DNA from: an uncultured Cocleimonas sp.
GTDB taxonomy: Bacteria; Pseudomonadota; Gammaproteobacteria; Thiotrichales; Thiotrichaceae
Direction of reading: 5' to 3'
DNA length: 64,000 bases
Assembly: GCF_947495625.1 (NCBI RefSeq)
Contig: NZ_CANLZW010000007.1
Coordinates: forward strand, 62,001 to 126,000
Position 1 is the first letter of the stretch. Each line of letters begins with the position of its first letter. Below are positions 1 to 64,000 of this stretch, one piece after another. The notes under the pieces are model-generated. The model was not told the DNA's origin and did no database searches. It saw nothing but the letters and a program-made list of their open reading frames with translations. Position numbers and translations under genes: made by a program.

Positions 1-579
1 ATTGATACTCGCTGGAAACATTTGAAAGCCGCCAGAATGCAAAATATACCCACCCATTATGGTGAAATCTTATCTGAAACCACCGAAGAGGTTCTGGAAT
101 TATCCAATATTACCAAACTTGTCGCTGTAACCCCCAATGAAGCCTATAACACCTTGATTTGTAGTCGCTTTGCGCCGGAACTCGGTCATCATAATGTCTA
201 TGAAATGGGTTGGAAAAATATCGTACGAGAAGGGGATGGCAAGGAAAAAGACTCGAGGAAAGTGCCTAGTCAATCCATTCGTGGTGACAGTTTGTTTGAT
301 GGTCAAATCTCCTATGAAGAATTTAGAGATTCGTTTGCGCATGGCTGGCAGTTTGAAAGTACCCCGCTGACAGAAAAGTACGGTATCGATAATGTGTTAG
401 AAGATAAACCAGAAGGAACGATGCTAATAGCGGCTCTGGATGAAGCAGGGCACGTGCAATTATATCCGTGGGATAAAGATCTGGATGCAGACGACTTCAG
501 TGTGGTGATTAGCTATGTTCCCGATAAAAAGGGCGAAGAAGTTGAGTCTAAAAAGACTAAAAAAGTGAGTAAATCTTAG
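1..579 (+). CDS. C-terminal part of a CPA1-type Na+/H+ antiporter (5' end outside window)
   Basis: The frame is open from base 1, so only the last 192 residues are present. The start of the visible part (DTRW...AARMQNIPTHYGEILSE) resembles the cytoplasmic TrkA/RCK-like nucleotide-binding tail that follows the membrane domain in NhaP-like CPA1 antiporters. In that family the membrane domain exchanges Na+ or K+ for H+ and the tail regulates gating. No membrane segment is visible here. The protein ends in a lysine/serine-rich tail (KKTKKVSKS). It converges on cti with only 7 bases between the stops. The family assignment comes from recalled similarity of the tail alone; another RCK-tailed transporter is possible. 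Confidence 0.6.
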   Translation: MDTRWKHLKAARMQNIPTHYGEILSETTEEVLELSNITKLVAVTPNEAYNTLICSRFAPELGHHNVYEMGWKNIVREGDGKEKDSRKVPSQSIRGDSLFDGQISYEEFRDSFAHGWQFESTPLTEKYGIDNVLEDKPEGTMLIAALDEAGHVQLYPWDKDLDADDFSVVISYVPDKKGEEVESKKTKKVSKS

Positions 580-586
580 GCACTCG

Positions 587-2986
587 CTACCATCGACCAT
601 AGCGATTAATATCATAAATGCCTGACTCTAAGGGTTGCTCTGTTTGCATGTTCTCCGTGAATCCGTGTAACACATTCCAGAAATCAGGGCTCATGCGTCG
701 CACTCCCCATTTTTCTATCAGTTGATTGAAAGTTTTTTCCGACTTTACATTTGCGAATTGTATAACGAACGCATCAATCTCGGTGCTTTTGAGATTGAAC
801 ATCAAATTTGGATAGCTGCCAATGAGTGTGGGTAAAATCGTTAACGTATCAAGTTTCTCCTGATAACGTAATTCCTCGCCGAGCATGAATGACACGCTGC
901 TATGGCGTCGATTTCTTAATAGTGAATAGCTTTGCACTTGTTGATCAGGCAGTTCTACCCGAACAAAGCTCACCTCTGGTAACCATTCAATGGCAGCGAG
1001 TTTTTTGGCGGGTATCGCAGCAATTTGAGATAGACTTAAATTGATTTTATCTGTTTTTGATTTTTTACTTAACGCATCTCTACACGCCGTATCACAGCGG
1101 TTAATCGTATCCTGTTTTTTGGTTAATTGAGGGTATTGATCTAATAGTGAATCCAAAACTTCTGAGTAAGTATCTTTAGTCTTATAACGAATAGCCGTCG
1201 GGGATTTATCATCAAGTTCATGATAAGTGATTTCTGTTTTAATTTTCGCCGCTGATTGATACCAACTCTCGTAGATTTTTTCACGTGATTCTGGAGGAAG
1301 TAATCGTAAAAAATTTACTTCTGCGCCATTGCGAATTAAATCAAAATAAAGACGCGTTTGTGCCTGATGAGAAACATTGCCAAAGACATCGAAACTGGCA
1401 ACTAATTCATAATAGGTGCGCTCAAATAAAGGGTAATCCATCATCCATGTGGTTAGCGGGATTTCACCTAACCAGCCGGTCGTTACTGATGCGCTGTCAT
1501 GGTGTCGAAAAATACTCAAGAATGCATTTTCATTAGTTTTATCACCGTCCCAGATATGTTGTGTCGTGGCACCTTCAGGATAGGTTTTGCGGTATTGTTT
1601 TTCCCGGGTATTCAGATACTTATTGCGCTTTTCACTGTATTTAAACCATTCTGTACCTAGGTCACTAAGGGATGTTTTTTCACCCGGTAAACCCAGGTAC
1701 GAATTCACCGAGTTTTGGTATTCGTCATTATTGGTATAAATCTCGTATTTGGGGTTTTCAAACATCACCCAGAATTGATCGCGAATGACGTTGGTGGCGA
1801 TCTGACCACGGCAAACAGGACCTCGAATAAAATTACGTACAAAATATTCGGCATCATTCAATAAGAACTGATACCTGAGTTTGGCGGGTATCGCTTGATA
1901 GGTGATAAAGGGGTTCGACTTCTCCTGATAACTGTAACCAGGTAGCTTATTTACAGTCCACTCAGCTTGAAGAAACAAGTCTTTATACTGCTGTAAACGC
2001 TGTTGATCAAACGGGTAGATAATGTGCGTTTTATGCACGATGGTTTCTGTAATCGGAGTCAATCGATAGTAAAAAGGCTTTTCGGGATCATCAAACGGCC
2101 TCACTGTTTTAACCGGTATAACGGTTTCACCACTGGGTGTGTAAGAGCGTTCTAAGGTATAAAACTGTGTGGTTTGATTGGTCGTATCAGTCTCTGTGTC
2201 ATCTGTTTGCAGATATAAATGCCCAAGGTATAAATGCTCGTATACATAACGCGCCACTAATTTAGTACGTATGTCGTCACTGTTAAGCCATGTCTCCCAT
2301 TGCTGGATCAATGCTTTTTCAGATTCAGAAATATCTATGGATAAAGGCGTAACTTTAGCGCCTTCATCAAGCCACGTAGTCAGGATATTCGCTTCTTTTT
2401 GAGAGAGTCCTGACACTGCCAGAGGCATTCCCCCATGTGGATTATTATCGGCGTACTTTGAAAACTCACCTGTCGTTGGGCAAAAATTCTTGCGTTTTAA
2501 GCCTAGTTCGATCGAATCTGGTATTTGTTTATTCGCTGGAAAAGGGTTGCTTTGCCCAAGCTCAATCATATTGCGCAATAGCGAATTATTTTGTGTCTTG
2601 TCTGAAGACACGCTTTTTTCTAAAACAGAGATAAACCCTTTGTTACGCCATTCTTCAGTGGTTTGAGCATCAACAAATAAACGGGTAGGTGATTCATTTT
2701 CTAAGCGTGCGCCATCATAGACTTTAATTTTGCTAGCGCCACGATCGACCCCTTCTGCAGACTGCATTTTTAGCTGACAGGGGGCGTCATAACAGGCATG
2801 ACAAGAGATACATTTGTGTTCGATGATGGGTTTGACGTGTTGCTGAAAATCGTAAGTTTGTTTCTCAGCGACTACTCTGGGAATAGTCTGTGTTTCAGTG
2901 TCGGTTTTACAGGATGATAGTAATAAAATGAGTCCAAACAGCAAAAGGGAATGAATACATATTTTTGTGCTTGTGTTTTTTATCAT
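587..2986 (-). CDS. cti: fatty acid cis/trans isomerase (Cti), lipoprotein-like c-type cytochrome
   Basis: This 799-residue protein has a lipoprotein-like N-terminus (LSSC, Cys26) and a CXXCH haem site at residues 59-63 (CISCH) followed by ACYDAPCQ, the hallmark of periplasmic Cti. The enzyme converts cis-unsaturated fatty acids in membrane phospholipids to trans without moving the bond, making the membrane more rigid under solvent, heat or salt stress. Length is close to the usual 750-800 residues. The gene stands alone. The 230 bases upstream of its start contain AT-rich repeats of TTAACCGTTT type around 3130-3170, and no clear promoter was identified. The lipobox suggests lipid anchoring rather than the usual soluble periplasmic form; this is inferred. 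Confidence 0.93.
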   Translation of the reverse strand: MIKNTSTKICIHSLLLFGLILLLSSCKTDTETQTIPRVVAEKQTYDFQQHVKPIIEHKCISCHACYDAPCQLKMQSAEGVDRGASKIKVYDGARLENESPTRLFVDAQTTEEWRNKGFISVLEKSVSSDKTQNNSLLRNMIELGQSNPFPANKQIPDSIELGLKRKNFCPTTGEFSKYADNNPHGGMPLAVSGLSQKEANILTTWLDEGAKVTPLSIDISESEKALIQQWETWLNSDDIRTKLVARYVYEHLYLGHLYLQTDDTETDTTNQTTQFYTLERSYTPSGETVIPVKTVRPFDDPEKPFYYRLTPITETIVHKTHIIYPFDQQRLQQYKDLFLQAEWTVNKLPGYSYQEKSNPFITYQAIPAKLRYQFLLNDAEYFVRNFIRGPVCRGQIATNVIRDQFWVMFENPKYEIYTNNDEYQNSVNSYLGLPGEKTSLSDLGTEWFKYSEKRNKYLNTREKQYRKTYPEGATTQHIWDGDKTNENAFLSIFRHHDSASVTTGWLGEIPLTTWMMDYPLFERTYYELVASFDVFGNVSHQAQTRLYFDLIRNGAEVNFLRLLPPESREKIYESWYQSAAKIKTEITYHELDDKSPTAIRYKTKDTYSEVLDSLLDQYPQLTKKQDTINRCDTACRDALSKKSKTDKINLSLSQIAAIPAKKLAAIEWLPEVSFVRVELPDQQVQSYSLLRNRRHSSVSFMLGEELRYQEKLDTLTILPTLIGSYPNLMFNLKSTEIDAFVIQFANVKSEKTFNQLIEKWGVRRMSPDFWNVLHGFTENMQTEQPLESGIYDINRYGRW

Positions 2987-3219
2987 TGAGTCACTTTCAT
3001 CAAGTTTTAGTTAATCCTAACGATTTATTCTAAAGAATGTTTAAGTAAATTAAGGTATTTTTAGCTAGCGGTCTTTCATCAGATTAACAAAAAAGCCCTA
3101 ATCCTGTTTGATCGTTTAACATTTAGTTTAATTAACCGTTTAACCGATTAGTCATTTTAACCATTTGCGGTTTGCCTTATTTGAGCGATACTGTTTTTTT
3201 ATAATAGAGCAAAAGATTA

Positions 3220-3804
3220 ATGATAAATTTGTGGAAAATACTTCTAAAAGGAATTGCGGCAGTATTACCAATAGGTTTGACGCTATATTTCATATACTGG
3301 CTGATTGTTTCTATAGAAAAAGCGGCTCATTCTTTGATCACGCTGATTTTACCAGAGCAATATTACGTGCCTGGCATGGGAATGGTCGCAGGTATTTTAC
3401 TGTTGTTTTTCATTGGTTTAATGGTCAATGCTTGGTTATTCAAGCGTATTATCGGTCTGGGGGAAGATCTTTTAGAGCGTATTCCATTGATCAAAACGGT
3501 CTATGGTGGATTACGTGATTTCATGGATTATTTTTCATCTTCTCCGGAAAAGAAAGAATTACAAAAAGTAGTAATGGTAACGCTCAATGAGATTCAATTG
3601 ATCGGATTCGTTACGGGAGAAATAGGTGATCTAGAAGGCATCGACATGCCAGAAGATAAGGTCCCTGTCTATTTACCCTTGAGTTATCAAATAGGTGGTT
3701 ACACCGTTTATGTTTCCAAAGATAAGGTAAAAGTCATTGATATGTCGGTTGAAGAAGCAATGCGCCGAGTGCTTACAGCGGGTCTATCGACTAAAAAGCA
3801 TTAG
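3220..3804 (+). CDS. DUF502 family inner-membrane protein
   Basis: The 194-residue product has two hydrophobic N-terminal segments (about residues 7-30 and 50-72), then the conserved DUF502 stretch with P-L-I-K-T-V-Y and a C-terminal soluble half. DUF502 proteins are widespread in proteobacteria and their function is unknown. The gene precedes a HAD-family gene on the same strand, but 139 bases and a dispersed repeat separate them, so co-transcription is uncertain. Identification rests on the characteristic order of GLTLYFIYW, VPGMGMVAG and ERIPLIKTVYGG. Confidence 0.85.
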   Translation: MINLWKILLKGIAAVLPIGLTLYFIYWLIVSIEKAAHSLITLILPEQYYVPGMGMVAGILLLFFIGLMVNAWLFKRIIGLGEDLLERIPLIKTVYGGLRDFMDYFSSSPEKKELQKVVMVTLNEIQLIGFVTGEIGDLEGIDMPEDKVPVYLPLSYQIGGYTVYVSKDKVKVIDMSVEEAMRRVLTAGLSTKKH

Positions 3805-3883
3805 CATAATTTGACTAGATCAGACTATTTGGCGTTTGATTTTTTAAATAAATACAAGTTGATACGCTGCGCGCAAAACAGTG

Positions 3884-3911
3884 AAAAAACAGCTAAAAGT
3901 AGGGGGGTGTC
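3884..3911 (+). repeat. dispersed G6 repeat, copy 1
   Basis: A-run, then AGCTAAAAGTAGGGGGGTGTC, here one base longer than the core motif allows to be quoted in a single run elsewhere. G-rich strand on plus. It lies between DUF502 and the HAD gene and ends 32 bases before the HAD start codon. Confidence 0.85.
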
Positions 3912-3943
3912 ATTATTTCTAGACCCCTCTATAATTCTTCTCT

Positions 3944-4699
3944 ATGAATTATAAAACACTCTACGCCCTCGATTTTGACGGGGTAATTTGCAATAGCGCA
4001 ATTGAAACGGCTAGAACTTCCTGGAAAGCGGCACAAACGCTTTGGCCTGATATGCAGTACGAGGAGATTACGGAATCTCGTATTCAAGCGTTTGTGAATA
4101 TGCGCCCCTGTTTGGAAGTCGGCTATGAAGCGCTTTTGATTATGCGTTTACTGCAACAGCAAACAGATTTGGCGACGGATTGCAGTAATTATCACGAGCA
4201 GATTCAATCACTCATAAGCGATAACGATTTTAATGTCGATGCGCTACAAATGCTTTTTGGCAGAACTCGCGATGAAACGATTCAGAAAGATGAGGCGGCG
4301 TGGTTATCTAACAATCCTTTATTTGATGGCGTTTCCGATAAATTGAAACAACTGAATCCAGAAGATTGGTTAATCATCACCACTAAACAGGAACGGTTTG
4401 TTAAAAAAACGCTTCAGGGTAATGATATCGAACTTGCTGATGATCGTTTATTTGGACTGGATAAAAAACTCTCAAAACAGGCTGTGCTTGAAAATTTAGT
4501 TGAAAAAAATCCAGACAGGCCAATTACCTTTATAGAAGATCGCTTGCCGACATTACTAGGCGTTCAGCAAAATCCGGCTTTAACATCGGTCAAACTTCAA
4601 TTGGTTGATTGGGGATATAACACGCTAAGAGATCAGCAGATTGCGCGAGAAAAGGGTATTGAAGTGATTGGTTTAGAATCTTTTCTGATCAGTTTTTAA
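3944..4699 (+). CDS. HAD-superfamily hydrolase
   Basis: The 251-residue protein opens with the HAD motif I (ALDFDGVICNS; nucleophile Asp10, acid/base Asp12), then a mostly helical cap, a motif II Thr in LIITTKQ near residue 147, and an acidic motif IV in FIEDRLPTL near residue 197. These mark a phosphatase or phosphotransferase of the HAD fold; the substrate cannot be told from sequence. The start codon follows a dispersed repeat by 32 bases. Transcription probably ends at the palindrome 20 bases downstream. Confidence 0.8.
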   Translation: MNYKTLYALDFDGVICNSAIETARTSWKAAQTLWPDMQYEEITESRIQAFVNMRPCLEVGYEALLIMRLLQQQTDLATDCSNYHEQIQSLISDNDFNVDALQMLFGRTRDETIQKDEAAWLSNNPLFDGVSDKLKQLNPEDWLIITTKQERFVKKTLQGNDIELADDRLFGLDKKLSKQAVLENLVEKNPDRPITFIEDRLPTLLGVQQNPALTSVKLQLVDWGYNTLRDQQIAREKGIEVIGLESFLISF

Positions 4700-4719
4700 T
4701 TAATTAGTTATAACTAACA

Positions 4720-4776
4720 GTCACCCCCCTACTTTAAGGCACTTTTTTAAAAAGTGCCTTAAAGTAGGGGGGTGAC
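4720..4776. repeat. dispersed repeat, two-armed copy 2: perfect 57-bp palindrome
   Basis: Two copies of the dispersed repeat face each other with 28-bp perfectly complementary arms (outer ends GTCACCCCCC and GGGGGGTGAC) around a single T. The transcript would fold into a long hairpin with a weak U-run. It sits between convergent genes (HAD and the ankyrin protein), so it could work as a bidirectional terminator. Confidence 0.95.
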
Positions 4777-4798
4777 TCAATATTTGTAGATTAAGCGA

Positions 4799-6121
4799 TT
4801 AAGAACTATGTTGTTCCAACATCGCAGAAATTTCTGTATAGCCACGCAGTTTTGCGAATTCTAACGGTGATAGTTCGCCGACTTTAAACTTGGTTGATGC
4901 ACCACGATCTAGCAATAATTTAATAACTTTTGGTTCCGATCCAAATAACAGTGCCATACCGAGAGCAGTTAAACCTTCCTCGTCCTGATGATTTATATCC
5001 ATTCCAGAATCGGCGATGAGTTTGATGTTTTCAAAATTTAAACTACTAGAGATACTACGCAACAATAAATCCTGAGGATTACTGGTGACCATTTTTTTAT
5101 TTAACATGCTGTTCACGGCTTTATCTAAAGAGGCTTCGATCGCCAAATCTAATGGAGTTTGCCCGACGAATTGCGTACTTAAGGCTGCACCGTTGTTTAT
5201 CAGCTCAATGGCTAAAGTTTCTTCGCTAAAGTTTAACGCCGTGATAAGAGGGGTTGTACCATCTTCTGCCATATAGTTTATATCAGCACCTTTATCTAAA
5301 TAGCCTTGAATAGTTTTTTCGCTTACGTCGCTTTTATGTGTTTGAATGGCTTGATAAAGTGATGCTGGTCCGCGTAACTCATCAGGTATTAAGAAGAATA
5401 GAGCTGCAACCGCTATTGTGGCTAAACCGATAATATAGGCTGGTTTAAGTATGCCGAAAACCTTTTCTGATAATTTAGAAAGTGGAGTTTCTTTAGCACT
5501 AATTTCCGTACCGTCATCATCTGGTGATTTTTTAAAACCTAGGTATAAGAAGATCAGGCTTACTAAAGCACCAACACCACCTGCGGCTAATGCGATAATA
5601 TTAATTTTAGGGTAGAGCAGATATGCGCCTACGATTGCTAAAATAAGGCCAAGAAAAGGGTATAACATTGCCTGGTAATTTAAATCCAGCTTAGATTTTG
5701 GTTTTTCAGGCTCGCTCGCTTTTACTGTGAATGAGTCTTTTTTGGGCTTAGCGCTTTTTGCTGCTCCAGCCGCGCCATTTTTATCGCCATCTTTATGTGA
5801 TAGCTTTTTAATGTATCCCATACATTCCAGTTTGGATTTGGCGCTATCAAAACTAATCTGTTTGGTGACGAGTTTTTTCGGTGTTTTAAAGCTAATATCC
5901 AATTTGCCATCGACGCTGATGCTTTTTAAGTCTTCAATCGATGTGAATGGAATAACTTGAAAGCCTTTAGGACCAAATATCATCTTTGGATGAGTGTTTG
6001 ATTTTAATTGCTCATCGACTTCTGCTTGTGAGGCTTCATCCGCAGATGCTACTACAAGTGCTTTGGCAGAGAGTATAACGATATTGTTTTTTGTAGCACT
6101 TTTATCGAACCAGTATTTCAT
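4799..6121 (-). CDS. membrane-anchored ankyrin-repeat protein
   Basis: The 440-residue protein has a soluble N-terminal domain (about 1-145), three hydrophobic segments (roughly 150-170, 175-197 and 227-246), and about four to five C-terminal ankyrin repeats (255-440) with the motifs G-T-T-P-L-I-T-A, G-Q-T-P-L-D-L-A and E-G-L-T-A-L-G-M-A. Ankyrin repeats bind proteins; no enzymatic motif is visible. The N-terminal part contains FKTPKKLVTKQISFDSAK, which could be a PH-like fold, but this is not secure. The next gene upstream on the same strand is TerB-like and begins about 150 bases away. Function unknown. Confidence 0.75.
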   Translation of the reverse strand: MKYWFDKSATKNNIVILSAKALVVASADEASQAEVDEQLKSNTHPKMIFGPKGFQVIPFTSIEDLKSISVDGKLDISFKTPKKLVTKQISFDSAKSKLECMGYIKKLSHKDGDKNGAAGAAKSAKPKKDSFTVKASEPEKPKSKLDLNYQAMLYPFLGLILAIVGAYLLYPKINIIALAAGGVGALVSLIFLYLGFKKSPDDDGTEISAKETPLSKLSEKVFGILKPAYIIGLATIAVAALFFLIPDELRGPASLYQAIQTHKSDVSEKTIQGYLDKGADINYMAEDGTTPLITALNFSEETLAIELINNGAALSTQFVGQTPLDLAIEASLDKAVNSMLNKKMVTSNPQDLLLRSISSSLNFENIKLIADSGMDINHQDEEGLTALGMALLFGSEPKVIKLLLDRGASTKFKVGELSPLEFAKLRGYTEISAMLEQHSS

Positions 6122-6269
6122 CGAAACGGAATCCTTATTTTTGTCAATGGATTGGACTCCCCAATATTACCTTGCGGTGACTTAACTCATTATGAATAGA
6201 TCCTGAATTATTCAGTTAAATAGGGCTTAAAAGGCGTTTAAACTCATTTAATAAGTACTTTGAAGAAAC

Positions 6270-6662
6270 TCAAAGTAATGCATCACGAATTTTTTCAAAC
6301 TCAGCATACTCTTTCTCATTAAACTTTTGAGTAACCATAATGGAATTTAAGGTTTGCATCAGTTTCAATTCTACTTCTGGATAGGCTCCAATTTTCTCTT
6401 TTAATACTCCTAGGTAGGTATCGAAGTCCTTATCGAATTGAGAAGCTTCCTGATGCAATTTATAGATTTCTAATTCGTCCAGACCAAAATCATTTTCAAA
6501 GAAAGTGCTGAAGCGCTTTTTCTCTTTTGACGTTTCTTTTTCATCGGCGTTGATGACATGATAAATCACCACCGCAAAGGCTCTTTGCAAAGTGTGATCT
6601 TTTTTATCTAAATGGTCCATATGACCCAGCTCGTCAAACCATTCTCTTAATTTTGAAGGCAT
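6270..6662 (-). CDS. TerB/DjlA-like helical domain protein
   Basis: The 130-residue all-helical protein has the TerB-like pattern: an acidic N-terminal helix region (NADEKETSKEKKRFSTFFENDF), then HQEASQFDKDFDTYLGVLKEKIG. TerB-like domains occur in tellurite-resistance and stress proteins and often bind divalent metal through acidic loops. No partner Ter genes are nearby. The gene lies alone between the ankyrin gene and the permease. The assignment is by pattern only. Confidence 0.55.
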   Translation of the reverse strand: MPSKLREWFDELGHMDHLDKKDHTLQRAFAVVIYHVINADEKETSKEKKRFSTFFENDFGLDELEIYKLHQEASQFDKDFDTYLGVLKEKIGAYPEVELKLMQTLNSIMVTQKFNEKEYAEFEKIRDALL

Positions 6663-6755
6663 TCTTAAGTCCTCTTATTAGTTGTTTTTTTAGTTTAACA
6701 GCAGAGCGTTAACTGCATCCAGCTAAAAGTCAAAAAATGAATAAACTCGTTTTTA

Positions 6756-8108
6756 TCATTTAGGTTTACGATTAAAGATAAATGACAAAGGAATCGCTAA
6801 GGCGAATATGCAGATACCAACCAACTGTGCAGAATAGATTTTATCGCCAAGATGAACAGGGTGGTTAATATTAAACAGCATAAATGCACAACTCAACACG
6901 CCAAGCACAGACAGAACAGGTAAGCGTCCAATATTAAGGGGTGTTCGCCAAACTCGCTGTATATCCGGTCTGCGATATCGCAAAACAATATTACTAAGAT
7001 TAACGATGAAGAATAGAATAAAAATACCGACATCTGAAATCGCAGCAAGGACTTCTACCTTTTTGAAAAATAAGAAGATAATTGAAATAAAACCTGTCAC
7101 CATGATGGCAACATAAGGCGTTTGACGAGTTTTATGCACACTGGCTAATGCCCGAGGAAAAGAGTTTGATTTTGCCATGCCATACATCATTCTGGCACAC
7201 ACAATTAGCGTAATTAAAACGGTGTTTGCCGTGGCGAATAAGGCGATCAAGGCGATGAGTTCTGGGCTAAAGCCGCCGATCAATTTTGACATGATCATCG
7301 ACAAAGGTTGCTCGGCTTTAGCCAATTCAGAAAAAGGAATGACGCTCACAGAAACAACCGCTACCAAGATATAAATGATGGTTGAAATTAATAAGGCATA
7401 AATAAATGCTTTGGGTAAGGTTTGTGCCGGGTTTTCTGCTTCTTCGGCAATATTCGCGATATCTTCAAAACCCATATAGGCGAAGAAAATTAAGGCACTG
7501 GCAGACACCACAGGTAACCAGCTTATAGAACTACCTTCCTGTAGAGGGGGGAATTCAGTCAAGTTTGCTAACGGTATATCACCCTTGAAGATAAAATAAC
7601 CACCAATTGCAATCAGCAATACTAAACCGCCGACTTCGATCGTGGTCGCTAATGCATTAAAACGTGCGGATTCTTTGATCCCCCAGAAATTGATGCCAGT
7701 CATTAGCACTAACAAGCCAATGGCCAGTATCACCTGATTCATCGGGATGAAATAGGAGAGGTAACGCGCAAAACCAAGGGCTACCGCGCTTGCAGTTGTA
7801 AAGCCAATCACAATAGCGATAAAGCCAAACACCCACGCCATTTTATCCCAGCCGAACGCATTTTTGGCGTAGATATATTCAGCCCCGGCTTCGGGGAAAA
7901 TCGCAGCGAGTTCGGCATAACTCATCGCCGTAAAACTGGCTACGATTGCCGCCAAGGTGAACGAAAGCCACAGCATATTGCCTGCGATACCAGCTGCAGA
8001 ACCGATCAATACATAGATGCCTGCACCTAGTATGAGTCCAACGCCATAGATAACGATTTCGCTTAAACTCAAACAACGCTTAAGCTGGATTTTCTCTACC
8101 TTCTTCAT
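6756..8108 (-). CDS. APC-superfamily amino acid permease
   Basis: The 450-residue protein has about 12 hydrophobic segments. It starts with the APC signature in TM1, GVGLILGAGIYVLIG (residues 21-35), followed by the TM2-TM3 region with AELAAIFPEAGAEYIYAKNAFG, and later GFEDIANIAEEAENP near residue 215, a conserved loop of amino acid/polyamine/organocation permeases. Substrate specificity cannot be set from these motifs. Length is typical. It is read leftwards as a single gene; a dispersed repeat lies upstream of it, between it and the XRE regulator. Confidence 0.88.
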   Translation of the reverse strand: MKKVEKIQLKRCLSLSEIVIYGVGLILGAGIYVLIGSAAGIAGNMLWLSFTLAAIVASFTAMSYAELAAIFPEAGAEYIYAKNAFGWDKMAWVFGFIAIVIGFTTASAVALGFARYLSYFIPMNQVILAIGLLVLMTGINFWGIKESARFNALATTIEVGGLVLLIAIGGYFIFKGDIPLANLTEFPPLQEGSSISWLPVVSASALIFFAYMGFEDIANIAEEAENPAQTLPKAFIYALLISTIIYILVAVVSVSVIPFSELAKAEQPLSMIMSKLIGGFSPELIALIALFATANTVLITLIVCARMMYGMAKSNSFPRALASVHKTRQTPYVAIMVTGFISIIFLFFKKVEVLAAISDVGIFILFFIVNLSNIVLRYRRPDIQRVWRTPLNIGRLPVLSVLGVLSCAFMLFNINHPVHLGDKIYSAQLVGICIFALAIPLSFIFNRKPK

Positions 8109-8171
8109 AATTCTATCTTGCGCTTAATTATTCAGGCTGAAAAGTTAAAAGCGACGGATCAGTGATATATA

Positions 8172-8281
8172 TCATTTAAAGAATTGTTAGCTGTTCTCGC
8201 TAATTATCAATAGTTATATAGGTATTCGATTAAAAAAAGTGCCTTAAAGTAGGGGGGTGTGTCGAATCATTCTTTAAATGA
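8172..8281. repeat. 13-bp perfect inverted repeat flanking dispersed repeat copy 3
   Basis: TCATTTAAAGAAT at 8172-8184 is matched by its exact reverse complement at 8269-8281. The intervening 84 bases contain dispersed repeat copy 3. Copy 6 near 16.2 kb also has TTTAAAGAATGATCGA close to it. Confidence 0.7.
8232..8263 (+). repeat. dispersed G6 repeat, copy 3
   Basis: A-run, GTGCCTTAAAGTAGGGGGG, then TGTGTC. G-rich strand on plus, between two minus-strand genes (downstream of XRE, upstream of the permease). Confidence 0.9.
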
Positions 8282-8309
8282 CTATGCGGAGTTATTAGCA
8301 ACCATGTGT

Positions 8310-9050
8310 TTATGCATCCTTCCACAGCGCTTTAAATGACTCAGGTTCCCAATGCTCTCTGAACATAATCAATAAGCTACTGGTCAGTTTATTTTCTACC
8401 GGAATTTTTGCATCCTGATTAACTATGCTCATGTACTCATCAACCACTCGGTGAATTTTTCGGTTTAATTCTTCGGCAGATTCTTTGCTCAACATGCCCC
8501 AGGTAAAGTGCAGGTGATTGCCTCCGTCTTGCGCATCGCTGTGCAGATAAGCCTGTAAAACGGATTCGATAAAGAAGTTTTGAATAGGGCCTCTGACTTG
8601 CCAATTGAAACGTCGTGAGATTTTGAGACGATAACGGTTAGCAGGCAGTAATTCGATAATGCCCAGACGATCTAATGTCGTGAATGCACCGGTGAGTTCC
8701 GCTTCGGTGAATTGATACTTCGCGAGTATTTCAGCAAACGTCCAGTAATTAATGATACACACAGAGACCACTAACAACTGGGTATCACTAACCAGCATTC
8801 GTTCCTGATCGTGGCTTAACTGGCTCACTTTTTGTTGTTGAGATTCGGCAATCTCCAATAATTCTGAAAAATCAGTTTCAGCTAAATCACAGAGTTTTTC
8901 TAAACGCGTTAAGGAGCAATTCTTCTCAGAGAAAATGCGTTTAATGCTTACCTCAGAAAGTTCCAGCGCCTGCGCGGCATCTTTATAGGTGATGCCTTTG
9001 GCACGTAAGACTGTCTTTAGGGCTTCTAATAAGTTTGTGGTTATCGCCAT
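8310..9050 (-). CDS. XRE-family transcriptional regulator with C-terminal sensor-like domain
   Basis: In this 246-residue protein, residues about 5-65 form a helix-turn-helix (LRAKGITYKDAAQALELSEV, then SIKRIFSEKNCSLTRLEKLC) of the XRE/Cro type. The remaining 180 residues are a second domain with a winged-helix-like segment (FTEAELTGAFTTLDRLGIIELL) and no recognisable ligand motif. It is divergent from the fatty-acid hydroxylase and may control it. A 13-base palindrome (9094-9106) in the shared promoter region is a candidate operator. Related regulators are common as uncharacterised proteins in marine gammaproteobacteria. Confidence 0.8.
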   Translation of the reverse strand: MAITTNLLEALKTVLRAKGITYKDAAQALELSEVSIKRIFSEKNCSLTRLEKLCDLAETDFSELLEIAESQQQKVSQLSHDQERMLVSDTQLLVVSVCIINYWTFAEILAKYQFTEAELTGAFTTLDRLGIIELLPANRYRLKISRRFNWQVRGPIQNFFIESVLQAYLHSDAQDGGNHLHFTWGMLSKESAEELNRKIHRVVDEYMSIVNQDAKIPVENKLTSSLLIMFREHWEPESFKALWKDA

Positions 9051-9093
9051 ATTAAACCTTCGTCATATCAATACGTATCATCATAAGATCCAT

Positions 9094-9106
9094 TATAGGT
9101 CCTATA
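9094..9106. promoter_or_regulatory. palindromic candidate operator TATAGGTCCTATA
   Basis: This odd-centred perfect palindrome lies in the 147-bp divergent region between the XRE regulator and the hydroxylase. A shorter palindrome, ATACGTAT, lies at 9071-9078. Assignment as the XRE binding site is inference. Confidence 0.4.
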
Positions 9107-9197
9107 TCTAAACTTGAGCTTAATAAATAGTCAATTTTGATACTTCGTACGATTATAGCTAGCACTTACATAACACAAGATACAAACGGAGTTATCA

Positions 9198-9920
9198 ATG
9201 ACCGAATTAGCCTTACCCATTTTATATGCCTTTGCCGGTGTATTAATGTTTTTGGAACATCGTTTTCCTGCCCATCCCTTAATGTTCGAATGGAAATGGT
9301 ATGGGCGTGCGGCACTGGTAAATGCACTTATCTTTGGCGTTTACATTTTGGTCGATATGTTGTGGAACAGCATCGCGAATGGCTGGTCGCTATTTTCATT
9401 AAGTGATTCGATGTCAGCGCCTTTGGCAGCATTGATTGCTTATGTGATATTTAACTTTGTGGGCTATTGGTGGCACCGTTTTCGTCATGCATCACCGTTA
9501 GCTTGGAGAGTTTTTCATCAACTACATCACAGTCCAAAACGCTTACAAACGTTGACTGCTTTTTATATCCACCCACTCGATATGACATTTGATTTAATCA
9601 TCAGCAATAGCGTTGTGTTTGTTCTATTGGGGTTAAATCTGGAAGCGGCATCATGGTTTCTATTAATCACAGGCTCGGCGGGTTTCCTAATTCACGCCAA
9701 TATCCGATTACCCCATTGGGTTGGATACGTTTTTCAAACGCCAGAAATGCACCGTTTGCATCACAAGTCTGGTCATCATTCACAGAATTATAGCGACATC
9801 GTTTGGTGGGACATGCTCTTTGGTACATACAGCAACCCCAAGCATGACGTCGATTCGTGTGGCTTTTCTGAAAAGCGCGAAAGCAAATTACTTTCAATGT
9901 TACTCACTAAAAAAATATAA
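9198..9920 (+). CDS. fatty acid hydroxylase / sterol desaturase family protein
   Basis: The 240-residue membrane protein carries the di-iron histidine boxes of the family: HRFRH (93-97), HQLHH (107-111) and HRLHH (185-189) with a further HH at 193-194, plus the downstream WWDMLFGTY stretch. These enzymes use a di-iron centre and O2 to hydroxylate or desaturate lipids in the membrane. The substrate is unknown. The start is the ATG after the cDNA-like AGAT..GGAG region at 9178-9192. An acyltransferase-like gene follows after 18 bases, so the two probably form an operon. Confidence 0.85.
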   Translation: MTELALPILYAFAGVLMFLEHRFPAHPLMFEWKWYGRAALVNALIFGVYILVDMLWNSIANGWSLFSLSDSMSAPLAALIAYVIFNFVGYWWHRFRHASPLAWRVFHQLHHSPKRLQTLTAFYIHPLDMTFDLIISNSVVFVLLGLNLEAASWFLLITGSAGFLIHANIRLPHWVGYVFQTPEMHRLHHKSGHHSQNYSDIVWWDMLFGTYSNPKHDVDSCGFSEKRESKLLSMLLTKKI

Positions 9921-9938
9921 AACTGAGGATTTTTACCC

Positions 9939-10607
9939 ATGAACAACTTCATAAACAAGACAATGAATAACAAGATGACTTTTAAAGATTTTCACAACTT
10001 CGACGCGTTAATGGCAGAAGGTGATATGAGTGAGCAATTAATTAAAACCTATCAGAATATATTTGGAGACCCTGATCTTTGGGGGGAAAGCTACTCTCAA
10101 GCTGAAGTGGAAGAAAAGCTCAAAGATGAATTGTCAGGCAATGCAGGCTTACGGTTATGTATAAATGATAATGATGTCGATAAAGTAAGTGATAAAGTTG
10201 CTGATAGCGCAAATCAAACAACCAATGATTTACTCGGCTTTTGTTGGGCGCAACAATTAGGATTACAGGGAGTAAAATCTGCGATTGAATCAATCCAGTT
10301 TTATCAGGATCTGGGTTGCCCCAAAATATTAGAACCACTAAAACGTATTCTGGATGATAAGCCGGTGTTGTATGTGCATGATTTAGGTATCTCAAAAGAC
10401 TATCGAGGACAGGTGCCGCTGCATAAACTCATCTGCCCTGTGTTGAACTCTTTAGCGGAACGCAGTCAAACCAGTAGATTGTTTTTCTGGAGTATTAAAG
10501 AATCACGCATTTATAAACTCGCCCAATATGCCAGTTTTAAACAAGTTGCGAATATTGCAGGTATGCAATTCTTTATTGGTGATATTAAACCGTGTAGCGC
10601 TTTTTAA
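9939..10607 (+). CDS. putative GNAT-like N-acyltransferase
   Basis: The 222-residue protein has a segment VLYVHDLGISKDYRGQ (about residues 146-161) that resembles the beta4-loop acetyl-CoA motif (R-G-x) of GNAT folds, followed by LFFWSIKESRIYKLAQYASF, like the beta5/alpha4 end. The first 60 residues are acidic and less typical. A GAGG ribosome-binding site lies 10 bases before the ATG. It follows the hydroxylase closely, which would fit lipid or small-molecule acylation, but that is only context. Weak family match. Confidence 0.5.
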   Translation: MNNFINKTMNNKMTFKDFHNFDALMAEGDMSEQLIKTYQNIFGDPDLWGESYSQAEVEEKLKDELSGNAGLRLCINDNDVDKVSDKVADSANQTTNDLLGFCWAQQLGLQGVKSAIESIQFYQDLGCPKILEPLKRILDDKPVLYVHDLGISKDYRGQVPLHKLICPVLNSLAERSQTSRLFFWSIKESRIYKLAQYASFKQVANIAGMQFFIGDIKPCSAF

Positions 10608-10621
10608 TATTAACCCCTTAG

Positions 10622-10704
10622 AAAAAAGTGCCTGCGCAAAGCATAAATTCCAAAATCGTTTTGTAAACATCAAAACGAATTGTCATTCAAAGGTGGGGGG
10701 TGAC
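10622..10704 (+). repeat. dispersed G6 repeat, copy 4, split by about 55 bp
   Basis: The left part AAAAAAGTGCCT is at 10622-10633 and the right part AAAGGTGGGGGGTGAC at 10689-10704. The 55 bases between them contain a hairpin (TCGTTTTG / CAAAACGA, 10656-10678). It looks like one repeat interrupted by a small insertion, or two partial copies. Confidence 0.65.
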
Positions 10705-10789
10705 AAAAATCACTAAACAGCTTTGCTGGGTGAGTCTATACTTGATAACAGCTATAAAATAATTATTAACGTTGAAATAGGGTAGTTAA

Positions 10790-11320
10790 ATGAAAAAAAT
10801 ATTCATCATAGTTCTGTTTGTTGTGTGTGGCCTTGCTGCATCTGAATTGTTTAAAAATTTAAATGGTGATGCGTCTGCCAATGCAGCTACACCCACTGAA
10901 AGTGAAACGGCAAAAAACACGAAAAATGAGTACCCTGAATTTGCCAATGTATTTAGTACCGAATCCAGCTTTAAGGATGCTAAAGATGATTTACTAGCAG
11001 CAATTGCCGCAGAAGGTCTGGTCATCAGTTACACCTCACACGCTAAAACCATGTTGGAAAACACCGCTGAAATAGCAGGCGTGACCACCCCAGTCTATGA
11101 TGATGCAGAAATTTTACTATTCTGTAAGGCTGATTTATCTCATGCCTTGGTTGGCGCAAATCCTCACAATATCGTGTTATGTCCTTATGCTATTGCGATT
11201 TATGTTGTTCATAATGAACCAGAGAAAGTCTATCTAAGCTTTAGAGAGCCAGATGCAAGAGTGCCTGAAGCGAAAGCGATCAAAGCTTTGCTGGTAAGTA
11301 TTATCGAAGAAGTTATTTAG
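10790..11320 (+). CDS. DUF302-domain exported protein
   Basis: The 176-residue protein begins with a hydrophobic export signal (MKKIFIIVLFVVCGLAASEL), then a low-complexity acidic linker, then a DUF302-like domain (about 65-175) with DDLLAAIAAEGLVISYTSHA and the C-terminal strand AIYVVHNEPEKVYLSFREP. DUF302 proteins are small periplasmic or cytoplasmic proteins of unknown function, sometimes placed with sulfur-oxidation genes. No such genes are adjacent here. A 12-13 bp hairpin lies 45 bases after the stop. Confidence 0.7.
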   Translation: MKKIFIIVLFVVCGLAASELFKNLNGDASANAATPTESETAKNTKNEYPEFANVFSTESSFKDAKDDLLAAIAAEGLVISYTSHAKTMLENTAEIAGVTTPVYDDAEILLFCKADLSHALVGANPHNIVLCPYAIAIYVVHNEPEKVYLSFREPDARVPEAKAIKALLVSIIEEVI

Positions 11321-11364
11321 AGCACTGACAAAGAACGTTGATAAAGAACAGTGACAAAGAAATC

Positions 11365-11399
11365 TACTCAAGCCTCGCTATGTTATCGAGGCTTGAGTA
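11365..11399. terminator. hairpin between convergent genes
   Basis: ACTCAAGCCTCG (11366-11377) pairs perfectly with CGAGGCTTGAGT (11387-11398) across a 9-base loop. There is no T-run on either side, so intrinsic termination is possible but not typical. It lies between DUF302 and the transglutaminase gene. Confidence 0.6.
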
Positions 11400-11418
11400 T
11401 CAAAAGAAATATCCTTAT

Positions 11419-12270
11419 TTAGCATTCGCTAACCCAAACACCCACATCAAGCTTTGACTCAGCTGAACCAGCGTATGACCCAGATATAGGGGGCACAGAC
11501 TCAGCTAATCGAGATACCGCCACGGGTATATGATCTGTTCCAACAATATCGCCTATCGTCGGGTCAAACCCTTTCCAGCCTCCGCCAGGTATATAAACTT
11601 CAGCCCATGCATGCGTAGACCCAACCTGACTAGACATAAGCGGAGCGTGTAAATATCCGCTAACAAAACGAGAGGCAAGGCCCAGACACTTTACAGCTTC
11701 CATAAAGAGTAAGGCAAAATCACGACAAGACCCCGAACCGAGTGTCAGAGTTTCTTTGGCAGATTGAACTCCGGGTTCTTCTCTCACCGTGTAAGTCAGT
11801 GTTTTGTAGATGGTTTCAGTAAGCCGCTTTAAGAGCGTATAGGTTTGAACTTGTTCGCCAGACTTCCAGCTTTCAAATATCCAGTTGTTTAAAAGTTCTC
11901 TGGTCTTTTGATCGGGTAAAACCCTGTAGGGTGACAATAAACACTGGTCTCCCTCGTTGTAGGAAAAAGGGTAGTTAATCGCATAATCTGCCACAATAAA
12001 ATCCAATGGAGATTCATTGAATTGCTGAATGATGACTTCACTTTCAACGGTGAGCTGTTGCGTTGGGCTAGTAAAGTTGGCGATAGCAACAGAATTATCT
12101 TCAACATCCCTATGCCAGTATATTTTGGCATCGGGTGTAGTTTTTAGCACAAAAGATTCGATACGGAGGTCGTGGCCTTCGCGAGGACGCAACATTAATT
12201 GATGGGGACCAAGCGTTACTGTATCGGTATAATTGTAATAGGTACGATGTATGATGCGATAGCGTTTCAT
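11419..12270 (-). CDS. transglutaminase-like cysteine peptidase family protein
   Basis: The 283-residue protein has the bacterial transglutaminase N-terminal beta domain (starting YRIIHRTYYNYTDTVTLGPH) and a transglutaminase core with a complete Cys-His-Asp triad: Cys182 in GSGSCRDFALLFMEA, His220 in STHAWAEVY and Asp236 in GWKGFDPT. Such proteins are probably proteases or amide hydrolases rather than crosslinkers. They are often cytoplasmic and encoded beside circularly permuted ATP-grasp genes, which are absent here. No signal peptide. Solitary gene. Confidence 0.88.
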   Translation of the reverse strand: MKRYRIIHRTYYNYTDTVTLGPHQLMLRPREGHDLRIESFVLKTTPDAKIYWHRDVEDNSVAIANFTSPTQQLTVESEVIIQQFNESPLDFIVADYAINYPFSYNEGDQCLLSPYRVLPDQKTRELLNNWIFESWKSGEQVQTYTLLKRLTETIYKTLTYTVREEPGVQSAKETLTLGSGSCRDFALLFMEAVKCLGLASRFVSGYLHAPLMSSQVGSTHAWAEVYIPGGGWKGFDPTIGDIVGTDHIPVAVSRLAESVPPISGSYAGSAESKLDVGVWVSEC

Positions 12271-12422
12271 ATTAACCCTGAGATGAAAGTTTAATTACTT
12301 TAATTACTTGTAAAGGAGTGCTCTTAATAAATCCCTTAAAAATGACTTTGTGTTCAGATAAAAATCTAATTCGCTGTGTAGATTGTGCAGTGAGTCCTTA
12401 ACGCAAAAGGGGGTATCTACTA

Positions 12423-13025
12423 TTATTTTTTAGCAGTCAGTAAAAATACCGGAAAAACGCCTTCTGGCCTGTGCATCACACTAGCATCTACTACGTTAAC
12501 TTCATCAAAACCAGCTTGCTTAGCGGCAAGTGCTATCTCATCTCGTTCAAAACCAAAATGAAAGACACCTGTATCTTCCGTATGGAAACTGCCGTCCTCC
12601 TTATCAAGATCAGATATGGCGATTATTCCGCCATCATTTAATAAAGAATAGAACTTATCGAACATCGCATTTATATCTTTTACATGATGCATAGTCATTG
12701 AAGAAATGATTCCATCAAATGTCTCCGTAATATCTTCGGTGACTAAGTCAATTTCCCGAATATCAATTTCACAGCTCAGACTGTTTCGCTTTTTATCCAG
12801 CTGCTCAATCATTGATTTCGAAATATCAATAGCCGTAATTTTTTGCACAAATGGCGCAATGCGCTCAAGTAGTAATCCAGTACCCGAACCAAAATCCATC
12901 AAGTGCATTGTTGGATCAAATTTTACATTTTCAATGACAGTATTCGCAATGTTCTCGACATTCGAAACTCTTTTATCATCTTTCTCGTAAACATCTGCCT
13001 TGTGTTCAAAAAAATCTTTATTCAT
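12423..13025 (-). CDS. class I SAM-dependent methyltransferase
   Basis: This 200-residue Rossmann-fold methyltransferase has SAM motif I at LMDFGSGTGLLLERI (about residues 42-56), an acidic residue after strand 2 (ITAIDISKSM, about 68-77), and motif IV-like GIISSMTMHHVKD near 105-117. It is close in form to UbiE-like small-molecule methyltransferases. The substrate is unknown. It starts a run of short minus-strand genes (13-16 kb) that may be stress-related accessory genes. Confidence 0.85.
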   Translation of the reverse strand: MNKDFFEHKADVYEKDDKRVSNVENIANTVIENVKFDPTMHLMDFGSGTGLLLERIAPFVQKITAIDISKSMIEQLDKKRNSLSCEIDIREIDLVTEDITETFDGIISSMTMHHVKDINAMFDKFYSLLNDGGIIAISDLDKEDGSFHTEDTGVFHFGFERDEIALAAKQAGFDEVNVVDASVMHRPEGVFPVFLLTAKK

Positions 13026-13109
13026 TTGTGTTACCTACCTTTCGAACATCTTGTTAAAGAGTGCCTGATTTTGGCGATCCACTGATACCGTGTTCTGTTC
13101 TGTTCTAGT

Positions 13110-13310
13110 TTATTTATTCTGAAGTATTCTTAGTTCTTCACTCAAGCTTTTTATGTCTTTTTCCAGCTTCTGTACTGCTAGTTTAGATACTTGAGAAACC
13201 CCTGATTTTTTTGTCCCGGTAGCGCTCCAGCTTTCTGTTCCTTTTCTAGAACTAGCTAACTGAGCTTTCATTTCATTTATTTTATTTAGTAATAATTCTT
13301 TTTCATTCAT
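13110..13310 (-). CDS. small hypothetical protein with coiled-coil propensity
   Basis: The 66-residue charged protein has two heptad-like helical stretches (ELLLNKINEMKAQLASS, VSKLAVQKLEKDIKSLSEEL) joined by a Ser/Thr/Gly-rich linker. The composition suggests a short dimerising or partner-binding protein. No family recognised. It lies between a methyltransferase and a dispersed repeat. Confidence 0.5.
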   Translation of the reverse strand: MNEKELLLNKINEMKAQLASSRKGTESWSATGTKKSGVSQVSKLAVQKLEKDIKSLSEELRILQNK

Positions 13311-13418
13311 TTTCTTGTACTCAATTGATTTGTTTAATTAAAGATATTGTAAAGCAAACGCGTGTTTTATGAACGTGAATCTATTTCTAATTCTTGCGAA
13401 GGGACAATTAACACGAAT

Positions 13419-13447
13419 AAAAAAGTGCTTATAAGTAGGGGGGTGTC
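13419..13447 (+). repeat. dispersed G6 repeat, copy 5
   Basis: A-run, GTGCTTATAAGTAGGGGGG, then TGTC. G-rich strand on plus, upstream of the small 66-aa gene and downstream of a pseudogene. Confidence 0.9.
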
Positions 13448-13511
13448 TAAATTAACGAATTAATAGTGAAAGCATAGATTTTGCGTCGCAAATTTATTTT
13501 TATGATTGGTT

Positions 13512-13925
13512 TTATTGTTTAGTGAGCGCTGAACGTATTACAGCAATTTCAGCCTTATCATTTACTGCTTCCCAATGTTTGCCATTTCCAAAAATGGCGA
13601 TAACATCTCCCAGATTAATATCATAGCTACCGCACCATCCAAGTTTTGCTATTAATATATCCTGACTTTCTCCCTTTAAGACTTAATAGACTTTAACTCG
13701 AACGTTTTTGTCTGTGCTTCTAAACATATAGCCTTGACTATCTTCGGGAAGAATCGTTTTTTCTAGTTCTGGGATCGCGATACTGGAAACTCTTCCAATA
13801 TATACCTGCTCATGAAGTTTGGCGCGATGACTGCCTTCAATTTGAATGGGATGCTCACACGCTTTTGCACTTTGAAATGTAATGAACAGGAAGGTAAATA
13901 CAAAATAGTATTTAGAAGTAATCAA
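13512..13925 (-). pseudogene. exported protein gene interrupted by an in-frame TAA
   Basis: The frame opens with a signal peptide (MITSKYYFVFTFLFITFQSAKA) and reads 80 codons to VRVKVY, then TAA (13683-13685). It continues in the same frame for 56 more codons (VLKGESQDILIAKLGWCGSY onward) to a TAA at 13512-13514. The join KVY-stop-VLKG matches a common pattern in small secreted proteins where a residue such as Glu sits at the stop. No frameshift is needed. The full product would be about 137 residues of unknown function. Truncated translation of the first 80 residues alone is possible. Confidence 0.65.
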
Positions 13926-14038
13926 TATGTGCTCTAAGACCTCAAAAATAATGGTCTGCTTGATTGACGTGTTAAATACACATCAATCATCAGGGTGAAA
14001 TCGAGAAGTGACAAGTGACTTAGCAATTTATAACTCTA

Positions 14039-14287
14039 TTAATTATAAAAGGCTTCAACCGTTCCTTTTAGCGTAATTAGAAGTGGTTGTCCGCGACGGT
14101 CCAACGCTTTAGGAGAAGCAACTTTTACCCAACCTTCACTAATACAATATTCTTCAACATCGTTGCGTTCTTTATTATTAAACTTGATGCCAATTTCGTG
14201 CTCGAAAATTTCTTTTACATGGTGTGGGCTACGAGGATTACCCGAAAGTCGGTCTGGCAATGGTGGTCGAGAATCAGTATCTGTCAT
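14039..14287 (-). CDS. DUF3297 family protein
   Basis: The 82-residue protein matches the highly conserved DUF3297 pattern: PPLPDRLSGNPRSPHHVKEI, then FEHEIGIKFNNKERNDVEEY, CISEGW and KALDRRGQPLLITLKGTVEA. The family is small, proteobacterial and uncharacterised. Full length, with a typical C-terminus. It lies between the two nonsense-bearing pseudogenes but appears intact itself. Confidence 0.9.
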   Translation of the reverse strand: MTDTDSRPPLPDRLSGNPRSPHHVKEIFEHEIGIKFNNKERNDVEEYCISEGWVKVASPKALDRRGQPLLITLKGTVEAFYN

Positions 14288-14361
14288 GTGAATGTCCTTA
14301 TTTTAAAATAGTGAGTGATTGTAGGTAATAAAGACTTGGCACTCAAGAATGTTATTACTAA

Positions 14362-14703
14362 CTACAGTGCAAGCCACATGGAATAGGGCCTATCTAATTT
14401 CTCTTTCAGTTGAGAAATACTAAAAGCACCAAACTCTTCTTCGATGAGTTTATCTTCAATAAAGACTTTTACTACTGGCAGGCTAAATACACCGAATTGT
14501 GCGCATATTTCAGGTGATATTTCGCAGTCGATATAAGCGCTTTGCATTTAAGGGAAGTGTTCTTTCAGCATTGCCTCAAGATGTGGTCGTATGCTTTTGC
14601 AAACGCCACAAGTGGGGCCGCCAAATAAAATAAACAAAGCACCTTGGGATGATAGCTTTTCTATTAATGCAATATCTGTAAAGTTATTCATAGCATTGTT
14701 CAT
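14362..14703 (-). pseudogene. thioredoxin-like gene interrupted by an in-frame TAA
   Basis: From ATG at 14703 the frame encodes 51 residues with a thioredoxin active site (CGVC at 32-35, in GGPTCGVCKS), then TAA at 14548-14550. It resumes in the same frame at ATG 14547 for 61 codons with the rest of the thioredoxin fold, including the cis-proline region (FSLPVVKVFIEDK). The intact protein would be about 112 residues. Both halves look undamaged, which suggests a recent nonsense change. An alternative is separate translation of the second half from its own ATG, directly after the stop, by reinitiation. Confidence 0.7.
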
Positions 14704-14725
14704 AGCGGGTGAATGTCATGGTGGT

Positions 14726-15379
14726 CTATTTAGACAGCTTCTGTAGTGCCTTAATAATATCCTCAGGCTCAGAGCGAGTGCGATAATCAACATCGACAAA
14801 GCGCCATGTAATGACACCATCAGTATCTAAAACAAAAGTCGCAGGAATCGGAAGCATGCTGCCATTGCCATTATTGATTTCTTCTAGATCAAGCTTACGG
14901 TCTACTTTCATGTGCTCTACAAGAAACTCTGGAACTTCCCATGCAACACCGTATTCAGCCGCAACTTTTGCATTCTGGTCAGACAATACAAGAAAGTCCA
15001 TTTCACTAATGGCGTTCTTTGTCATCGACCCATCAGGTACTTGTGGGCTAATGGCAACCAATTCAGCACCTAGCGCATGAATATCACCTAAACGTGCTTG
15101 CAAAGCTCTAAGCTGTAAATTGCAGTAAGGACACCAGCTACCACGATAAAAAGTGACAACAAGAGGGCCTTTTGCCAGTAAAGCAGGCAATGATACTAAT
15201 TTACCATCTGGATCTGGTAATTTGAAACCAGGTGCTTGCGTGCCCGTTTCAACAGCGTTGCTACCTTGTTGGAAGTCTTTTGCCTGCTTAATGATATCTT
15301 CGACGCCTTTCATAAACTCAGGGTTAGCTTGTCGAGACTCTTCAATTTTAGCCTCGGTCTGTTCTTTTAGACGTATCAT
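14726..15379 (-). CDS. AhpC/TSA-family peroxiredoxin-like protein
   Basis: The 217-residue thioredoxin-fold protein carries GSWCPYC (Cys83 and Cys86) in VTFYRGSWCPYCNLQLRALQ, a peroxiredoxin-like variant with two cysteines in CxxC spacing, and the C-terminal strand pair PIPATFVLDTDGVITWRFVD. Related proteins reduce peroxides or act as thiol oxidoreductases. An N-terminal helical extension of about 45 residues precedes the fold, which is usual for this subgroup. It lies 22 bases upstream of the broken thioredoxin-like gene on the same strand, so the thioredoxin may once have been its partner. Confidence 0.85.
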   Translation of the reverse strand: MIRLKEQTEAKIEESRQANPEFMKGVEDIIKQAKDFQQGSNAVETGTQAPGFKLPDPDGKLVSLPALLAKGPLVVTFYRGSWCPYCNLQLRALQARLGDIHALGAELVAISPQVPDGSMTKNAISEMDFLVLSDQNAKVAAEYGVAWEVPEFLVEHMKVDRKLDLEEINNGNGSMLPIPATFVLDTDGVITWRFVDVDYRTRSEPEDIIKALQKLSK

Positions 15380-15420
15380 GATCTTCCTTTAATATGCTGA
15401 CTATTTTTTATTTGGGCTTG

Positions 15421-15693
15421 TTATTCATCTTTATTTTCAGCCTTATCTTCAGTTTTATCTTCAGCTTTCTTAACGCGTATTTTATTGCTACCGACTGCTT
15501 TGTTGTTTAAATGTTTGATTGCGGCTTTTGCATCACCTATTTTGGGCATCTCAACGAATCCAAAGCCTTTAGACGCGCCACTATTGATATCTTTTATCAG
15601 AGTGCAATATTGAACTGCGCCGAATTCTTCAAATAACTTTTGTAGCTCTTCTTCTGTTGTTGATCGATCTAAGTTACGTACTAATAATTTCAT
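15421..15693 (-). CDS. RRM-type RNA-binding protein
   Basis: The 90-residue protein has a single RNA-recognition motif with RNP2 (LLVRNL, residues 3-8) and RNP1 (KGFGFVEM, residues 42-49), followed by a Lys/Glu/Asp-rich tail (AEDKTEDKAENKDE). Short bacterial and cyanobacterial Rbp proteins of this type bind RNA and are often cold- or stress-induced. It lies 41 bases upstream of the peroxiredoxin gene on the same strand. Confidence 0.9.
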   Translation of the reverse strand: MKLLVRNLDRSTTEEELQKLFEEFGAVQYCTLIKDINSGASKGFGFVEMPKIGDAKAAIKHLNNKAVGSNKIRVKKAEDKTEDKAENKDE

Positions 15694-15849
15694 TTATAAT
15701 CCGATGGGTAATTTTTCATTGAGGACACGTTTTGGTTAATTAGCATTACATCGCAATAAACGGTATTAGCTAGTTCTGCGAAACGTGTTTTTGTTGTGAG
15801 AATATTTGCTAGTCTGTTCTGTTCTGTTATTTATTAATGTATTAATATA

Positions 15850-16158
15850 TTAATGTTTTGTTTCTACATCTTCTGCATCAATTGGCCAAGTGTTAAAAAC
15901 AAGACAGCTTCCACTTGCCTTTGCTTCTTTAAAGTATTGATATCTTTCTTCACTTTTCTTTAAATCACCTTTAAATACCCAAGATACTTCGTCAGTTTCT
16001 TCAGCGTACCAACCTGCATCTTCGATGTAATACCTGGCAATCACTTCAGCACCTTCCTCATCCTTAAAATTAATATAAGCATTCACATAGGCACCGCCAA
16101 GTTCTTTGGACTCATTATTATCAGGTTTTGGCTTGGCTACTATGGTAAATATAAACAT
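15850..16158 (-). CDS. hypothetical protein
   Basis: The 102-residue soluble protein has no signal peptide. It alternates short strands with acidic and aromatic segments (AYINFKDEEGAEVIARYYIE, then DAGWYAEETDEVSWVF). No family was recognised with confidence. It is the first gene of the minus-strand small-gene run and is divergent from the SulP transporter across a reverse-oriented dispersed repeat. Confidence 0.6.
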   Translation of the reverse strand: MFIFTIVAKPKPDNNESKELGGAYVNAYINFKDEEGAEVIARYYIEDAGWYAEETDEVSWVFKGDLKKSEERYQYFKEAKASGSCLVFNTWPIDAEDVETKH

Positions 16159-16190
16159 AATTCTTCTGATCTATTGTTGGTATTCAAAAA

Positions 16191-16220
16191 GACACCCCCG
16201 TACTTTAGGGCACTTTTTTC
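16191..16220 (-). repeat. dispersed G6 repeat, copy 6 (reverse)
   Basis: GACACCCCCGTACTTTAGGG then CACTTTTTTC on plus, so the G-rich strand is minus. One C is replaced by G in the C-run. It lies in the divergent region before the SulP gene. Confidence 0.85.
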
Positions 16221-16409
16221 TTATTATACGATGCTTAGTTTAAAGAATGATCGAATTGTCTTAAATTAGATTAATTAATCCATAAATAAAATAGATTATA
16301 GAAAATTGTTGATTAGTTTCTGCTATCTTTATGATAATAATGAAATAGTATGAATCAGCATATTTTGATTCAAATAAAAAAGCACAATAAAGACACCAAT
16401 AGGGCAAGA

Positions 16410-18290
16410 ATGAACGAATACTTATTACAACTGGCGCGCGATGGAAAAAAACGTTTCGTTCCTTTTCTTGACTGGATTTTTGAACTTAAAAATCCGCAAA
16501 TTTTAAGAGCTGATGTCATTGCGGGTATTACTGTCGCATTGGTGCTAATTCCGCAGTCGATGGCTTACGCACAGCTCGCAGGCTTACCTCCGCAGATGGG
16601 TTTATACGCTGCTTTTCTGGTTCCGATTGTTGCCGCGCTTTTCGGTTCGTCGCGACAATTACAAAATGGTCCGGTCGCGATTATATCTTTGATGACGGCA
16701 GCCGCTTTATTGCCCCTTAATCTTGATGCGACGCAATATGTAGCTTATGCCGCGATGATTGCGATTCTCGCAGGTGTCATGCAAATGTTATTGGGCTTTT
16801 TGCGTTTAGGCATCATGGTTGATTTTCTCTCGCATCCTGTTGTTATTGGTTTTACGAATGCCGCCGCGATTGTTATTGCCAGCACCCAAATTGGTAAAAT
16901 TTTAGGGGTTAATCCAGAAACAGGTGTTCACCTTTATCAAACGTTATGGAATCTTGTGTTAGCGATACCGCAAACCCATTTTGTCACATTAATGATGGGC
17001 GTTTTCTCTTTGGCTTTATTATTTGGTTTGAAGAAATTCACACCAAAATTACCCAATATTATTATCACGGTTGTGGTCACTATATTAGTTTCATGGGCAA
17101 TCGGTTATGAGCAAATGGGAGGTGCAATTGTTGCTGATATTAAAAGTGGTTTGCCTTCATTAGTTATCCCTACAATCATTCCCAAAGATCTAGGCTTCTT
17201 GTTATTGCCCGCTTTCATGATCGCTTTATTGAGCTTTGTAGAGGCGTTTTCAATTGCTAAAGCAGTGGCCTCTAAAACGCGCCAACATTTATCTGCAGAT
17301 CAGGAGATGGTCGGCAAAGGCTTAGCGAATGTAGTTGCGGGTGTCACCCAGGGCTATGCTGTTTCGGGTTCATTTTCACGTACCGCTGTGGCTTATGATG
17401 CCGGCGCAAAAACTGGCTTTACTGCGATTGTTTCAGGCATTATTGTCGGTATAACCTTATTGTTTTTAACGCCCTTACTTTATCATTTGCCTGTGGCGAC
17501 GTTGGCAGCAGTGATTATTGTTGCGGTAATTGGGTTATTCCATTTTGAGCCTTTTCACCACGCCTGGAAAGTCAATCCACACGATGGTTTTGTTGCGTTA
17601 GCAACGTTTTTATCGACGTTATTTTATGCGCCGCATTTAGAAATGGGGATTCTTGTTGGCGTAGTTTTGTCACTTGTTTTCTATCTTTATCGCACTATGC
17701 AACCACATTTTGCCGAAGTCTCGTTAACCGAAGAAGGCGTGTATCGTGATGCTCGACTGAATGCCCTTAAAACCAGTGAAACCGTTGCATTCTATCGTTA
17801 TGATGGCGATTTATATTTCGCCAATGCAGGTTATTTAGAACGCAAATTGCTTAATGCAGTGGCAGACAAACCTAAGTTAAAAGTGATCGTATTAGACTTG
17901 GAAGCGGTTGATCAAATTGATGCGACAGGTGAAGAAATGCTGGGTCATATGTCGGAACGCCTGGCTGAAGCAGGCATAGAATTCTATTTCTCGCGGGTTA
18001 AATTTAAAGTCGAAGATGCTCTGAAACGTTCTGGTTTATATAAGATTATTGGCGCAGATCATTTCTTTGATAAACGCACCCGTGCAATTAAAGCAATAAA
18101 GGAAAAATACGGCGACAGCGTTGATGTCTCGCATTTGATGTATCATAAGCCCGTGGAAATCATTGTCTATGAAGGTGATACAGACAATGATGAAGAAAAA
18201 GAAAAAAAAGCTAAAGATGATGCTGCTGAGGAAGCCGCCACAGGTGGTAAAGCACTCATTAAAATAGAAGATCAGAAAAAAGAAAGTTAA
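16410..18290 (+). CDS. SulP-family anion transporter with STAS domain
   Basis: This is a SLC26/SulP protein. It has the signature DVIAGITVALVLIPQSMAYA (about residue 36 onward), a membrane domain of about 400 residues, and a cytoplasmic STAS domain (about 430-550) with KVIVLDLEAVDQIDATGEEM. SulP proteins move sulfate, bicarbonate or other anions with Na+ or H+. A 60-residue acidic/lysine-rich tail follows the STAS domain. The ATG at 16410 has a weak AGGG site 5 bases upstream and is preferred; an in-frame ATG at 16350 without a visible site would add 20 residues. A two-armed repeat follows the stop. Confidence 0.9.
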   Translation: MNEYLLQLARDGKKRFVPFLDWIFELKNPQILRADVIAGITVALVLIPQSMAYAQLAGLPPQMGLYAAFLVPIVAALFGSSRQLQNGPVAIISLMTAAALLPLNLDATQYVAYAAMIAILAGVMQMLLGFLRLGIMVDFLSHPVVIGFTNAAAIVIASTQIGKILGVNPETGVHLYQTLWNLVLAIPQTHFVTLMMGVFSLALLFGLKKFTPKLPNIIITVVVTILVSWAIGYEQMGGAIVADIKSGLPSLVIPTIIPKDLGFLLLPAFMIALLSFVEAFSIAKAVASKTRQHLSADQEMVGKGLANVVAGVTQGYAVSGSFSRTAVAYDAGAKTGFTAIVSGIIVGITLLFLTPLLYHLPVATLAAVIIVAVIGLFHFEPFHHAWKVNPHDGFVALATFLSTLFYAPHLEMGILVGVVLSLVFYLYRTMQPHFAEVSLTEEGVYRDARLNALKTSETVAFYRYDGDLYFANAGYLERKLLNAVADKPKLKVIVLDLEAVDQIDATGEEMLGHMSERLAEAGIEFYFSRVKFKVEDALKRSGLYKIIGADHFFDKRTRAIKAIKEKYGDSVDVSHLMYHKPVEIIVYEGDTDNDEEKEKKAKDDAAEEAATGGKALIKIEDQKKES

Positions 18291-18293
18291 TTT

Positions 18294-18343
18294 GTCACCC
18301 CCCTACTTATCAGTACTTTTTTAGCCTAAAAGTAGGGGGGGAC
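18294..18343. repeat. dispersed repeat, two-armed copy 7
   Basis: The left arm starts GTCACCCCCCTACTT and the right arm ends AAAAGTAGGGGGGGAC. The inner parts have diverged (ATCAGTAC against AGCCTAAA), so the hairpin has about 14-15 bp of outer stem. It lies between SulP and the NYN gene and may act as a terminator. Confidence 0.85.
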
Positions 18344-18374
18344 ATTATAAGTTTTAAAATATCAGGAGATATTT

Positions 18375-19115
18375 GTGTCAGAAAGAAAAAGAATCGCGCT
18401 GCTTATCGATTGCGATAATGTAAGCCACAACTCGATAGAAGGTGTTTTAGAAGAACTTGCAAAATACGGCATGGTAAATGTTCGTCATGCGCATGGTGAC
18501 TGGAATAACTCATCGTTGTCTGGCTGGATTAATCGATTACACCCAAACGCGATAAGGCCGATGCAGCAATTTGCGTATACCAAAGGCAAAAACGCGACCG
18601 ACTCTGCGATGATTATCGACGCAATGGATTTACTCTACAGTGGCAGTATTGATGCGTTTGCCTTGATGACCAGCGATAGTGATTTCACGCCACTGGTTCT
18701 TCGAATTCTTGAGAGTGGATTACCTGTTTATGGCTTTGGTGAAAAGAAAACGCCGCAGCCATTTGTTGATGCATGTTCGCCATTTATCTTCACAGAAAAT
18801 TTAGCGCAAGAAGAAAAAGAGAAAACAGGTAGCACAGATAATACATCCACTAAGAAAGCGAAGAAAAGTAAAGCTGAACTTAGACGTGATAACGCACTGG
18901 TGAAGTTATTAAGGACGGCAGTTGAGCAGTCATCAGAAGATGACGGTTGGGCGCACATGAGCCATGTCGGACACTATATTTCCAATAACAGCTCTTTCTC
19001 ATCCATAAACTATGGCTACAGAAAGCTGGGTGATTTGATTAGAGCCAGCGAGTTATTTGATATAGAAATGAGAAATGACGGCTCGGTTATGTACATAAAA
19101 GATGCGCGTAAATAA
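18375..19115 (+). CDS. NYN-domain nuclease with OST-HTH/LOTUS domain
   Basis: In this 246-residue protein, residues 5-145 form a NYN/PIN-like nuclease domain with acidic metal-binding residues in LLIDCDN (Asp12, Asp14), KGKNATDSAMIIDAMDLL and LMTSDSDFTPLV. A lysine-rich linker (about 150-165) leads to a C-terminal OST-HTH/LOTUS winged helix (about 170-240) expected to bind RNA or G-quadruplex. The start is GTG at 18375 with AGGAG 8 bases before it. The amidotransferase begins 7 bases after the stop, so the two probably form an operon. RNA substrate and role are unknown. Confidence 0.9.
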   Translation: MSERKRIALLIDCDNVSHNSIEGVLEELAKYGMVNVRHAHGDWNNSSLSGWINRLHPNAIRPMQQFAYTKGKNATDSAMIIDAMDLLYSGSIDAFALMTSDSDFTPLVLRILESGLPVYGFGEKKTPQPFVDACSPFIFTENLAQEEKEKTGSTDNTSTKKAKKSKAELRRDNALVKLLRTAVEQSSEDDGWAHMSHVGHYISNNSSFSSINYGYRKLGDLIRASELFDIEMRNDGSVMYIKDARK

Positions 19116-19122
19116 TTGATCA

Positions 19123-19932
19123 ATGTGTGAGTTATTTGCCATGTGTAGCTCGGTTCCCGCTGAAGTTTCATTTTCTCTGGATGAGTTTTCCAGGCATGGT
19201 GGTCTGACCGACCTGCACAAAGATGGCTGGGGAATTGCCTATTATGATAATAATGATGCGCGCATCATTAAAGAAGCCTGTACTGCAAGTGAAAGTGGTT
19301 ATCTTAAGTTCGTCAAGGATCTCAGTATTCACAGCAAAATTATCATTTCGCACATCCGTCTGGCAACACAAGGGGAGGTCAGTACCAGAAATACTCAACC
19401 GTTTACCCGCGAATTAGGTGGCAAACAGCATGTTTTTGCGCACAATGGTGACCTTCTCGAAATCGATACAAAAGAAGAATTCAAGTCAAAGCGATTCAGG
19501 CCAATAGGAAACACAGACTCAGAATTTGCTTTCTGTTATCTGATGGAGAATATGAGCAAAATCTGGGATCAGGAAACAGCGCCTGACTTGGTATCACGTT
19601 ATAAAGTCTTTGCTAGTTTTGTAAGCAAAATGAGTACTCTGGGCATCGCCAATGTCATTTATTCAGATAGTGATTATGTTTTCAATCATAGCCACAAAAG
19701 AATTTCTCCGGATGGTGATCTTCTGCCGGGCCTATATATGACGTGTCGACGCTGCTCTGCTTGTGAAACCGATGTGGCCATCGATGGCTTAGAGCTGGAT
19801 AAACTTAACTCAAAGGATGTAATGCTAATCGCCAGCGTACCACTCAGTGACGAAAAATGGTTTGAAATTCCAGAGGGTGAAATCAGGGTGCTAAGAAACG
19901 GTGAAGTGATTACTATCACTGACGAATTTTGA
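19123..19932 (+). CDS. class II glutamine amidotransferase (YafJ-like)
   Basis: The 269-residue protein has Cys2 as N-terminal nucleophile (MCELFAMCSSVPA), the N-terminal nucleophile hydrolase motifs DGWGIAYYD, HIRLATQG and FAHNGDL, and FRPIGNTDSEFAFCYL. This matches the stand-alone YafJ group, which releases ammonia from glutamine or related gamma-glutamyl compounds; the physiological acceptor is unknown. It is in an apparent operon with the NYN-LOTUS gene, an unusual pairing that does not explain itself. Confidence 0.9.
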   Translation: MCELFAMCSSVPAEVSFSLDEFSRHGGLTDLHKDGWGIAYYDNNDARIIKEACTASESGYLKFVKDLSIHSKIIISHIRLATQGEVSTRNTQPFTRELGGKQHVFAHNGDLLEIDTKEEFKSKRFRPIGNTDSEFAFCYLMENMSKIWDQETAPDLVSRYKVFASFVSKMSTLGIANVIYSDSDYVFNHSHKRISPDGDLLPGLYMTCRRCSACETDVAIDGLELDKLNSKDVMLIASVPLSDEKWFEIPEGEIRVLRNGEVITITDEF

Positions 19933-19989
19933 TAAGTCACTAACTTGGAAGTGAGGTTTCGAAAAGTAGCTAAGTCATAGAATAAACTT

Positions 19990-20017
19990 AAAAACTGCCT
20001 AAAAGTAGGGGGGTGAC
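19990..20017 (+). repeat. dispersed G6 repeat, copy 8
   Basis: A-run, CTGCC, then TAAAAGTAGGGGGGTGAC. G-rich strand on plus. It lies after the amidotransferase and before the rtcB leader. Confidence 0.9.
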
Positions 20018-20185
20018 TTTTATACTTAAATTTGATCCATCTATCCTAAAATTGTGTGCTTTTCCTGTAAATCACCTACAAATAATTGACAGACAATAAA
20101 AATTAGCGCAAAGTCCCCGCCACTTTTAACACACAAGCTTTTGAAAATTATCATTTAGCTTACTAAACAAATACTGGAGATACAC

Positions 20186-20218
20186 ATGTTCAATCAAAAT
20201 CAGAAATTTATCGACTAA
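20186..20218 (+). CDS. 10-residue putative leader peptide upstream of rtcB
   Basis: ATG-initiated frame MFNQNQKFID, then TAA. A strong site (GGAGA, 20176-20180) lies 5 bases upstream. The stop is two bases before the first strand of a series of alternative helices, the usual placement for a translation-sensing leader. There is no run of one regulatory codon (three Asn/Gln pairs only), so what ribosomes would sense is unclear. Confidence 0.45.
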   Translation: MFNQNQKFID

Positions 20219-20219
20219 T

Positions 20220-20337
20220 CTCCCATGCAATTGCTGGGAGCTTGGTTTAAAAAATAACTAAGCGTCACCCAGCCAATGTATACGATTTCTGTATGAACAT
20301 TGAAACCCTGAGTGACGCGAGTCCTCAGGGTTTTTTT
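20220..20337 (+). promoter_or_regulatory. attenuator-like structured leader or small RNA ahead of rtcB
   Basis: Four pairings can be drawn: CTCCCA (20220-20225) with TGGGAG (20235-20240); GCTGGG (20233-20238) with CCCAGC (20268-20273); GCGTCAC (20262-20268) with GTGACGC (20312-20318), enclosing CAATGTATAC/GTATgaACATTG; and the terminator at 20303-20333. The first two exclude each other, and the third excludes the terminator's upper stem. This is the arrangement of an attenuator. The alternative is a stand-alone structured RNA ending at the terminator. A possible -35 TTGACA lies at 20086-20091 with only a poor -10. Confidence 0.5.
20303..20337 (+). terminator. intrinsic terminator in the rtcB leader
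   Basis: AAACCCTGAG (20303-20312) pairs with CTCAGGGTTT (20324-20333). The upper stem GAC/GTC closes a GCGA (GNRA) loop after a one-base bulge, and a run of T to 20337 follows. It lies 41 bases before the rtcB start codon. Confidence 0.85.
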
Positions 20338-20378
20338 ATGCCTGCGAGGAATTGAGAAATAAAACTAGGTACAGAAAA

Positions 20379-21575
20379 ATGCCAATTCAAAAAACATTAA
20401 ACAAAGGCAAAGTTCCCGTAAAAATATTTACCAATGATGTTGATAGTGCATCGATGACGCAGTTGACGAATATATCCCAACTGCCATTTATCCATCATCA
20501 CATTGCAGCTATGCCTGATGTGCATGTCGGCAAAGGCGCTACTGTGGGTTCGGTGATTCCGAGCAAAGACGCAATCATCCCCGCCGCAGTTGGCGTGGAT
20601 ATTGGTTGCGGCATGAATGCGGTGCGAATTTCGTTAAAAGCACATGATTTACCCGATACCTTGAGACGCTCACGAAGAGCGATTGAAGATCAAGTACCTG
20701 TCGGTTTTGATATGCATAAACGCGAAGCGATTAACGCTTCAACGTGGAACTCGATGGAAAGACCATTGAAAGCCATAACGGACAAACACCCCGGATTAAC
20801 AAAAATGGTGCGAAATTTTCACCATACATGGGGTCGTCAGTTAGGAACTTTAGGTGGTGGTAATCACTTTATCGAATTGTGTATTGATGAGAACGATGAT
20901 GTCTGGATCATGCTGCACTCAGGTAGCCGTGGAATTGGAAACGCAATCGGTCGCTATTTTATTAATTTAGCAAAAAAAGATATGGGAAAACAGTTGGGTC
21001 ATTTGCCTGATAAAGAACTCGCCTATTTCACCGATGGCGCACAACATTTTGATGACTATGTTGAAGCAGTAGGCTGGGCGCAAGATTACGCGATGGTTAA
21101 TAGACGCGAAATGATGCGTTTGACGATCAAGGCCTTGCAAGCTGAATTGCCACCGTTTATTGCAACCAAAGAAGCGATCAACTGCCATCACAATTATGTG
21201 CAGAAAGAAATGCATTACGGCGAAAACGTGTTTATCACGCGCAAAGGTGCAATTCGAGCAGGTGTGGATGACTTAGGTATTATCCCCGGAAGTATGGGAG
21301 CGAAATCCTATATCGTTCGTGGTAAAGGCTCTAAAGCATCGTTTTGCTCGTGTGCACACGGAGCAGGTCGAAAAATGAGTCGGACAAAGGCTAAACGTCA
21401 ATTTAACCGATTCGATTTAGCAGCACTGACCGAAGGTGTTGAATGCCGTAAAGATAAAGGCGTCGTGGACGAAATTCCATCGGCCTATAAAGATATCGAT
21501 ACGGTAATGAAAAATCAGCACGATTTGGTTGAAGTGGTGCATACCTTAAAGCAAGTGCTTTGCGTAAAGGGGTAA
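20379..21575 (+). CDS. rtcB: RNA-splicing ligase RtcB
   Basis: The 398-residue RtcB has the conserved motifs MPDVHVGKGATVG, VGVDIGCGMNAV (Mn2+ ligand Cys), LGGGNHFIEL, HSGSRGIGN and AHGAGRKMSR, whose His is the GMP-attached catalytic residue. RtcB joins 2',3'-cyclic-phosphate or 3'-phosphate RNA ends to 5'-OH ends with GTP, repairing RNAs cut by endonucleases. ATG 20379 is chosen because the protein family begins near MPIQ; an upstream in-frame TTG at 20352 is unlikely. No RtcR, RtcA or archease gene is adjacent. The gene is preceded by an attenuator-like leader and followed by a reverse dispersed repeat. Confidence 0.95.
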   Translation: MPIQKTLNKGKVPVKIFTNDVDSASMTQLTNISQLPFIHHHIAAMPDVHVGKGATVGSVIPSKDAIIPAAVGVDIGCGMNAVRISLKAHDLPDTLRRSRRAIEDQVPVGFDMHKREAINASTWNSMERPLKAITDKHPGLTKMVRNFHHTWGRQLGTLGGGNHFIELCIDENDDVWIMLHSGSRGIGNAIGRYFINLAKKDMGKQLGHLPDKELAYFTDGAQHFDDYVEAVGWAQDYAMVNRREMMRLTIKALQAELPPFIATKEAINCHHNYVQKEMHYGENVFITRKGAIRAGVDDLGIIPGSMGAKSYIVRGKGSKASFCSCAHGAGRKMSRTKAKRQFNRFDLAALTEGVECRKDKGVVDEIPSAYKDIDTVMKNQHDLVEVVHTLKQVLCVKG

Positions 21576-21576
21576 A

Positions 21577-21605
21577 GACACCCCCCCACTTTAAGCCACT
21601 TTTTT
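21577..21605 (-). repeat. dispersed G6 repeat, copy 9 (reverse)
   Basis: GACACCCCCCCACTTTAAGC then CACTTTTTT on plus, starting one base after the rtcB stop. The C-run is seven. Confidence 0.9.
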
Positions 21606-21640
21606 AAAAAGATTAACTAAATGAATTTCAGGAGAATAAT

Positions 21641-21736
21641 ATGATTTATCTAATAAATACAGTTGGTTGGTTGTGCCACACATTAGCGGCGCAACTCAAA
21701 CAAACCCTGTTACTTAGGGAACGAATACAAATCTAG
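21641..21736 (+). CDS. possible 31-residue small protein
   Basis: ATG 21641 follows a good site (AGGAG, 21630-21634). The frame encodes MIYLINTVGWLCHTLAAQLK and then QTLLLRERIQI, ending at TAG. The hydrophobic first half and basic tail could form a short membrane peptide. The same stretch folds into a hairpin (GTTGTGCC with GGCGCAAC). It may instead be leader RNA of the following gene. No family known. Confidence 0.3.
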   Translation: MIYLINTVGWLCHTLAAQLKQTLLLRERIQI

Positions 21737-21788
21737 AAAGAGCATTCCAATCTGTAAAAAAGCGATTGGATTGCGGGAAGAAAAAATT

Positions 21789-22721
21789 ATGGAATTACAT
21801 GAAGTAGAAGAAATTATAAGTTGTTTAGCGGGTGATAGAACCAAGTTTTATTACTTTCGTGATCGCTATGCGTTAATGCTATTAACAGATTACATCACTG
21901 AAAAAGTAGGCGAAAAGCCAATCTCAGTGGCAGAGTTAAAGCGTTCGTGCTTCGCAAATCTGCTTAACAAAACACCCGTTAAAAAGGCGCTGGCACAATC
22001 TGGTAACGGATACATTACGGCCAAAGATCTAGAGATGATTTGGGATGAAAATCCATTAGCATTTGTAGTAACGCTGGGTCAGTGGGGTTCTGGTAAAAAG
22101 GAATGGCGCTGGAAGCAAATGAGCAGAAGTGGATACCACTTAGTGCTACAGCTGAATATGGCGACTGATCATACACAACAGTTACAAAAGCTAATCCGCC
22201 CTGAAGATGCACACACCTTTAATTATTGGGGACATCCGTCTTTAACAAAAGGTGATCGCGGAACCTTGGCATGGGTACGTTTGGATCTAGACTTTGAAAC
22301 CGATGAGGTATTGATTGAAGAGATTCAATGCGATTGGATTCGAAAAGTGAGATCTGCTGTTAAGTACGATTACAGCTGGTACGGAGATTATAGTAAAGCT
22401 GAATTGGAAGCTTACGCTAACGATGTATTAGAGCCGTATGCAAAGATTTGGCAAGAAGCCATGTTAGCTGCGACGATTGATTTCGTGCGCAATGAACTAG
22501 GCATCAAACAAGTCTACTATCACAGCTTTGAGAATGGCGCGCGACTTAAAAATATCGGGCATAGCAAACCGCCACGTTCTTTATATACCCAGCTACCAAA
22601 ACAGTTTGGGTTTAAGAAAAGCTGGTACGCACCGGAGTTTTTGATGCGTGAGAAGAAGATTAAATATTTTCAAGAACGAGTGGAAGAACCTTGTTGGTTC
22701 AGGCTTCCAGTGAGTTCATAA
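21789..22721 (+). CDS. uncharacterised 310-aa protein downstream of rtcB
   Basis: A soluble protein with no signal or membrane segment. It has a helical N-terminal region (ELHEVEEIISCLAGDRTKFY), then a mixed alpha/beta core rich in Trp and Tyr (TLGQWGSGKKEWRWKQMSRS; IEEIQCDWIRKVRSAVKYDY; KQVYYHSFENGARLKN). QWGSGKKEW resembles a Walker A only superficially. I do not recognise the family. Start ATG 21789 is preferred (GGGAAG 8 bases upstream); an in-frame TTG at 21771 is unlikely. Position between rtcB and a small basic ribosome-factor-like gene suggests a role in RNA metabolism, by context only. Confidence 0.7.
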   Translation: MELHEVEEIISCLAGDRTKFYYFRDRYALMLLTDYITEKVGEKPISVAELKRSCFANLLNKTPVKKALAQSGNGYITAKDLEMIWDENPLAFVVTLGQWGSGKKEWRWKQMSRSGYHLVLQLNMATDHTQQLQKLIRPEDAHTFNYWGHPSLTKGDRGTLAWVRLDLDFETDEVLIEEIQCDWIRKVRSAVKYDYSWYGDYSKAELEAYANDVLEPYAKIWQEAMLAATIDFVRNELGIKQVYYHSFENGARLKNIGHSKPPRSLYTQLPKQFGFKKSWYAPEFLMREKKIKYFQERVEEPCWFRLPVSS

Positions 22722-22760
22722 CCGTCGCATTGCGACAATCAGTAAGTAAGGAGTAAGTTA

Positions 22761-22955
22761 ATGCCTAAGGTAAATAAAGTGCATAAAAAACGTAACCCTG
22801 TAGCCCTGTCTGCAATTCTGCGTAAGGGCGGGGTACATGAGAAAAGTCGTAAAGCAAAACGACAGAAACAGAAAAGTGAGTTACGCAAAACTGTTTCAAA
22901 AGCAATGGCCACATATCGTGGCCATTCTTTTGTCTGGGTTTTATCTATTTATTAG
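22761..22955 (+). CDS. small basic protein, possible ArfA-like ribosome-rescue factor
   Basis: The 64-residue protein is very Lys/Arg-rich (MPKVNKVHKKRNPVALSAIL, then RKGGVHEKSRKAKRQKQK). A strong site (AAGGAG, about 22747-22752) precedes the ATG. A hairpin with a T-rich tail lies inside the frame at 22904-22926, before the stop, so a terminated transcript would lack a stop codon. That layout is known from arfA, whose product frees stalled ribosomes when tmRNA fails. The basic K/R-N-P-x-A pattern is reminiscent of such factors, but the sequence is not a clear ArfA. An alternative is an ordinary small RNA- or ribosome-binding protein whose 3' end is structured. Confidence 0.45.
   Translation: MPKVNKVHKKRNPVALSAILRKGGVHEKSRKAKRQKQKSELRKTVSKAMATYRGHSFVWVLSIY
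22904..22930 (+). terminator. intrinsic-terminator-like hairpin inside the small basic ORF
   Basis: AATGGCCAC (22904-22912) pairs with GTGGCCATT (22918-22926) over a 5-base loop, followed by CTTTT. It lies 27 bases upstream of the ORF's TAG. The U-run is short, so termination strength is uncertain. Confidence 0.55.
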
Positions 22956-22961
22956 TGATGT

Positions 22962-22988
22962 AAAAGTGCCCCTAAGTAGTGGGGTGAT
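22962..22988 (+). repeat. dispersed G6 repeat, copy 10 (degenerate)
   Basis: AAAAGTGCCCCTAAGTAGT then GGGGTGATT. The G-run is interrupted. Between the small basic gene and nhaD (convergent). Confidence 0.7.
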
Positions 22989-23009
22989 TATTACTATCTA
23001 AATCGCAGA

Positions 23010-24431
23010 TTAAAACGAAAGTTTATAGATCATCATATGAACGCCAATGCTTGCGATGTATCCCAATGCAATAGCCCATGCCCATTTGAGATGAGACATG
23101 AAAGTGTAAATGCCACGAGCTTGTCCCATAAGCGCTACACCAGCTGCTGATCCTACAGATAGCAAAGATCCACCAACACCAGCGGTTAACGTTACTAGTA
23201 ACCATTGGCCTTGAGTCAGTTCAGGATTCATACTAAGAACAGCAAACATAACGGGAATATTATCAACTACTGCTGACATCACACCCACTAAAATATTGGC
23301 ATAGGTTGGTCCTAAAACACCATAAAGTAGACCAGAAACTTGTGCAAGATAACCTAATGCGCCTAAGCCACCCACACATAAAATAACGCCATAGAAAAAC
23401 ATCAATGTGTCCCACTCTGAGCGTTGTAACTGGTTGTAGATATCAAAACGTCCGATACGATTATCATCAACGTGTGATTTGTCTGTGTTTTTTAGATGAT
23501 GACCATACAACTGCAAAAAGCCTAAACCAGTCATCATGCCTAGCATCGGTGGAAGATGGAACGCATTATGGAAAGTCACCGCAAGTGCGATCGTGAAAAT
23601 AAATAAACCAACAACAACGAATGCACCGTATTTGAGACGTGTTTCTTCTTTTTTAGGTTGGGGCTTCGCTTTTGGCAAAAAGAAAGAAAGGATAATGGCT
23701 GGTATCAACCAGTTAACCAAGGCTGCAGGAAGTAAGCCGAGGAAACCGCCGAAAGGCACTTTACCTGCTTGCCACACCATCAAAGTAGTGATATCGCCAA
23801 ACGGACTAAAAGCACCACCTGCATTCGCTGCAACCACAATATTGACACAGGCAAGTACTACAAACGCTTTGATAGTTGGATTTGCCATGATGGCTTCACG
23901 ACCACCAGATACCGAGATAACCACTGCTGCCATCAATAATGCAGTTGTTAAGTTATCTGCTAACGGAGAGATAATAAAAGCCAGTGCGCCGGTAATCCAA
24001 TAGATGCCTTTTAGGGTAAAACCTTTGGAGATTAACCAACCTCGGAGCGCATCAAATACGCCTCGTTCTTCCATGGTGTTGATGTAGGTCATCGCCACTA
24101 ACAGGAATAAAAACAGATAGGCATACTCAAGAATATTGTGGCTTAGAAAAGCATCGACTTGATCAGACTGTCCGATATCTGCATACGACAGCGCAACAAT
24201 AACCCAGATTAAACCAGCCGCTACAATTACCGGCTTGGATTTTCTCAAGTGAATGACATCTTCCAGAATAACAAAGGTATACGCGATAACAAAAATGGCA
24301 ATGGCTAACCAGCTTAAAGTACTTGCGGTGAAATCATGAGGAATCATGCTGGCAGCGGATGATGCAAATGCAGGGCTGATGCATGATATTAATAAGAGGA
24401 TTATTAGTGATGTTTTTGCGAAAGGAGACAA
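23010..24431 (-). CDS. nhaD: NhaD-type Na+/H+ antiporter
   Basis: The 473-residue protein starts at TTG (AAGGT 6 bases upstream), has a cleavable-looking N-terminal signal segment (TSLIILLLISCISPAFASSA), then about 11-12 further membrane segments. Family features include FIISPLADNLTTALLMAAVV, NAGGAFSPFGDITTLMVW and AVVDNIPVMFAVLSM, the polar motifs of the IT superfamily NhaD. It exports Na+ or Li+ against H+ at alkaline pH or high salt, and is typical of marine and haloalkaliphilic gammaproteobacteria. Single gene. Confidence 0.93.
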   Translation of the reverse strand: MSPFAKTSLIILLLISCISPAFASSAASMIPHDFTASTLSWLAIAIFVIAYTFVILEDVIHLRKSKPVIVAAGLIWVIVALSYADIGQSDQVDAFLSHNILEYAYLFLFLLVAMTYINTMEERGVFDALRGWLISKGFTLKGIYWITGALAFIISPLADNLTTALLMAAVVISVSGGREAIMANPTIKAFVVLACVNIVVAANAGGAFSPFGDITTLMVWQAGKVPFGGFLGLLPAALVNWLIPAIILSFFLPKAKPQPKKEETRLKYGAFVVVGLFIFTIALAVTFHNAFHLPPMLGMMTGLGFLQLYGHHLKNTDKSHVDDNRIGRFDIYNQLQRSEWDTLMFFYGVILCVGGLGALGYLAQVSGLLYGVLGPTYANILVGVMSAVVDNIPVMFAVLSMNPELTQGQWLLVTLTAGVGGSLLSVGSAAGVALMGQARGIYTFMSHLKWAWAIALGYIASIGVHMMIYKLSF

Positions 24432-24990
24432 GGTAATACCTTCAATTATAACTATCGATTAGAGCTATTTCAGGTTAGCTCTGCCAAAAAAGGGCGGGAT
24501 TGTAGCATGGTTATTTTGATATTTTTCAATTAGTTATTATGTGAGAATCCTCAGTTAATTTGATCGATCAGTTGCTACAAGCGCGAAAGCCATAGTTCTT
24601 CTCATATATCGGTGTGATAGCGATTAAATTAAGGGATATAGAGTATTACTAATAGTTTGTTTGGTATCACAAATAATTTACAGGAAAAGGGCTAGAGATT
24701 AACTAGATTTGGCTTATAAAAGAGTAGATTAAGGTCTAAACAATGCACTGATAATAAAGAGATGCTGAAATAATTTATCAAAAAATCTGGTTATGTATAA
24801 ATTTTAAGATCCTTTCTAAACAACAAAAACAAGTTGTGGTTCAAAAGTAGGGGGTGTCATTCTTAATTATTTTATTCTTTATGGCTATGCAAAGTAATTT
24901 CTTAGTAAAACTATGAACTTAGAAGAGAGTTATAGCACTAATAAAAAATAGGAATAATAACTATCAATAACAACTGTCAAGGACGATAGA
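24432..24990. other. 559-bp intergenic region, nhaD / 144-aa gene
   Basis: AT-rich divergent region. It holds dispersed repeat copy 11 (24832-24858) and nothing else that I can support. No ORF above 30 codons with a good ribosome site and no terminator were seen. Confidence 0.6.
24832..24858 (+). repeat. dispersed G6 repeat, copy 11
   Basis: AGTTGTGGTTCAAAAGTAGG then GGGTGTC. The G-run is five. G-rich strand on plus. Confidence 0.75.
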
Positions 24991-25425
24991 ATGGAAGCTA
25001 CATGCTGTAATTTTGAAAAAGAAGATATTTTCAATACAATATTATTGAAAAGTAAGGCAGCAATATCTAATTGCCAGATTCTAATCAGTTCTAAATTAAC
25101 TCAAAATATTAACAATACTGATATTGTGATCTGGATTAATGACCTTCATAAATCACTGGATGATGACCATGAAGCGGGTATGCAAATAGATCATTTAGGT
25201 AAGCAGGTCGTTTTTTATATCGACCATATTGCTTATAAAAATAACTCTATGATTTATTTTAAAGGGAGCACCGAAAATGGTAAACAAGTGCACTTTGTTA
25301 AACATTTCTCTGATCTAAATATAAAGTTGATTGCACTTAAGAGAAGATCATCAGACCAGCAAAAAACACCTTTTGGCTTTGCAGATTGGGCTGAATATAA
25401 GGCTGAGAAATCTAAACTGAATTAA
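24991..25425 (+). CDS. hypothetical protein
   Basis: A 144-residue soluble protein. The first half is helical and rich in Asn/Ile (SKAAISNCQILISSKLTQNI), the middle has strands (GKQVVFYIDHIAYKNNSMIY), and the end has the motif FGFADWAEYKAEKSKLN. The tail is of the short W-x-E-Y-K kind seen at the C-terminus of several phasin-like or regulatory small proteins, but no family is assigned. A strong bidirectional terminator follows 42 bases after the stop. Confidence 0.55.
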   Translation: MEATCCNFEKEDIFNTILLKSKAAISNCQILISSKLTQNINNTDIVIWINDLHKSLDDDHEAGMQIDHLGKQVVFYIDHIAYKNNSMIYFKGSTENGKQVHFVKHFSDLNIKLIALKRRSSDQQKTPFGFADWAEYKAEKSKLN

Positions 25426-25467
25426 ATTGATATTTTTAGTATTTCTAATAAATAAAAGATTAACCCA

Positions 25468-25497
25468 AAAAAAAGCGACTCAATGAGTCGCTTTTTT
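25468..25497. terminator. bidirectional intrinsic terminator
   Basis: A-run, GCGACTC (25475-25481), 3-base loop AAT, then GAGTCGC and a T-run. It serves the 144-aa gene (plus) and the convergent DUF533 gene (minus). Confidence 0.92.
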
Positions 25498-25563
25498 AGT
25501 TTTAGCATAAACCTAAAAGCTCTTACTAAAAATCTTTTGAGTAAAAGCTAGGCAAAGTAAATT

Positions 25564-26487
25564 TTACGAATAAATCTTTGGTGCACCTAGTTGCTCGTGT
25601 ATCTGATTTACAAGTTGTGGCTTCATGTTAAGGCCACGTGCCAGTTCATCAAGGTACTTCGCTTCTTTATTGTGATCCAGATCGATAGCCATTAGTGAGA
25701 TTGCATAGATCTGTTGCTCCATACCTCTTGGGATACGACGAGTAAATTCTTCAACGTCTAACGGTGCGCGGAATTCACTGCGTACAAAGTCAGCTTCTGC
25801 CTGAGAGACATCACCTAATTTGCCGATGACTTTTTCTTGTTCTGCTTCGTCAATTTGTCCATCTGATTTTGCAGCATTAATCATTGCACGGATAATCAGC
25901 GTAGCGTGATCAGCTGCTTGTGATTGATCTACACCTACTGGTAACAGGTCTGCATCTTCATAGCCAGGATTTGGCGCTGTGCTGTTTTGATTTTGAGCGT
26001 ATTTAGTTAGTGCGCCACCAAGTAATCCACCTAGACCACCTGCACCACCAAGACCAGAACTATTAGATTGTCCGCCGCCTAAAAGACTACCGAGTAAATC
26101 ACCCATCCCGCCGCTTTGTGGAGCTTGTTGTTGACGTCCGCCAGCAAGGCTTCCTAGTAAGTCGCCTAATCCGCCACCGCTTTGTCCGCCACCAGCTAAG
26201 CTTCCTAGTAGATCACCAAGACCTCCGCTACCTTGTTGTTGCTTTTGACCACCGAGTAATCCACCCAGCACGTCAGCCATGCCGCCGCCACTTGTGTTGC
26301 GCTGGTTTCCACCAATAAGTCCACCAAGGATGTCACCTAATGCGCCGCCACCTTGTGTCTGTTGATTTTGCGCCCCACCTAGAGCTGAACCTAGAATACT
26401 GCCTAAGACATTGCCTCCAGAACCTTTTGATAATGCACCGTTGCCAAGAAGACTACCTAATATCTTAATCGTATCAATAGCATCCAT
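25564..26487 (-). CDS. DUF533 / TerB-like protein with glycine-rich repeats
   Basis: A 307-residue protein from ATG 26487, chosen because AAGGAG lies 7 bases upstream; a longer frame to 26526 lacks a site. Residues about 5-175 are Gly/Leu/Gln-rich low-complexity repeats built on GGLGDLLGSLAGGGQ-like units (about eight copies). Residues 190-305 form a helical domain with MINAAKSDGQIDEAEQEKVI, as in YebE/DUF533 proteins of the TerB fold. DUF533 proteins are inner-membrane or periplasmic proteins of unknown role, and this one lacks a clear membrane segment. Repeat units could expand or contract by slippage. Confidence 0.85.
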   Translation of the reverse strand: MDAIDTIKILGSLLGNGALSKGSGGNVLGSILGSALGGAQNQQTQGGGALGDILGGLIGGNQRNTSGGGMADVLGGLLGGQKQQQGSGGLGDLLGSLAGGGQSGGGLGDLLGSLAGGRQQQAPQSGGMGDLLGSLLGGGQSNSSGLGGAGGLGGLLGGALTKYAQNQNSTAPNPGYEDADLLPVGVDQSQAADHATLIIRAMINAAKSDGQIDEAEQEKVIGKLGDVSQAEADFVRSEFRAPLDVEEFTRRIPRGMEQQIYAISLMAIDLDHNKEAKYLDELARGLNMKPQLVNQIHEQLGAPKIYS

Positions 26488-26526
26488 TTTTTTCTCCTTT
26501 GAATATTTGAGGGGCGTAATGAGCAT

Positions 26527-27280
26527 TTGCCCATAACAATTTTAAACGCCATAAGTTTAGTTTAAAAACCCTAAGGCGTCTGGTATTACTTAAGATTGGT
26601 ATTAGAATCGTTATATCAAGTTCATGCCAATTTGATTGATTAACGGTATTTTTGACGCTAACTTTAGTTTTAATTGATATCTAAAAAGTTATTCAGCGCG
26701 AAATTTTTTGAGGTATATAAAAAGAAGAGAAAGAAAGTGAAAGGAAAAGCGAACTCTTAGGAAGCTCCTTTTATAACTTTCAATTGGATGTTGTTGTGAG
26801 ATAGCTATTAAAAATACATTGAGTTTCTTAAAGGGTTCTAAAATTTATGCTCGGTTGATACAAGTAAACTAGCGTTAATTAATGCTGGTGATTACTAATG
26901 AATTTAATCAAATACTATTAATTGAATAAATAAAATTCGTGATAAATAAAAATTATTTGTTCGCAACAATATTTCTAGTATTATTGCTCAATATAAACTG
27001 TGCAAGTAGCACTATGAAGTCATTTTATAGGGTGTCATATATAAAAATAAGGCACTATTAAAAATAGACATCAATGGATATAAATTCTTCACAAAAAATA
27101 AAAATAATATTAAGTGGGAGAAAATAAAAAATATTAACGCTTACATTTAACATGGCCCCAAAAAAATTCTAACTAAGCCTCTATTTTAGAAAGTTATTTT
27201 AAGCTATTTGGAGAGAGATTTTTATCAATAAGGAAAGCTATTGCATAAATTTAATTAGCAAAAAAGTTGCTTTTATTTCT
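26527..27280. other. 754-bp AT-rich intergenic region
   Basis: It lies between DUF533 and the solute-binding protein. I see no supportable gene. A degenerate trace of the dispersed repeat (TAGGGTGTC followed by AAGGCAC) may lie at 27028-27056, and a palindromic AT-rich stretch (GCGTTAATTAATGC) at about 26873. No tRNA or riboswitch recognised. Confidence 0.5.
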
Positions 27281-28051
27281 GTGCCTGCCTATAAATTGCC
27301 TCGACTATTTTTGACACTTATCACGAGTTTCATAATCAGCTTATCTTTAGTTTTATCGACAAGTGTTCAGGCAGAAACTTTAAAACTAGGTATTGTTAAT
27401 TTACATCCACACATGTTTTTGGATGAAAATAAGCAGCCGAGAGGTGCAGCGATCGATTATTTCAATATCGTCGCAAAGCGTATGGGCCTGACAGACTATG
27501 AGTTTGAAGAATATCCATTAAGCCGCCTAGTTCAACGTTTAGAAGAAGCATCACTGGATGCCGCTTTGTTTTTGGCAAAAAATCCAAAACGAGAATTAAT
27601 ATTTCAATACCCAAAACTGCCATATTCCGAAATTAAGTCAGGCATAGTGGTGAATTCGTCATCTGCATTAAGTCAGGTTTCATCAGGAACTGATTTATCA
27701 GGTTTTAGAATTGGCACTATACAAAATTCGTTTGTATCTCCGATGTTAACTAAAAATAAGGTTGATCTTGATCCTCTGCCAGGGTTAGAAGCACCAGGAA
27801 AAAATCTTAAAAAATTAGCATTTAACCGTTTAGACGCAGTCTATTTGCCCTGTTATATATCAATAACCAGTGAAATTACTAAGCTAGGTATGAAGGATAA
27901 ATTCAAGGTGCTTAATTTACCTGAGCCACCGATTCAAATTTTCACTGCTTTCTCACCGTTTGTTGATTCTGATCTTGTGAAAAAATATGAATCTGTTGTT
28001 TATGAAAGTGATATTGAACTCTATAAGGAGTTAGTTGAACATTATTTATAA
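27281..28051 (+). CDS. periplasmic solute-binding protein (SBP_bac_3-like)
   Basis: A 256-residue protein with a signal peptide (FLTLITSFIISLSLVLSTSVQA) and then a family 3-type solute-binding fold: TLKLGIVNLHPHMFLDENKQ, then RGAAIDYFNIVAKRMG and later DLSGFRIGTIQNSFVSPML. No ABC permease or ATPase gene is adjacent, so it may be an orphan receptor or sensor-like protein. The start is a GTG at 27281 with no strong site; the signal peptide supports it. The 220-residue mature form is on the short side of the family. Confidence 0.75.
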   Translation: MPAYKLPRLFLTLITSFIISLSLVLSTSVQAETLKLGIVNLHPHMFLDENKQPRGAAIDYFNIVAKRMGLTDYEFEEYPLSRLVQRLEEASLDAALFLAKNPKRELIFQYPKLPYSEIKSGIVVNSSSALSQVSSGTDLSGFRIGTIQNSFVSPMLTKNKVDLDPLPGLEAPGKNLKKLAFNRLDAVYLPCYISITSEITKLGMKDKFKVLNLPEPPIQIFTAFSPFVDSDLVKKYESVVYESDIELYKELVEHYL

Positions 28052-28116
28052 CATTTCAATGTATTATTTTAATGATAGAACCTCTGTGAATAGTCTGTTT
28101 GCATGACTAATTTAAG

Positions 28117-28146
28117 GTCACCCCCCATCTTTTAGCCGTTTTTTTG
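28117..28146 (-). repeat. dispersed G6 repeat, copy 12 (reverse)
   Basis: GTCACCCCCCATCTTTTAGC then CGTTTTTTTG on plus, G-rich strand on minus. TA in the core is changed to AT. Confidence 0.85.
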
Positions 28147-28332
28147 ATAATAAATAAAATTACACTTCATCCCTCTCTTGTTAGTCTCTTCAAGTTTCCT
28201 GTTTTATCTAGGTTTTCCTAAAATCACTTGCATCATCACTTGCAACTTCACTTAGAGATGCGAATTAAGTGATAAGAAATACCACACAGTAAATTGATCT
28301 GAATCTAGTTAATGTAAATTACAAGTATTGCC

Positions 28333-28364
28333 TTGACCCTATAGTAGACTTTAGGGTTTATACT
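28333..28364 (+). promoter_or_regulatory. MerR-type promoter/operator
   Basis: -35 TTGACC (28333-28338) and -10 TATACT (28359-28364) are 20 bp apart, the over-long spacing of MerR-controlled promoters. Between them lies the dyad ACCCTA (28336-28341) / TAGGGT (28352-28357). It would drive the MerR gene and the permease behind it. Confidence 0.8.
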
Positions 28365-28394
28365 CAAAGCATAAATAGTAATAAGGTTTCTAAA

Positions 28395-28793
28395 ATGCGC
28401 ATTGGTGAGCTTTCGAAAAATACAGGGTTTCAAGTTGAAACTTTACGCTTCTATGAAAAGCAGGGCCTGATCTCACCTGTGGGAAGAACAGAGTCAGGCT
28501 ATCGTGAATACGATCAAGAGTCTCTTAAGCAGTTGCATTTTATTCAACAGGCGAAGTCGGTTGGTTTCTCATTGAATGAAATTTCGGAATTACTCACTTT
28601 ACGTGTCGAAAGGGATCAGCACAGTTGTTCTGAAGTTAAAACTATCGCAGAGCAAAAACTGGTACAGATAGAAAGTAAAATCAATGAGTTAAATAAAATG
28701 CGTGATGCATTACATAAAATTACTGATGCGTGTTGTGGTGGGCCAGAACCTGCGACCTCTTGTACGATTTTAAATGCATTGGATAACGTTTAG
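28395..28793 (+). CDS. MerR-family metal-responsive regulator (ZntR/CadR-like)
   Basis: A 132-residue protein with an N-terminal MerR helix-turn-helix (MRIGELSKNTGFQVETLRFY), a dimerisation helix and a metal loop. Cys78, Cys113, Cys114 and Cys123 match the Zn-binding cysteines of E. coli ZntR (Cys79, 114, 115, 124). The ZntR histidine in the loop (H119) is Glu118 here (CCGGPEPATSC), so the metal preference could differ; Zn, Cd or Pb are likely. A MerR-type operator lies 31 bases upstream. The permease starts 57 bases after the stop and is the likely target. Confidence 0.9.
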   Translation: MRIGELSKNTGFQVETLRFYEKQGLISPVGRTESGYREYDQESLKQLHFIQQAKSVGFSLNEISELLTLRVERDQHSCSEVKTIAEQKLVQIESKINELNKMRDALHKITDACCGGPEPATSCTILNALDNV

Positions 28794-28850
28794 GACTAGC
28801 AATTAAAACAAAAACTAGTTTTATGGACAGGAATAGAACAAGGATAGATT

Positions 28851-30071
28851 ATGGAATTTTTAAACAATTTATTAGAATTATGTCTAGAAGCAGCGCCGTG
28901 GTTAGTACTGGGTTTAGTCATTGGTGGCTTGATAAAGGCGTTGATTCCAACCTCTTTATTACAAAAGCATCTAAGCGGAAATGGTGCACCATCGGTAATT
29001 AAAGCCGCTTTTTTTGGTGCGCCATTGCCATTGTGTTCTTGTGGCGTTATTCCCGCCGCTTTGGGTTTACGTCGTGCGGGTTCTTCAAAATCTGCGACAG
29101 TTTCTTTTTTGGTCGCAACACCTGAAACAGGTATTGATTCAGTGAGTGTTTCATACGCCTTGCTGGGTCCATTTATGGCAATTGTCAGACCTATAGCAGC
29201 GATAGTATCAGCTATCACGGCAGGTCTTTTGGTGGGTAAGGCAGAAGAAAACGAATCTCATATGGCGGCTTCTGTGGCTACTACGAGTTCAGCGGAAGCT
29301 AGCTGTTGTGGATCAGAAAAAACAGAAAAGGTAGTTGCAAAAGCGTCATGTTGCGGTGGCAGCGAGGCAGTATCTAAACCTGTAGAAAAAACAGCTTCAT
29401 GTTGTGGCAGTGATGAAGAAGCATCAAAACCACCCAAAGAAATAAAGTCATGTTGTGATTCATCAAATGGATCTTCTAACGAGATTCCTATGGAATCTCA
29501 CCCAGATAGTTTTTTACATAAAGCGTGGGATGGTGTTGTTTACTCATTCACCGATCTATTCGATAAAGTTCTGTTCTGGCTGGCGATTGGTTTGGTATTT
29601 GCGGCGCTGGTACAAACCTTTGTGCCGGTAGCTTTTCTCGCAGAATGGGGAAGTGGCTTGCCTGCGATGTTGTTGATGTTAGTGGTAGGCATTCCGATGT
29701 ACGTTTGTGCAACCGCATCTACACCAATTGCTGCTGGTTTACTACTCGCGGGAGTTTCACCGGGTACAGCTATGGTGTTTTTGATGGCGGGACCAGCGAC
29801 AAATATTTCAACGCTGGGAGTAATCGGCAAAGAGCTGGGTAGACGCTCATTGATTGCTTATTTATCAGGGGTGACGATCGTTGCTTTAATCACAGGGTTT
29901 CTTGTTGATTACCTCATTTCAGCGTTCAACATTGATGTTCAAGGGCAAATTTCACATAGTCACGAAATGGTTCCTGCGGTTATTGCCTGGGCATCATTAT
30001 TGTTATTAGTTGGTGTCGTTTTAAAATTAAAGCTGGGTAAGAATCACCCATGGAAAACACAAACAAGTTAA
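28851..30071 (+). CDS. SO_0444-type permease, likely Cu/Zn efflux
   Basis: A 406-residue permease of the DUF318 type. It has the transmembrane motif PLPLCSCGVIPAALGLRR (about 58-75) and a second half with AVGIPMYVCATASTPIAAG-like sequence. Between the halves is a cytoplasmic loop (about 145-205) carrying four Cys-Cys pairs (SCCGS, SCCGG, SCCGS, SCCDS) that probably bind metal. Family members export Cu or Zn, or act with thiol-metal sensors. Placement behind a ZntR-like regulator supports a metal-efflux role. The hydroxypyruvate isomerase-like gene follows after 12 bases. Confidence 0.85.
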   Translation: MEFLNNLLELCLEAAPWLVLGLVIGGLIKALIPTSLLQKHLSGNGAPSVIKAAFFGAPLPLCSCGVIPAALGLRRAGSSKSATVSFLVATPETGIDSVSVSYALLGPFMAIVRPIAAIVSAITAGLLVGKAEENESHMAASVATTSSAEASCCGSEKTEKVVAKASCCGGSEAVSKPVEKTASCCGSDEEASKPPKEIKSCCDSSNGSSNEIPMESHPDSFLHKAWDGVVYSFTDLFDKVLFWLAIGLVFAALVQTFVPVAFLAEWGSGLPAMLLMLVVGIPMYVCATASTPIAAGLLLAGVSPGTAMVFLMAGPATNISTLGVIGKELGRRSLIAYLSGVTIVALITGFLVDYLISAFNIDVQGQISHSHEMVPAVIAWASLLLLVGVVLKLKLGKNHPWKTQTS

Positions 30072-30083
30072 TAGGGTTCTCAC

Positions 30084-30944
30084 TTGATTAAGACAACTAC
30101 ACATCAATCAATAAATCAGTCCATTAATCCTTCCATTAAGCTATCAGCAAATCTTGGCTTTCTTTGGCAGGAACTCAGCTTGATAGAAGGTATTCATGCT
30201 GCAGCTAAAGCGGGTTTTGATGCAGTGGAATGTCACTGGCCGTTTGATACTCCCGCAGAAGACGTCAAACAAGCCTTACAAGAGACGGGCTTGCCAATGT
30301 TGAGTTTAAATACATTACCAGGTGATCTGAGCGCAGGCGACTTTGGCGTATGCGCCATTCCAGATAGAGAAACTGAAGCTCGTCAATACATCGAACAAGC
30401 CGTTGAATACGCCGCACAGATAAACGCACAACAAGTCCACGTGATGTCGGGTAAAGTTCCAGAAAAAGTGCCCGAAAGTGGGGGGGGGACTAATGGTTAT
30501 TTAGAATCCTGTTTTGATGTCTATTTGCGTAACTTAAATTACGCGGCAGACCTCGCGGCTGATCATGGCATCGGTATATTGATAGAACCGATAAACCGTC
30601 AGGATATACCGGGCTATTATCTTTCAGATATAGAAACGGCTGTAGAAACCGTTGCCTGCCTGAGTCGTTCTAATATCAAAATCATGTTCGATTGTTATCA
30701 CATTCAAGTAGCGCAAGGAAACCTGATGAAGAGACTCGAGCAATATCTTGAATACATTCAACATATTCAGATTGCCGCAGTGCCATCACGACACGAACCT
30801 GATGAAGGTGAAGTGTGCTATAGCCGATTATTAAACTGGTTATATGAATTGGGATATACGGGTTATGTAGGCGCAGAATATCGGCCAAGAGCGACCACAG
30901 ATGAAGGTTTAGGCTGGATGAACTTTAAGGATAGTCGCTGTTAA
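30084..30944 (+). CDS. hydroxypyruvate isomerase-like sugar isomerase (TIM barrel), repeat in coding region
   Basis: A 286-residue xylose-isomerase-like TIM barrel of the Hyi group. It has GFDAVECHWPFD near the N-terminus, HGIGILIEPINRQDIPGYYL (metal-binding Glu), IKIMFDCYHIQVAQGNL and a C-terminal VGAEYRP. It may interconvert hydroxypyruvate and tartronate semialdehyde. TTG 30084 is the only visible start, with AGGG about 9 bases upstream. The first 17 residues are low-complexity (TTHQSINQSINPSIK). A dispersed repeat (30463-30490) encodes KVPESGGG in frame, so the loop after VHVMSGKVP is likely altered. Cotranscribed with the metal permease. Confidence 0.82.
   Translation: MIKTTTHQSINQSINPSIKLSANLGFLWQELSLIEGIHAAAKAGFDAVECHWPFDTPAEDVKQALQETGLPMLSLNTLPGDLSAGDFGVCAIPDRETEARQYIEQAVEYAAQINAQQVHVMSGKVPEKVPESGGGTNGYLESCFDVYLRNLNYAADLAADHGIGILIEPINRQDIPGYYLSDIETAVETVACLSRSNIKIMFDCYHIQVAQGNLMKRLEQYLEYIQHIQIAAVPSRHEPDEGEVCYSRLLNWLYELGYTGYVGAEYRPRATTDEGLGWMNFKDSRC
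30463..30490 (+). repeat. dispersed G6 repeat, copy 13, inside the hyi-like gene
   Basis: AAAAAGTGCCCGAAAGTGGG then GGGGGGAC. G-run of nine with A to G changes. Located wholly within the coding sequence and read in frame without a stop. Confidence 0.85.
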
Positions 30945-30956
30945 GTTCATCTCATA

Positions 30957-30994
30957 AAAAAGGCCCTCGAGAAATAAATTCAAGAGAGCCTTTT
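30957..30994. terminator. terminator between hyi-like gene and fasciclin gene
   Basis: AAAGGCCCTC and GAGAGCCTTT pair with one mismatch across a loop of about 15 bases, with an A-run on the left and a T-run on the right. Usable by both convergent genes. Confidence 0.75.
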
Positions 30995-31013
30995 GTGTAT
31001 TACTTAGCGCGTT

Positions 31014-31655
31014 TTATTTCGGCATTAAAACCGTGTCAATGACGTGAATTACACCATTGCTTGTCATGATGTCGGCTTTGACTACTTTTGCGTTGTTGAT
31101 CATAACGCCATTAGATGCATCAACCATCACATCTGAGCCTTGAACAGTTGCCGCTGATTTCACTGTTACTACTTGGTCAGCCGTTACTTTTCCGGCGACT
31201 ACGTGATAAAGTAGCACTTTTCTTAATGCTTCTTTATCGACTAGTAAGCCATTCAGTACGTCTGCTGGTATTTTTGCAAAGGCTTCATCGGTTGGGGCGA
31301 AGACCGTAAATGGTCCTTTACCTTTAAGTGTGTCTACCAGTCCAGCTGCCTTCACCGCTGTAACCAGTGTGTTAAAGCTTCCTGCTTTTACTGCAGTATC
31401 AACAATGTCCGCTTTTGGGCTGTGTGCACCGACTTTAATAAAACCACCTTGTGCCATCGGGCTTTTATTTACAGCGTGGCTGTATTGTCCTTGCATTGAA
31501 TGTTGCTTGGATTGTGCAGACTTCATTTTTTTCGAATAGTCACAATCACTCGCTGATGCCATCATTGGCATAGATACAAATAGGGTCGCAATTGCTGCTG
31601 TTAATAGTTTGGCATTTATCTTTGATTTTGAACCTGACTTTAACTCGTTTTTCAT
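31014..31655 (-). CDS. exported fasciclin (FAS1) domain protein
   Basis: A 213-residue protein from ATG 31655, chosen because GGAGA lies 10 bases upstream. A signal peptide ([20 protein letters not shown], then MASAS) precedes a linker and a FAS1 domain (about 80-213) with [31 protein letters not shown] and [16 protein letters not shown]1 domains mediate adhesion and cell-surface contacts. A short ATG-AAA-TGA frame lies immediately upstream and probably has no meaning. An ATG at 31811 would extend the frame by 52 unlikely residues. Confidence 0.9.
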
Positions 31656-31871
31656 TTCATGTATCTCCGTATAGTTAGTGTACGAATCTTCGTACCGCCT
31701 ACGCAGAGTATGCTGATGACTGTAAAAATTTTGTGAACTGGAAATGAAATTTTTGATTATTTTAAAATAGCATCGACTGGTGGCAAAGCGGTTAGCTCTG
31801 CATAAATTCAACTATCGTTTTTTACATAAAAAAACGAGTTGTCATTAAAGTCGGAGATGTCAGTTTTGATG

Positions 31872-33074
31872 TTATCTAACTCTGAGTTCATACAACCATA
31901 GCGTCATTGCAGCCAGTATTAATACGATTTGAGTGATAATAAAGTTGCTCAGTACTGTTCCCAGACTTGCGACGATAAAGCTCGCGGTAATACCATTGAA
32001 AACCATTTGAATAAAACTCTGCATCGCGGTCGCAGAGCCACGATTTTTTGGAAAACAATTGATAATTTCGATGGTTAAAACGGGCATGATTACGGCAAGA
32101 CCGAAGGAATACAATGCGAGTGGGCCAATCACGCGCACTATAGATATCTCTGCGAAGTAATTTAAACTCCAGTTGAAAATGGATATTGCCAGCATCAAGG
32201 TGATGAAAATAGTCAGTATTTGTCTTGAGGTTAAATAGTGAATCAAACGATTGGAAACTACCGCGCCCAGCATAATTCCCGAAACCATCGGCACGAATAA
32301 AATGTAAAAACTACTCGCATCTAAGCCTAAAACATCAAATAAAAGTGTAGGTGCGCCGGCAATAAATACAAAGAAACTAGCGAACGCAAACGCGAGGATA
32401 AAAACCAAACGTAAATAGCGCGGGCTTTGTAAAGTTCTTAAATAAACACGGCTAACTTCCTGAATTCGTATTGAGCTTCTGTTTTCTTGAGGCAGAGATT
32501 CGCGCGCGACAATCACGGCATAAGCCATCACCACAATGCCGTAAATGGCTAGAAACCAGAATATAGAACGCCAGCCAAAGAAATCGTGCAGCCACCCACC
32601 AATTACTGGTGCGAGTGCAGGCGCGGCAGAAAATAACATCATCACATAGGCCATCGCCTTTTGTGCATCTTTGGTATCAAGCACATCACGTACCATGGCG
32701 CGACCAGCGATAAGTGCGCCACCGACTCCTAAACCTTGAAATACTCTCAACCACAATAAATGGTCGAAATCACTGGCTAATGCACAGGCTGCTGATGAAA
32801 TAAAGTAACTGCCGAGTGAAATAATCATCACCGGTTTACGCCCAATCCAGTCGGTGATAGCACCCCAAACCAATGTCGAGGCACCAAAAGCCATCAGATA
32901 AGCACCCAGGGTTTTGGTCATCAAAATCCTGTTTACACCCAGATCAGCTTCCATGCTTTCAAAAGCCGGTAGGTAGGTATCGATACTAAAGGGACCAACC
33001 ATGGACATTAAAGATACGAGAACAATCAAGTGCCATTTGGCAGTTTGATTTGCTTTAGAAGGTACAGCGTTCAC
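31872..33074 (-). CDS. Bcr/CflA-family MFS drug efflux transporter
   Basis: A 400-residue protein with 12 predicted membrane segments. It has the DHA1 motif A in LVWGAITDWIGRKPVMIISL (loop 2-3) and RGSATAMQ near TM10-11, and the conserved TM1 sequence MSMVGPFSIDTYLPAF that marks Bcr/CflA proteins. Such pumps export bicyclomycin, sulfonamides or amino-acid derivatives with H+. Solitary gene on the minus strand. Substrate not determinable here. Confidence 0.88.
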   Translation of the reverse strand: MNAVPSKANQTAKWHLIVLVSLMSMVGPFSIDTYLPAFESMEADLGVNRILMTKTLGAYLMAFGASTLVWGAITDWIGRKPVMIISLGSYFISSAACALASDFDHLLWLRVFQGLGVGGALIAGRAMVRDVLDTKDAQKAMAYVMMLFSAAPALAPVIGGWLHDFFGWRSIFWFLAIYGIVVMAYAVIVARESLPQENRSSIRIQEVSRVYLRTLQSPRYLRLVFILAFAFASFFVFIAGAPTLLFDVLGLDASSFYILFVPMVSGIMLGAVVSNRLIHYLTSRQILTIFITLMLAISIFNWSLNYFAEISIVRVIGPLALYSFGLAVIMPVLTIEIINCFPKNRGSATAMQSFIQMVFNGITASFIVASLGTVLSNFIITQIVLILAAMTLWLYELRVR

Positions 33075-33196
33075 AACAATTACTCTTATAAAACTAGGTG
33101 CAAAATGTAATCCGGAAAATGCAGAAAAACGATAGGCAGATAGAAATGGAAATTAGGTCCGAAAAGGCTAAAGAATATAGCGTAGCCTATAGAATA

Positions 33197-34291
33197 TTAA
33201 GCGTCAGAGATTTTTTTAAGGGACAGCGGATTATCTGGATCGATGCTATCCATAAACGGTAATCTGCGATCGACATTGGTTACTTGATAAACCAGTCCCA
33301 TCCAGTTCGCCATAATAGCCGCAGCGGTATCGTGCCAGCTATTGTCAATGTGATCGAGTATCAGTGCTTCAGGAAAAGCAGTTAATTCTTTTTTAAGATT
33401 GACCGATTCAATCAAACGATATCTGAATTCATTAAGTATCGCCTGCGTGTGGACATCAAAAACATTCAGAGGGAAAGGGGGGTAATCCAGGTTTTCTCCT
33501 TCTCTCATTGCTTTTGCAAAGCGACCGACTTCGCGTTTGTACTCTTTTAGCAAGCTGATGCTATCGTATTCAGGATGCCCCTGAAAATAAACGGTACGGA
33601 AACCATCTGGGCTTACCGCCATTTGTACGCCTGCTTCTTTGCTTTCTGCCAATACATGCAAACCAGCCGCTTCAAATTGAGAACGATCGATTTGATTGTA
33701 GCGTGAGTGCGGTACATCAAAACGGGTATTAATACCGTTCACCAGTGGGTGATGTTTGTCAGTAACGCGATGACTGAATACGCCCCAGCGCTTATAACCC
33801 AAACCATAGCGCGCTTGATTATATTGTAACTCCAACGCGGCATGGGTGGCTAAACAAGAGCAAAGTGTCGATGTTACATTCTCATGCGCCCATTTAAATA
33901 CTTCACTCAGAGGCTCCCAAAATGGCTCTAAAGGAAGTTTTGGTTGAGAGACGTTTGCGCCGGTTATGATGAGAGCATCAATACCCGCTTCTTTGATTTC
34001 TTCAAAGGTGTTGTAGTACTTATCAATATGCTTTTGCGCTTTTTCGCCACGTTCAAAAACCGGCAGACTAAAAGGATGAACATGGAATTGCGCAATCGGA
34101 TTACTCTCACCGATTAATCGGTAAAACTGGCGCTCAGTAGCCTGCATAGCCGCATCAGGCATCATGTTTAAAATACCGATATGTAGCGCACGTATATCCT
34201 GTTTGGATGCTTGCCCAGGGCGCAATACAACCTGACCTTCATCACGCAGGCGCTGAAATGTGGGTAATTTATTATGTTCGACTAATGGCAT
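33197..34291 (-). CDS. metA: homoserine O-succinyltransferase (MetA)
   Basis: A 364-residue MetA-family acyltransferase. The nucleophile Cys146 lies in STLCSCLATHAALE, and His239 and Glu241 are in FQGHPEYD, the triad of the family; the N-terminal ILNMMPDAAMQATERQF block is conserved. The enzyme activates homoserine with succinyl-CoA (or acetyl-CoA) in methionine synthesis. The C-terminal half is longer than E. coli MetA (309 residues). Acyl-donor choice depends on residues I cannot judge. It follows a P-loop ATPase on the same strand, 67 bases away. Confidence 0.93.
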   Translation of the reverse strand: MPLVEHNKLPTFQRLRDEGQVVLRPGQASKQDIRALHIGILNMMPDAAMQATERQFYRLIGESNPIAQFHVHPFSLPVFERGEKAQKHIDKYYNTFEEIKEAGIDALIITGANVSQPKLPLEPFWEPLSEVFKWAHENVTSTLCSCLATHAALELQYNQARYGLGYKRWGVFSHRVTDKHHPLVNGINTRFDVPHSRYNQIDRSQFEAAGLHVLAESKEAGVQMAVSPDGFRTVYFQGHPEYDSISLLKEYKREVGRFAKAMREGENLDYPPFPLNVFDVHTQAILNEFRYRLIESVNLKKELTAFPEALILDHIDNSWHDTAAAIMANWMGLVYQVTNVDRRLPFMDSIDPDNPLSLKKISDA

Positions 34292-34358
34292 TTTTGATTT
34301 CGGCTTACTTTTATATTAATAACACTTAGATTCAGTAAACTAAGCATACTAATAAAAA

Positions 34359-35204
34359 CTAAGTCTGCTCCGTAATAGCTTTTTTCACTAATTCTAGAAA
34401 ATCAGATTCGGTTTTAATCTGATATAAATCTTCGGTTTTAATGGTGTAACCATATTTTTCTGCAATCGCTTCATAGCGGGGAATGCGACTGTAGAAAAGT
34501 CGCGAAAATACCCAGCGAACAAACGCATCAGGGTCTATCATCGCTACATATTCGAGCTGGTTTTCTTCCATATAAATGGCAAGTTGCTCATCCAGATATT
34601 CAGCGCGGTAATACATCGGTTTCGGCGATGCTGTTGCACGATCAATAAGACGTTTCTCGTCATCTTTATTAGCTTGAATGTATAAAATAATGGTGTTGTC
34701 TGCCAACATATCAAGCAAGGCATCATCATCTATTTCACAAAGACTGCCGCCAGCATCATTGATAAAGTTATTTAAACCATATATTTGGCGCGCTTTACTC
34801 ATAAATTCTGGAACATCAGACATGGCTGCGTGTTCAGCATGGTAGAACAGATTTTGACGGCGTTTGAATTCCTCGAGTGATAAACCACCCAATTCAGGGT
34901 CGCCAATTTTACCTAAGAAGGTCGATACTGCATCGAGGTTTTCGAAGGTCATATTATTGTTGATATAGATAGAATCCGAGCGTAATAGATCACGCAAAAA
35001 CGGAACCTGCATCGCCTGAATTTTAATATTATCCAGAATAGGCTCGCTCAAATAACGCGTGCCGATTCGGTAATCACCGGAGTAATGAAACCAGCCGCTC
35101 TGGCGTAGAATATTCGATAAAAAGGTTTTACCCACACCCGACATTCCCAATAGGGTAATGGATTTATGTTCAAGTTTTCCAAATTCTTCTGCGTTTAGTC
35201 TCAC
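34359..35204 (-). CDS. hypothetical P-loop ATPase
   Basis: A 281-residue protein with a Walker A at residues 20-27 (GMSGVGKT), a kinase-like N-terminal fold (ITLLGMSGVGKTFLSNILRQ) and an acidic strand around residue 176 (NTIILYIQANKDD). It resembles small nucleotide or metabolite kinases, but no substrate motif is clear. It lies upstream of metA on the same strand, an arrangement that might be conserved. A tight operon is not shown because 67 bases separate them. Function unassigned. Confidence 0.65.
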   Translation of the reverse strand: MRLNAEEFGKLEHKSITLLGMSGVGKTFLSNILRQSGWFHYSGDYRIGTRYLSEPILDNIKIQAMQVPFLRDLLRSDSIYINNNMTFENLDAVSTFLGKIGDPELGGLSLEEFKRRQNLFYHAEHAAMSDVPEFMSKARQIYGLNNFINDAGGSLCEIDDDALLDMLADNTIILYIQANKDDEKRLIDRATASPKPMYYRAEYLDEQLAIYMEENQLEYVAMIDPDAFVRWVFSRLFYSRIPRYEAIAEKYGYTIKTEDLYQIKTESDFLELVKKAITEQT

Positions 35205-35365
35205 GATTACTCTTCTCTCACATCTGTTTATTTCGAAATCTTTGTAAAGAGACTTTTTGTAACGTTTTCTTAATCAAAGATTTCAGTTTGGCGCTTAGTA
35301 TAAACGTTTTTGATTGAGTCTAAAACAGGGTTGGCTGTGGAGCATTTTCGAATCGACTTAAAAAC

Positions 35366-35983
35366 TTAAACGATAATATCCAAAGTCGCTTCTAATCCTT
35401 CTTTTCCCTGCTTTAAACGCATACTAACTGCTTCTTGTTGTTCAAGTGACATACGGTTGAACAGGAAATCATAATCGTTTTCAGGATAATCATCGATATA
35501 AAACTGAGTCGTCAGCTCACGTCCATTGGCAAAAGCTTTCACGTGAATATGCGGCGTGCGGCCAGGGTATGAGACGGGTTTTATGGTGCGAAATGAGTAT
35601 TCGCCATTATGACCTGAAATAGTGTGTCCAAATCCTTGAAAGGCTTTGTCTAATGGTACAGGGTTTCTATCGCCTGTATGCAGATAATGCCCATTAGCAT
35701 CGCATTGCCAGATTTCTACACGAGCGCCCTTGATGGGTTTATTGTTAGTATCTAAAACGCGTCCTTGCAGGTGTAACACTTCTCCACCCGCCTGTTTAAC
35801 CTCATTAGATATCTTCACTAAGTCATTATCAATATCGCCATATCGCATTGATTTTGTGGGATAGAAAGGGCCTTCTGTTGCCCTTGGTGTCCGCATTGCA
35901 GCGCTTACAGGCAATATGCTCAAACACGGTAATGCCAATAATGATTGAATGAATTTACGACGATTATTTGCTGTATGTTTCAT
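35366..35983 (-). CDS. intradiol ring-cleavage dioxygenase-like protein
   Basis: A 205-residue protein with a twin-arginine-like export signal (NRRKFIQSLLALPCLSILPV), then a protocatechuate/catechol dioxygenase fold: ATEGPFYP, RGRVLDTNNKPIKGARVEIW, TIKPVSYPGRTPHIHVKAFA. The Y and H residues in YPGRTPHIHVK are the usual Fe(III) ligands. Export of such enzymes is seen in a subgroup with unknown substrates. It lies next to a TetR gene read in the same direction. Confidence 0.8.
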   Translation of the reverse strand: MKHTANNRRKFIQSLLALPCLSILPVSAAMRTPRATEGPFYPTKSMRYGDIDNDLVKISNEVKQAGGEVLHLQGRVLDTNNKPIKGARVEIWQCDANGHYLHTGDRNPVPLDKAFQGFGHTISGHNGEYSFRTIKPVSYPGRTPHIHVKAFANGRELTTQFYIDDYPENDYDFLFNRMSLEQQEAVSMRLKQGKEGLEATLDIIV

Positions 35984-36034
35984 GGCTAAATTTTACCAGA
36001 TTATGATTTATATGGTTTTATGATTTATATGGTT

Positions 36035-36640
36035 TTATGATGTATACAATTGTTTAATGCATTTCAGCGCCAGTTTGGAGCGTAGCTCAATAATATCCGT
36101 TGGTAAAACCTCCAATACGCCAATCACTCGCTGTATCTGAATATCTCCGATTAATAAATTGAGATATACTTGTGTCATCTCAATCGCATCGGCATTTTTA
36201 AACAACTTATTATCAACCGCTTGTTGAAATACGGCTAAAAGTAGGGGGGTGACCTTCATTCGTCCCTGTTCTGCAATTGTAGAACCCAAAGTATTAGTCT
36301 CATTGACATCAAATACGGCTGCACGGTTCAATAAAATTGCTTTTTCGCTACTGATAAGTTCGAGTATCAGTGGTCCGATTATGGTTAATGTTTCTATAGT
36401 ATCTGATTGATTATCAATTGATTTTTGTAACTGTCGTTCGACGGTTTCAGCATTTTTTTTCACTAGAGATGCAAACAGGTTTTGCTTGTTTCCATACCAT
36501 TTATACAGGGTTTCATTAGAGGCAGAAGCTTTCTTCGCAATTGCCAGCATCGATGTTTTTTTATAACCGACTTCAGCGAGAAGCGTATAGGCAGCTGACT
36601 CAATTTCTGCTCTGCGTTGTTCTTGTTTATTGGTTTTCAT
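36035..36640 (-). CDS. TetR-family transcriptional regulator
   Basis: A 201-residue protein with a TetR helix-turn-helix (YTLLAEVGYKKTSMLAIAKK, then ASASNETLYKWYGNKQNLFA) and a helical C-terminal ligand domain. A dispersed repeat (36228-36253) lies inside the gene and encodes KVTPLLLAVF in the frame used; the peptide fits a helix, so the protein may remain functional. Divergent from DUF1772. Twin palindromes in the shared region are its likely operators. Confidence 0.9.
   Translation of the reverse strand: MKTNKQEQRRAEIESAAYTLLAEVGYKKTSMLAIAKKASASNETLYKWYGNKQNLFASLVKKNAETVERQLQKSIDNQSDTIETLTIIGPLILELISSEKAILLNRAAVFDVNETNTLGSTIAEQGRMKVTPLLLAVFQQAVDNKLFKNADAIEMTQVYLNLLIGDIQIQRVIGVLEVLPTDIIELRSKLALKCIKQLYTS
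36228..36253 (+). repeat. dispersed G6 repeat, copy 14, inside the tetR gene
   Basis: AATACGGCTAAAAGTAGG then GGGGTGAC. G-rich strand on plus, antisense to the TetR coding strand. Confidence 0.9.
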
Positions 36641-36683
36641 CTCAGTGTTTCTTCATTTGCTCTGTGTTCGTTGATAACAGGTT

Positions 36684-36712
36684 TTGACAGTTATCGTACA
36701 TAGGTGTACAGT
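36684..36712 (+). promoter_or_regulatory. sigma70-like promoter of the DUF1772 gene
   Basis: TTGACA (36684-36689) and TACAGT (36707-36712) with a 17-bp spacer. The first palindromic operator (36695-36710) overlaps the spacer and -10, as expected for repression. Confidence 0.5.
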
Positions 36713-36740
36713 AAATATCAAATACGTACACAGGTGTACG
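36695..36740. promoter_or_regulatory. twin TetR-type operators
   Basis: CGTACATAGGTGTACA (36695-36710) and CGTACACAGGTGTACG (36725-36740) are near-perfect palindromes, 30 bp apart centre to centre (about three helix turns). They lie between divergent tetR and DUF1772 genes. Confidence 0.75.
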
Positions 36741-36805
36741 GTTAATTTTTTAGTTTCTAAGACTAAGCAATTTGACTAAAGCTGACACGTTTTAAGGCGT
36801 TAGAT

Positions 36806-37327
36806 ATGGATATGACAACGATGAAAAGTAATCACGGATTTACCTTAATGGAGAACACTTCTCTGGCAATCGCCACCATTGCTTTTGGCATTATGGCGGG
36901 CTTCTTTTGGACTTATTCATTTAATGTGAATTACGCGATGCAGCAAGTTGATGGAGCCACCTATGCGCAAGTTCAATCTCTGTTTAATCAAAACGTGCGT
37001 CACTCGATGTTCTTTATCTTCTTTTTTGGAGGAGGGGCATTTTCTGTGATTGCCATATTGTTTAATCTCAAACAACGTCGATCAGTCAGTTTCTGGATGC
37101 TCGTTTTAGCTTCGGTGATCTATATCGTTGGCGTTATTATTTACACCAAACAAGTTAATTTACCACTCAATTATTATACTGAATCATGGAATATCACTAA
37201 TCTGCCAAACGATTGGGAAGCGACGAGAGACAGTTGGAACAGTGCGAATCTATTAAGGGTAGTGACTTCTTTCATCGCATTTCTAATGTGTGTGGCTGCC
37301 TTTGTGGTTAGATCATCGCGTCTTTAA
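36806..37327 (+). CDS. DUF1772 family membrane protein
   Basis: A 173-residue protein with four membrane segments: an N-terminal one (LAIATIAFGIMAGFFWTYSF), FIFFFGGGAFSVIAILF, FWMLVLASVIYIVGVIIYT and a C-terminal one. NLLRVVTSFIAFLM near the end and NLPLN match DUF1772/anthrone oxygenase-like proteins. The exact role in bacteria is unknown. It is likely controlled by the divergent TetR. A dispersed repeat follows 10 bases after the stop. Confidence 0.75.
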   Translation: MDMTTMKSNHGFTLMENTSLAIATIAFGIMAGFFWTYSFNVNYAMQQVDGATYAQVQSLFNQNVRHSMFFIFFFGGGAFSVIAILFNLKQRRSVSFWMLVLASVIYIVGVIIYTKQVNLPLNYYTESWNITNLPNDWEATRDSWNSANLLRVVTSFIAFLMCVAAFVVRSSRL

Positions 37328-37337
37328 CGGTTTATTG

Positions 37338-37366
37338 AAAAAAGTGTCTTAAAGTAGGGGGGTGAC
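37338..37366 (+). repeat. dispersed G6 repeat, copy 15
   Basis: AAAAAGTGTCTTAAAGTAGG then GGGGTGAC. G-rich strand on plus. Confidence 0.9.
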
Positions 37367-37458
37367 TTAATTAATCAATAACACCCAATAACTTATTCAA
37401 AACGCGCCGATCAGCAAATACGATTGTTCAGTTCGATAAATAATGTCAACATGATTGA

Positions 37459-38340
37459 ATGGAACTCTACCAACTAAAATCGTTTATCACGATTGCCGAG
37501 ACAGGCAATCTTACCCAAGCTGCGGATCGTTTATTTATCAGTCAGCCTGCACTCAGTGCGCATATAAAAGCGCTTGAAGAAGAGTTCGATATCAAACTCT
37601 TCAATCGAATTTCAACAGGTATGCAGCTGACTGAAAATGGTGAAGCACTAAAACTTAAGGCCTTGCAGATTTTGGAGTCGAGTGACGAGATTCGTTTACA
37701 GGCTAAAATGCTGCAAAACAAAGTATCAACGCAGTTACGTATTGGTTTGAATGCTGACGCGGTGTTTTTAAAGCTGGGAAAACTCATCGACGAATTACGC
37801 ACCCATCACCCCAGTGTTAAAGCGAATATTGTGGCGGGTAACACCCCCGTACTTATGGAGCAATTATCCAATGGATCTCTGGATGGGACGTTCTTCTTCG
37901 GCCAAAACGATGATAAAAACCTGGAAAGTATCCAGCTAACAGAAACAACTATTCACATCGCGGGTTCAATTAAATGGCAAGATCAGCTATTAAATGAAGA
38001 CATCGAAAGTCTCGCTAATCTGCCCTGGATCTATCCTGCGCCTCAATGTCCTTATCTTGATATATTGGATAGGTTGTTTGAAGGCATCGAGAAATCACCC
38101 GAATGGAATACGGAAGCGACCTCTGAAATTTATGTGAATGAGTTAATAAAGTCAGGAGCGGGCTTGGCATTAATTATGGAAGAAGAAGCACAACCCATGC
38201 TTGATAGAGGTGAAATCTGTGTCTGGCCCGAGGCTTCATTCAAGCTTCCTGTTGGCTTTGCTTATCAAACGAAACGCAAACAAGATCCCGATATCGTGGT
38301 GTTAAGTGATATCCTGAAGCGATTATTCCGAGCAGCTTAA
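37459..38340 (+). CDS. LysR-family transcriptional regulator
   Basis: A 293-residue protein with an N-terminal LysR helix-turn-helix (MELYQLKSFITIAETGNLTQ, then AADRLFISQPALSAHIKALE) and a periplasmic-binding-like effector domain (about 90-293). No divergent target gene: the neighbour downstream is a 54-residue membrane protein in the same direction. Regulon unknown. ATG 37459 matches the family's start. Confidence 0.92.
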   Translation: MELYQLKSFITIAETGNLTQAADRLFISQPALSAHIKALEEEFDIKLFNRISTGMQLTENGEALKLKALQILESSDEIRLQAKMLQNKVSTQLRIGLNADAVFLKLGKLIDELRTHHPSVKANIVAGNTPVLMEQLSNGSLDGTFFFGQNDDKNLESIQLTETTIHIAGSIKWQDQLLNEDIESLANLPWIYPAPQCPYLDILDRLFEGIEKSPEWNTEATSEIYVNELIKSGAGLALIMEEEAQPMLDRGEICVWPEASFKLPVGFAYQTKRKQDPDIVVLSDILKRLFRAA

Positions 38341-38369
38341 CTGCATAAATCAAACACAATAGAGGTGTT

Positions 38370-38534
38370 ATGTTTTACTTGATAGGGTCGATTCCTTTTT
38401 TAATAAGTGGCGTTGTTTGTCATTATTTGGCCAAAAACCGAGGAGCAAATACCGCTTTCTGGACAGTGATGGGCTTGGTGTTTGGTCCGTTAGCGATACC
38501 TTTTGTGTTTCTGTCAGGAAGCGCTGCAAAATAG
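38370..38534 (+). CDS. small membrane protein (54 aa)
   Basis: Starts at ATG 38370 with AGAGG 4-8 bases upstream, reads to TAG at 38534. The product has two hydrophobic segments (MFYLIGSIPFLISGVVCHYL; FWTVMGLVFGPLAIPFVFLS) joined by AKNRGANTA. Such short two-helix proteins occur widely beside unrelated genes. It begins 29 bases after the LysR stop and is probably cotranscribed. Confidence 0.6.
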   Translation: MFYLIGSIPFLISGVVCHYLAKNRGANTAFWTVMGLVFGPLAIPFVFLSGSAAK

Positions 38535-38571
38535 TGACTGAATCAGGTCGTCATCTAAAATGCATTGGTTT

Positions 38572-39135
38572 TTAATCTATAGAACTAAGTAATTCCTTAG
38601 TGCTTATAATCTGCGCATATTCACCAGCCATATTGGATAATGATATATCGTGAATTTGCTGGGCATTATGCCACTTTCCCGAATAGTCCTTTTTGCCGAA
38701 AGTAAAAGTCGCATCTGAAACGACGGTTGTATTAAACCCTAAATTACCGGACATACGCGCAGTCGCTTCTACCGAGTTATTGGTAATCACACCGATAATG
38801 ACGATATCTTGAATATTTCTCTCGCGCAAAATTTGTTCTAAAGGTGTATTTATAAAAGCACTGTTTGTGTGTTTTTCGATAACTTCTTCGTGTGTTTCAG
38901 GCTGGGCAACCGCTTTAAAATCATTCCCTTCCTGATGCGGCCGATAGTGAGAATTGGGTTCCACAGACGTGTGTTTTACATGGATGATGGGCAAGTCGTT
39001 GTTTCGCCAGTGCGCTAAAAGCGTTGCTATGTTTTCTTCAGCATCAATATTATTACGCTCGCCCCAATCGGGATGGTCGATGGCTTTTTGTAAATCGATC
39101 AGGAGTAATAAGGGCTTGTTTTGAGGCATATTCAT
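38572..39135 (-). CDS. isochorismatase-family hydrolase lacking the usual catalytic Cys
   Basis: A 187-residue protein with the isochorismatase fold: catalytic-type Asp14 (LLLLIDLQKAID), Lys88 (VIEKHTNSAF) and the loop GVITNNSVEATARMSGNLGF. The cysteine normally at the Cys position before V-x-x-T-A is Ser121 here. The Asp and Lys partners remain, so it may hydrolyse different substrates, as in the Cys-free isochorismatases, or be inactive. The substrate is unknown. A family subgroup with this NNSVEATAR loop exists (recalled). Confidence 0.82.
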   Translation of the reverse strand: MNMPQNKPLLLLIDLQKAIDHPDWGERNNIDAEENIATLLAHWRNNDLPIIHVKHTSVEPNSHYRPHQEGNDFKAVAQPETHEEVIEKHTNSAFINTPLEQILRERNIQDIVIIGVITNNSVEATARMSGNLGFNTTVVSDATFTFGKKDYSGKWHNAQQIHDISLSNMAGEYAQIISTKELLSSID

Positions 39136-39234
39136 CTGACTAGCAGAATATCACAATGTGATTAAAGAGTCGGTTGTAGGTTGATAAAACAAGATTTGTC
39201 TAATCAGAACGGTTCAAGCCAAATCAAACATTGT

Positions 39235-39263
39235 AAAAAAAGCCCCAGAAGTAGGGGGGTGAC
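39235..39263 (+). repeat. dispersed G6 repeat, copy 16
   Basis: A-run, GCCCCAGAAGTAGG then GGGGTGAC. G-rich strand on plus, in the divergent region before the exported ankyrin gene. Confidence 0.85.
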
Positions 39264-39371
39264 TTTAACTATGTAGATTAATATGAAATTATTCATCTGG
39301 CTCTGATTCCAGAGTTTACCCCTTTAAAAATAAAATGAACCTGAATTGAATTCCAGGCTACTAACTTGTCA

Positions 39372-39389
39372 GCAATCACGAGTGATTGC
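39372..39389. promoter_or_regulatory. 18-bp perfect inverted repeat upstream of the ankyrin gene
   Basis: GCAATCAC, GA spacer, GTGATTGC. It could be an operator or hairpin; no regulator gene of known specificity is adjacent. It lies about 73 bases before the ankyrin gene start. Confidence 0.4.
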
Positions 39390-39461
39390 GAAAAAGGGAC
39401 ATGAATTGTGGTGGTGGGAGATCATAATAAGTTATAAAAAAATGATTGGGGAATCATAAAA

Positions 39462-40106
39462 ATGAAAACAAAATTACTTGCCACCACACTTATTATTGCT
39501 TTAAACACACAGGCTTTTGCTTTTACAAAAGCTGATGAATTACTTAACGCGATAGAATCTCAAAATACTGATCTGGTTGAGTCTTTGGTTCGTAATGGCG
39601 TAGATCTGAACCTGGATGTATCGGTGCATAACACCACACCTTTGATGCATGCGGTTGATACCAGCACCGTCGCCATTGTAGAAAATTTGATTAAGCACGG
39701 TTCTAAGGTTGATGTTGCAGACAACTCGGGAACCACACCTCTCATTTATTCGATTAAAACGAATAAACAAGAAATTGCATCATTGCTGATAAAGAAAAGT
39801 AGAAACATCAATATGCAGGATAACAAAGGTGCATCAGCACTGCATTATGCTGCTAAAAAAGGTAACGAAACACTGTTCAAACAGATTGTTAAAAGCGGTG
39901 GTAATTTAAAAGCCATCGATGATTCTGGTAACAATGCATTGTTTCATGCGCTAGAAGGGCGCAATAAAAGAATCATCAATGAATTGATCGCAACTCGACA
40001 GTTTGATTTGGCGCATAAAAATAAATCAGGCGAAACAGCTGTCAAAGTAGCGCAACGTGTGGGTTTAAATGACGTTGCCATACGAATTTCTAGAGGTAGA
40101 AATTAG
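39462..40106 (+). CDS. exported ankyrin-repeat protein
   Basis: A 214-residue protein with a signal peptide (KTKLLATTLIIALNTQAFAF) and then about five ankyrin repeats: TTPLMHAVDTSTVAIVENLI, GTTPLIYSIKTNKQEIASLL, GASALHYAAKKGNETLFKQI, and further degenerate units. The protein is expected to act in the periplasm as a protein-interaction module. A site of type GGGGA lies about 9 bases before ATG. It ends in a two-armed repeat region. Confidence 0.85.
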   Translation: MKTKLLATTLIIALNTQAFAFTKADELLNAIESQNTDLVESLVRNGVDLNLDVSVHNTTPLMHAVDTSTVAIVENLIKHGSKVDVADNSGTTPLIYSIKTNKQEIASLLIKKSRNINMQDNKGASALHYAAKKGNETLFKQIVKSGGNLKAIDDSGNNALFHALEGRNKRIINELIATRQFDLAHKNKSGETAVKVAQRVGLNDVAIRISRGRN

Positions 40107-40279
40107 TTTATTTTTAGAGTGATCGTTTTTTATAGATGGCTTGTGTATAGATATTTAATGATAGATAGAAACACAAAAAACACAATTTTGATCAACAGGC
40201 TATATGGCTCCATATAGTTTTCCGTTTTATTTAAAGTTGAATTGTTCTTAATGATCTTGATTCAGCTTTGAATAAATAT

Positions 40280-40340
40280 GACACCTTCCGGGTTTTAGGC
40301 TTTATCTCCCACGAAAACGGCCTAAAAGTTGGGAGGTGTC
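40280..40340. repeat. dispersed repeat, two-armed copy 17
   Basis: GACACCTTCCGGGTTTTAGGC-like left arm and GCCTAAAAGTTGGGAGG, TGTC right arm (17 of 21 positions match), loop of about 19 bases. The inner part differs from the 4.7 kb copy. It lies between convergent genes and is followed by a T-run, so it may terminate transcription. Confidence 0.8.
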
Positions 40341-40368
40341 TTTTTACTTTCTACTTTTCTACTAGAAA

Positions 40369-40665
40369 TTAATTAATATTCAAATTAAATAGAAAAAAAG
40401 CACAGCCAATTAAAAATAAAATCCAGCTTAAGAAAGAGACAGCGTTTGATGAGAGTCCATCACTGTGGTCACTTGCAAATGACTCCATAAAGCCAAAACT
40501 TCCCAGAAACGCAAAAACGCCACTGAATATAATCAATAGAAGCAGTAAGCCCAAAACGGCAGCGGCTGCCAATCCATTTTGTTGTCCACCGCTAAACCAT
40601 TCGAATAATACAACGATGATATAAATACCAATTGCGGTTAGTTTGTGTTTTTCTATATATGGCAT
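40369..40665 (-). CDS. hypothetical membrane protein (98 aa)
   Basis: Three to four hydrophobic segments (AIGIYIIVVLFEWF; LAAAAVLGLLLLLIIFSGVF; VSFLSWILFLIGCAFFLFNL) with short polar loops. No family is recognised. Convergent with the ankyrin gene, on the minus strand, and separate from the PrdX gene. Confidence 0.6.
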   Translation of the reverse strand: MPYIEKHKLTAIGIYIIVVLFEWFSGGQQNGLAAAAVLGLLLLLIIFSGVFAFLGSFGFMESFASDHSDGLSSNAVSFLSWILFLIGCAFFLFNLNIN

Positions 40666-40765
40666 GACGAGCGCCTTGTTATTGTTTTAGCCCCCATTAT
40701 AACGTGATTTACAGTTAGTGCCTTTTCAGCCGATTAATGGAAAGTGATAATAAAAAATGCCTGAT

Positions 40766-41314
40766 TCAAAATTCTATTATCCCTGCCGGATGATTCCAGC
40801 TTTCAAGCAATGTGAGTAAATCACCGCAACGCATTCTTGTGGTGTGGGTGTTTCTGCAAGGGTGCATATAAATCCATCCCTGTTCGATTAAAGCCTTCTC
40901 AATAAAGACTTGTACGCTGTTTGAATGATCATTGATTAATGCTAGCGGTGATACTGAACCAGGCACCACGCCAAGGTATTGACCCAATCGATCAGTGCTG
41001 GCAAACGATAAATGTCCGCCAGTGAGTTCTAATTTGTCGCGCAGTTCCTTTAACTCAATCATGCAATCTTGTTCAACCACTAATAAAACCATACGACCTT
41101 TTTTATTGCGTAAGAATAGGTTTTTGGTTTTTGCGCCGGGTTTGTCGAAAGTCACTTTTTTGGATTGTTCCACAGTGAAAAGTGGTTCGTGGACTTTGGT
41201 TTCCTGTTCGAAGTTTAACGCTTCGATAGCGGCGATCACTTGATCGGGTGTTGCGGCTAAGTCGCCGTTTTCCAGAGTAATTGTTTCAGGATTGGGTCTA
41301 TCGGAATGGGCCAT
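40766..41314 (-). CDS. PrdX/YbaK-like Ala/Pro-tRNA deacylase
   Basis: A 182-residue protein of the YbaK/ProRS-INS family: EQSKKVTFDKPGAKTKNLFL with the conserved Lys, GRMVLLVVEQDCMIELKELR, GHLSFASTDRLGQYLGVVPG and SPLALIND. These proteins hydrolyse mischarged Ala-tRNAPro or Cys-tRNAPro in trans. The length is that of stand-alone PrdX. Solitary gene on the minus strand. Confidence 0.88.
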   Translation of the reverse strand: MAHSDRPNPETITLENGDLAATPDQVIAAIEALNFEQETKVHEPLFTVEQSKKVTFDKPGAKTKNLFLRNKKGRMVLLVVEQDCMIELKELRDKLELTGGHLSFASTDRLGQYLGVVPGSVSPLALINDHSNSVQVFIEKALIEQGWIYMHPCRNTHTTRMRCGDLLTLLESWNHPAGIIEF

Positions 41315-41363
41315 TGGTTTTTTATCTATGATTGGTTTAAGTGATTGCTGGATGATAGCTTAG

Positions 41364-41393
41364 AAAAAAAACGCCTGAAACCAGGGGGGTGTG
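41364..41393 (+). repeat. dispersed G6 repeat, copy 18
   Basis: A-run, ACGCCTGAAACCAGG, then GGGGTGTG. The core is altered (AGTA to CCA). G-rich strand on plus. Confidence 0.75.
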
Positions 41394-41505
41394 TTTTATT
41401 ATAAAAAGGGTGTGTTTTTATGACTAATAAATAAGATCGTAAAATATTTAGCAGTGTTCTTAAGCTTTTCAACTATTCTTCAATTAAATAAGGAGTCTGA
41501 AACAC

Positions 41506-42156
41506 ATGCAAGAATATGATGAGCTAGCAGCAGAGCTTAGAGACAGAGCCAATAAAATGGCCGAAGGAGAACAGCTGTGGATAGGGCTTGCAGGTGGCCC
41601 AGGAAGTGGGAAAAGTACGCTTTCTGCAGAGTTGCAAAAACGCCTGGAGGATTTATTGCTCGTCATTCCTCTTGATGGCTACCATTACTATCGAAGCGAG
41701 CTGGATCAAATGGATGACCCTGCAGAGGCTCACATGCGAAGGGGTGCACCTTTTACGTTCAATTCAGCCAAGTTCATCAATGATCTTATTGAGGCTAAAC
41801 GCTCGGGCGAGGGCTCCTTTTCTTCGTTTGATCATCGTATCGGCGATCCTATTGAAAACGATATAAAACTGTTGAAAACCCATCGGATTGTGCTGGTTGA
41901 AGGAAATTATTTGCTTCTGGATGCTGATCCCTGGAGTCAATTACGAGATTTAGTATTTGATGAAGCATGGTATCTGAATGTCTCAGTGGATGAATGTAAG
42001 CGACGATTGATGAAACGTCATGTGGACGTTGGTTTAAGTGAAGAACAGGCTTTACAAAGGGTTATGACCAGTGATGGCATGAATGCAGAGCTTATAGCGG
42101 CGGAGTCACCGGCAAATGCGGATCGTTTTGTTCAGGTTGCTACTTTAATCACATAA
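41506..42156 (+). CDS. P-loop nucleoside/small-molecule kinase-like protein
   Basis: A 216-residue protein with Walker A at residues 30-38 (GGPGSGKST), then LLVIPLDGYHYYRSELDQMD, GAPFTFN, FDHRIGDPIEND and VLVEGNYLLLDADPWSQLRD, as in the pantothenate kinase/uridine kinase/fructokinase-like subgroup. The acceptor is not known. AAGGAG lies 12 bases before ATG. The TauE permease gene follows after 155 bases. Confidence 0.85.
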   Translation: MQEYDELAAELRDRANKMAEGEQLWIGLAGGPGSGKSTLSAELQKRLEDLLLVIPLDGYHYYRSELDQMDDPAEAHMRRGAPFTFNSAKFINDLIEAKRSGEGSFSSFDHRIGDPIENDIKLLKTHRIVLVEGNYLLLDADPWSQLRDLVFDEAWYLNVSVDECKRRLMKRHVDVGLSEEQALQRVMTSDGMNAELIAAESPANADRFVQVATLIT

Positions 42157-42311
42157 TCAAAAACATCACTCTGCATATTTAGTCGTACATTTGGAGTATG
42201 AAAAACGACAGAATCAACGGATACCTACTACGATAGTATCAGTATCTAAAATAAAACAATCTGTTTTAGGTGTAAAACGAATACGTTGTTACGAGAATCC
42301 AGTGAAATAAA

Positions 42312-43073
42312 ATGTTTTCTAATCTTTCAAATACAGACTCTTTTGGGGTTCTGGCAATCTTCTTTGCCATATTTTTAGGCGGAGTCCTAAAAGGGGCAAC
42401 GGGTGTGGGAATGCCTATTGTTGCCATACCGGTGATCACCGCGTTCTATGATATACGTCTTGCGGTAACTATTCTGGTTGTTCCGAACATTCTCAGCAAT
42501 ACGTTGCAGATTTATAAATATCGAAACTACAACCTGGAACCCAGATTCACGCGTAATTTCGCTATTGCCGGTTTATTAGGCGCAGCACTTGGGACGATGA
42601 TGCTTGCCTACGTGCCCGTAGATCAACTGAATATTTTAATGGCGCTTATTGTGCTCGCCTATATCGTATTAAGGCTGACCAAGCCCGTGTTCCAACTGCC
42701 GCTTGAACGTGCAAAAAAATTAGCCTGGTATGCCGGTTTGAGTGGGGGAGTATTGCAAGGAGCGCTCGGTATTTCAGGTCCTGTATCTCTTACCTTTCTT
42801 AACGCTATTAAGTTAAACCGGTCGGTGTTTATTTTTACAATATCGGTGTTCTTTATCGCAATGTGCGTCGCTCAAATACCACTACTAATAGCCTACGGCT
42901 TGATGAATGTTCAAACATTTATTGTGGGTTTGTTTGCTTTTATCCCATTGCTTGCAGGTTTGCCTGTCGGTGAAATGATTGGTAGACGAATGAATGCAGT
43001 CGTGTTTGATCGGGTGATATTGGTATTGCTTTCTGTGTTGGCGCTTAAGCAGATTATTGGTGTTATGTTGTAG
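42312..43073 (+). CDS. TauE/SafE-family permease
   Basis: A 253-residue protein with about eight membrane segments and the family repeat GGVLKGATGVGMPIVAIPVI (N-terminal half) and GGVLQGALGISGPVSLTFLN (C-terminal half). TauE/SafE proteins export sulfite, sulfoacetate or related anions, or transport thiol compounds. The substrate is not defined by the sequence. No taurine or sulfonate genes are adjacent. Confidence 0.85.
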   Translation: MFSNLSNTDSFGVLAIFFAIFLGGVLKGATGVGMPIVAIPVITAFYDIRLAVTILVVPNILSNTLQIYKYRNYNLEPRFTRNFAIAGLLGAALGTMMLAYVPVDQLNILMALIVLAYIVLRLTKPVFQLPLERAKKLAWYAGLSGGVLQGALGISGPVSLTFLNAIKLNRSVFIFTISVFFIAMCVAQIPLLIAYGLMNVQTFIVGLFAFIPLLAGLPVGEMIGRRMNAVVFDRVILVLLSVLALKQIIGVML

Positions 43074-43401
43074 TGTTTATTCTTGCTAGTTGAGCGGCAT
43101 TGATATTTAAAGGTTAGATAATAATTACTTCAAAAAAGTGCCTGTAAGTGGGGAGGTGGCTTTTTAGGATCATCAAGAACCAAGAAATGGCAAGCCAACG
43201 GACAGTTGTTTTAAATCCTTTATCGTTATATCTAAATCTTATCTAGATTGACTATGCGCATTGAAGTCTAGTTAAAACGCCTAATACTTAAGCTCTCTGA
43301 GATGATATTTTTGGAGGTGTTAATCAAGTAGTTAGAAAAGTGTATGCGTTCATTTCCTACATCCATGCAATACTAAAACAAACCCTCAGCAGAATCCATA
43401 T
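43074..43401. other. 328-bp intergenic region before the ABC exporter
   Basis: Holds dispersed repeat copy 19 (43132-43160). No other ORF, terminator or promoter that I can support. Confidence 0.5.
43132..43160 (+). repeat. dispersed G6 repeat, copy 19
   Basis: AAAAAAGTGCCTGTAAGTGG then GGAGGTGGC. The G-run is broken by an A. G-rich strand on plus. Confidence 0.75.
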
Positions 43402-45165
43402 ATGGCAAATAAAAGTTATTCAGTGCTCATCCAGCTAGGCCGTTTTTTACTCAATTACAAAAGTACGCTAGTGGCGGCTGGGTGTGCCTTAATATTCACC
43501 GCCGGAGTTACCCTGGCAATGGGTCAGGGTATAAAAATACTCATCGATGATGGTTTTGTTGCGGGCTCTGTCGATAAACTCAATACTGCTTCGCTTTTTA
43601 TTATTGCAATTGCAGCGCTGATGGCAATTGGGACTTATGCGCGTTTTTATCTGGTCTCGTGGTTGGGTGAAAGGGTATCTGCGGATATTCGACAGGCCGT
43701 ATTTGATCACCTGATAACACTGCATCCCAGCTATTTTGAAGAGAACCGCAGCGGCGAAATCATGTCGCGGCTGACTACCGATACGACCTTGCTACAAACG
43801 GTCATTGGTTCGTCAGCAGCAATGGCATTGAGATCATTGCTTACCTTTAGTGGCGGGCTGATACTGCTTTTAATTACAAATTTAAAGCTGACCATGTTCG
43901 TACTTGTCGGTGTGCCCATTGTGTTAGTCCCGATCATTTTATTTGGCCGTCGAGTTCGAAAGTTATCACGCAAAAGCCAAGACACCATTGCCGATGTCGG
44001 CAGCCATGCAGGCGAGATCATCCAACAGATTAAAACAGTGCAAAGTTACACTCAAGAGGCTAATGAGCGTAAGGCGTTTGCAGGTCACGTCGAAGGTGCT
44101 TTTGAGATAGCGCGTAAACGTATTAAACAACGCGCCATGTTAATTGCTGTCGTTATCTCGTTAATCTTCAGCGCTATTGCGGCAATGTTGTGGGTCGGTG
44201 GCAATGATGTGATCAATGGTGTTATGACTGGCGGTGAACTAGGTGCGTTTGTGTTTTATGCGATTGTGGTCGCGGGTTCTGTTGCCACTATTTCTGAAGT
44301 GATTGGCGATGTTCAACGTGCCGCTGGCGCAGCTGAAAGGTTGTTTGAATTACTATCAATCAAGAGCGTTATCGATTTGCCAAGTAAGCCAAAAAGCGCA
44401 GGTAGTATTAATAAAAACGGCTCGCGAATGCAGTTTAAAAACGTCACTTTTCATTATCCATCAAGACCAGATGTAGCGGCCTTGGATAATTTGAATCTAG
44501 TCATTGAAGAAGGTAAGTCTCTGGCGCTAGTGGGCCCTTCTGGCGCGGGTAAATCAACGGTTTTCGAATTACTGCAACGTTTCTATGATCCAGATCAGGG
44601 CACTATAACTTTAGGTGAAACAGACATCCGAGAGCTTCTTCCTAGCGACCTACGTTCACAACTTGCAGTAGTCGCTCAGCAACCGACTTTATTCAGTAGC
44701 GACGTAATGTACAATATACGTTACGGCAAGCCCGATGCCACAAAAGAAGAAGTGATTGAAGCCGCCAAAGCGGCTAATGCTCATGAATTTATACGAAAAC
44801 TCCCTGATGGTTATGAGAGCTTTTTAGGCGAGCAGGGTGTTCGCCTGTCAGGTGGACAACGTCAGCGAATTGCCATTGCTCGAGCTATTTTAAAAGACCC
44901 CAGGATTTTATTATTGGATGAAGCGACATCAGCGCTAGATGCTGAAAGCGAGCACCGCGTTCAACAAGCCTTAGAGTACTTAATGCAAGGTCGAACGACA
45001 GTGATTATCGCGCATCGTTTAGCGACTATTCGTAACGCTGATTCGATTGCAGTATTAAAAGAGGGGAAACTCGTTGCGCAGGGTAAGCATGATGAGTTAC
45101 TGGAGAGTTCGCCTCTGTATAAGCGGTTGTCTGAGTTGCAGTTTCAGGAGCGTTCGGTGAGCTAG
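43402..45165 (+). CDS. MsbA-type ABC exporter (fused permease and ATPase)
   Basis: A 587-residue half-transporter of the ABCB type: six membrane helices in residues 15-310, then a nucleotide-binding domain with Walker A GPSGAGKST (378-386), Q-loop AVVAQQPTL, signature LSGGQRQR (about 483-490), Walker B RILLLDEATSALD and H-loop IIAHRLAT. It exports a lipid, drug or peptide as a homodimer. Its last 25 codons are repeated, with only synonymous changes, at 47559-47633. A dispersed repeat follows the stop. ATG 43402 has no strong site. Confidence 0.92.
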   Translation: MANKSYSVLIQLGRFLLNYKSTLVAAGCALIFTAGVTLAMGQGIKILIDDGFVAGSVDKLNTASLFIIAIAALMAIGTYARFYLVSWLGERVSADIRQAVFDHLITLHPSYFEENRSGEIMSRLTTDTTLLQTVIGSSAAMALRSLLTFSGGLILLLITNLKLTMFVLVGVPIVLVPIILFGRRVRKLSRKSQDTIADVGSHAGEIIQQIKTVQSYTQEANERKAFAGHVEGAFEIARKRIKQRAMLIAVVISLIFSAIAAMLWVGGNDVINGVMTGGELGAFVFYAIVVAGSVATISEVIGDVQRAAGAAERLFELLSIKSVIDLPSKPKSAGSINKNGSRMQFKNVTFHYPSRPDVAALDNLNLVIEEGKSLALVGPSGAGKSTVFELLQRFYDPDQGTITLGETDIRELLPSDLRSQLAVVAQQPTLFSSDVMYNIRYGKPDATKEEVIEAAKAANAHEFIRKLPDGYESFLGEQGVRLSGGQRQRIAIARAILKDPRILLLDEATSALDAESEHRVQQALEYLMQGRTTVIIAHRLATIRNADSIAVLKEGKLVAQGKHDELLESSPLYKRLSELQFQERSVS

Positions 45166-45175
45166 GCTGTTTCTG

Positions 45176-45205
45176 GAAAATAGGCTAAAAGTGGGGGGAG
45201 GTGTC
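45176..45205 (+). repeat. dispersed G6 repeat, copy 20
   Basis: GAAAATAGGCTAAAAGTGGG then GGGAGGTGTC. It lies 10 bases after the ABC exporter stop. The same stretch follows the ABC fragment at 47637. Confidence 0.85.
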
Positions 45206-45302
45206 ATTTTATTAATATCTGTTTGAATTTGATAAGTTTTTTCGCTGCTCTTTTGACTGTTTCATTTCCTCGGGTATTTGTTCACAGCACCGAGTAACTT
45301 TG

Positions 45303-46277
45303 TTAACCACGGAATAACGTAAAACTTAGCCAGACATATATGCCGTAACCTATCAGTAACATTCCACCTTCAAGTCGGCTCAGGTGTCTTTGCGTGTACA
45401 AGAACAAAAGCAAGATTAAAGACGTCCCAAGCATGACCCATTGATCAAACTGCAGGATTCTTGCATGAACCGGAAGTGGCTGAAGAAGTGCTGACACACC
45501 CAGAATTCCGAGTAAGTTGAAGATATTACTTCCTAGTATGTTACCAATCGCTACATCAGCGTGTCGGCGAACTGCTGCAATTACCGATATAGACAATTCT
45601 GGAAGAGATGTACCTACCGCCACTAGCGTCAAACCAATCACGGCTTCTGGTACATTATAGTGTTCTGCAATGCCAATAGCCCCAATTAGTAGAACTTGTG
45701 AACCACCTATTAATAACAACAAACCAAGACCTATGGCAAATACAATCCAAAGCGTTGACTTCGAATCAACAGATATTTCTTTTGATTCTGCTCGATGTAG
45801 CTCCCCCGCAGGTGAAGCGTGGAAGCTTTCGCTCCAATAAGCCCAAATTAAGTAAGCAAATAAGGCAGCAAGCAAGATAGCAGCATCGGCACGACCGAGA
45901 GCACTTCCTCCTACCAGAATGAGGAACAATATGCTTGCTGCAACTACCGTCGCAGCGTCTCGTTTTAGCACCAATGGTTTGACCGTTAACGGTGTGATCA
46001 ACGCGCAAATTCCTAGAATTAATAATATATTACTAATATTACTGCCAACAACGTTTCCAATAGCTATATCTGGCTTTCCCTCTATTGCAGCATTAACGGA
46101 AACTACCAACTCCGGAGCTGAAGTACCAAAACCAACAATAACAATGCCACTAAGCAAGGGCGAAACACCCAAACGTCTTGCCGCAGCTAGAGAGCCACGA
46201 ATCAATGCTTCACCACCTATGGTAAGCAATGCTATACCAGTAAAGAGGAATAAAATGTTCAACAAACTTTTGACCAT
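45303..46277 (-). CDS. CaCA-family Na+/Ca2+ (or cation/H+) exchanger
   Basis: A 324-residue protein with two inverted repeats of five helices each. The alpha repeats are present as FGTSAPELVVSVNAA (first half) and VGTSLPELSISVIAA (second half), the ion-binding motifs of YrbG-type exchangers. It exports Ca2+ using Na+ or H+. It forms, with PsiE, one of two gene pairs between ABC exporter and radA copies. Confidence 0.9.
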   Translation of the reverse strand: MVKSLLNILFLFTGIALLTIGGEALIRGSLAAARRLGVSPLLSGIVIVGFGTSAPELVVSVNAAIEGKPDIAIGNVVGSNISNILLILGICALITPLTVKPLVLKRDAATVVAASILFLILVGGSALGRADAAILLAALFAYLIWAYWSESFHASPAGELHRAESKEISVDSKSTLWIVFAIGLGLLLLIGGSQVLLIGAIGIAEHYNVPEAVIGLTLVAVGTSLPELSISVIAAVRRHADVAIGNILGSNIFNLLGILGVSALLQPLPVHARILQFDQWVMLGTSLILLLFLYTQRHLSRLEGGMLLIGYGIYVWLSFTLFRG

Positions 46278-46362
46278 AAGGGCATAAATATTAACTCCTT
46301 AAAAAGTGCCGGGAGCCATTGTGGCGCAATATACAATCAGTTCGGGCTCTAATAATCTGTTC

Positions 46363-46812
46363 TTACGAATCTTTATTCTGTCTATCTATTAAGAAATACG
46401 TTATTCCTAGCGCCAAAGTTACAGCAGCTGTTGATAGAATATACATTGGCCCAATATCATTGAAATCCAGAACAATAACTTTTCTTGCAATTGCCACTAA
46501 GGCGGTTGAAATAACTAGTTTCAAAGGGATTATATTTGTTTTCAAATACAGAACTATATTTTGGTAAACCTCTACCCCTATTAAAACCATTAAAAAGGCT
46601 CCGAACAATTTTAATATATCAGATGCTTCAAGAATAAAAAGCGGAGGTGATAGTAGTTTCTCATAAAGCACAAATACAACATCTGCAACTCCCCAAAAAA
46701 TAACTAGCACCATTAAAATGGCTAAAATGCTCATGGCAGCTCTAATTGCCTTGTTAAGCCATGCAATTAGTGGAATTTCATGGTCTACCGGTAATTCATC
46801 ATGTTTATTCAT
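46363..46812 (-). CDS. PsiE-family membrane protein
   Basis: A 149-residue protein with four hydrophobic segments. The pattern ILEASDILKLFGAFLMVLIG, VEVYQNIVLYL and IISTALVAIARKVIVLDF is that of PsiE (phosphate-starvation-inducible E). Function is unknown in E. coli too. The CaCA exchanger is downstream on the same strand, 85 bases away. This pair is bounded by dispersed repeats at 45176 and 47047. Confidence 0.88.
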   Translation of the reverse strand: MNKHDELPVDHEIPLIAWLNKAIRAAMSILAILMVLVIFWGVADVVFVLYEKLLSPPLFILEASDILKLFGAFLMVLIGVEVYQNIVLYLKTNIIPLKLVISTALVAIARKVIVLDFNDIGPMYILSTAAVTLALGITYFLIDRQNKDS

Positions 46813-47046
46813 CTTTCAATACCAATTGTGGGTAGTTTGGGGGACTAACAGACTATTAATAAGGCCGATGGTTTTTTAATTTATTATCGTGCCGTTGGCC
46901 TACTTTTTTTGAGATTATTTAGAGAACTTCAGTAATTCTTTACTTATATCACAATAAATTTATTGCTTTTGTTTACTTTTTTCATTAACTGAACAAATGG
47001 TAAGTATATTGATTTATTTTACTTAGATTTTTTATCGAGTAAGCAC

Positions 47047-47074
47047 CAAAACCTACTAAAAGTAGGGGGGTGAC
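47047..47074 (+). repeat. dispersed G6 repeat, copy 21
   Basis: CAAAACCTACTAAAAGTAGG then GGGGTGAC. It is at the 3' edge of the radA fragment, as copy 23 is at the 3' end of the full radA. Confidence 0.9.
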
Positions 47075-47084
47075 TATAATTCAC

Positions 47085-47558
47085 CTAAAGATAATCCAAA
47101 GCATCTTCCAGCCGCTGTGCTGTCATTATCTTCATATCAGGAATTGGTTTCTGTGGCATATTGCCTTTTGGAATGATGGCGCGTTTGTAGCCATGTTTAG
47201 CAGCTTCTTTGAGGCGATCTTCACCATTGGTTACTGGGCGAATTTCACCTGCTAAGCCAATCTCGCCAAAAACGGCTAGATCTGATGGGTGTGGTTTGTT
47301 TTTAAAGCTGGATAGGGCCGCGAGTATCATCGCTAAGTCGGCGCCGGTTTCGGTAATTTTTATTCCGCCGACTACATTGATGAAGACGTCTTGGTCAAAC
47401 ATCGATACACCACCGTGGCGATATAGAACCGCAAGTAACATATTGATACGGTTTTGTTCTAGGCCGATGACGACTCGTCTTGCTTGTTGCCCGTGGCTGT
47501 CATCAACGAGCGCCTGTACTTCAACTAACAGTGGGCGTGTGCCTTCTCGTGTAACCAT
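47085..47558 (-). pseudogene. radA 3' fragment
   Basis: The last 157 codons of radA (IMVTREGTRPLLVEVQALVD to the end, AQRLEDALDYL) are present without the N-terminal zinc finger and Walker A. They differ from the full copy at 8 residues by my alignment, but at about 12% of nucleotides, so most changes are silent. A frame continues upstream to 47609 through the antisense strand of the ABC remnant, giving a meaningless N-terminus (MQLRQPLIQRRTLQQL). No independent promoter or ribosome site is evident. It is a relic or an imported fragment. Confidence 0.92.
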
Positions 47559-47633
47559 GATCAGTTGTTGGAGAGTTCGCCTCTGTATAAGCGGTTGTCT
47601 GAGTTGCAATTTCAGGAGCGGTCTGTGAGCTAG
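47559..47633 (+). pseudogene. ABC exporter 3' fragment joined to the radA fragment
   Basis: The last 25 codons of the ABC exporter (SSPLYKRLSELQFQERSVS and preceding residues) and its TAG reappear here, 2.4 kb from the source. The differences from the source over the final 21 codons are synonymous (CAG/CAA, CGT TCG/CGG TCT). The join with the radA fragment is at a shared CATGAT(C/G)A stretch about 47555-47563. The trailing repeat (47637) is also copied. Confidence 0.92.
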
Positions 47634-47636
47634 ATT

Positions 47637-47666
47637 GAAAAAATAGCCTAAAAGGTAGGGGGTGTC
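47637..47666 (+). repeat. dispersed G6 repeat, copy 22
   Basis: GAAAAAATAGCCTAAAAGGT then AGGGGGTGTC. Immediately after the ABC fragment, as copy 20 is after the real gene. Confidence 0.88.
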
Positions 47667-47671
47667 TTTTT

Positions 47672-48496
47672 TTACATATTACGTTTCATTTTGGCGCCTT
47701 CGTAAAGTACATCTGCAAAGGCATCATTAGCTTTGTCTCTGGCTAATCTGTTTTCTTCTGAATAGGTTTCACTAGGTCGAGGGACTTCTATAAAATCATT
47801 AGAGACTGGTGCTCCTTGAATATGCATCACATGATGCTCACCACGAGCTGGCTTAACATCATCGCCTAAATAAGATTGCAAGGCTAAGCCAATCCGCCGA
47901 CTATCACTATTGTTCGGTAATGAACCATGGACTAACCAAGGTCCATGAAAGGACATTTGTCCTGGGCGCAGGATTAAGTTCACTGCGGTTGATTTGTCTA
48001 TGTCTGCTACTTCTTGTCCACGCGTTAAAATATTATCCTCACCAAACGTATCGTTGTGCTTAACCATTCCTTGGTGATGGGTTTTAGGTATTACCGCAAC
48101 ACAACCGTTTTCGAGATTACTGTGGGTTAATGCTAGCCAGCCTGTAGTCAAATTATTAGAAGCTAAACCCATATAAGTAGCGTCTTGATGCCAGCTGACA
48201 TAGGAAGAAGATTTAGGTTCTTTGGCAAATAAAACAGTGCCCAATAAACTCATATTCTCGCCCACCAAAGAAGCGGCTGCAGAAACTATCTTTTTATTGA
48301 AAGCAAGCTCAGCCATAAACGGGAATGAAATATGCGCGTTGTTACGATATCTGGCAGAAAACTGACCTGGGTAATCTAATTCAGCTTGCTCTAGTCGCGA
48401 AAGATAATAAGCTGCTTCGTCTTCACTCATGATATCTATAGGAGAAACCCAGCCAAATTCCCGGTAATGTTCTATTTGTTCTTTGCTCAGTGACAT
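47672..48496 (-). CDS. phytanoyl-CoA dioxygenase family (PhyH) oxygenase
   Basis: A 274-residue Fe(II)/2-oxoglutarate dioxygenase. The iron triad is His103, Asp105 (SWHQDATYMG) and His190 (PWLVHGSLPNN), with Arg200/201 for 2-oxoglutarate. PhyH-like enzymes hydroxylate small molecules, including ectoine (EctD) and phytanoyl-CoA. No ectoine genes are seen. It forms, with the upstream DUF4952-like gene, the second repeat-bounded gene pair. Confidence 0.88.
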   Translation of the reverse strand: MSLSKEQIEHYREFGWVSPIDIMSEDEAAYYLSRLEQAELDYPGQFSARYRNNAHISFPFMAELAFNKKIVSAAASLVGENMSLLGTVLFAKEPKSSSYVSWHQDATYMGLASNNLTTGWLALTHSNLENGCVAVIPKTHHQGMVKHNDTFGEDNILTRGQEVADIDKSTAVNLILRPGQMSFHGPWLVHGSLPNNSDSRRIGLALQSYLGDDVKPARGEHHVMHIQGAPVSNDFIEVPRPSETYSEENRLARDKANDAFADVLYEGAKMKRNM

Positions 48497-48681
48497 GGGT
48501 ACTCCTTGTTACTTTTTAATTAAGTATAGGAATGATTAGATAAGATATTCAGAAAATGTTTTCACAAAATATTTTCACGAATTCATGACGGCTTTCGATT
48601 CTTTATTCTCGCTTAAAATCAGGTGAGAGTTATATCAATTAAGCATATTTTTTTGATAAAAGCAGGGAGGGTAATACCCGC

Positions 48682-49095
48682 TTACGGCAAAATTATATAT
48701 TTGCCAATAATAACTTTAAATTCTTTGTAGTCTCGCCACTTTTCTTGGAAATTGTATTCATCGTATGAATGCATATTGATTGAATAGGTATCTCCATTTT
48801 TGCTTTGGTAAGTTGTAGGGTTAGTCTCCCAACCACAACAAACAAAACGTAGCCTTTTTAAGTTGAACTTTTTGTGTAAGAAGTCTTCGACGATTTTGGC
48901 TTGTACTCCTGAAACTGAGTAATAAGATTCAAAAAGAACGGCTGGAGCTTTTTCGACTTTTTTGCAGCTTTGGAACGTTAGCTCGGTAGGTTTTAAATTT
49001 AATTCTTGAAGGAAGTCTATGCAATCTTCTTTCTTGCTAGATGTTGCTAGAGAAGGGATAAATAAAAGACAAAGTAATAGAGTGGTGATTTTCAT
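48682..49095 (-). CDS. exported DUF4952-like protein
   Basis: A 137-residue protein with a signal peptide (MKITTLLLCLLFIPSLATSS) and a mature part with CIDFLQELNLKPTELTFQSC and FVCCGWETNPTTYQ, conserved cysteines typical of the uncharacterised DUF4952 family (recalled, not certain). It is in the same orientation as PhyH with 185 bases between them, and is bounded by repeats at 47637 and 49166. Confidence 0.65.
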   Translation of the reverse strand: MKITTLLLCLLFIPSLATSSKKEDCIDFLQELNLKPTELTFQSCKKVEKAPAVLFESYYSVSGVQAKIVEDFLHKKFNLKRLRFVCCGWETNPTTYQSKNGDTYSINMHSYDEYNFQEKWRDYKEFKVIIGKYIILP

Positions 49096-49165
49096 CTTCT
49101 GATTTACTGTTTAATTAGTAAGAGTTTTATTAGTTTAACATTCCAAATTATAGATGTGTTAATTT

Positions 49166-49195
49166 GAAAAAAGTGCCGAAAAGGTAGGGGGTGTC
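49166..49195 (+). repeat. dispersed G6 repeat, copy 23
   Basis: GAAAAAAGTGCCGAAAAGGT then AGGGGGTGTC. It lies 12 bases 3' of the radA stop, matching copy 21 beside the radA fragment. Confidence 0.9.
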
Positions 49196-49207
49196 CTTTA
49201 AACTCTA

Positions 49208-50581
49208 CTACAAGTAATCCAGAGCATCTTCCAATCGCTGTGCTGTCATTATCTTCATTCCAGGAATCGGTTTCTGCGGCATATTACCTTTTGGAATAAT
49301 AGCGCGTTTATAGCCGTGTTTTGCGGCTTCTTTGAGGCGTTCTTCGCCATTGGGTACGGGGCGAATTTCACCTGCTAAGCCAATTTCGCCAAACACCACT
49401 AGATCTGATGGATGCGGTTTGTTTTTAAAACTGGATAGGGCCGCGAGTATCATCGCTAAGTCGGCGCCGGTTTCGGTAATTTTCATTCCGCCGACAACGT
49501 TAATGAATACATCTTGGTCAAACATCGATACACCGCCGTGGCGATGAAGTACTGCGAGTAGCATGGCAATTCTGTTTTGTTCTAAACCGATTACAACTCG
49601 TCGTGCCTGTTGTCCGTGACTATCATCAACGAGTGCTTGTACTTCTACTAGCAAAGGTCGTGTGCCTTCGCGTGTAACCATTATCACACTGCCGGCTACG
49701 GGTGTTTCATGTCGGGAAAGGAATATGGCTGACGGGTTATTTACGCCGATCAGACCTTTTTCGGTCATTGCGAATACGCCAAGTTCATTGACTGCGCCAA
49801 AACGATTTTTTACTGCGCGCAAGATTCTATAGCGTCCACCGGGATCACCTTCAAAATAGAGTACAGTATCGACCATATGTTCCAATACGCGTGGGCCAGC
49901 GAGTGTGCCTTCTTTGGTGACGTGGCCCGCAATAAATAGTGAGGTGTTGGTTTGTTTGGCGAAACGTGTGAGTCTTGCGGTGGCTTCACGTACTTGGCTA
50001 ACACCACCGGGGGCTGAATTGAGTTCTTCGGTGTGGATGGTTTGTATCGAGTCGATCACCATCACATCGGGTTTTTCATGCATGGCATGTTCGATAATGC
50101 GTTCTACACAGGTTTCTGTGAGTAAGCGTAATGGTTCGGTGGGGAGTTCTAAACGCGTGGCGCGCATCGAGACTTGCTGCAATGATTCCTCGCCGGTGAC
50201 ATAGAGCGTGCGCAGATCAGACAGGCTGGCGAGTACTTGAATCAATATGGTTGATTTACCAATGCCGGGGTCACCGCCAATGAGTGTAACTGAGCCTTGG
50301 ACTAATCCGCCACCTAAGGTGCGATCGAGTTCGGATAGTCCTGTCTTGGTGCGTGGTACGGCTTTAAGGTCGATGTCTTTAATCGATTTAATTTGCCCGA
50401 CATCACCCGAATAACTTTGAAAACGGCTACCTTTTGCTGCCACTGTGCCCGCTGCTGAACTACTTTGTACGGCGTTTTCTTCAAGTGTGTTCCATTCCTT
50501 GCATTCACTGCATTGGCCTTCCCACTTGATGTGGACGGTGCCACAGGAGGTGCAATGATATTCAGTCTTAGGTTTTGCCAT
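49208..50581 (-). CDS. radA: DNA repair protein RadA
   Basis: The full-length 457-residue RadA has a zinc finger (Cys10, 13, 24, 27), a RecA-like ATPase with Walker A GGDPGIGKST (about 96-105), the RadA-specific KNRFG motif in LRAVKNRFGAVNELG, and a C-terminal Lon-like domain (GGMKITETGADLAMILAALS). RadA drives branch migration of recombination intermediates. It is in an operon with corC-like and ccsA-like genes: the CorC stop to RadA start gap is 3 bases. A second partial copy lies at 47085. Confidence 0.96.
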   Translation of the reverse strand: MAKPKTEYHCTSCGTVHIKWEGQCSECKEWNTLEENAVQSSSAAGTVAAKGSRFQSYSGDVGQIKSIKDIDLKAVPRTKTGLSELDRTLGGGLVQGSVTLIGGDPGIGKSTILIQVLASLSDLRTLYVTGEESLQQVSMRATRLELPTEPLRLLTETCVERIIEHAMHEKPDVMVIDSIQTIHTEELNSAPGGVSQVREATARLTRFAKQTNTSLFIAGHVTKEGTLAGPRVLEHMVDTVLYFEGDPGGRYRILRAVKNRFGAVNELGVFAMTEKGLIGVNNPSAIFLSRHETPVAGSVIMVTREGTRPLLVEVQALVDDSHGQQARRVVIGLEQNRIAMLLAVLHRHGGVSMFDQDVFINVVGGMKITETGADLAMILAALSSFKNKPHPSDLVVFGEIGLAGEIRPVPNGEERLKEAAKHGYKRAIIPKGNMPQKPIPGMKIMTAQRLEDALDYL

Positions 50582-50584
50582 TTT

Positions 50585-51871
50585 TTAATCTTCTATGATG
50601 CGTCTGTGATCATTAATTCGTGGATAAAGAATCAGTGTTTTTATCACATTATTTTGTGTTTTTCTGATTTCCATCGGGTAGTCGTTTATCAGGATGCTGG
50701 TTCCCGGTGTAGGTATATGTCCGAGTTCTTCTGTAACGAGACCATTAATGGTTTTCGCGCCGTCGGTAGGTAGTTCCATATTCAATTGACGATTGATGTC
50801 ACGAATATGCATGGCACCTTCGATCCAGATCGAACCGTCTTCGTTTACTTTTGCTTCGTAATCGAAGTTGGCTGGCGATGTTGAAAATTGCCCAACAATT
50901 TCTTCTAGAATATCTTCGAGTGTTACAAGTCCCTGGATATCGCCATATTCATCGACAACTAATGACATGCGGCGGCGTTCGTCCTGAAAGTTAATCAATT
51001 GCTGCGTTAGTGGGACACCTTCTGGGGTAAAGTGTGCGGGCGATATGAGGTTTTCAAAGCGCTCGCGATCCATTTTGTCTTCATGGAACAAAGGCATGAT
51101 GCGGCGTAAATGCAAGAAGCCAACAATATTATTAATACTGCCTCGGTAAATCAGTAGGCGGGTAAAATTACTGCGCAGGATTTGTTCTTCAATATCATTC
51201 CAGTCATCCGTAAGGTCGATGCCGCTGATATCGGTTCGTGGAATCATAATATCTTCGACGGTGATTGATTCCATATCCAGAACACGCATAAGCATGTCTT
51301 GGTGGTTCTCGGGGATTAATCCGCTGGCTTCAATGACGACGGTTTTAAGTTCTTCGTGACTCAGTGATTGATCATCGGTGGCATGAGGGTCAACCCCCAC
51401 CAGACGCACCACCATATTTGCAAAGAGATTTATTACCCAAACCAGAGGGTAAGCAAACTTCAGCATAACTACATATACATAAGATGCAGGCAGTGCAATC
51501 TGTTCTGAGCGCAACGCAGCAATGGTTTTTGGGGTGACTTCGGCAAACACTAACAGAGCTAAGGTTAACAGTCCTGTGGAGATGGCTACACCAGCGCTAC
51601 CGCCCAGAAGAAAACCGAGATAGGTGGCTAATTGAGTGATGAGGATATTAACCAGATTGTTGCCAATCAGAATCACGCCGATTAGCCTGTCTGGTTTTTG
51701 CAGGAGTTGCATTGCGAGTTTCGCGCCTTTGTTCTTTTTCGAAAGGTGCTTAAGTTTGTAGCGATTTAACGACATTAATGCCGTTTCTGTTCCTGAGAAA
51801 AATGCTGACATGAAAAATAGAATCATGAGCACCAGGAATAATATTCCTACTGGAATTTCATTGATGTCCAC
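50585..51871 (-). CDS. CNNM/CorC-HlyC-family transporter (DUF21, CBS pair, CorC_HlyC)
   Basis: A 428-residue membrane protein with an N-terminal DUF21 region of about four helices (FLVLMILFFMSAFFSGTETA), a CBS pair (MIPRTDISGIDL, DEYGDIQGLVTLEDILEEIV) and a C-terminal CorC_HlyC domain. Such proteins take part in Mg2+/Co2+ export or tolerance. The start is GTG at 51871 (peptide MDINEIPVG). It lies 5 bases downstream of the ccsA-like gene stop and 3 bases before radA, so the three are one operon. Confidence 0.92.
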   Translation of the reverse strand: MDINEIPVGILFLVLMILFFMSAFFSGTETALMSLNRYKLKHLSKKNKGAKLAMQLLQKPDRLIGVILIGNNLVNILITQLATYLGFLLGGSAGVAISTGLLTLALLVFAEVTPKTIAALRSEQIALPASYVYVVMLKFAYPLVWVINLFANMVVRLVGVDPHATDDQSLSHEELKTVVIEASGLIPENHQDMLMRVLDMESITVEDIMIPRTDISGIDLTDDWNDIEEQILRSNFTRLLIYRGSINNIVGFLHLRRIMPLFHEDKMDRERFENLISPAHFTPEGVPLTQQLINFQDERRRMSLVVDEYGDIQGLVTLEDILEEIVGQFSTSPANFDYEAKVNEDGSIWIEGAMHIRDINRQLNMELPTDGAKTINGLVTEELGHIPTPGTSILINDYPMEIRKTQNNVIKTLILYPRINDHRRIIED

Positions 51872-51876
51872 GTGTA

Positions 51877-52737
51877 TTAACTATTTCTTTCTAAAAGTAG
51901 GGGGGTGTCAATTTGAGCTATTGGTTTATCGACAATAAATTCCTGAATGAATTTTGAGCCAAAAAAAGCCAATGCCAATACAAAAAATCCTGCGAGGGTC
52001 CAGCGAACGGCTATTTTACCACGCCAGCCATATTTCCATCGTCCAATTAGTAGTGAAGTAAAAATCACCCAGGAGATAATGGAGAGAATGGTTTTGTGCG
52101 CGACATTCGAGCCAAATAGGTTTTCAAGATAATAGAAACCGGTAACGAGACTGATCGTTAATAAAATCACGCCAATGTTAATCAGCCTGAATAGGAAGTG
52201 TTCCATATCTTCAAGCGAAGGAAGTGTACGAATGAAGCCATTGTTTTGGCGGTTATGCAAGTGCTTGTTCTGGGTATGTAACAGCAGTGACTGGAATGAT
52301 GCCAGCATTAATACGCTGTAAGCTAACAGTGAAATTAAAATATGAATGCCCAGACCGCTATGCATATGCACGACTCTTTCTGAGCCTGAGCCAATGGTGC
52401 TGCTAAGCAGGCTGATTACCGTAATAGGGAGTACAATAATGGCTAGTGACTCGATCCTTCTGGTGATGGTTGTTATAAACAGTAATAGACTGATAAACCA
52501 CATGACATAAGAAGATAAGGTAAAGAAGCTAAATGATAACGGCTCTCCATTCATTAAAGGCGTATGAATACTTATAATGTGAATGGCTAGAGCAATAAAC
52601 CAGACAATAAAAAAGTATTTTCTTTTGTCTTTACAGGTATCAGGATTTTCTATGCTGGCACGAACACAGGCAGTTATCATATACCAACTGATTAAATAGA
52701 ATATAATCGCCGCAAAGTTCAATAAGTTAGCTGTCAT
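51877..52737 (-). CDS. CcsA/YpjD-like inner-membrane protein (cytochrome c assembly family)
   Basis: A 286-residue protein with eight hydrophobic segments and the cytochrome c assembly (CcsA) pattern LGIHILISLLAYSVLMLASF, with conserved His residues (GLGIHIL and others). In gammaproteobacteria such YpjD proteins lie upstream of ffh divergent, as here. The role is not settled; they may handle haem. Its last codons (IDTPLLLERNS) are encoded by a dispersed repeat. Divergent from ffh across 250 bases. Confidence 0.85.
   Translation of the reverse strand: MTANLLNFAAIIFYLISWYMITACVRASIENPDTCKDKRKYFFIVWFIALAIHIISIHTPLMNGEPLSFSFFTLSSYVMWFISLLLFITTITRRIESLAIIVLPITVISLLSSTIGSGSERVVHMHSGLGIHILISLLAYSVLMLASFQSLLLHTQNKHLHNRQNNGFIRTLPSLEDMEHFLFRLINIGVILLTISLVTGFYYLENLFGSNVAHKTILSIISWVIFTSLLIGRWKYGWRGKIAVRWTLAGFFVLALAFFGSKFIQEFIVDKPIAQIDTPLLLERNS
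51887..51909 (+). repeat. dispersed G6 repeat, copy 24, overlapping the 3' end of the ccsA-like gene
   Basis: CTTTCTAAAAGTAGG then GGGGTGTC. G-rich strand on plus. The minus strand encodes DTPLLLER near the C-terminus, 9 residues from the end of the frame. Confidence 0.9.
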
Positions 52738-52987
52738 GAGTTATCGTCTGTTTGATCTCTTTATAATATCTTTGATTTACTGGGATGAAATTTTGTTAGT
52801 CTCTAATTATAATGCGTGTCGACTAAGATATTCATTATAGAGTAATGAAAGCTAATGTTATACTAGACGATTACTTGTCGTTTAAAAAAATTAATTAAAG
52901 AATAACTTTTTATTTATAGAGTTGTTTTAAGGCTCATTTTAGAGCCTATTTTAAAGAAAAGAACAAAACATAAAAGAGTATTTATAG

Positions 52988-54367
52988 ATGTTTGAGAATT
53001 TAAGTGATCGTCTTTCCCATACAGTCAAGAAACTAAAAGGTCAGGCGCGACTAACAGAAGACAATATTAAAGATGCTATGCGTGAAGTTCGCATGGCTTT
53101 ATTGGAAGCGGATGTTGCGCTACCAGTTGTTAGAACCTTTGTTGATAAAGTCAAAGAACGCGCCATTGGTGTTGAAGTGCAGGGGAGTTTGTCTCCTGGT
53201 CAGGCGCTGGTTAAAGTTGTTAATGACGAACTTGTCAAAATCATGGGTGAGGCAAACGAGTCTCTTGATTTAAATGCTCAACCACCAGCTGTTGTGTTAA
53301 TGGCGGGTTTGCAAGGTGCTGGTAAAACAACCACTGCAGGTAAATTAGCCAAACTTCTTCAAGAAAGAGAAAAGAAGACTGTCGCAATGGTGAGTTGTGA
53401 CGTTTATCGTCCAGCGGCGATTAAGCAGTTAGAGACATTGGCAGGTCAGGTTGAAGCAACCTTCATCGAAAGTGATGTAGGGCAGTCACCTGTTGATATC
53501 GCAAAGGCTGCTTTAGAGTATGCCAAGCGAAATCATATCGATGTGCTGTTAGTGGATACAGCAGGTCGATTACATGTTGATACTGACATGATGGAAGAAA
53601 TTCAATTAATCCATGCAGCGGTTAATCCAGTAGAGACTTTATTTGTCGTTGACGCTATGACAGGTCAAGATGCAGCGAATACCGCAAAAGCATTTGGTGA
53701 TGCATTGCCACTAACCGGTGTTGTATTGACCAAAGCTGATGGTGATGCACGTGGTGGTGCAGCCCTATCTGTACGTGAAGTGACTGGCAAGCCAATCAAA
53801 TTCATCGGTATGGGTGAAAAGATTGATGAGCTAGAGCCGTTCCATCCAGAGAGAATGGCTTCTCGTATCCTTGGAATGGGAGACGTACTTTCTTTAGTAG
53901 AGGAAGCGCAGCGTAAAGTTGACCATAAAGATGCCCAGCAATTAGCAAAGAAGCTGAATAGGGGTAAAGGTTTCGATTTGGAGGATTTGCGTAATCAAAT
54001 GCTTCAAATGCAAAAGATGGGTGGCATGGGTGGCTTAATGGATAAGTTGCCAGGAATGGGTAAGATGACTCAGGCCGTTCAAGATGGTGCTGGCGATAAA
54101 GAAGTAAATCGCATGGTTGCTATCATTAATTCGATGACGCCAAAAGAAAGACGTTTTCCTGCGGTCATCAAAGGTTCACATAAAAAGCGTATCGCTGCAG
54201 GTTGCGGTCTGCAAATTCAAGACGTTAATCGTTTACTCAAGCAACATAAGCAAATGAGTAAAATGATGAAAAAATTTAAAGGTGGCGGCTTGAAGAAAAT
54301 GATGCGTGGCATGAAAGGTCAAATGCCTCCCGGAATGGGTGGCGGTGGTGGTTTTCCCGGTATGTAG
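52988..54367 (+). CDS. ffh: signal recognition particle protein Ffh
   Basis: A 459-residue Ffh with N-domain (MFENLSDRLSHTVKKLKGQA), G-domain (GLQGAGKTTTAGKLA G1; DTAGRLHVD G3; TKADGDARGG G4) and Met-rich M-domain (MLQMQKMGGMGGLMDKLPGM...; Met/Gly-rich tail). Ffh binds signal peptides and 4.5S RNA and targets ribosomes to FtsY. The C-terminal tail is longer in Gly/Met than E. coli. The rpsP operon follows 265 bases later, the common gammaproteobacterial order. Confidence 0.97.
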   Translation: MFENLSDRLSHTVKKLKGQARLTEDNIKDAMREVRMALLEADVALPVVRTFVDKVKERAIGVEVQGSLSPGQALVKVVNDELVKIMGEANESLDLNAQPPAVVLMAGLQGAGKTTTAGKLAKLLQEREKKTVAMVSCDVYRPAAIKQLETLAGQVEATFIESDVGQSPVDIAKAALEYAKRNHIDVLLVDTAGRLHVDTDMMEEIQLIHAAVNPVETLFVVDAMTGQDAANTAKAFGDALPLTGVVLTKADGDARGGAALSVREVTGKPIKFIGMGEKIDELEPFHPERMASRILGMGDVLSLVEEAQRKVDHKDAQQLAKKLNRGKGFDLEDLRNQMLQMQKMGGMGGLMDKLPGMGKMTQAVQDGAGDKEVNRMVAIINSMTPKERRFPAVIKGSHKKRIAAGCGLQIQDVNRLLKQHKQMSKMMKKFKGGGLKKMMRGMKGQMPPGMGGGGGFPGM

Positions 54368-54632
54368 ATTCTGGAATTTAGGGTACAATCTGATTTCTGG
54401 AAGCACTTTTTAAATGCAAAATGACCAGTAATAATTAAAACTGGCACTTTTCGTTTATTTCATTAGAAAATATACTTTCTTTTTCAAATAAAAAGCGTAG
54501 AATTGCGCGATTATTTTTCTGTTGCTTTAGGGCAAGATAGTTAGTTGCTCGTATTTTGTGATTCATTCATATCCTAGATATAAATGAAGAACGATTTGTT
54601 GAGTATTTAGCGTTAATTGAGATTTTAAGATT

Positions 54633-54890
54633 ATGGTTACAATCCGTATGGCTCGTGGCGGTTCTAAGAAACGTCCTTTTTACAAAATTGTTGTTACTGA
54701 TTCACGTAAGCCACGTGACAGTGGATATATTGAAAGACTAGGATTTTTTAATCCTCGTGCAACTGGTCAGGAAGTTCGTTTAGAGCTTAAGCAAGACCGT
54801 GTTGATCATTGGATCAAAGAAGGTGCGCAACTTTCTACACGTATCTCTACTTTATTAAAAGAGTCAGCTAAAACTGCTGTAGCTTCTTAA
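54633..54890 (+). CDS. rpsP: 30S ribosomal protein S16
   Basis: 85 residues, with the family start [20 protein letters not shown] and [18 protein letters not shown]. First gene of the rpsP-rimM-trmD-rplS operon; rimM begins 18 bases after the stop. Expression is probably linked to ribosome synthesis, but no leader motif was identified in the 265 bases upstream. Confidence 0.98.
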
Positions 54891-54908
54891 TTAGATTGAT
54901 TCGGCTGT

Positions 54909-55436
54909 ATGAGCCAATCTAACGATTACATCATTCTGGGAGAAATCTCCGGAGTACATGGAATAAAAGGATGGGTTAAGGTTTTCTCTCATACTTCTCC
55001 TCGTGAACAAATCACTGAATACAAAGAGTGGTTTATCAAGAGAAGAGGGGATGATTGGAAGCCAATAAAGGTTGTCGATGGTAAAAAGCAGGGTAAGAAT
55101 ATTATCGCTTTGCTTGAAAATACTCACTATCGCGATCAGGCTGAAGCATTTGTAGGTTCTGAAATTGCTATCCATAAGGATCAGTTGAAAGAACTCGCTG
55201 AAGGTCAATACTACTGGAGGGACTTAATTGGTCTTTCTGTAGAGACAAAAGAAGGTGAAAAGCTAGGAATAATTGACTGGCTTTTCGATACTGGCAGTAA
55301 CGATGTTTTAATTGTTAAAGATACTGACGGTACAGAGATCAAAGAGCGTATGCTGCCTTATATTATGGGTGATGTTATACAGTCGATTGATCTTGAAAAG
55401 TCCTTGATGATTGTTGATTGGGATCCAGAGTTTTAG
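54909..55436 (+). CDS. rimM: 16S rRNA processing protein RimM
   Basis: A 175-residue RimM: N-terminal beta-barrel (ILGEISGVHGIKGWVKVFSH) and C-terminal PRC barrel (GQYYWRDLIGLSVETKEGEK, GSNDVLIVK). It assists late 30S assembly and binds S19. Start is ATG with no strong Shine-Dalgarno, presumably coupled to rpsP. trmD begins 6 bases after the stop. Confidence 0.97.
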   Translation: MSQSNDYIILGEISGVHGIKGWVKVFSHTSPREQITEYKEWFIKRRGDDWKPIKVVDGKKQGKNIIALLENTHYRDQAEAFVGSEIAIHKDQLKELAEGQYYWRDLIGLSVETKEGEKLGIIDWLFDTGSNDVLIVKDTDGTEIKERMLPYIMGDVIQSIDLEKSLMIVDWDPEF

Positions 55437-55442
55437 GTTCTC

Positions 55443-56186
55443 ATGCGTTTTGATGTGATTACATTGATGCCTGAAATGGTTGAAGCTGTTATAGAGTTTG
55501 GTGTAACAGGTAGGGCAAAAAAACGTGATTTGATTGAGTTGCACTGTTGGAACCCTCGGGATCAAACAGAAGATGTTCATCGAACGGTTGATGATCGTCC
55601 TTATGGCGGTGGACCAGGAATGGTCATGAAAGCGGATTGTTTATTGAAGACAATTCGTGAAGTTAAGAAACAAGCTCCTGAAAAGACAAAAGTAATTTAC
55701 TTAAGTCCTCAGGGTAAGCCGTTAGAACAATCAATGTTGCTAGATACTTCGGTTAATGAGCAATCTCTGATTTTGTTATGTGGCCGATATGAAGGTGTTG
55801 ATGAGCGCGTAATTGAATTAGAAGTCGACGAAGAATGGTCTATTGGTGATTATGTTTTAAGTGGTGGTGAGCTTGGAGCAATGGTAGTAATAGACGGTAT
55901 TACTCGCTTACTACCATCAGTATTAGGTCATAATGAGTCAGCAGAGCAAGACTCATTTAGTGATGATTTGTTAGATCATGGTCATTACACTAGGCCAGAG
56001 GTTGTTGAAGATTTAGAAGTGCCGGCAGTTTTGAAGAGTGGTGATCATAAAGCGATTGCTAGTTGGCGAAGAAAACAGGCGTTAGGAAGAACATTTCAAA
56101 AACGTCCTGATTTATTAGAAAACAGATCATTAAGTGATGAAGATCAGAAATTACTTGATGAATATTTGAAATATTTTAAGAAATAA
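55443..56186 (+). CDS. trmD: tRNA (guanine37-N1)-methyltransferase TrmD
   Basis: A 247-residue SPOUT methyltransferase with [46 protein letters not shown], the trefoil-knot SAM site. It makes m1G37 in tRNAs reading CNN and other codons, preventing frameshifts. It lies between rimM and rplS in the standard order. rplS starts 23 bases after the stop. Confidence 0.98.
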
Positions 56187-56209
56187 CACATAGGTTTAGA
56201 GGTATAAAC

Positions 56210-56554
56210 ATGAGTACGATTATTCAGGCAATTGAAGCCGCGCAAATGAGCAAAGAAGTTCCTGATTTCAATCCTGGGGATACTGTTGTAGTTTCAGTTA
56301 AAGTTGTTGAAGGAGAGCGCGAACGTATTCAGGCTTTCGAAGGCGTTGTTATTGCAATTAGAAATCGTGGTTTAAACTCTGCGTTTACAGTTCGTAAGAT
56401 TTCTTACGGTGAAGGCGTTGAGCGTGTTTTCCAGACTTACAGTCACACTATTGCTGGTATTGAAGTTAAGCGTAAAGGTGCTGTACGTCGTGCAAAGCTT
56501 TATTACTTACGTGGTCTTACTGGTAAAGCTGCAAGAATCAAAGAAAAAGTATAA
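56210..56554 (+). CDS. rplS: 50S ribosomal protein L19
   Basis: 114 residues with the L19 pattern [40 protein letters not shown] and [19 protein letters not shown]. It has a GAGG ribosome site 8 bases before ATG. Last gene of the operon; a strong terminator follows. Confidence 0.98.
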
Positions 56555-56571
56555 TTTTTACTTTTTACAGA

Positions 56572-56600
56572 AAGCCGCCTTTTTATCAGGCGGCTTTTTT
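56572..56600 (+). terminator. intrinsic terminator of the rpsP operon
   Basis: AAGCCGCCT (56572-56580) pairs with AGGCGGCTT with a 7-base loop, then a T-run. Located about 15 bases after the rplS stop. Confidence 0.93.
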
Positions 56601-56745
56601 ATGTCTATTGATTTATTTTATAGAATTGAAGTAGATCAAACGATTCAGGGCTCAACTTAAGCTTAGATTCATTTAGGTTGTGTAAAAATATTAGCAATAA
56701 TAATAAATTGAGATTACTAGTCTCTAATAAGACATATAATAATTC

Positions 56746-58590
56746 GTGCCTAATACTGAAATAAATATTCTTTCCATAGTGATAATCAGCTTGATGTTGA
56801 TAATCATCGCTATGGGTCTTTATATGTTTTACTACTATAAGAAACATAAAACTCAATTCGAAGAATCATCGGAAAATTGTCAGGAAGATGCATATAAATT
56901 ACTTCCTGAGCCCATCGTAATACTCAATCTTGATAACAAAATAATATATCTGAATCCAGAAGCCGAGAATATGCTTAGTTGCAAGCTCAGGCGTGTTATG
57001 GGGCGTGATTATAGTGAGATCTTTACCTTACTCAATGCTAATACTGGCAGAGTTTTACAAGGTGTATTAGGTGGTGATACCTCACTGTTAAGGGAACGCA
57101 TGACGCGAGATTGTTTATTACAAACAACGATGAATCAGACAGTATCTATTGAATTAAATCTTATTCCATTGAGACGTTACGGTGATCAGGAGCAAGATCA
57201 TATATTACTTGTTCTAGATAATATTACAGAACGAAAAGCGCTTGAGTCTAAACTATCAAACCTTGAAACATACGATGGTTTGACGCGAATGTTAAATCGT
57301 AAATCATTTGATGCTGAAGTTAAGCAACTTATAGATAACGCGCATAAGCACAGTTCGAAACATGTATTGGCCTATTTCTCAATTGATCAATTTCAAGTGA
57401 TCAACGATACGATTGGTTATGCCAGTGGTGATAACCTTATTACCTGCATGGGTGAGCAAATCAAGAATCATTTGTATACTCAGTTAGATATCGTCGGAAG
57501 AGTAGGAGCTAATGAGTTTGCAGTGGTTTTCTGTGAGCGCAAGTTGGCTTCAGCGATTAAAACTATTCAAGAAATTTTAAGCGATGTCTCTGAATACAAA
57601 TTCATGTCACGTGGTCAGCAATACTCAATTACTATGAGTTGTGGTTTTGTGGTTGTGGATCAAACAACGACTTCTTCAACCAGAGCGATTTCTGAAGCCA
57701 ATACGGCGTGTAATCTAGCAAATAAGCGCGGTGGTAATCGTCTATCTGCTTATAAGCCAGAAGATTCAGAAATCCAGAAAATGGAAGGTAATCTTGAGTG
57801 GGTAATGATTCTCAAGAAAGCACTTCAGGAAAATCGTTTCCGCATGCACGCGCAACCTATTCATCCATTGAAGGAGAGCGAATTTAAGAAACCTTTCTAT
57901 CATTATGAGTTATTGATTCGACTGTCTGATGAGAAAGGAAATCCAATAGCGCCTGATGAGTTTATATCTGCTGCTGAATATTATTCGATGATGCCTGAAT
58001 TAGATAAATGGGTTATTAGAAATGTATTAAAGCAAATCAGTACATTGCCTGAGCAAAGCCCACTTCCTGTTTTTGCGATTAACTTATCTGGTCAGAGTCT
58101 AAATGATCCACATTTTCTTGATTTTGTTGCTAAGGAAATTAAAAGTTCTGGGGTAGATCCACAGATGTTGTGTTTCGAGATTACGGAACAGGTTGCTGTT
58201 GAGGATTTAACATTAATTAATTCATTAATGGCATCTTTGAAAGCATTGGGTTGTAAGTTCTCATTAGATGACTTTGGAACGGGTGTCAGTTCTTACGGTT
58301 ACTTAAGATCTCTAGATGTTGATTATTTGAAAATTGATGGTAGTTTCGTTAAAAATATCGCTAATGATGAAGTTGCAAAAACGATGGTGCAGTCAATTAA
58401 TCAGGTTGGTCATACGATGAATCTTAAAGTCATAGCTGAGTATGTAGAGAATGAGCAAATCATTCATCTGCTAAGAGAAATGGGCGTAGATTATGGTCAG
58501 GGATATGAAATTGCACGACCAGGGCCTTTGGAAATCGTCATTAGAAACCATATGTTAGATAGTCATGTGGACGAAAAAGTAGCGAATTAA
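56746..58590 (+). CDS. PAS-GGDEF-EAL protein, probable c-di-GMP phosphodiesterase
   Basis: A 614-residue protein starting at GTG. It has an N-terminal membrane segment (IISLMLIIIAMGLYMFYYY), a PAS domain (about 45-165, PIVILNLDNKIIYLNPEAEN), a GGDEF domain with degenerate signature (RVGANEFAVVF) and an EAL domain with catalytic residues conserved (YELLIRL, FAINLSGQSLN, FEITEQVA, LDDFGTGVSSYGYL, YLKIDGSFV). This suggests c-di-GMP breakdown, with the GGDEF domain a possible GTP sensor. Single gene after the rplS terminator; mlaA follows by 124 bases. Confidence 0.92.
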   Translation: MPNTEINILSIVIISLMLIIIAMGLYMFYYYKKHKTQFEESSENCQEDAYKLLPEPIVILNLDNKIIYLNPEAENMLSCKLRRVMGRDYSEIFTLLNANTGRVLQGVLGGDTSLLRERMTRDCLLQTTMNQTVSIELNLIPLRRYGDQEQDHILLVLDNITERKALESKLSNLETYDGLTRMLNRKSFDAEVKQLIDNAHKHSSKHVLAYFSIDQFQVINDTIGYASGDNLITCMGEQIKNHLYTQLDIVGRVGANEFAVVFCERKLASAIKTIQEILSDVSEYKFMSRGQQYSITMSCGFVVVDQTTTSSTRAISEANTACNLANKRGGNRLSAYKPEDSEIQKMEGNLEWVMILKKALQENRFRMHAQPIHPLKESEFKKPFYHYELLIRLSDEKGNPIAPDEFISAAEYYSMMPELDKWVIRNVLKQISTLPEQSPLPVFAINLSGQSLNDPHFLDFVAKEIKSSGVDPQMLCFEITEQVAVEDLTLINSLMASLKALGCKFSLDDFGTGVSSYGYLRSLDVDYLKIDGSFVKNIANDEVAKTMVQSINQVGHTMNLKVIAEYVENEQIIHLLREMGVDYGQGYEIARPGPLEIVIRNHMLDSHVDEKVAN

Positions 58591-58714
58591 AAGCTTAAGT
58601 TTCTAATATAATAATACATTAATACAAAATTTACATATAATCCCCTCAATATATAATTACGAATTCATTATCTAAATTTTTTATAATGAATTTTATCTCT
58701 TAAGGAAGAGAATA

Positions 58715-59518
58715 ATGGGATTAAAAACTAACAAAATTACTCAAAACGTTTTTTTGAGTTTGACATTACTAATGTCTTTAACGGCATGTAGTCAAAATAA
58801 AACACAAGCTAATGGAGTAGAATCCTCAAGTGCAGGTGTAACTTCTGATGCGAATAATTCATCTAATATAGACTCTTTCGAAAAATTCAATCGCAGTATT
58901 TACTCATTCAATGTAGGTTTGGATAAACATTTCTTAAAACCAGTTGCAAAGGGTTATAAGGTTGTCACTCCAGACTTCGTAGATACTAGTGTCACAAATT
59001 TCTTTTCAAATTTGGGTGATGTAGGTAACGCAATTAATAATCTATTACAGTTCAAAGTCAGTGATGCCATTAATGATACTGAGCGGTTTGTATTTAATTC
59101 AACGTTTGGTTTTGCTGGTTTGCTAGATGTCGCTTCTGCGGCAGGTTTGGAGAAGCATAATGAGGATTTTGGGCAGACTCTTGCACGTTGGGGTGTAGGT
59201 TCTGGTCCTTATGTAATGTTACCATTCTTCGGTCCATCGACTATTCGTGATGCTGGTGCAAAATTTACTGTGGATAGAGTTACCGATTTAACCAATTACT
59301 CAGATGAAAGCTTGTATTATATGGCTCTTGAGTTAATTGATAAAAGAGCAGATCTACTCAATGAAGAAAGAGCATTTGAGAACATATCTAATGATCAATA
59401 TATTGCCATCAGAGATGCCTGGTTGCAGCGCCGAGACTATCTAATTACAGATGGTAAATCGTCTAAAAATTCAGCCTCAGATCTCATTGATCGATTGGAA
59501 AGCTTAGATGATCTTTAA
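58715..59518 (+). CDS. mlaA: MlaA/VacJ outer-membrane lipoprotein
   Basis: A 267-residue lipoprotein with lipobox LTAC (Cys25). The MlaA domain includes NRSIYSFNVGLDKHFLKPVA, FNSTFGFAGLLDVASAAGLE and GFGQTLARWGVGSGPYVMLP-like motifs. MlaA forms the outer-membrane ring that removes mislocalised phospholipids from the outer leaflet. The rest of the Mla system is not in this window. mpl follows after 23 bases. Confidence 0.93.
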   Translation: MGLKTNKITQNVFLSLTLLMSLTACSQNKTQANGVESSSAGVTSDANNSSNIDSFEKFNRSIYSFNVGLDKHFLKPVAKGYKVVTPDFVDTSVTNFFSNLGDVGNAINNLLQFKVSDAINDTERFVFNSTFGFAGLLDVASAAGLEKHNEDFGQTLARWGVGSGPYVMLPFFGPSTIRDAGAKFTVDRVTDLTNYSDESLYYMALELIDKRADLLNEERAFENISNDQYIAIRDAWLQRRDYLITDGKSSKNSASDLIDRLESLDDL

Positions 59519-59541
59519 AGTATACAAGGCTTAAACGTAAT

Positions 59542-60978
59542 ATGAGTATTCATATTTTAGGTATATGCGGTACCTTCATGGGTGGTATTGCTTTATTGGC
59601 AAGAGAATCGGGTGTAACTGTCAGTGGCTCTGATGAAAATGTTTATCCGCCGATGAGTACGATGCTTGAGTCCCAGGGAATCAAGTTAGATCAAGGTTTT
59701 AAGCCTGAACATCTGGCTCAGATAGAAGCCGAGATAGAATCCAGTTTAGAAACTGGTGAGCAAAGCCAGATTGTCGTCGGAAATGTGATGAGTAGAGGAA
59801 AAGAAGTGGTTGAGTATGTGCTCAATCAAAACTTACCTTATACCTCAGGCCCGCAATGGCTTTATGAAAATATTCTTAAGGATCGTTGGGTTTTAGCAGT
59901 TTCTGGCACTCACGGTAAAACCACAACAGCGAGTATCCTAGCCTGGATATTGGAATATGCTGGCTTGAGCCCAGGATTTTTAATTGGCGGTGTGCCTGAG
60001 AATTTTGGTGTTTCAGCGAGATTAGGGGGAGATTCTCCATTTTTTGTTGTAGAGGCCGATGAGTACGATACTGCATTCTTTGATAAGCGTTCTAAATTTG
60101 TTCATTACCACCCTCGTACTTTAGTGATAAATAATCTGGAATATGATCATGCAGATATATTCCCTGATTTAAATGCAATCAAGACTCAATTTCATCATCT
60201 GATTAGAATGGTTCCACAGAACGGTTTGATCGTATTAAATGATGAAGAAGAAAACATCAGTGATGTTTTAGAGCAAGGCTGCTGGACACCACAAGAAATA
60301 TTCTCAGCTTCTGCTGAAAGCTTAAGTGAAATGAATGATGGAGCAGTTAAAGGTTGGACAGCTGAGTACATAAATTCAGATGGTAGTGAATTTAAAGTGC
60401 TTTTTGATAGTAAGGAACAAGGCATTGTAAATTGGTCATTACTAGGTAAGCATAATGTGGCAAATGCTTTAGCCGCTATCGCCGCGTCAAGACATGCAGG
60501 AGTTCCGGCTAAATTTGCTATTGAGGCATTGTCCGAGTTTAAAGGCATAAAACGACGCATGGAGCTTCGTGGAGAAGTTAATGGTGTTCGGGTTTATGAT
60601 GATTTTGCTCACCACCCGACTGCCATCGAAACTACCTTAAAGGGCTTAAGGCAGAATGTTTCTAACAAAAAAATCATCGCCATTCTTGAACCTCGATCTA
60701 ATACTATGCAATTAGGTGTACATAAACTAACCTTAGCAAATTCCCTAGAGGAAGCTGATCAGGTGGTTTTATTTCAACCTGAAAATGTTGACTGGAATAT
60801 GCATGACGTCATTGATGCTTTGGGTGATAAAGCGAGCTTGCACAGTGATATTGACCAGTTGATACAGTCAATAATGCCAAGCGTTCAAAGTGGAGATCAT
60901 ATTCTTGTAATGAGTAATGGCGGATTTGGTGGTATTCACGAAAAGCTTTTACTTGAGCTGGAAAATCTAAAAAAATAA
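59542..60978 (+). CDS. mpl: UDP-N-acetylmuramate:L-Ala-gamma-D-Glu-meso-Dap ligase (Mpl)
   Basis: A 478-residue Mur ligase relative with MSIHILGICGTFMGGIALLA at the N-terminus, P-loop GTHGKTTTASIL (about 130-141), LVINNLEYDHADIFPDLNAI and the C-terminal domain with VYDDFAHHPTAIETTL. Mpl reattaches recycled tripeptide to UDP-MurNAc. It shares one base with ubiX at TAATG (stop-start overlap). Confidence 0.95.
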   Translation: MSIHILGICGTFMGGIALLARESGVTVSGSDENVYPPMSTMLESQGIKLDQGFKPEHLAQIEAEIESSLETGEQSQIVVGNVMSRGKEVVEYVLNQNLPYTSGPQWLYENILKDRWVLAVSGTHGKTTTASILAWILEYAGLSPGFLIGGVPENFGVSARLGGDSPFFVVEADEYDTAFFDKRSKFVHYHPRTLVINNLEYDHADIFPDLNAIKTQFHHLIRMVPQNGLIVLNDEEENISDVLEQGCWTPQEIFSASAESLSEMNDGAVKGWTAEYINSDGSEFKVLFDSKEQGIVNWSLLGKHNVANALAAIAASRHAGVPAKFAIEALSEFKGIKRRMELRGEVNGVRVYDDFAHHPTAIETTLKGLRQNVSNKKIIAILEPRSNTMQLGVHKLTLANSLEEADQVVLFQPENVDWNMHDVIDALGDKASLHSDIDQLIQSIMPSVQSGDHILVMSNGGFGGIHEKLLLELENLKK

Positions 60979-61583
60979 TGCCGACCCAATCCATTACATT
61001 GATTATGACTGGCGCCTCAGGTGCTCAGTATGGCTTACGTTTGCTAGAAGAGTTGGTAAAAGCAAAAAAAACCATAACATTGTTAATATCAAGGCCAGCT
61101 CAAATTGTTATTAATACTGAAACTGAGATAAAAATACCCTCAAGAGCTGCGGATATTGAAGTGTTTTTTAGCGAGCTATATGGAGCTGAACCAGAGCAAT
61201 TAAAAGTGTATGAGCGCGAACAGTGGATGGCTCCAGTTGCTAGTGGTAGCGGTGTTACAGACGCTACGGTGGTCTGTCCATGTACCACGGGAACTTTGTC
61301 AGCTATAGCAATTGGAAGCAGTAATAATCTATTGGAGCGAGCGGTTGACGTTGCACTTAAAGAGCGCAGAAAACTTATATTGGTAGTACGTGAAACCCCA
61401 TTCTCCGATATTCATTTAGAAAATATGCTAAAACTCTCAAGAATGGGGGTAGTGATCATGCCTGCAAACCCTGGTTTTTATCATAAACCTGAGTCTCTGG
61501 ATGATATTATCAATTTTATGGTTGCCAGAATTCTTGAGCACCTTGAAATTCCTCACGAAATATTACCTGTCTGGGGATCATAA
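60978..61583 (+). CDS. ubiX: flavin prenyltransferase UbiX
   Basis: A 201-residue UbiX with the FMN-binding ITLIMTGASGAQYGLRLLEE, VVCPCTTGTLSAIAIGSSNN and LVVRETPFSDIHLENMLKLS motifs. It makes prenylated FMN for UbiD in ubiquinone synthesis. ATG overlaps the mpl stop by one base, so translation is coupled. Confidence 0.95.
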   Translation: MPTQSITLIMTGASGAQYGLRLLEELVKAKKTITLLISRPAQIVINTETEIKIPSRAADIEVFFSELYGAEPEQLKVYEREQWMAPVASGSGVTDATVVCPCTTGTLSAIAIGSSNNLLERAVDVALKERRKLILVVRETPFSDIHLENMLKLSRMGVVIMPANPGFYHKPESLDDIINFMVARILEHLEIPHEILPVWGS

Positions 61584-61689
61584 TAATTTTTAAATTAAAA
61601 TGTAGTGAAAGTTACGGCAACTTGCTATTCCTTGCGCTAAACCTTATATTCCCCAGCATATTAATTAATTACTTAAATAGGAGCGCATA

Positions 61690-62055
61690 GTGGCGACCAT
61701 CGATATAACAGCTGAGACTTTTGAAGAAACTATAGAGAAGAACGATATAGTTATTGTCGACTTTTGGGCAGAGTGGTGTGGTCCTTGTAAATCTTTTTCT
61801 CCTATCTACGAAGAAGTATCAAATAAGCACGAAGGCATCGTATTCGGTAAGATTGATACTGAGTCTCAGCAAGAGTTAGCTGGGCATTTTCAGATCCGTT
61901 CGATCCCAACATTGATGATTTTCCGTGAGCAAGTAGTATTGTTCTCTCAGCCAGGCATGTTAAATGCAGAACAATTGGAAGATGTTATCGGTAAAGTGAA
62001 AGAAGTTGATATGAAAAAAGTCCACGAAGAAATCGCAAGCCAAGATCAAAAGTAA
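61690..62055 (+). CDS. thioredoxin family protein
   Basis: 121 residues with active site WCGPC (Cys30 and Cys33) in VIVDFWAEWCGPCKSFSP, cis-Pro in RSIPTLMIF, start GTG 61690 with AGGAGCG 5 bases upstream. It resembles trxC-type or general thioredoxins, but the alpha-helical C-terminus (VKEVDMKKVHEEIASQDQK) is longer than in TrxA. Partner unknown. accA begins 24 bases after the stop. Confidence 0.88.
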   Translation: MATIDITAETFEETIEKNDIVIVDFWAEWCGPCKSFSPIYEEVSNKHEGIVFGKIDTESQQELAGHFQIRSIPTLMIFREQVVLFSQPGMLNAEQLEDVIGKVKEVDMKKVHEEIASQDQK

Positions 62056-62079
62056 TAGCAACATCTAGAAAGTATACAT

Positions 62080-63033
62080 ATGAACCCAGATTTTCTTGAC
62101 TTCGAGCAGCCAATTGCTGAATTAGAAGCTAAAATAGACGAATTGCGCTACGTGAGTAGCTCTGATGTAAACCTAGGCGATGAAGTTGAACGTCTGGAAG
62201 AGAAGGCGAATACTCTCACCAAGTCTATTTTTTCAAAGCTTACCTCAAAGCAAATTGGCCAGTTAGCCAGACATCCTAAGCGTCCTTATACATTTGATAT
62301 TATTGATCGCATATTCACCGACTTCCAGCAATTACATGGTGATAGGGCCTATGGTGATGATAAAGCGATTATAGGTGGAATGGCCCGTTTTGAAGGGAAT
62401 CCGATTATGGTCATCGGTCATCAAAAGGGTCGCGATACTAAAGAAAATATCAAACGTAATTTTGGTATGCCTCGCCCAGAAGGCTACCGCAAAGCATTGC
62501 GTTTAATGAAAATGGCTGAAAAATTTCATTTGCCCGTTTTAACTTTCGTTGATACACCAGGTGCATACCCTGGGATAGGAGCGGAAGAGCGTGGCCAAAG
62601 TGAAGCTATTGCCAGAAATCTGTTTGAAATGTCTAAATTAAGAACACCGATTGTATCCACTATTATGGGTGAAGGTGGTTCTGGTGGGGCTTTGGCTATA
62701 GCTGTTGCTGATCGTGTCATGATGATGCAATACAGTACTTATTCGGTCATTTCTCCGGAAGGTTGTGCATCTATTTTGTGGAAAGATGCGGCAAAAGCAC
62801 CAGAAGCTGCCGAAGCACTAGGTATAACGGCTGATAAATTGAGTAAGCTGAAGCTTATAGACCGAATTATTGCTGAGCCTTTAGGTGGTGCACATCGCGA
62901 TTATGATGCGGTTGCAGTTAGTATCCGTGAAGCATTAGAAGCAAGTTTAAGAGAGTTGCGTGCATTAAGTACGGATCAGCTTCTTGAAAAACGCTATCAG
63001 AAGCTTATGAGCTTTGGTCAGTTTGATTCTTGA
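62080..63033 (+). CDS. accA: acetyl-CoA carboxylase carboxyltransferase subunit alpha
   Basis: A 317-residue AccA: N-terminal [20 protein letters not shown], then [80 protein letters not shown]. With AccD it transfers CO2 from biotin to acetyl-CoA. No accD nearby. tilS starts 126 bases later, the classical order accA-tilS. Confidence 0.97.
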
Positions 63034-63159
63034 GTATCGCTGATATAACTGTTTATTAAGGATTCTTTCAATCACCTAATAGTTCTTAAACTAATTTTGA
63101 ATCTATTTCGATATATTTAGATAGATTGAGGGGCTACACTTAGTATCCGCAATTAAGTA

Positions 63160-64000
63160 ATGATAAATGTTAGTGAAGTCTATCAACATCTAAGAGTACA
63201 TGCCCCAGATAACAAACTAGTTATTGCTTACAGTGGCGGTTTGGATTCTCACGTTTTACTTCATCTGTTCTCACAAATCCCACTTGCTCAAAATGTCGTC
63301 AGAGCGATTCATGTTAATCACGGTTTGCAGACAAGCTCATTGAGCTGGTCTCAACATTGTGAAGATACGTGTATAGCATTGGGTATCCCATTTGAAGTGA
63401 TTTCACTGAATCTGGAAATACCCAAAGGTCAAAGCATTGAAGAAGTGGCGCGTACAGAGCGTTATAAAGCTCTTCATCAAACCTTAAAAGAAGACGAATC
63501 TCTACTTACCGCACATCACCAGAATGACCAGACAGAAACCTTTCTGCTGAATTTGTTTCGTGGCGCGGGTGTTGATGGTTTGGCTTCAATGCCTATCTCA
63601 AGACTGTTTGGACCCAAAGATTCAGAGCGTCAGCTATTGAGACCATTACTTTCATATAATAGAGAATCGTTAGAGAAATACGCCAAGCAACATCAGTTAA
63701 ATGTTGTTGAAGATCCAAGTAATCTCGATCAGGCATTCGATCGTAATTACTTACGACAACGAATACTTCCAGAGCTTCGACTGCGCTGGCCAGGTATAGA
63801 TAAATCTATTTCTCGTTCTGCTTCAATTCAATCAGAAACGAAAGAAATTTTAAATGAAGTCGCGGAGAATGCATTTAAGCAGGTTTATGACTATAGTAAA
63901 AATGCTCTATCCACAGCCAAATTAAAGCGATTAAGCAAAGCTAAACAGAAATTAGTATTACGTTTTTGGATTGCGGATAGTGGCTTTTCTTATCCTTCTG
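63160..64000 (+). CDS. tilS: tRNA(Ile)-lysidine synthase TilS, 3' part outside window
   Basis: ATG 63160, open to the window end (280 residues seen). P-loop-like motif AYSGGLDSHVLLHL (about 23-36) of the N-type ATP pyrophosphatase, then HVNHGLQTSSLSWSQHCEDT and TAHHQNDQTETFLLNLFRGA, typical TilS. It converts C34 of tRNAIle(CAU) to lysidine. The C-terminal domain is cut off by the window. Confidence 0.95.
   Translation, partial: MINVSEVYQHLRVHAPDNKLVIAYSGGLDSHVLLHLFSQIPLAQNVVRAIHVNHGLQTSSLSWSQHCEDTCIALGIPFEVISLNLEIPKGQSIEEVARTERYKALHQTLKEDESLLTAHHQNDQTETFLLNLFRGAGVDGLASMPISRLFGPKDSERQLLRPLLSYNRESLEKYAKQHQLNVVEDPSNLDQAFDRNYLRQRILPELRLRWPGIDKSISRSASIQSETKEILNEVAENAFKQVYDYSKNALSTAKLKRLSKAKQKLVLRFWIADSGFSYPS

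Follow-up and report, generated by a model that had tools for sequence, protein, structure and literature searches.

A predicted ribosome-sensing transcription attenuator upstream of rtcB in an uncultured Cocleimonas and other gammaproteobacteria

The leader that precedes the RNA ligase gene rtcB in the window (the whole 64,000 nucleotide stretch of Cocleimonas sp. DNA analysed here) probably acts on an RNA-repair operon as a ribosome-mediated transcription attenuator that reports stalled early elongation. This reading is built on sequence, conservation, covariation and predicted folding under ribosome masks, from which we infer that the leader ORF is translated and that transcription terminates or reads through at the leader in the cell, as well as the trigger and a physiological link to RNA damage. 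Comparative evidence argues strongly that the leader is a real, conserved attenuator of the RtcB operon, and what appears to be a ribosome-sensing leader scheme is shared by many gammaproteobacteria. Should this reading be correct, the ribosome would serve as the damage sensor, with stalling on broken RNA lifting termination of the repair operon in bacteria without RtcR, and the leader would provide a simple reporter for the natural RNA damage that RtcB repairs.

Architecture and predicted folding of the leader

A candidate sigma70 promoter, recognised from sequence as TTGACA, 17 nt and a weak -10 element CAAAGT, lies at positions 20086..20114 of the + strand, and a second candidate (TTAACA-17-TATCAT) at 20126-20154; a TTGAC box is present upstream of the leader in many relatives. 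The initial annotation had described a short ORF encoding MFNQNQKFID with a good ribosome site, and its placement was correct. The ORF comprises 10 codons and a stop (20186..20218, + strand) and reads ATG TTC AAT CAA AAT CAG AAA TTT ATC GAC TAA, with TAA at 20216-20218. Its counterparts, present in all relatives, are frame-specific and 9-16 codons long. The Shine-Dalgarno (SD) sequence of the ORF, GGAGAU (GGAGAT in the DNA; 20176..20181, + strand), is the first of six strands and the complement of the second.

The remaining strands, all on the + strand, form a chain in which partners can be exchanged. Strand 2, AUCUCCCA (20218..20225), starts within the stop codon and can pair with strand 1 or 3, while strand 3, GCUGGGAG (20233..20240), can pair with strand 2 or 4. 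Strand 4, GCGUCACCCAGC (20262..20273), has strand 3 as partner in the terminated state and strand 5 in the antiterminator. Strand 5 (20303..20318), of which CUGAGUGACGC pairs with strand 4, is the 5' arm of an intrinsic terminator (20303..20337) formed with strand 6. The terminator reads AAACCCTGAG-T-GAC-GCGA-GTC-CTCAGGGTTTTTTT, with GCGA as the tetraloop, and carries a U7 tract. Two further hairpins interrupt the chain, namely a species-specific insert between strands 3 and 4 (GCUUGGUU/AACUAAGC, 20240..20263, + strand) and a variable hairpin enclosed by the antiterminator (20274..20302, + strand). The alternative helices are 1:2 (GGAGAU/AUCUCC), 2:3 (CUCCCA/UGGGAG), 3:4 (GCUGGG/CCCAGC), the antiterminator 4:5 (GCGUCAC-CAG/CUG-GUGACGC) and the terminator 5:6. 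With 41 bases between the terminator end at 20337 and the rtcB ATG at 20379, the chain of alternative helices ending in a GNRA-loop terminator at that distance, as proposed earlier, was confirmed, the loop being GCGA. The hairpin at 20303-20337 was not reported by an automated terminator scan of the window, presumably owing to the loop/bulge rule of that scan. The 7-bp helix GCGUCAC/GUGACGC had been likened to a tRNA acceptor stem; the helix is real but the acceptor reading did not hold, since the helix corresponds to the antiterminator and its 3' strand overlaps the terminator 5' arm.

The leader thus combines a short ORF and ribosome-binding site with a conserved, mutually exclusive antiterminator and intrinsic terminator, the features by which ribosome-mediated attenuators are recognised. 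In the proposed mechanism, RNA polymerase would make strand 1 with the SD, followed by the 10-codon ORF and strands 2 to 6. On finishing the ORF, a ribosome would halt at the stop codon overlapping strand 2 and hide that strand, whereupon 3:4 would pair, strand 5 would remain free, 5:6 would form and transcription would stop before rtcB (OFF). Were the ribosome instead held up at the start or first codons, strand 2 would stay exposed, allowing 2:3 to form and strand 4 to be released. The 4:5 helix would then capture the terminator 5' arm, and transcription would continue into rtcB, a gene for a 310-aa protein and a small basic gene (ON). Modelling predicts that ribosome position chooses between antiterminator and terminator in the cell.

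The leader is far more stable than dinucleotide-shuffled sequences (z -4.9, 0/200 shuffles, for 20165-20345; z -4.9 also for 20256-20340). For the window alone, helices 4:5 (p<0.0005) and 5:6 (p=0.0015) lie beyond chance, with 1:2 and 2:3 (p about 0.03) and 3:4 (p=0.09) weaker; all helices appear to gain support from sequence comparison. Before strand 6 exists, the antiterminator state of the window leader is favoured at -40.1 vs -30.9 kcal/mol, and once strand 6 is present the terminator state is best at -51.1 vs -42.6 kcal/mol.

The influence of a ribosome was modelled on 18 leaders truncated after strand 5, before terminator closure, by forcing the ribosome footprint to be single-stranded; the resulting values represent equilibrium folding of partial transcripts and not kinetics. 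Averaged over the 18 leaders, naked RNA gave P(3:4) 0.78 and P(4:5) 0.19, a ribosome at the start or codon 3 gave P(4:5) 0.75 and P(3:4) 0.22, and a ribosome with the stop codon in its A site gave P(3:4) 0.94 and P(4:5) 0.06. The window leader yielded P(4:5) of 0.75 when naked, 0.75 with a ribosome at the start and 0.00 with one at the stop. Untranslated RNA is therefore predicted to antiterminate in the window (P 0.75) and to terminate in most relatives. Three of the aligned leaders (L011, L030 and L032) showed no clear switch at the start and one (L014) was unresponsive at the stop. An alignment-free measure of arm sequestration differed between start and stop by 0.18 vs 0.02 in shuffles (37 leaders), and by 0.03 in the window, where the two states are hardly separated; the separation by this measure is modest because the terminator arm finds other partners. 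Taken together, the mask folding and the energies imply that transcription should end once translation is completed and should continue past the terminator when a ribosome is held early.

The same strands might instead sense initiation, an explanation that we consider rather unlikely. Strand 2, situated after the stop codon, would mimic the 16S anti-SD and compete with ribosomes for the leader SD; if ribosomes with an intact 16S 3' end were lost, the balance between 1:2 and 2:3 would shift and set rtcB expression. RtcB re-ligates 16S 3' ends after MazF. The SD GGAG is complementary to a post-stop CUCC in nearly all leaders, with up to 11 pairs, and CCUCC lies right after the stop codon in two loci (L084 and L088). 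However, strand 2 is also needed for 2:3, hence CUCC would be kept in any case, and the predicted termination of naked RNA in most leaders has the wrong sign for a sensor of initiation, although the window leader has the right one.

Conservation and covariation

Conservation of the leader, read here as an attenuator responding to stalled elongation, was assessed in 63 Thiotrichaceae genomes (Leucothrix, Cocleimonas, Thiothrix and Thiolinea), where RtcB orthologues of no less than 71% identity occur in 33 places and were matched to leader hits by coordinates. Each of the 33 full-length rtcB orthologues of the family is preceded by the leader, and 38 of the 63 genomes contain a covariance-model match. 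Family genomes without an orthologous rtcB likewise lack the leader, with the exceptions of G007, where it stands before the 310-aa partner gene, and G062, where it stands before the small basic gene. Wherever the contig permits checking, rtcB or one of its operon partners shares the leader's locus in cis. An order-level search returned the same set as the family search, and the covariance model at class level found just two leaders outside the family, one in front of the 310-aa gene once more (G251), the other a weaker match (G362). The class-level model finds few leaders because the strands drift too far for it, and inspection of upstream regions reveals more. The leader is missing at some rtcB orthologues, including those of Thiodiazotropha, Methylomonas and others.

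The divergent leaders share little strand sequence with the window, yet the order of their parts is identical: GGAG or GGAGG, an ORF of 9-16 codons, a complementary strand at or near the stop codon, a hairpin, a strand pairing with the terminator 5' arm and then the terminator. Their hosts, in other orders, include Acinetobacter baumannii (leader peptide MPTLQGKTQ), Marinicella sediminis (MQQTEKTIQ), a Competibacteraceae MAG (MNSSNTHPS), Thioploca and Parabeggiatoa MAGs (relatives of Beggiatoa) and a Kangiellaceae MAG. For 19 divergent leaders outside the model, the 4:5 duplex is steadier than in dinucleotide-shuffled leaders (Fisher p 3e-12). The 1:2 duplex gave p 1e-5 in divergent leaders, a result of less weight because the search for some of them had relied in part on 1:2.

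Aligning related rtcB leaders had been suggested as a check at the outset, and covariation was found for both exclusive structures. In an alignment of 18 sequences, examined with 500 shuffles and slid-partner controls, 94.8% of cells were paired for 2:3+4:5, with 23 double-change cells (shuffle mean 8.4), and 96.6% for 3:4+5:6, with 35 double-change cells (shuffle mean 10.6). None of the 500 shuffles reached the observed value by either measure for either structure, and sliding the partner by one column reduced pairing to 43-64%. At one position of the chain, strands 2-3-4-5-6 read A-U-A-U-A in the clade of the window and G-C-G-C-G in Thiothrix-like leaders. Helix 1:2 varies little, and its extension covaries only weakly (p=0.017). 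Since kinship inflates double-change counts in the alignment, the divergent leaders constitute the stronger evidence.

The ORF is conserved as an element and not as a peptide. Of 26 distinct covariance-model hits, 24 have an SD-preceded start that remains open to a stop at the first position of the model; the other two frames of the same hits yield 1 and 0. The peptide is free of conservation, and the ORF, the position of its stop codon beside strand 2 and the pairing scheme are kept. A fixed length of 10 codons, suggested by the first relatives, was rejected, as lengths range from 9 to 16. The ORFs are A-rich and G-poor. No enrichment over nucleotide shuffles was found in the leader ORFs for codons of known anticodon-nuclease targets, and the leader as a collection of such targets was rejected (NAY, Arg and Lys codons 81, 25 and 30 vs 76, 20 and 38 in shuffles). 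Nor were codons enriched for an amino acid of the operon, as in an amino-acid attenuator; the peptides vary and the operon is one of RNA repair. Leader peptides contain few acidic residues (6 of 363 codons in frame vs 29 of 328 in frame +2). Since the ORF roughly matches one ribosome footprint in length, position rather than sequence would be read. The simplest reading is a position sensor, rather than a sensor of peptide or amino acid, and a general detector of stalled elongation would fit better than a detector of one amino acid. The proposal that the state of translation switches rtcB gains support from comparison and computation, through the covariation and the frame-specific ORF; RNA damage may be what triggers the switch.

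Alternative helices would by themselves be enough for a switch, and a leader independent of translation could be envisaged, in which binding of a ligand, of RtcB itself or of a broken tRNA shifts the helices as in a riboswitch, the ORF being incidental. We regard this as very unlikely, given that an ORF with an SD and a stop codon at strand 2 is conserved despite its variable peptide, and that the strand sequences drift completely between orders while their pairing persists. Furthermore, outside the helix strands the alignments reveal no conserved core resembling an aptamer, and a search of the leader against Rfam, including tRNA-like and Y-RNA-like families, returned nothing at the gathering score.

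In Thiothrix-like loci (e.g. L018-L028) the rtcB ATG directly follows the terminator U-tract (GGGGTTTTTTTATG), and the terminator 3' arm may therefore double as, and hide, the rtcB ribosome site. The alternative offered by the initial annotation, a stand-alone and perhaps tRNA-like small RNA ending at 20337 and followed by an independent rtcB promoter, is scarcely credible: in the OFF state the terminated leader RNA would build up, and a weak promoter-like site lies at 20352-20380, between the terminator and the rtcB start, but ARAGORN found no tRNA in the leader, Rfam gave no match, the leader keeps its place in cis, and the abutting ATG of the Thiothrix-like loci leaves no room for a promoter.

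Genes of the operon

The rtcB gene (20379..21575, + strand; Pfam PF01139, E 1e-128) encodes the sole RtcB of the genome. It is followed by an uncharacterised 310-aa gene (21789..22721, + strand), a frequent partner of attenuator-type rtcB, and by a conserved partner of 64 codons, the small basic gene RNPVALSAILRKGGVHEKSRKAKRQ (22761..22955, + strand). The 310-aa family adjoins orthologous rtcB in 18 of 80 related loci and the small gene family in about 30. If the attenuator reading holds, two orphan partner genes are flagged, one resembling a rescue factor.

No Pfam or NCBIfam match was obtained for the 310-aa gene. Its AlphaFold model (pLDDT 86) had no confident relative in a fold search (Foldseek best E 0.14), and the best VIA Z of 9.2, to GNAT folds, is only a hint of a weak GNAT-like core in the model. 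This orphan family is tied to attenuator-type rtcB in several orders (window, L104-L117).

The small basic family shares the motif RNPVAxAAIxRKGGVHxKSxKAKRQ (window; L134, L143, L150, L152, L155, L160, L182, L184). A terminator-like hairpin followed by UCUUUU lies inside the gene, 5' of its stop codon (22902..22931, + strand), and a hairpin of this kind occurs within the ORF in about ten of two dozen relatives, compared with <1% in shuffles. In ArfA and BrfA, an internal terminator makes a non-stop message (PMC8012679). The gene at 22761-22955 is like those of ArfA and BrfA in its predicted terminator within the ORF, the likeness being one of hairpin and position only. Comparison of the family with ArfA and BrfA at the sequence level gave no Pfam or NCBIfam match and no ArfA or BrfA chain in the PDB at E up to 10. 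The small basic gene is hence put forward as a candidate for an unrecognised ribosome-rescue factor.

A tentative extension, which we would not rate above a possibility, is that of a translation-integrity operon, in which one generic stall sensor (SD, anti-SD mimic and terminator) would jointly control the RNA ligase, the orphan protein and a rescue factor made from non-stop mRNA. If true, RtcB repair and ribosome rescue would form a single RtcR-independent response to broken RNA across many gammaproteobacteria.

Two features of the neighbourhood were also recorded. An NYN-domain protein with an OST-HTH/LOTUS domain, a possible RNA-linked neighbour, is encoded at 18375-19115, two genes upstream of rtcB. 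The short repeat AGTAGGGGGGTG is REP-like and present in 16 copies in the window, e.g. at 3898, 4722, 4763, 8248, 20004, 36240 and 51896, vs 0.06 expected; a similar repeat surrounds the operon of a relative (L003).

Comparison with known systems

In enterobacteria, rtcB is controlled by sigma54 and RtcR and by Y-RNA-like elements, and the control of rtcBA by RtcR and sigma54 is a response to RNA damage. No RtcR was found in the genome of the window, and the interval from the upstream gene to rtcB contains no sigma54-like site. With a single RtcB and no RtcR in the genome, the known sigma54/RtcR control does not apply, and the leader would represent a different scheme, as had been proposed. 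Two relatives (L123 in G007 and L125 in G009) possess, beside the attenuator in the same genome, a second rtcB that is canonical and preceded by a textbook sigma54 site, TTGGCACAGCCATTGC; both modes of control therefore exist in one family.

The leader resembles those of trp, his, ilv and thr in its leader ORF, its exclusive antiterminator and terminator and its putative use of ribosome position as the signal. Unlike them, it has no run of regulatory codons and controls RNA repair, and its His_leader score of 19.4 vs 49 bits is far below threshold. Drug-inducible leaders of the erm/cat type also have a short ORF in which a stalled ribosome rearranges helices, and stalling by the nascent peptide is needed; they depend on that peptide, whereas in leaders of the window type the peptide is free to vary.

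In the open-licence literature on rtcB with a leader peptide, attenuation or ribosome stalling, no rtcB attenuator was found besides that of armZ. The armZ gene of P. aeruginosa (PA5471, RtcB-like and next to prfH) has a 13-codon leader ORF, PA5471.1; in the published model completed translation leads to termination (OFF) and a stalled ribosome switches the gene ON. Ribosome-targeting drugs and loss of Cca induce armZ, which is turned on by tRNA without CCA (PMC12057347, PMC13041342, PMC3516279). An RtcB-family gene and a short leader ORF, in armZ about 200-250 bp upstream, are common to armZ and the window. The armZ product belongs to subfamily TIGR03073, found with prfH; the window rtcB scores 149 bits vs a TIGR03073 cut-off of 271.8, and no prfH is present among the genes downstream of its leader.

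The layout of RtcB2 leaders was judged from three Pseudomonas species other than P. aeruginosa (RtcB2-prfH leaders MQQLITLCRTCLV, MKYLIALCRTCLV and MQALITLCRSRLA), plus Proteus and E. coli. In these leaders, codons of a conserved LCR-like segment of the ORF pair with a downstream GUCUGCC/CGUCCUGCC strand, codons GCAGGACG, GCGGACA or GCAGAC being matched by downstream CGUCCUGC, UGUCCGC or GUCUGC. Pairing of LCR-like codons with a downstream CUGCC strand is present in L118, L214-L217 and L219 and missing in the window leader. A leader ORF is found in the RtcB2-prfH operons L118, L214-L217, L219, L099 and L103, from E. coli, Proteus, Pseudomonas and other hosts, most of which pair LCR-like codons with compensatory changes. 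No U-tract terminator like that of the window was seen in the Pseudomonas, Proteus and E. coli RtcB2 leaders. The window leader differs from the RtcB2 type in having no conserved peptide, an SD with a post-stop strand, a five-helix chain and an intrinsic terminator. As the RtcB2 relatives pair coding sequence with a downstream strand and precede prfH, the window leader is a separate variant; judged through these relatives of armZ from outside P. aeruginosa, it would work like the armZ leader yet differs in layout. If the attenuator reading holds, such control, of which armZ is the single case, would extend to a second RtcB subfamily and across many orders, with Acinetobacter baumannii among the hosts.
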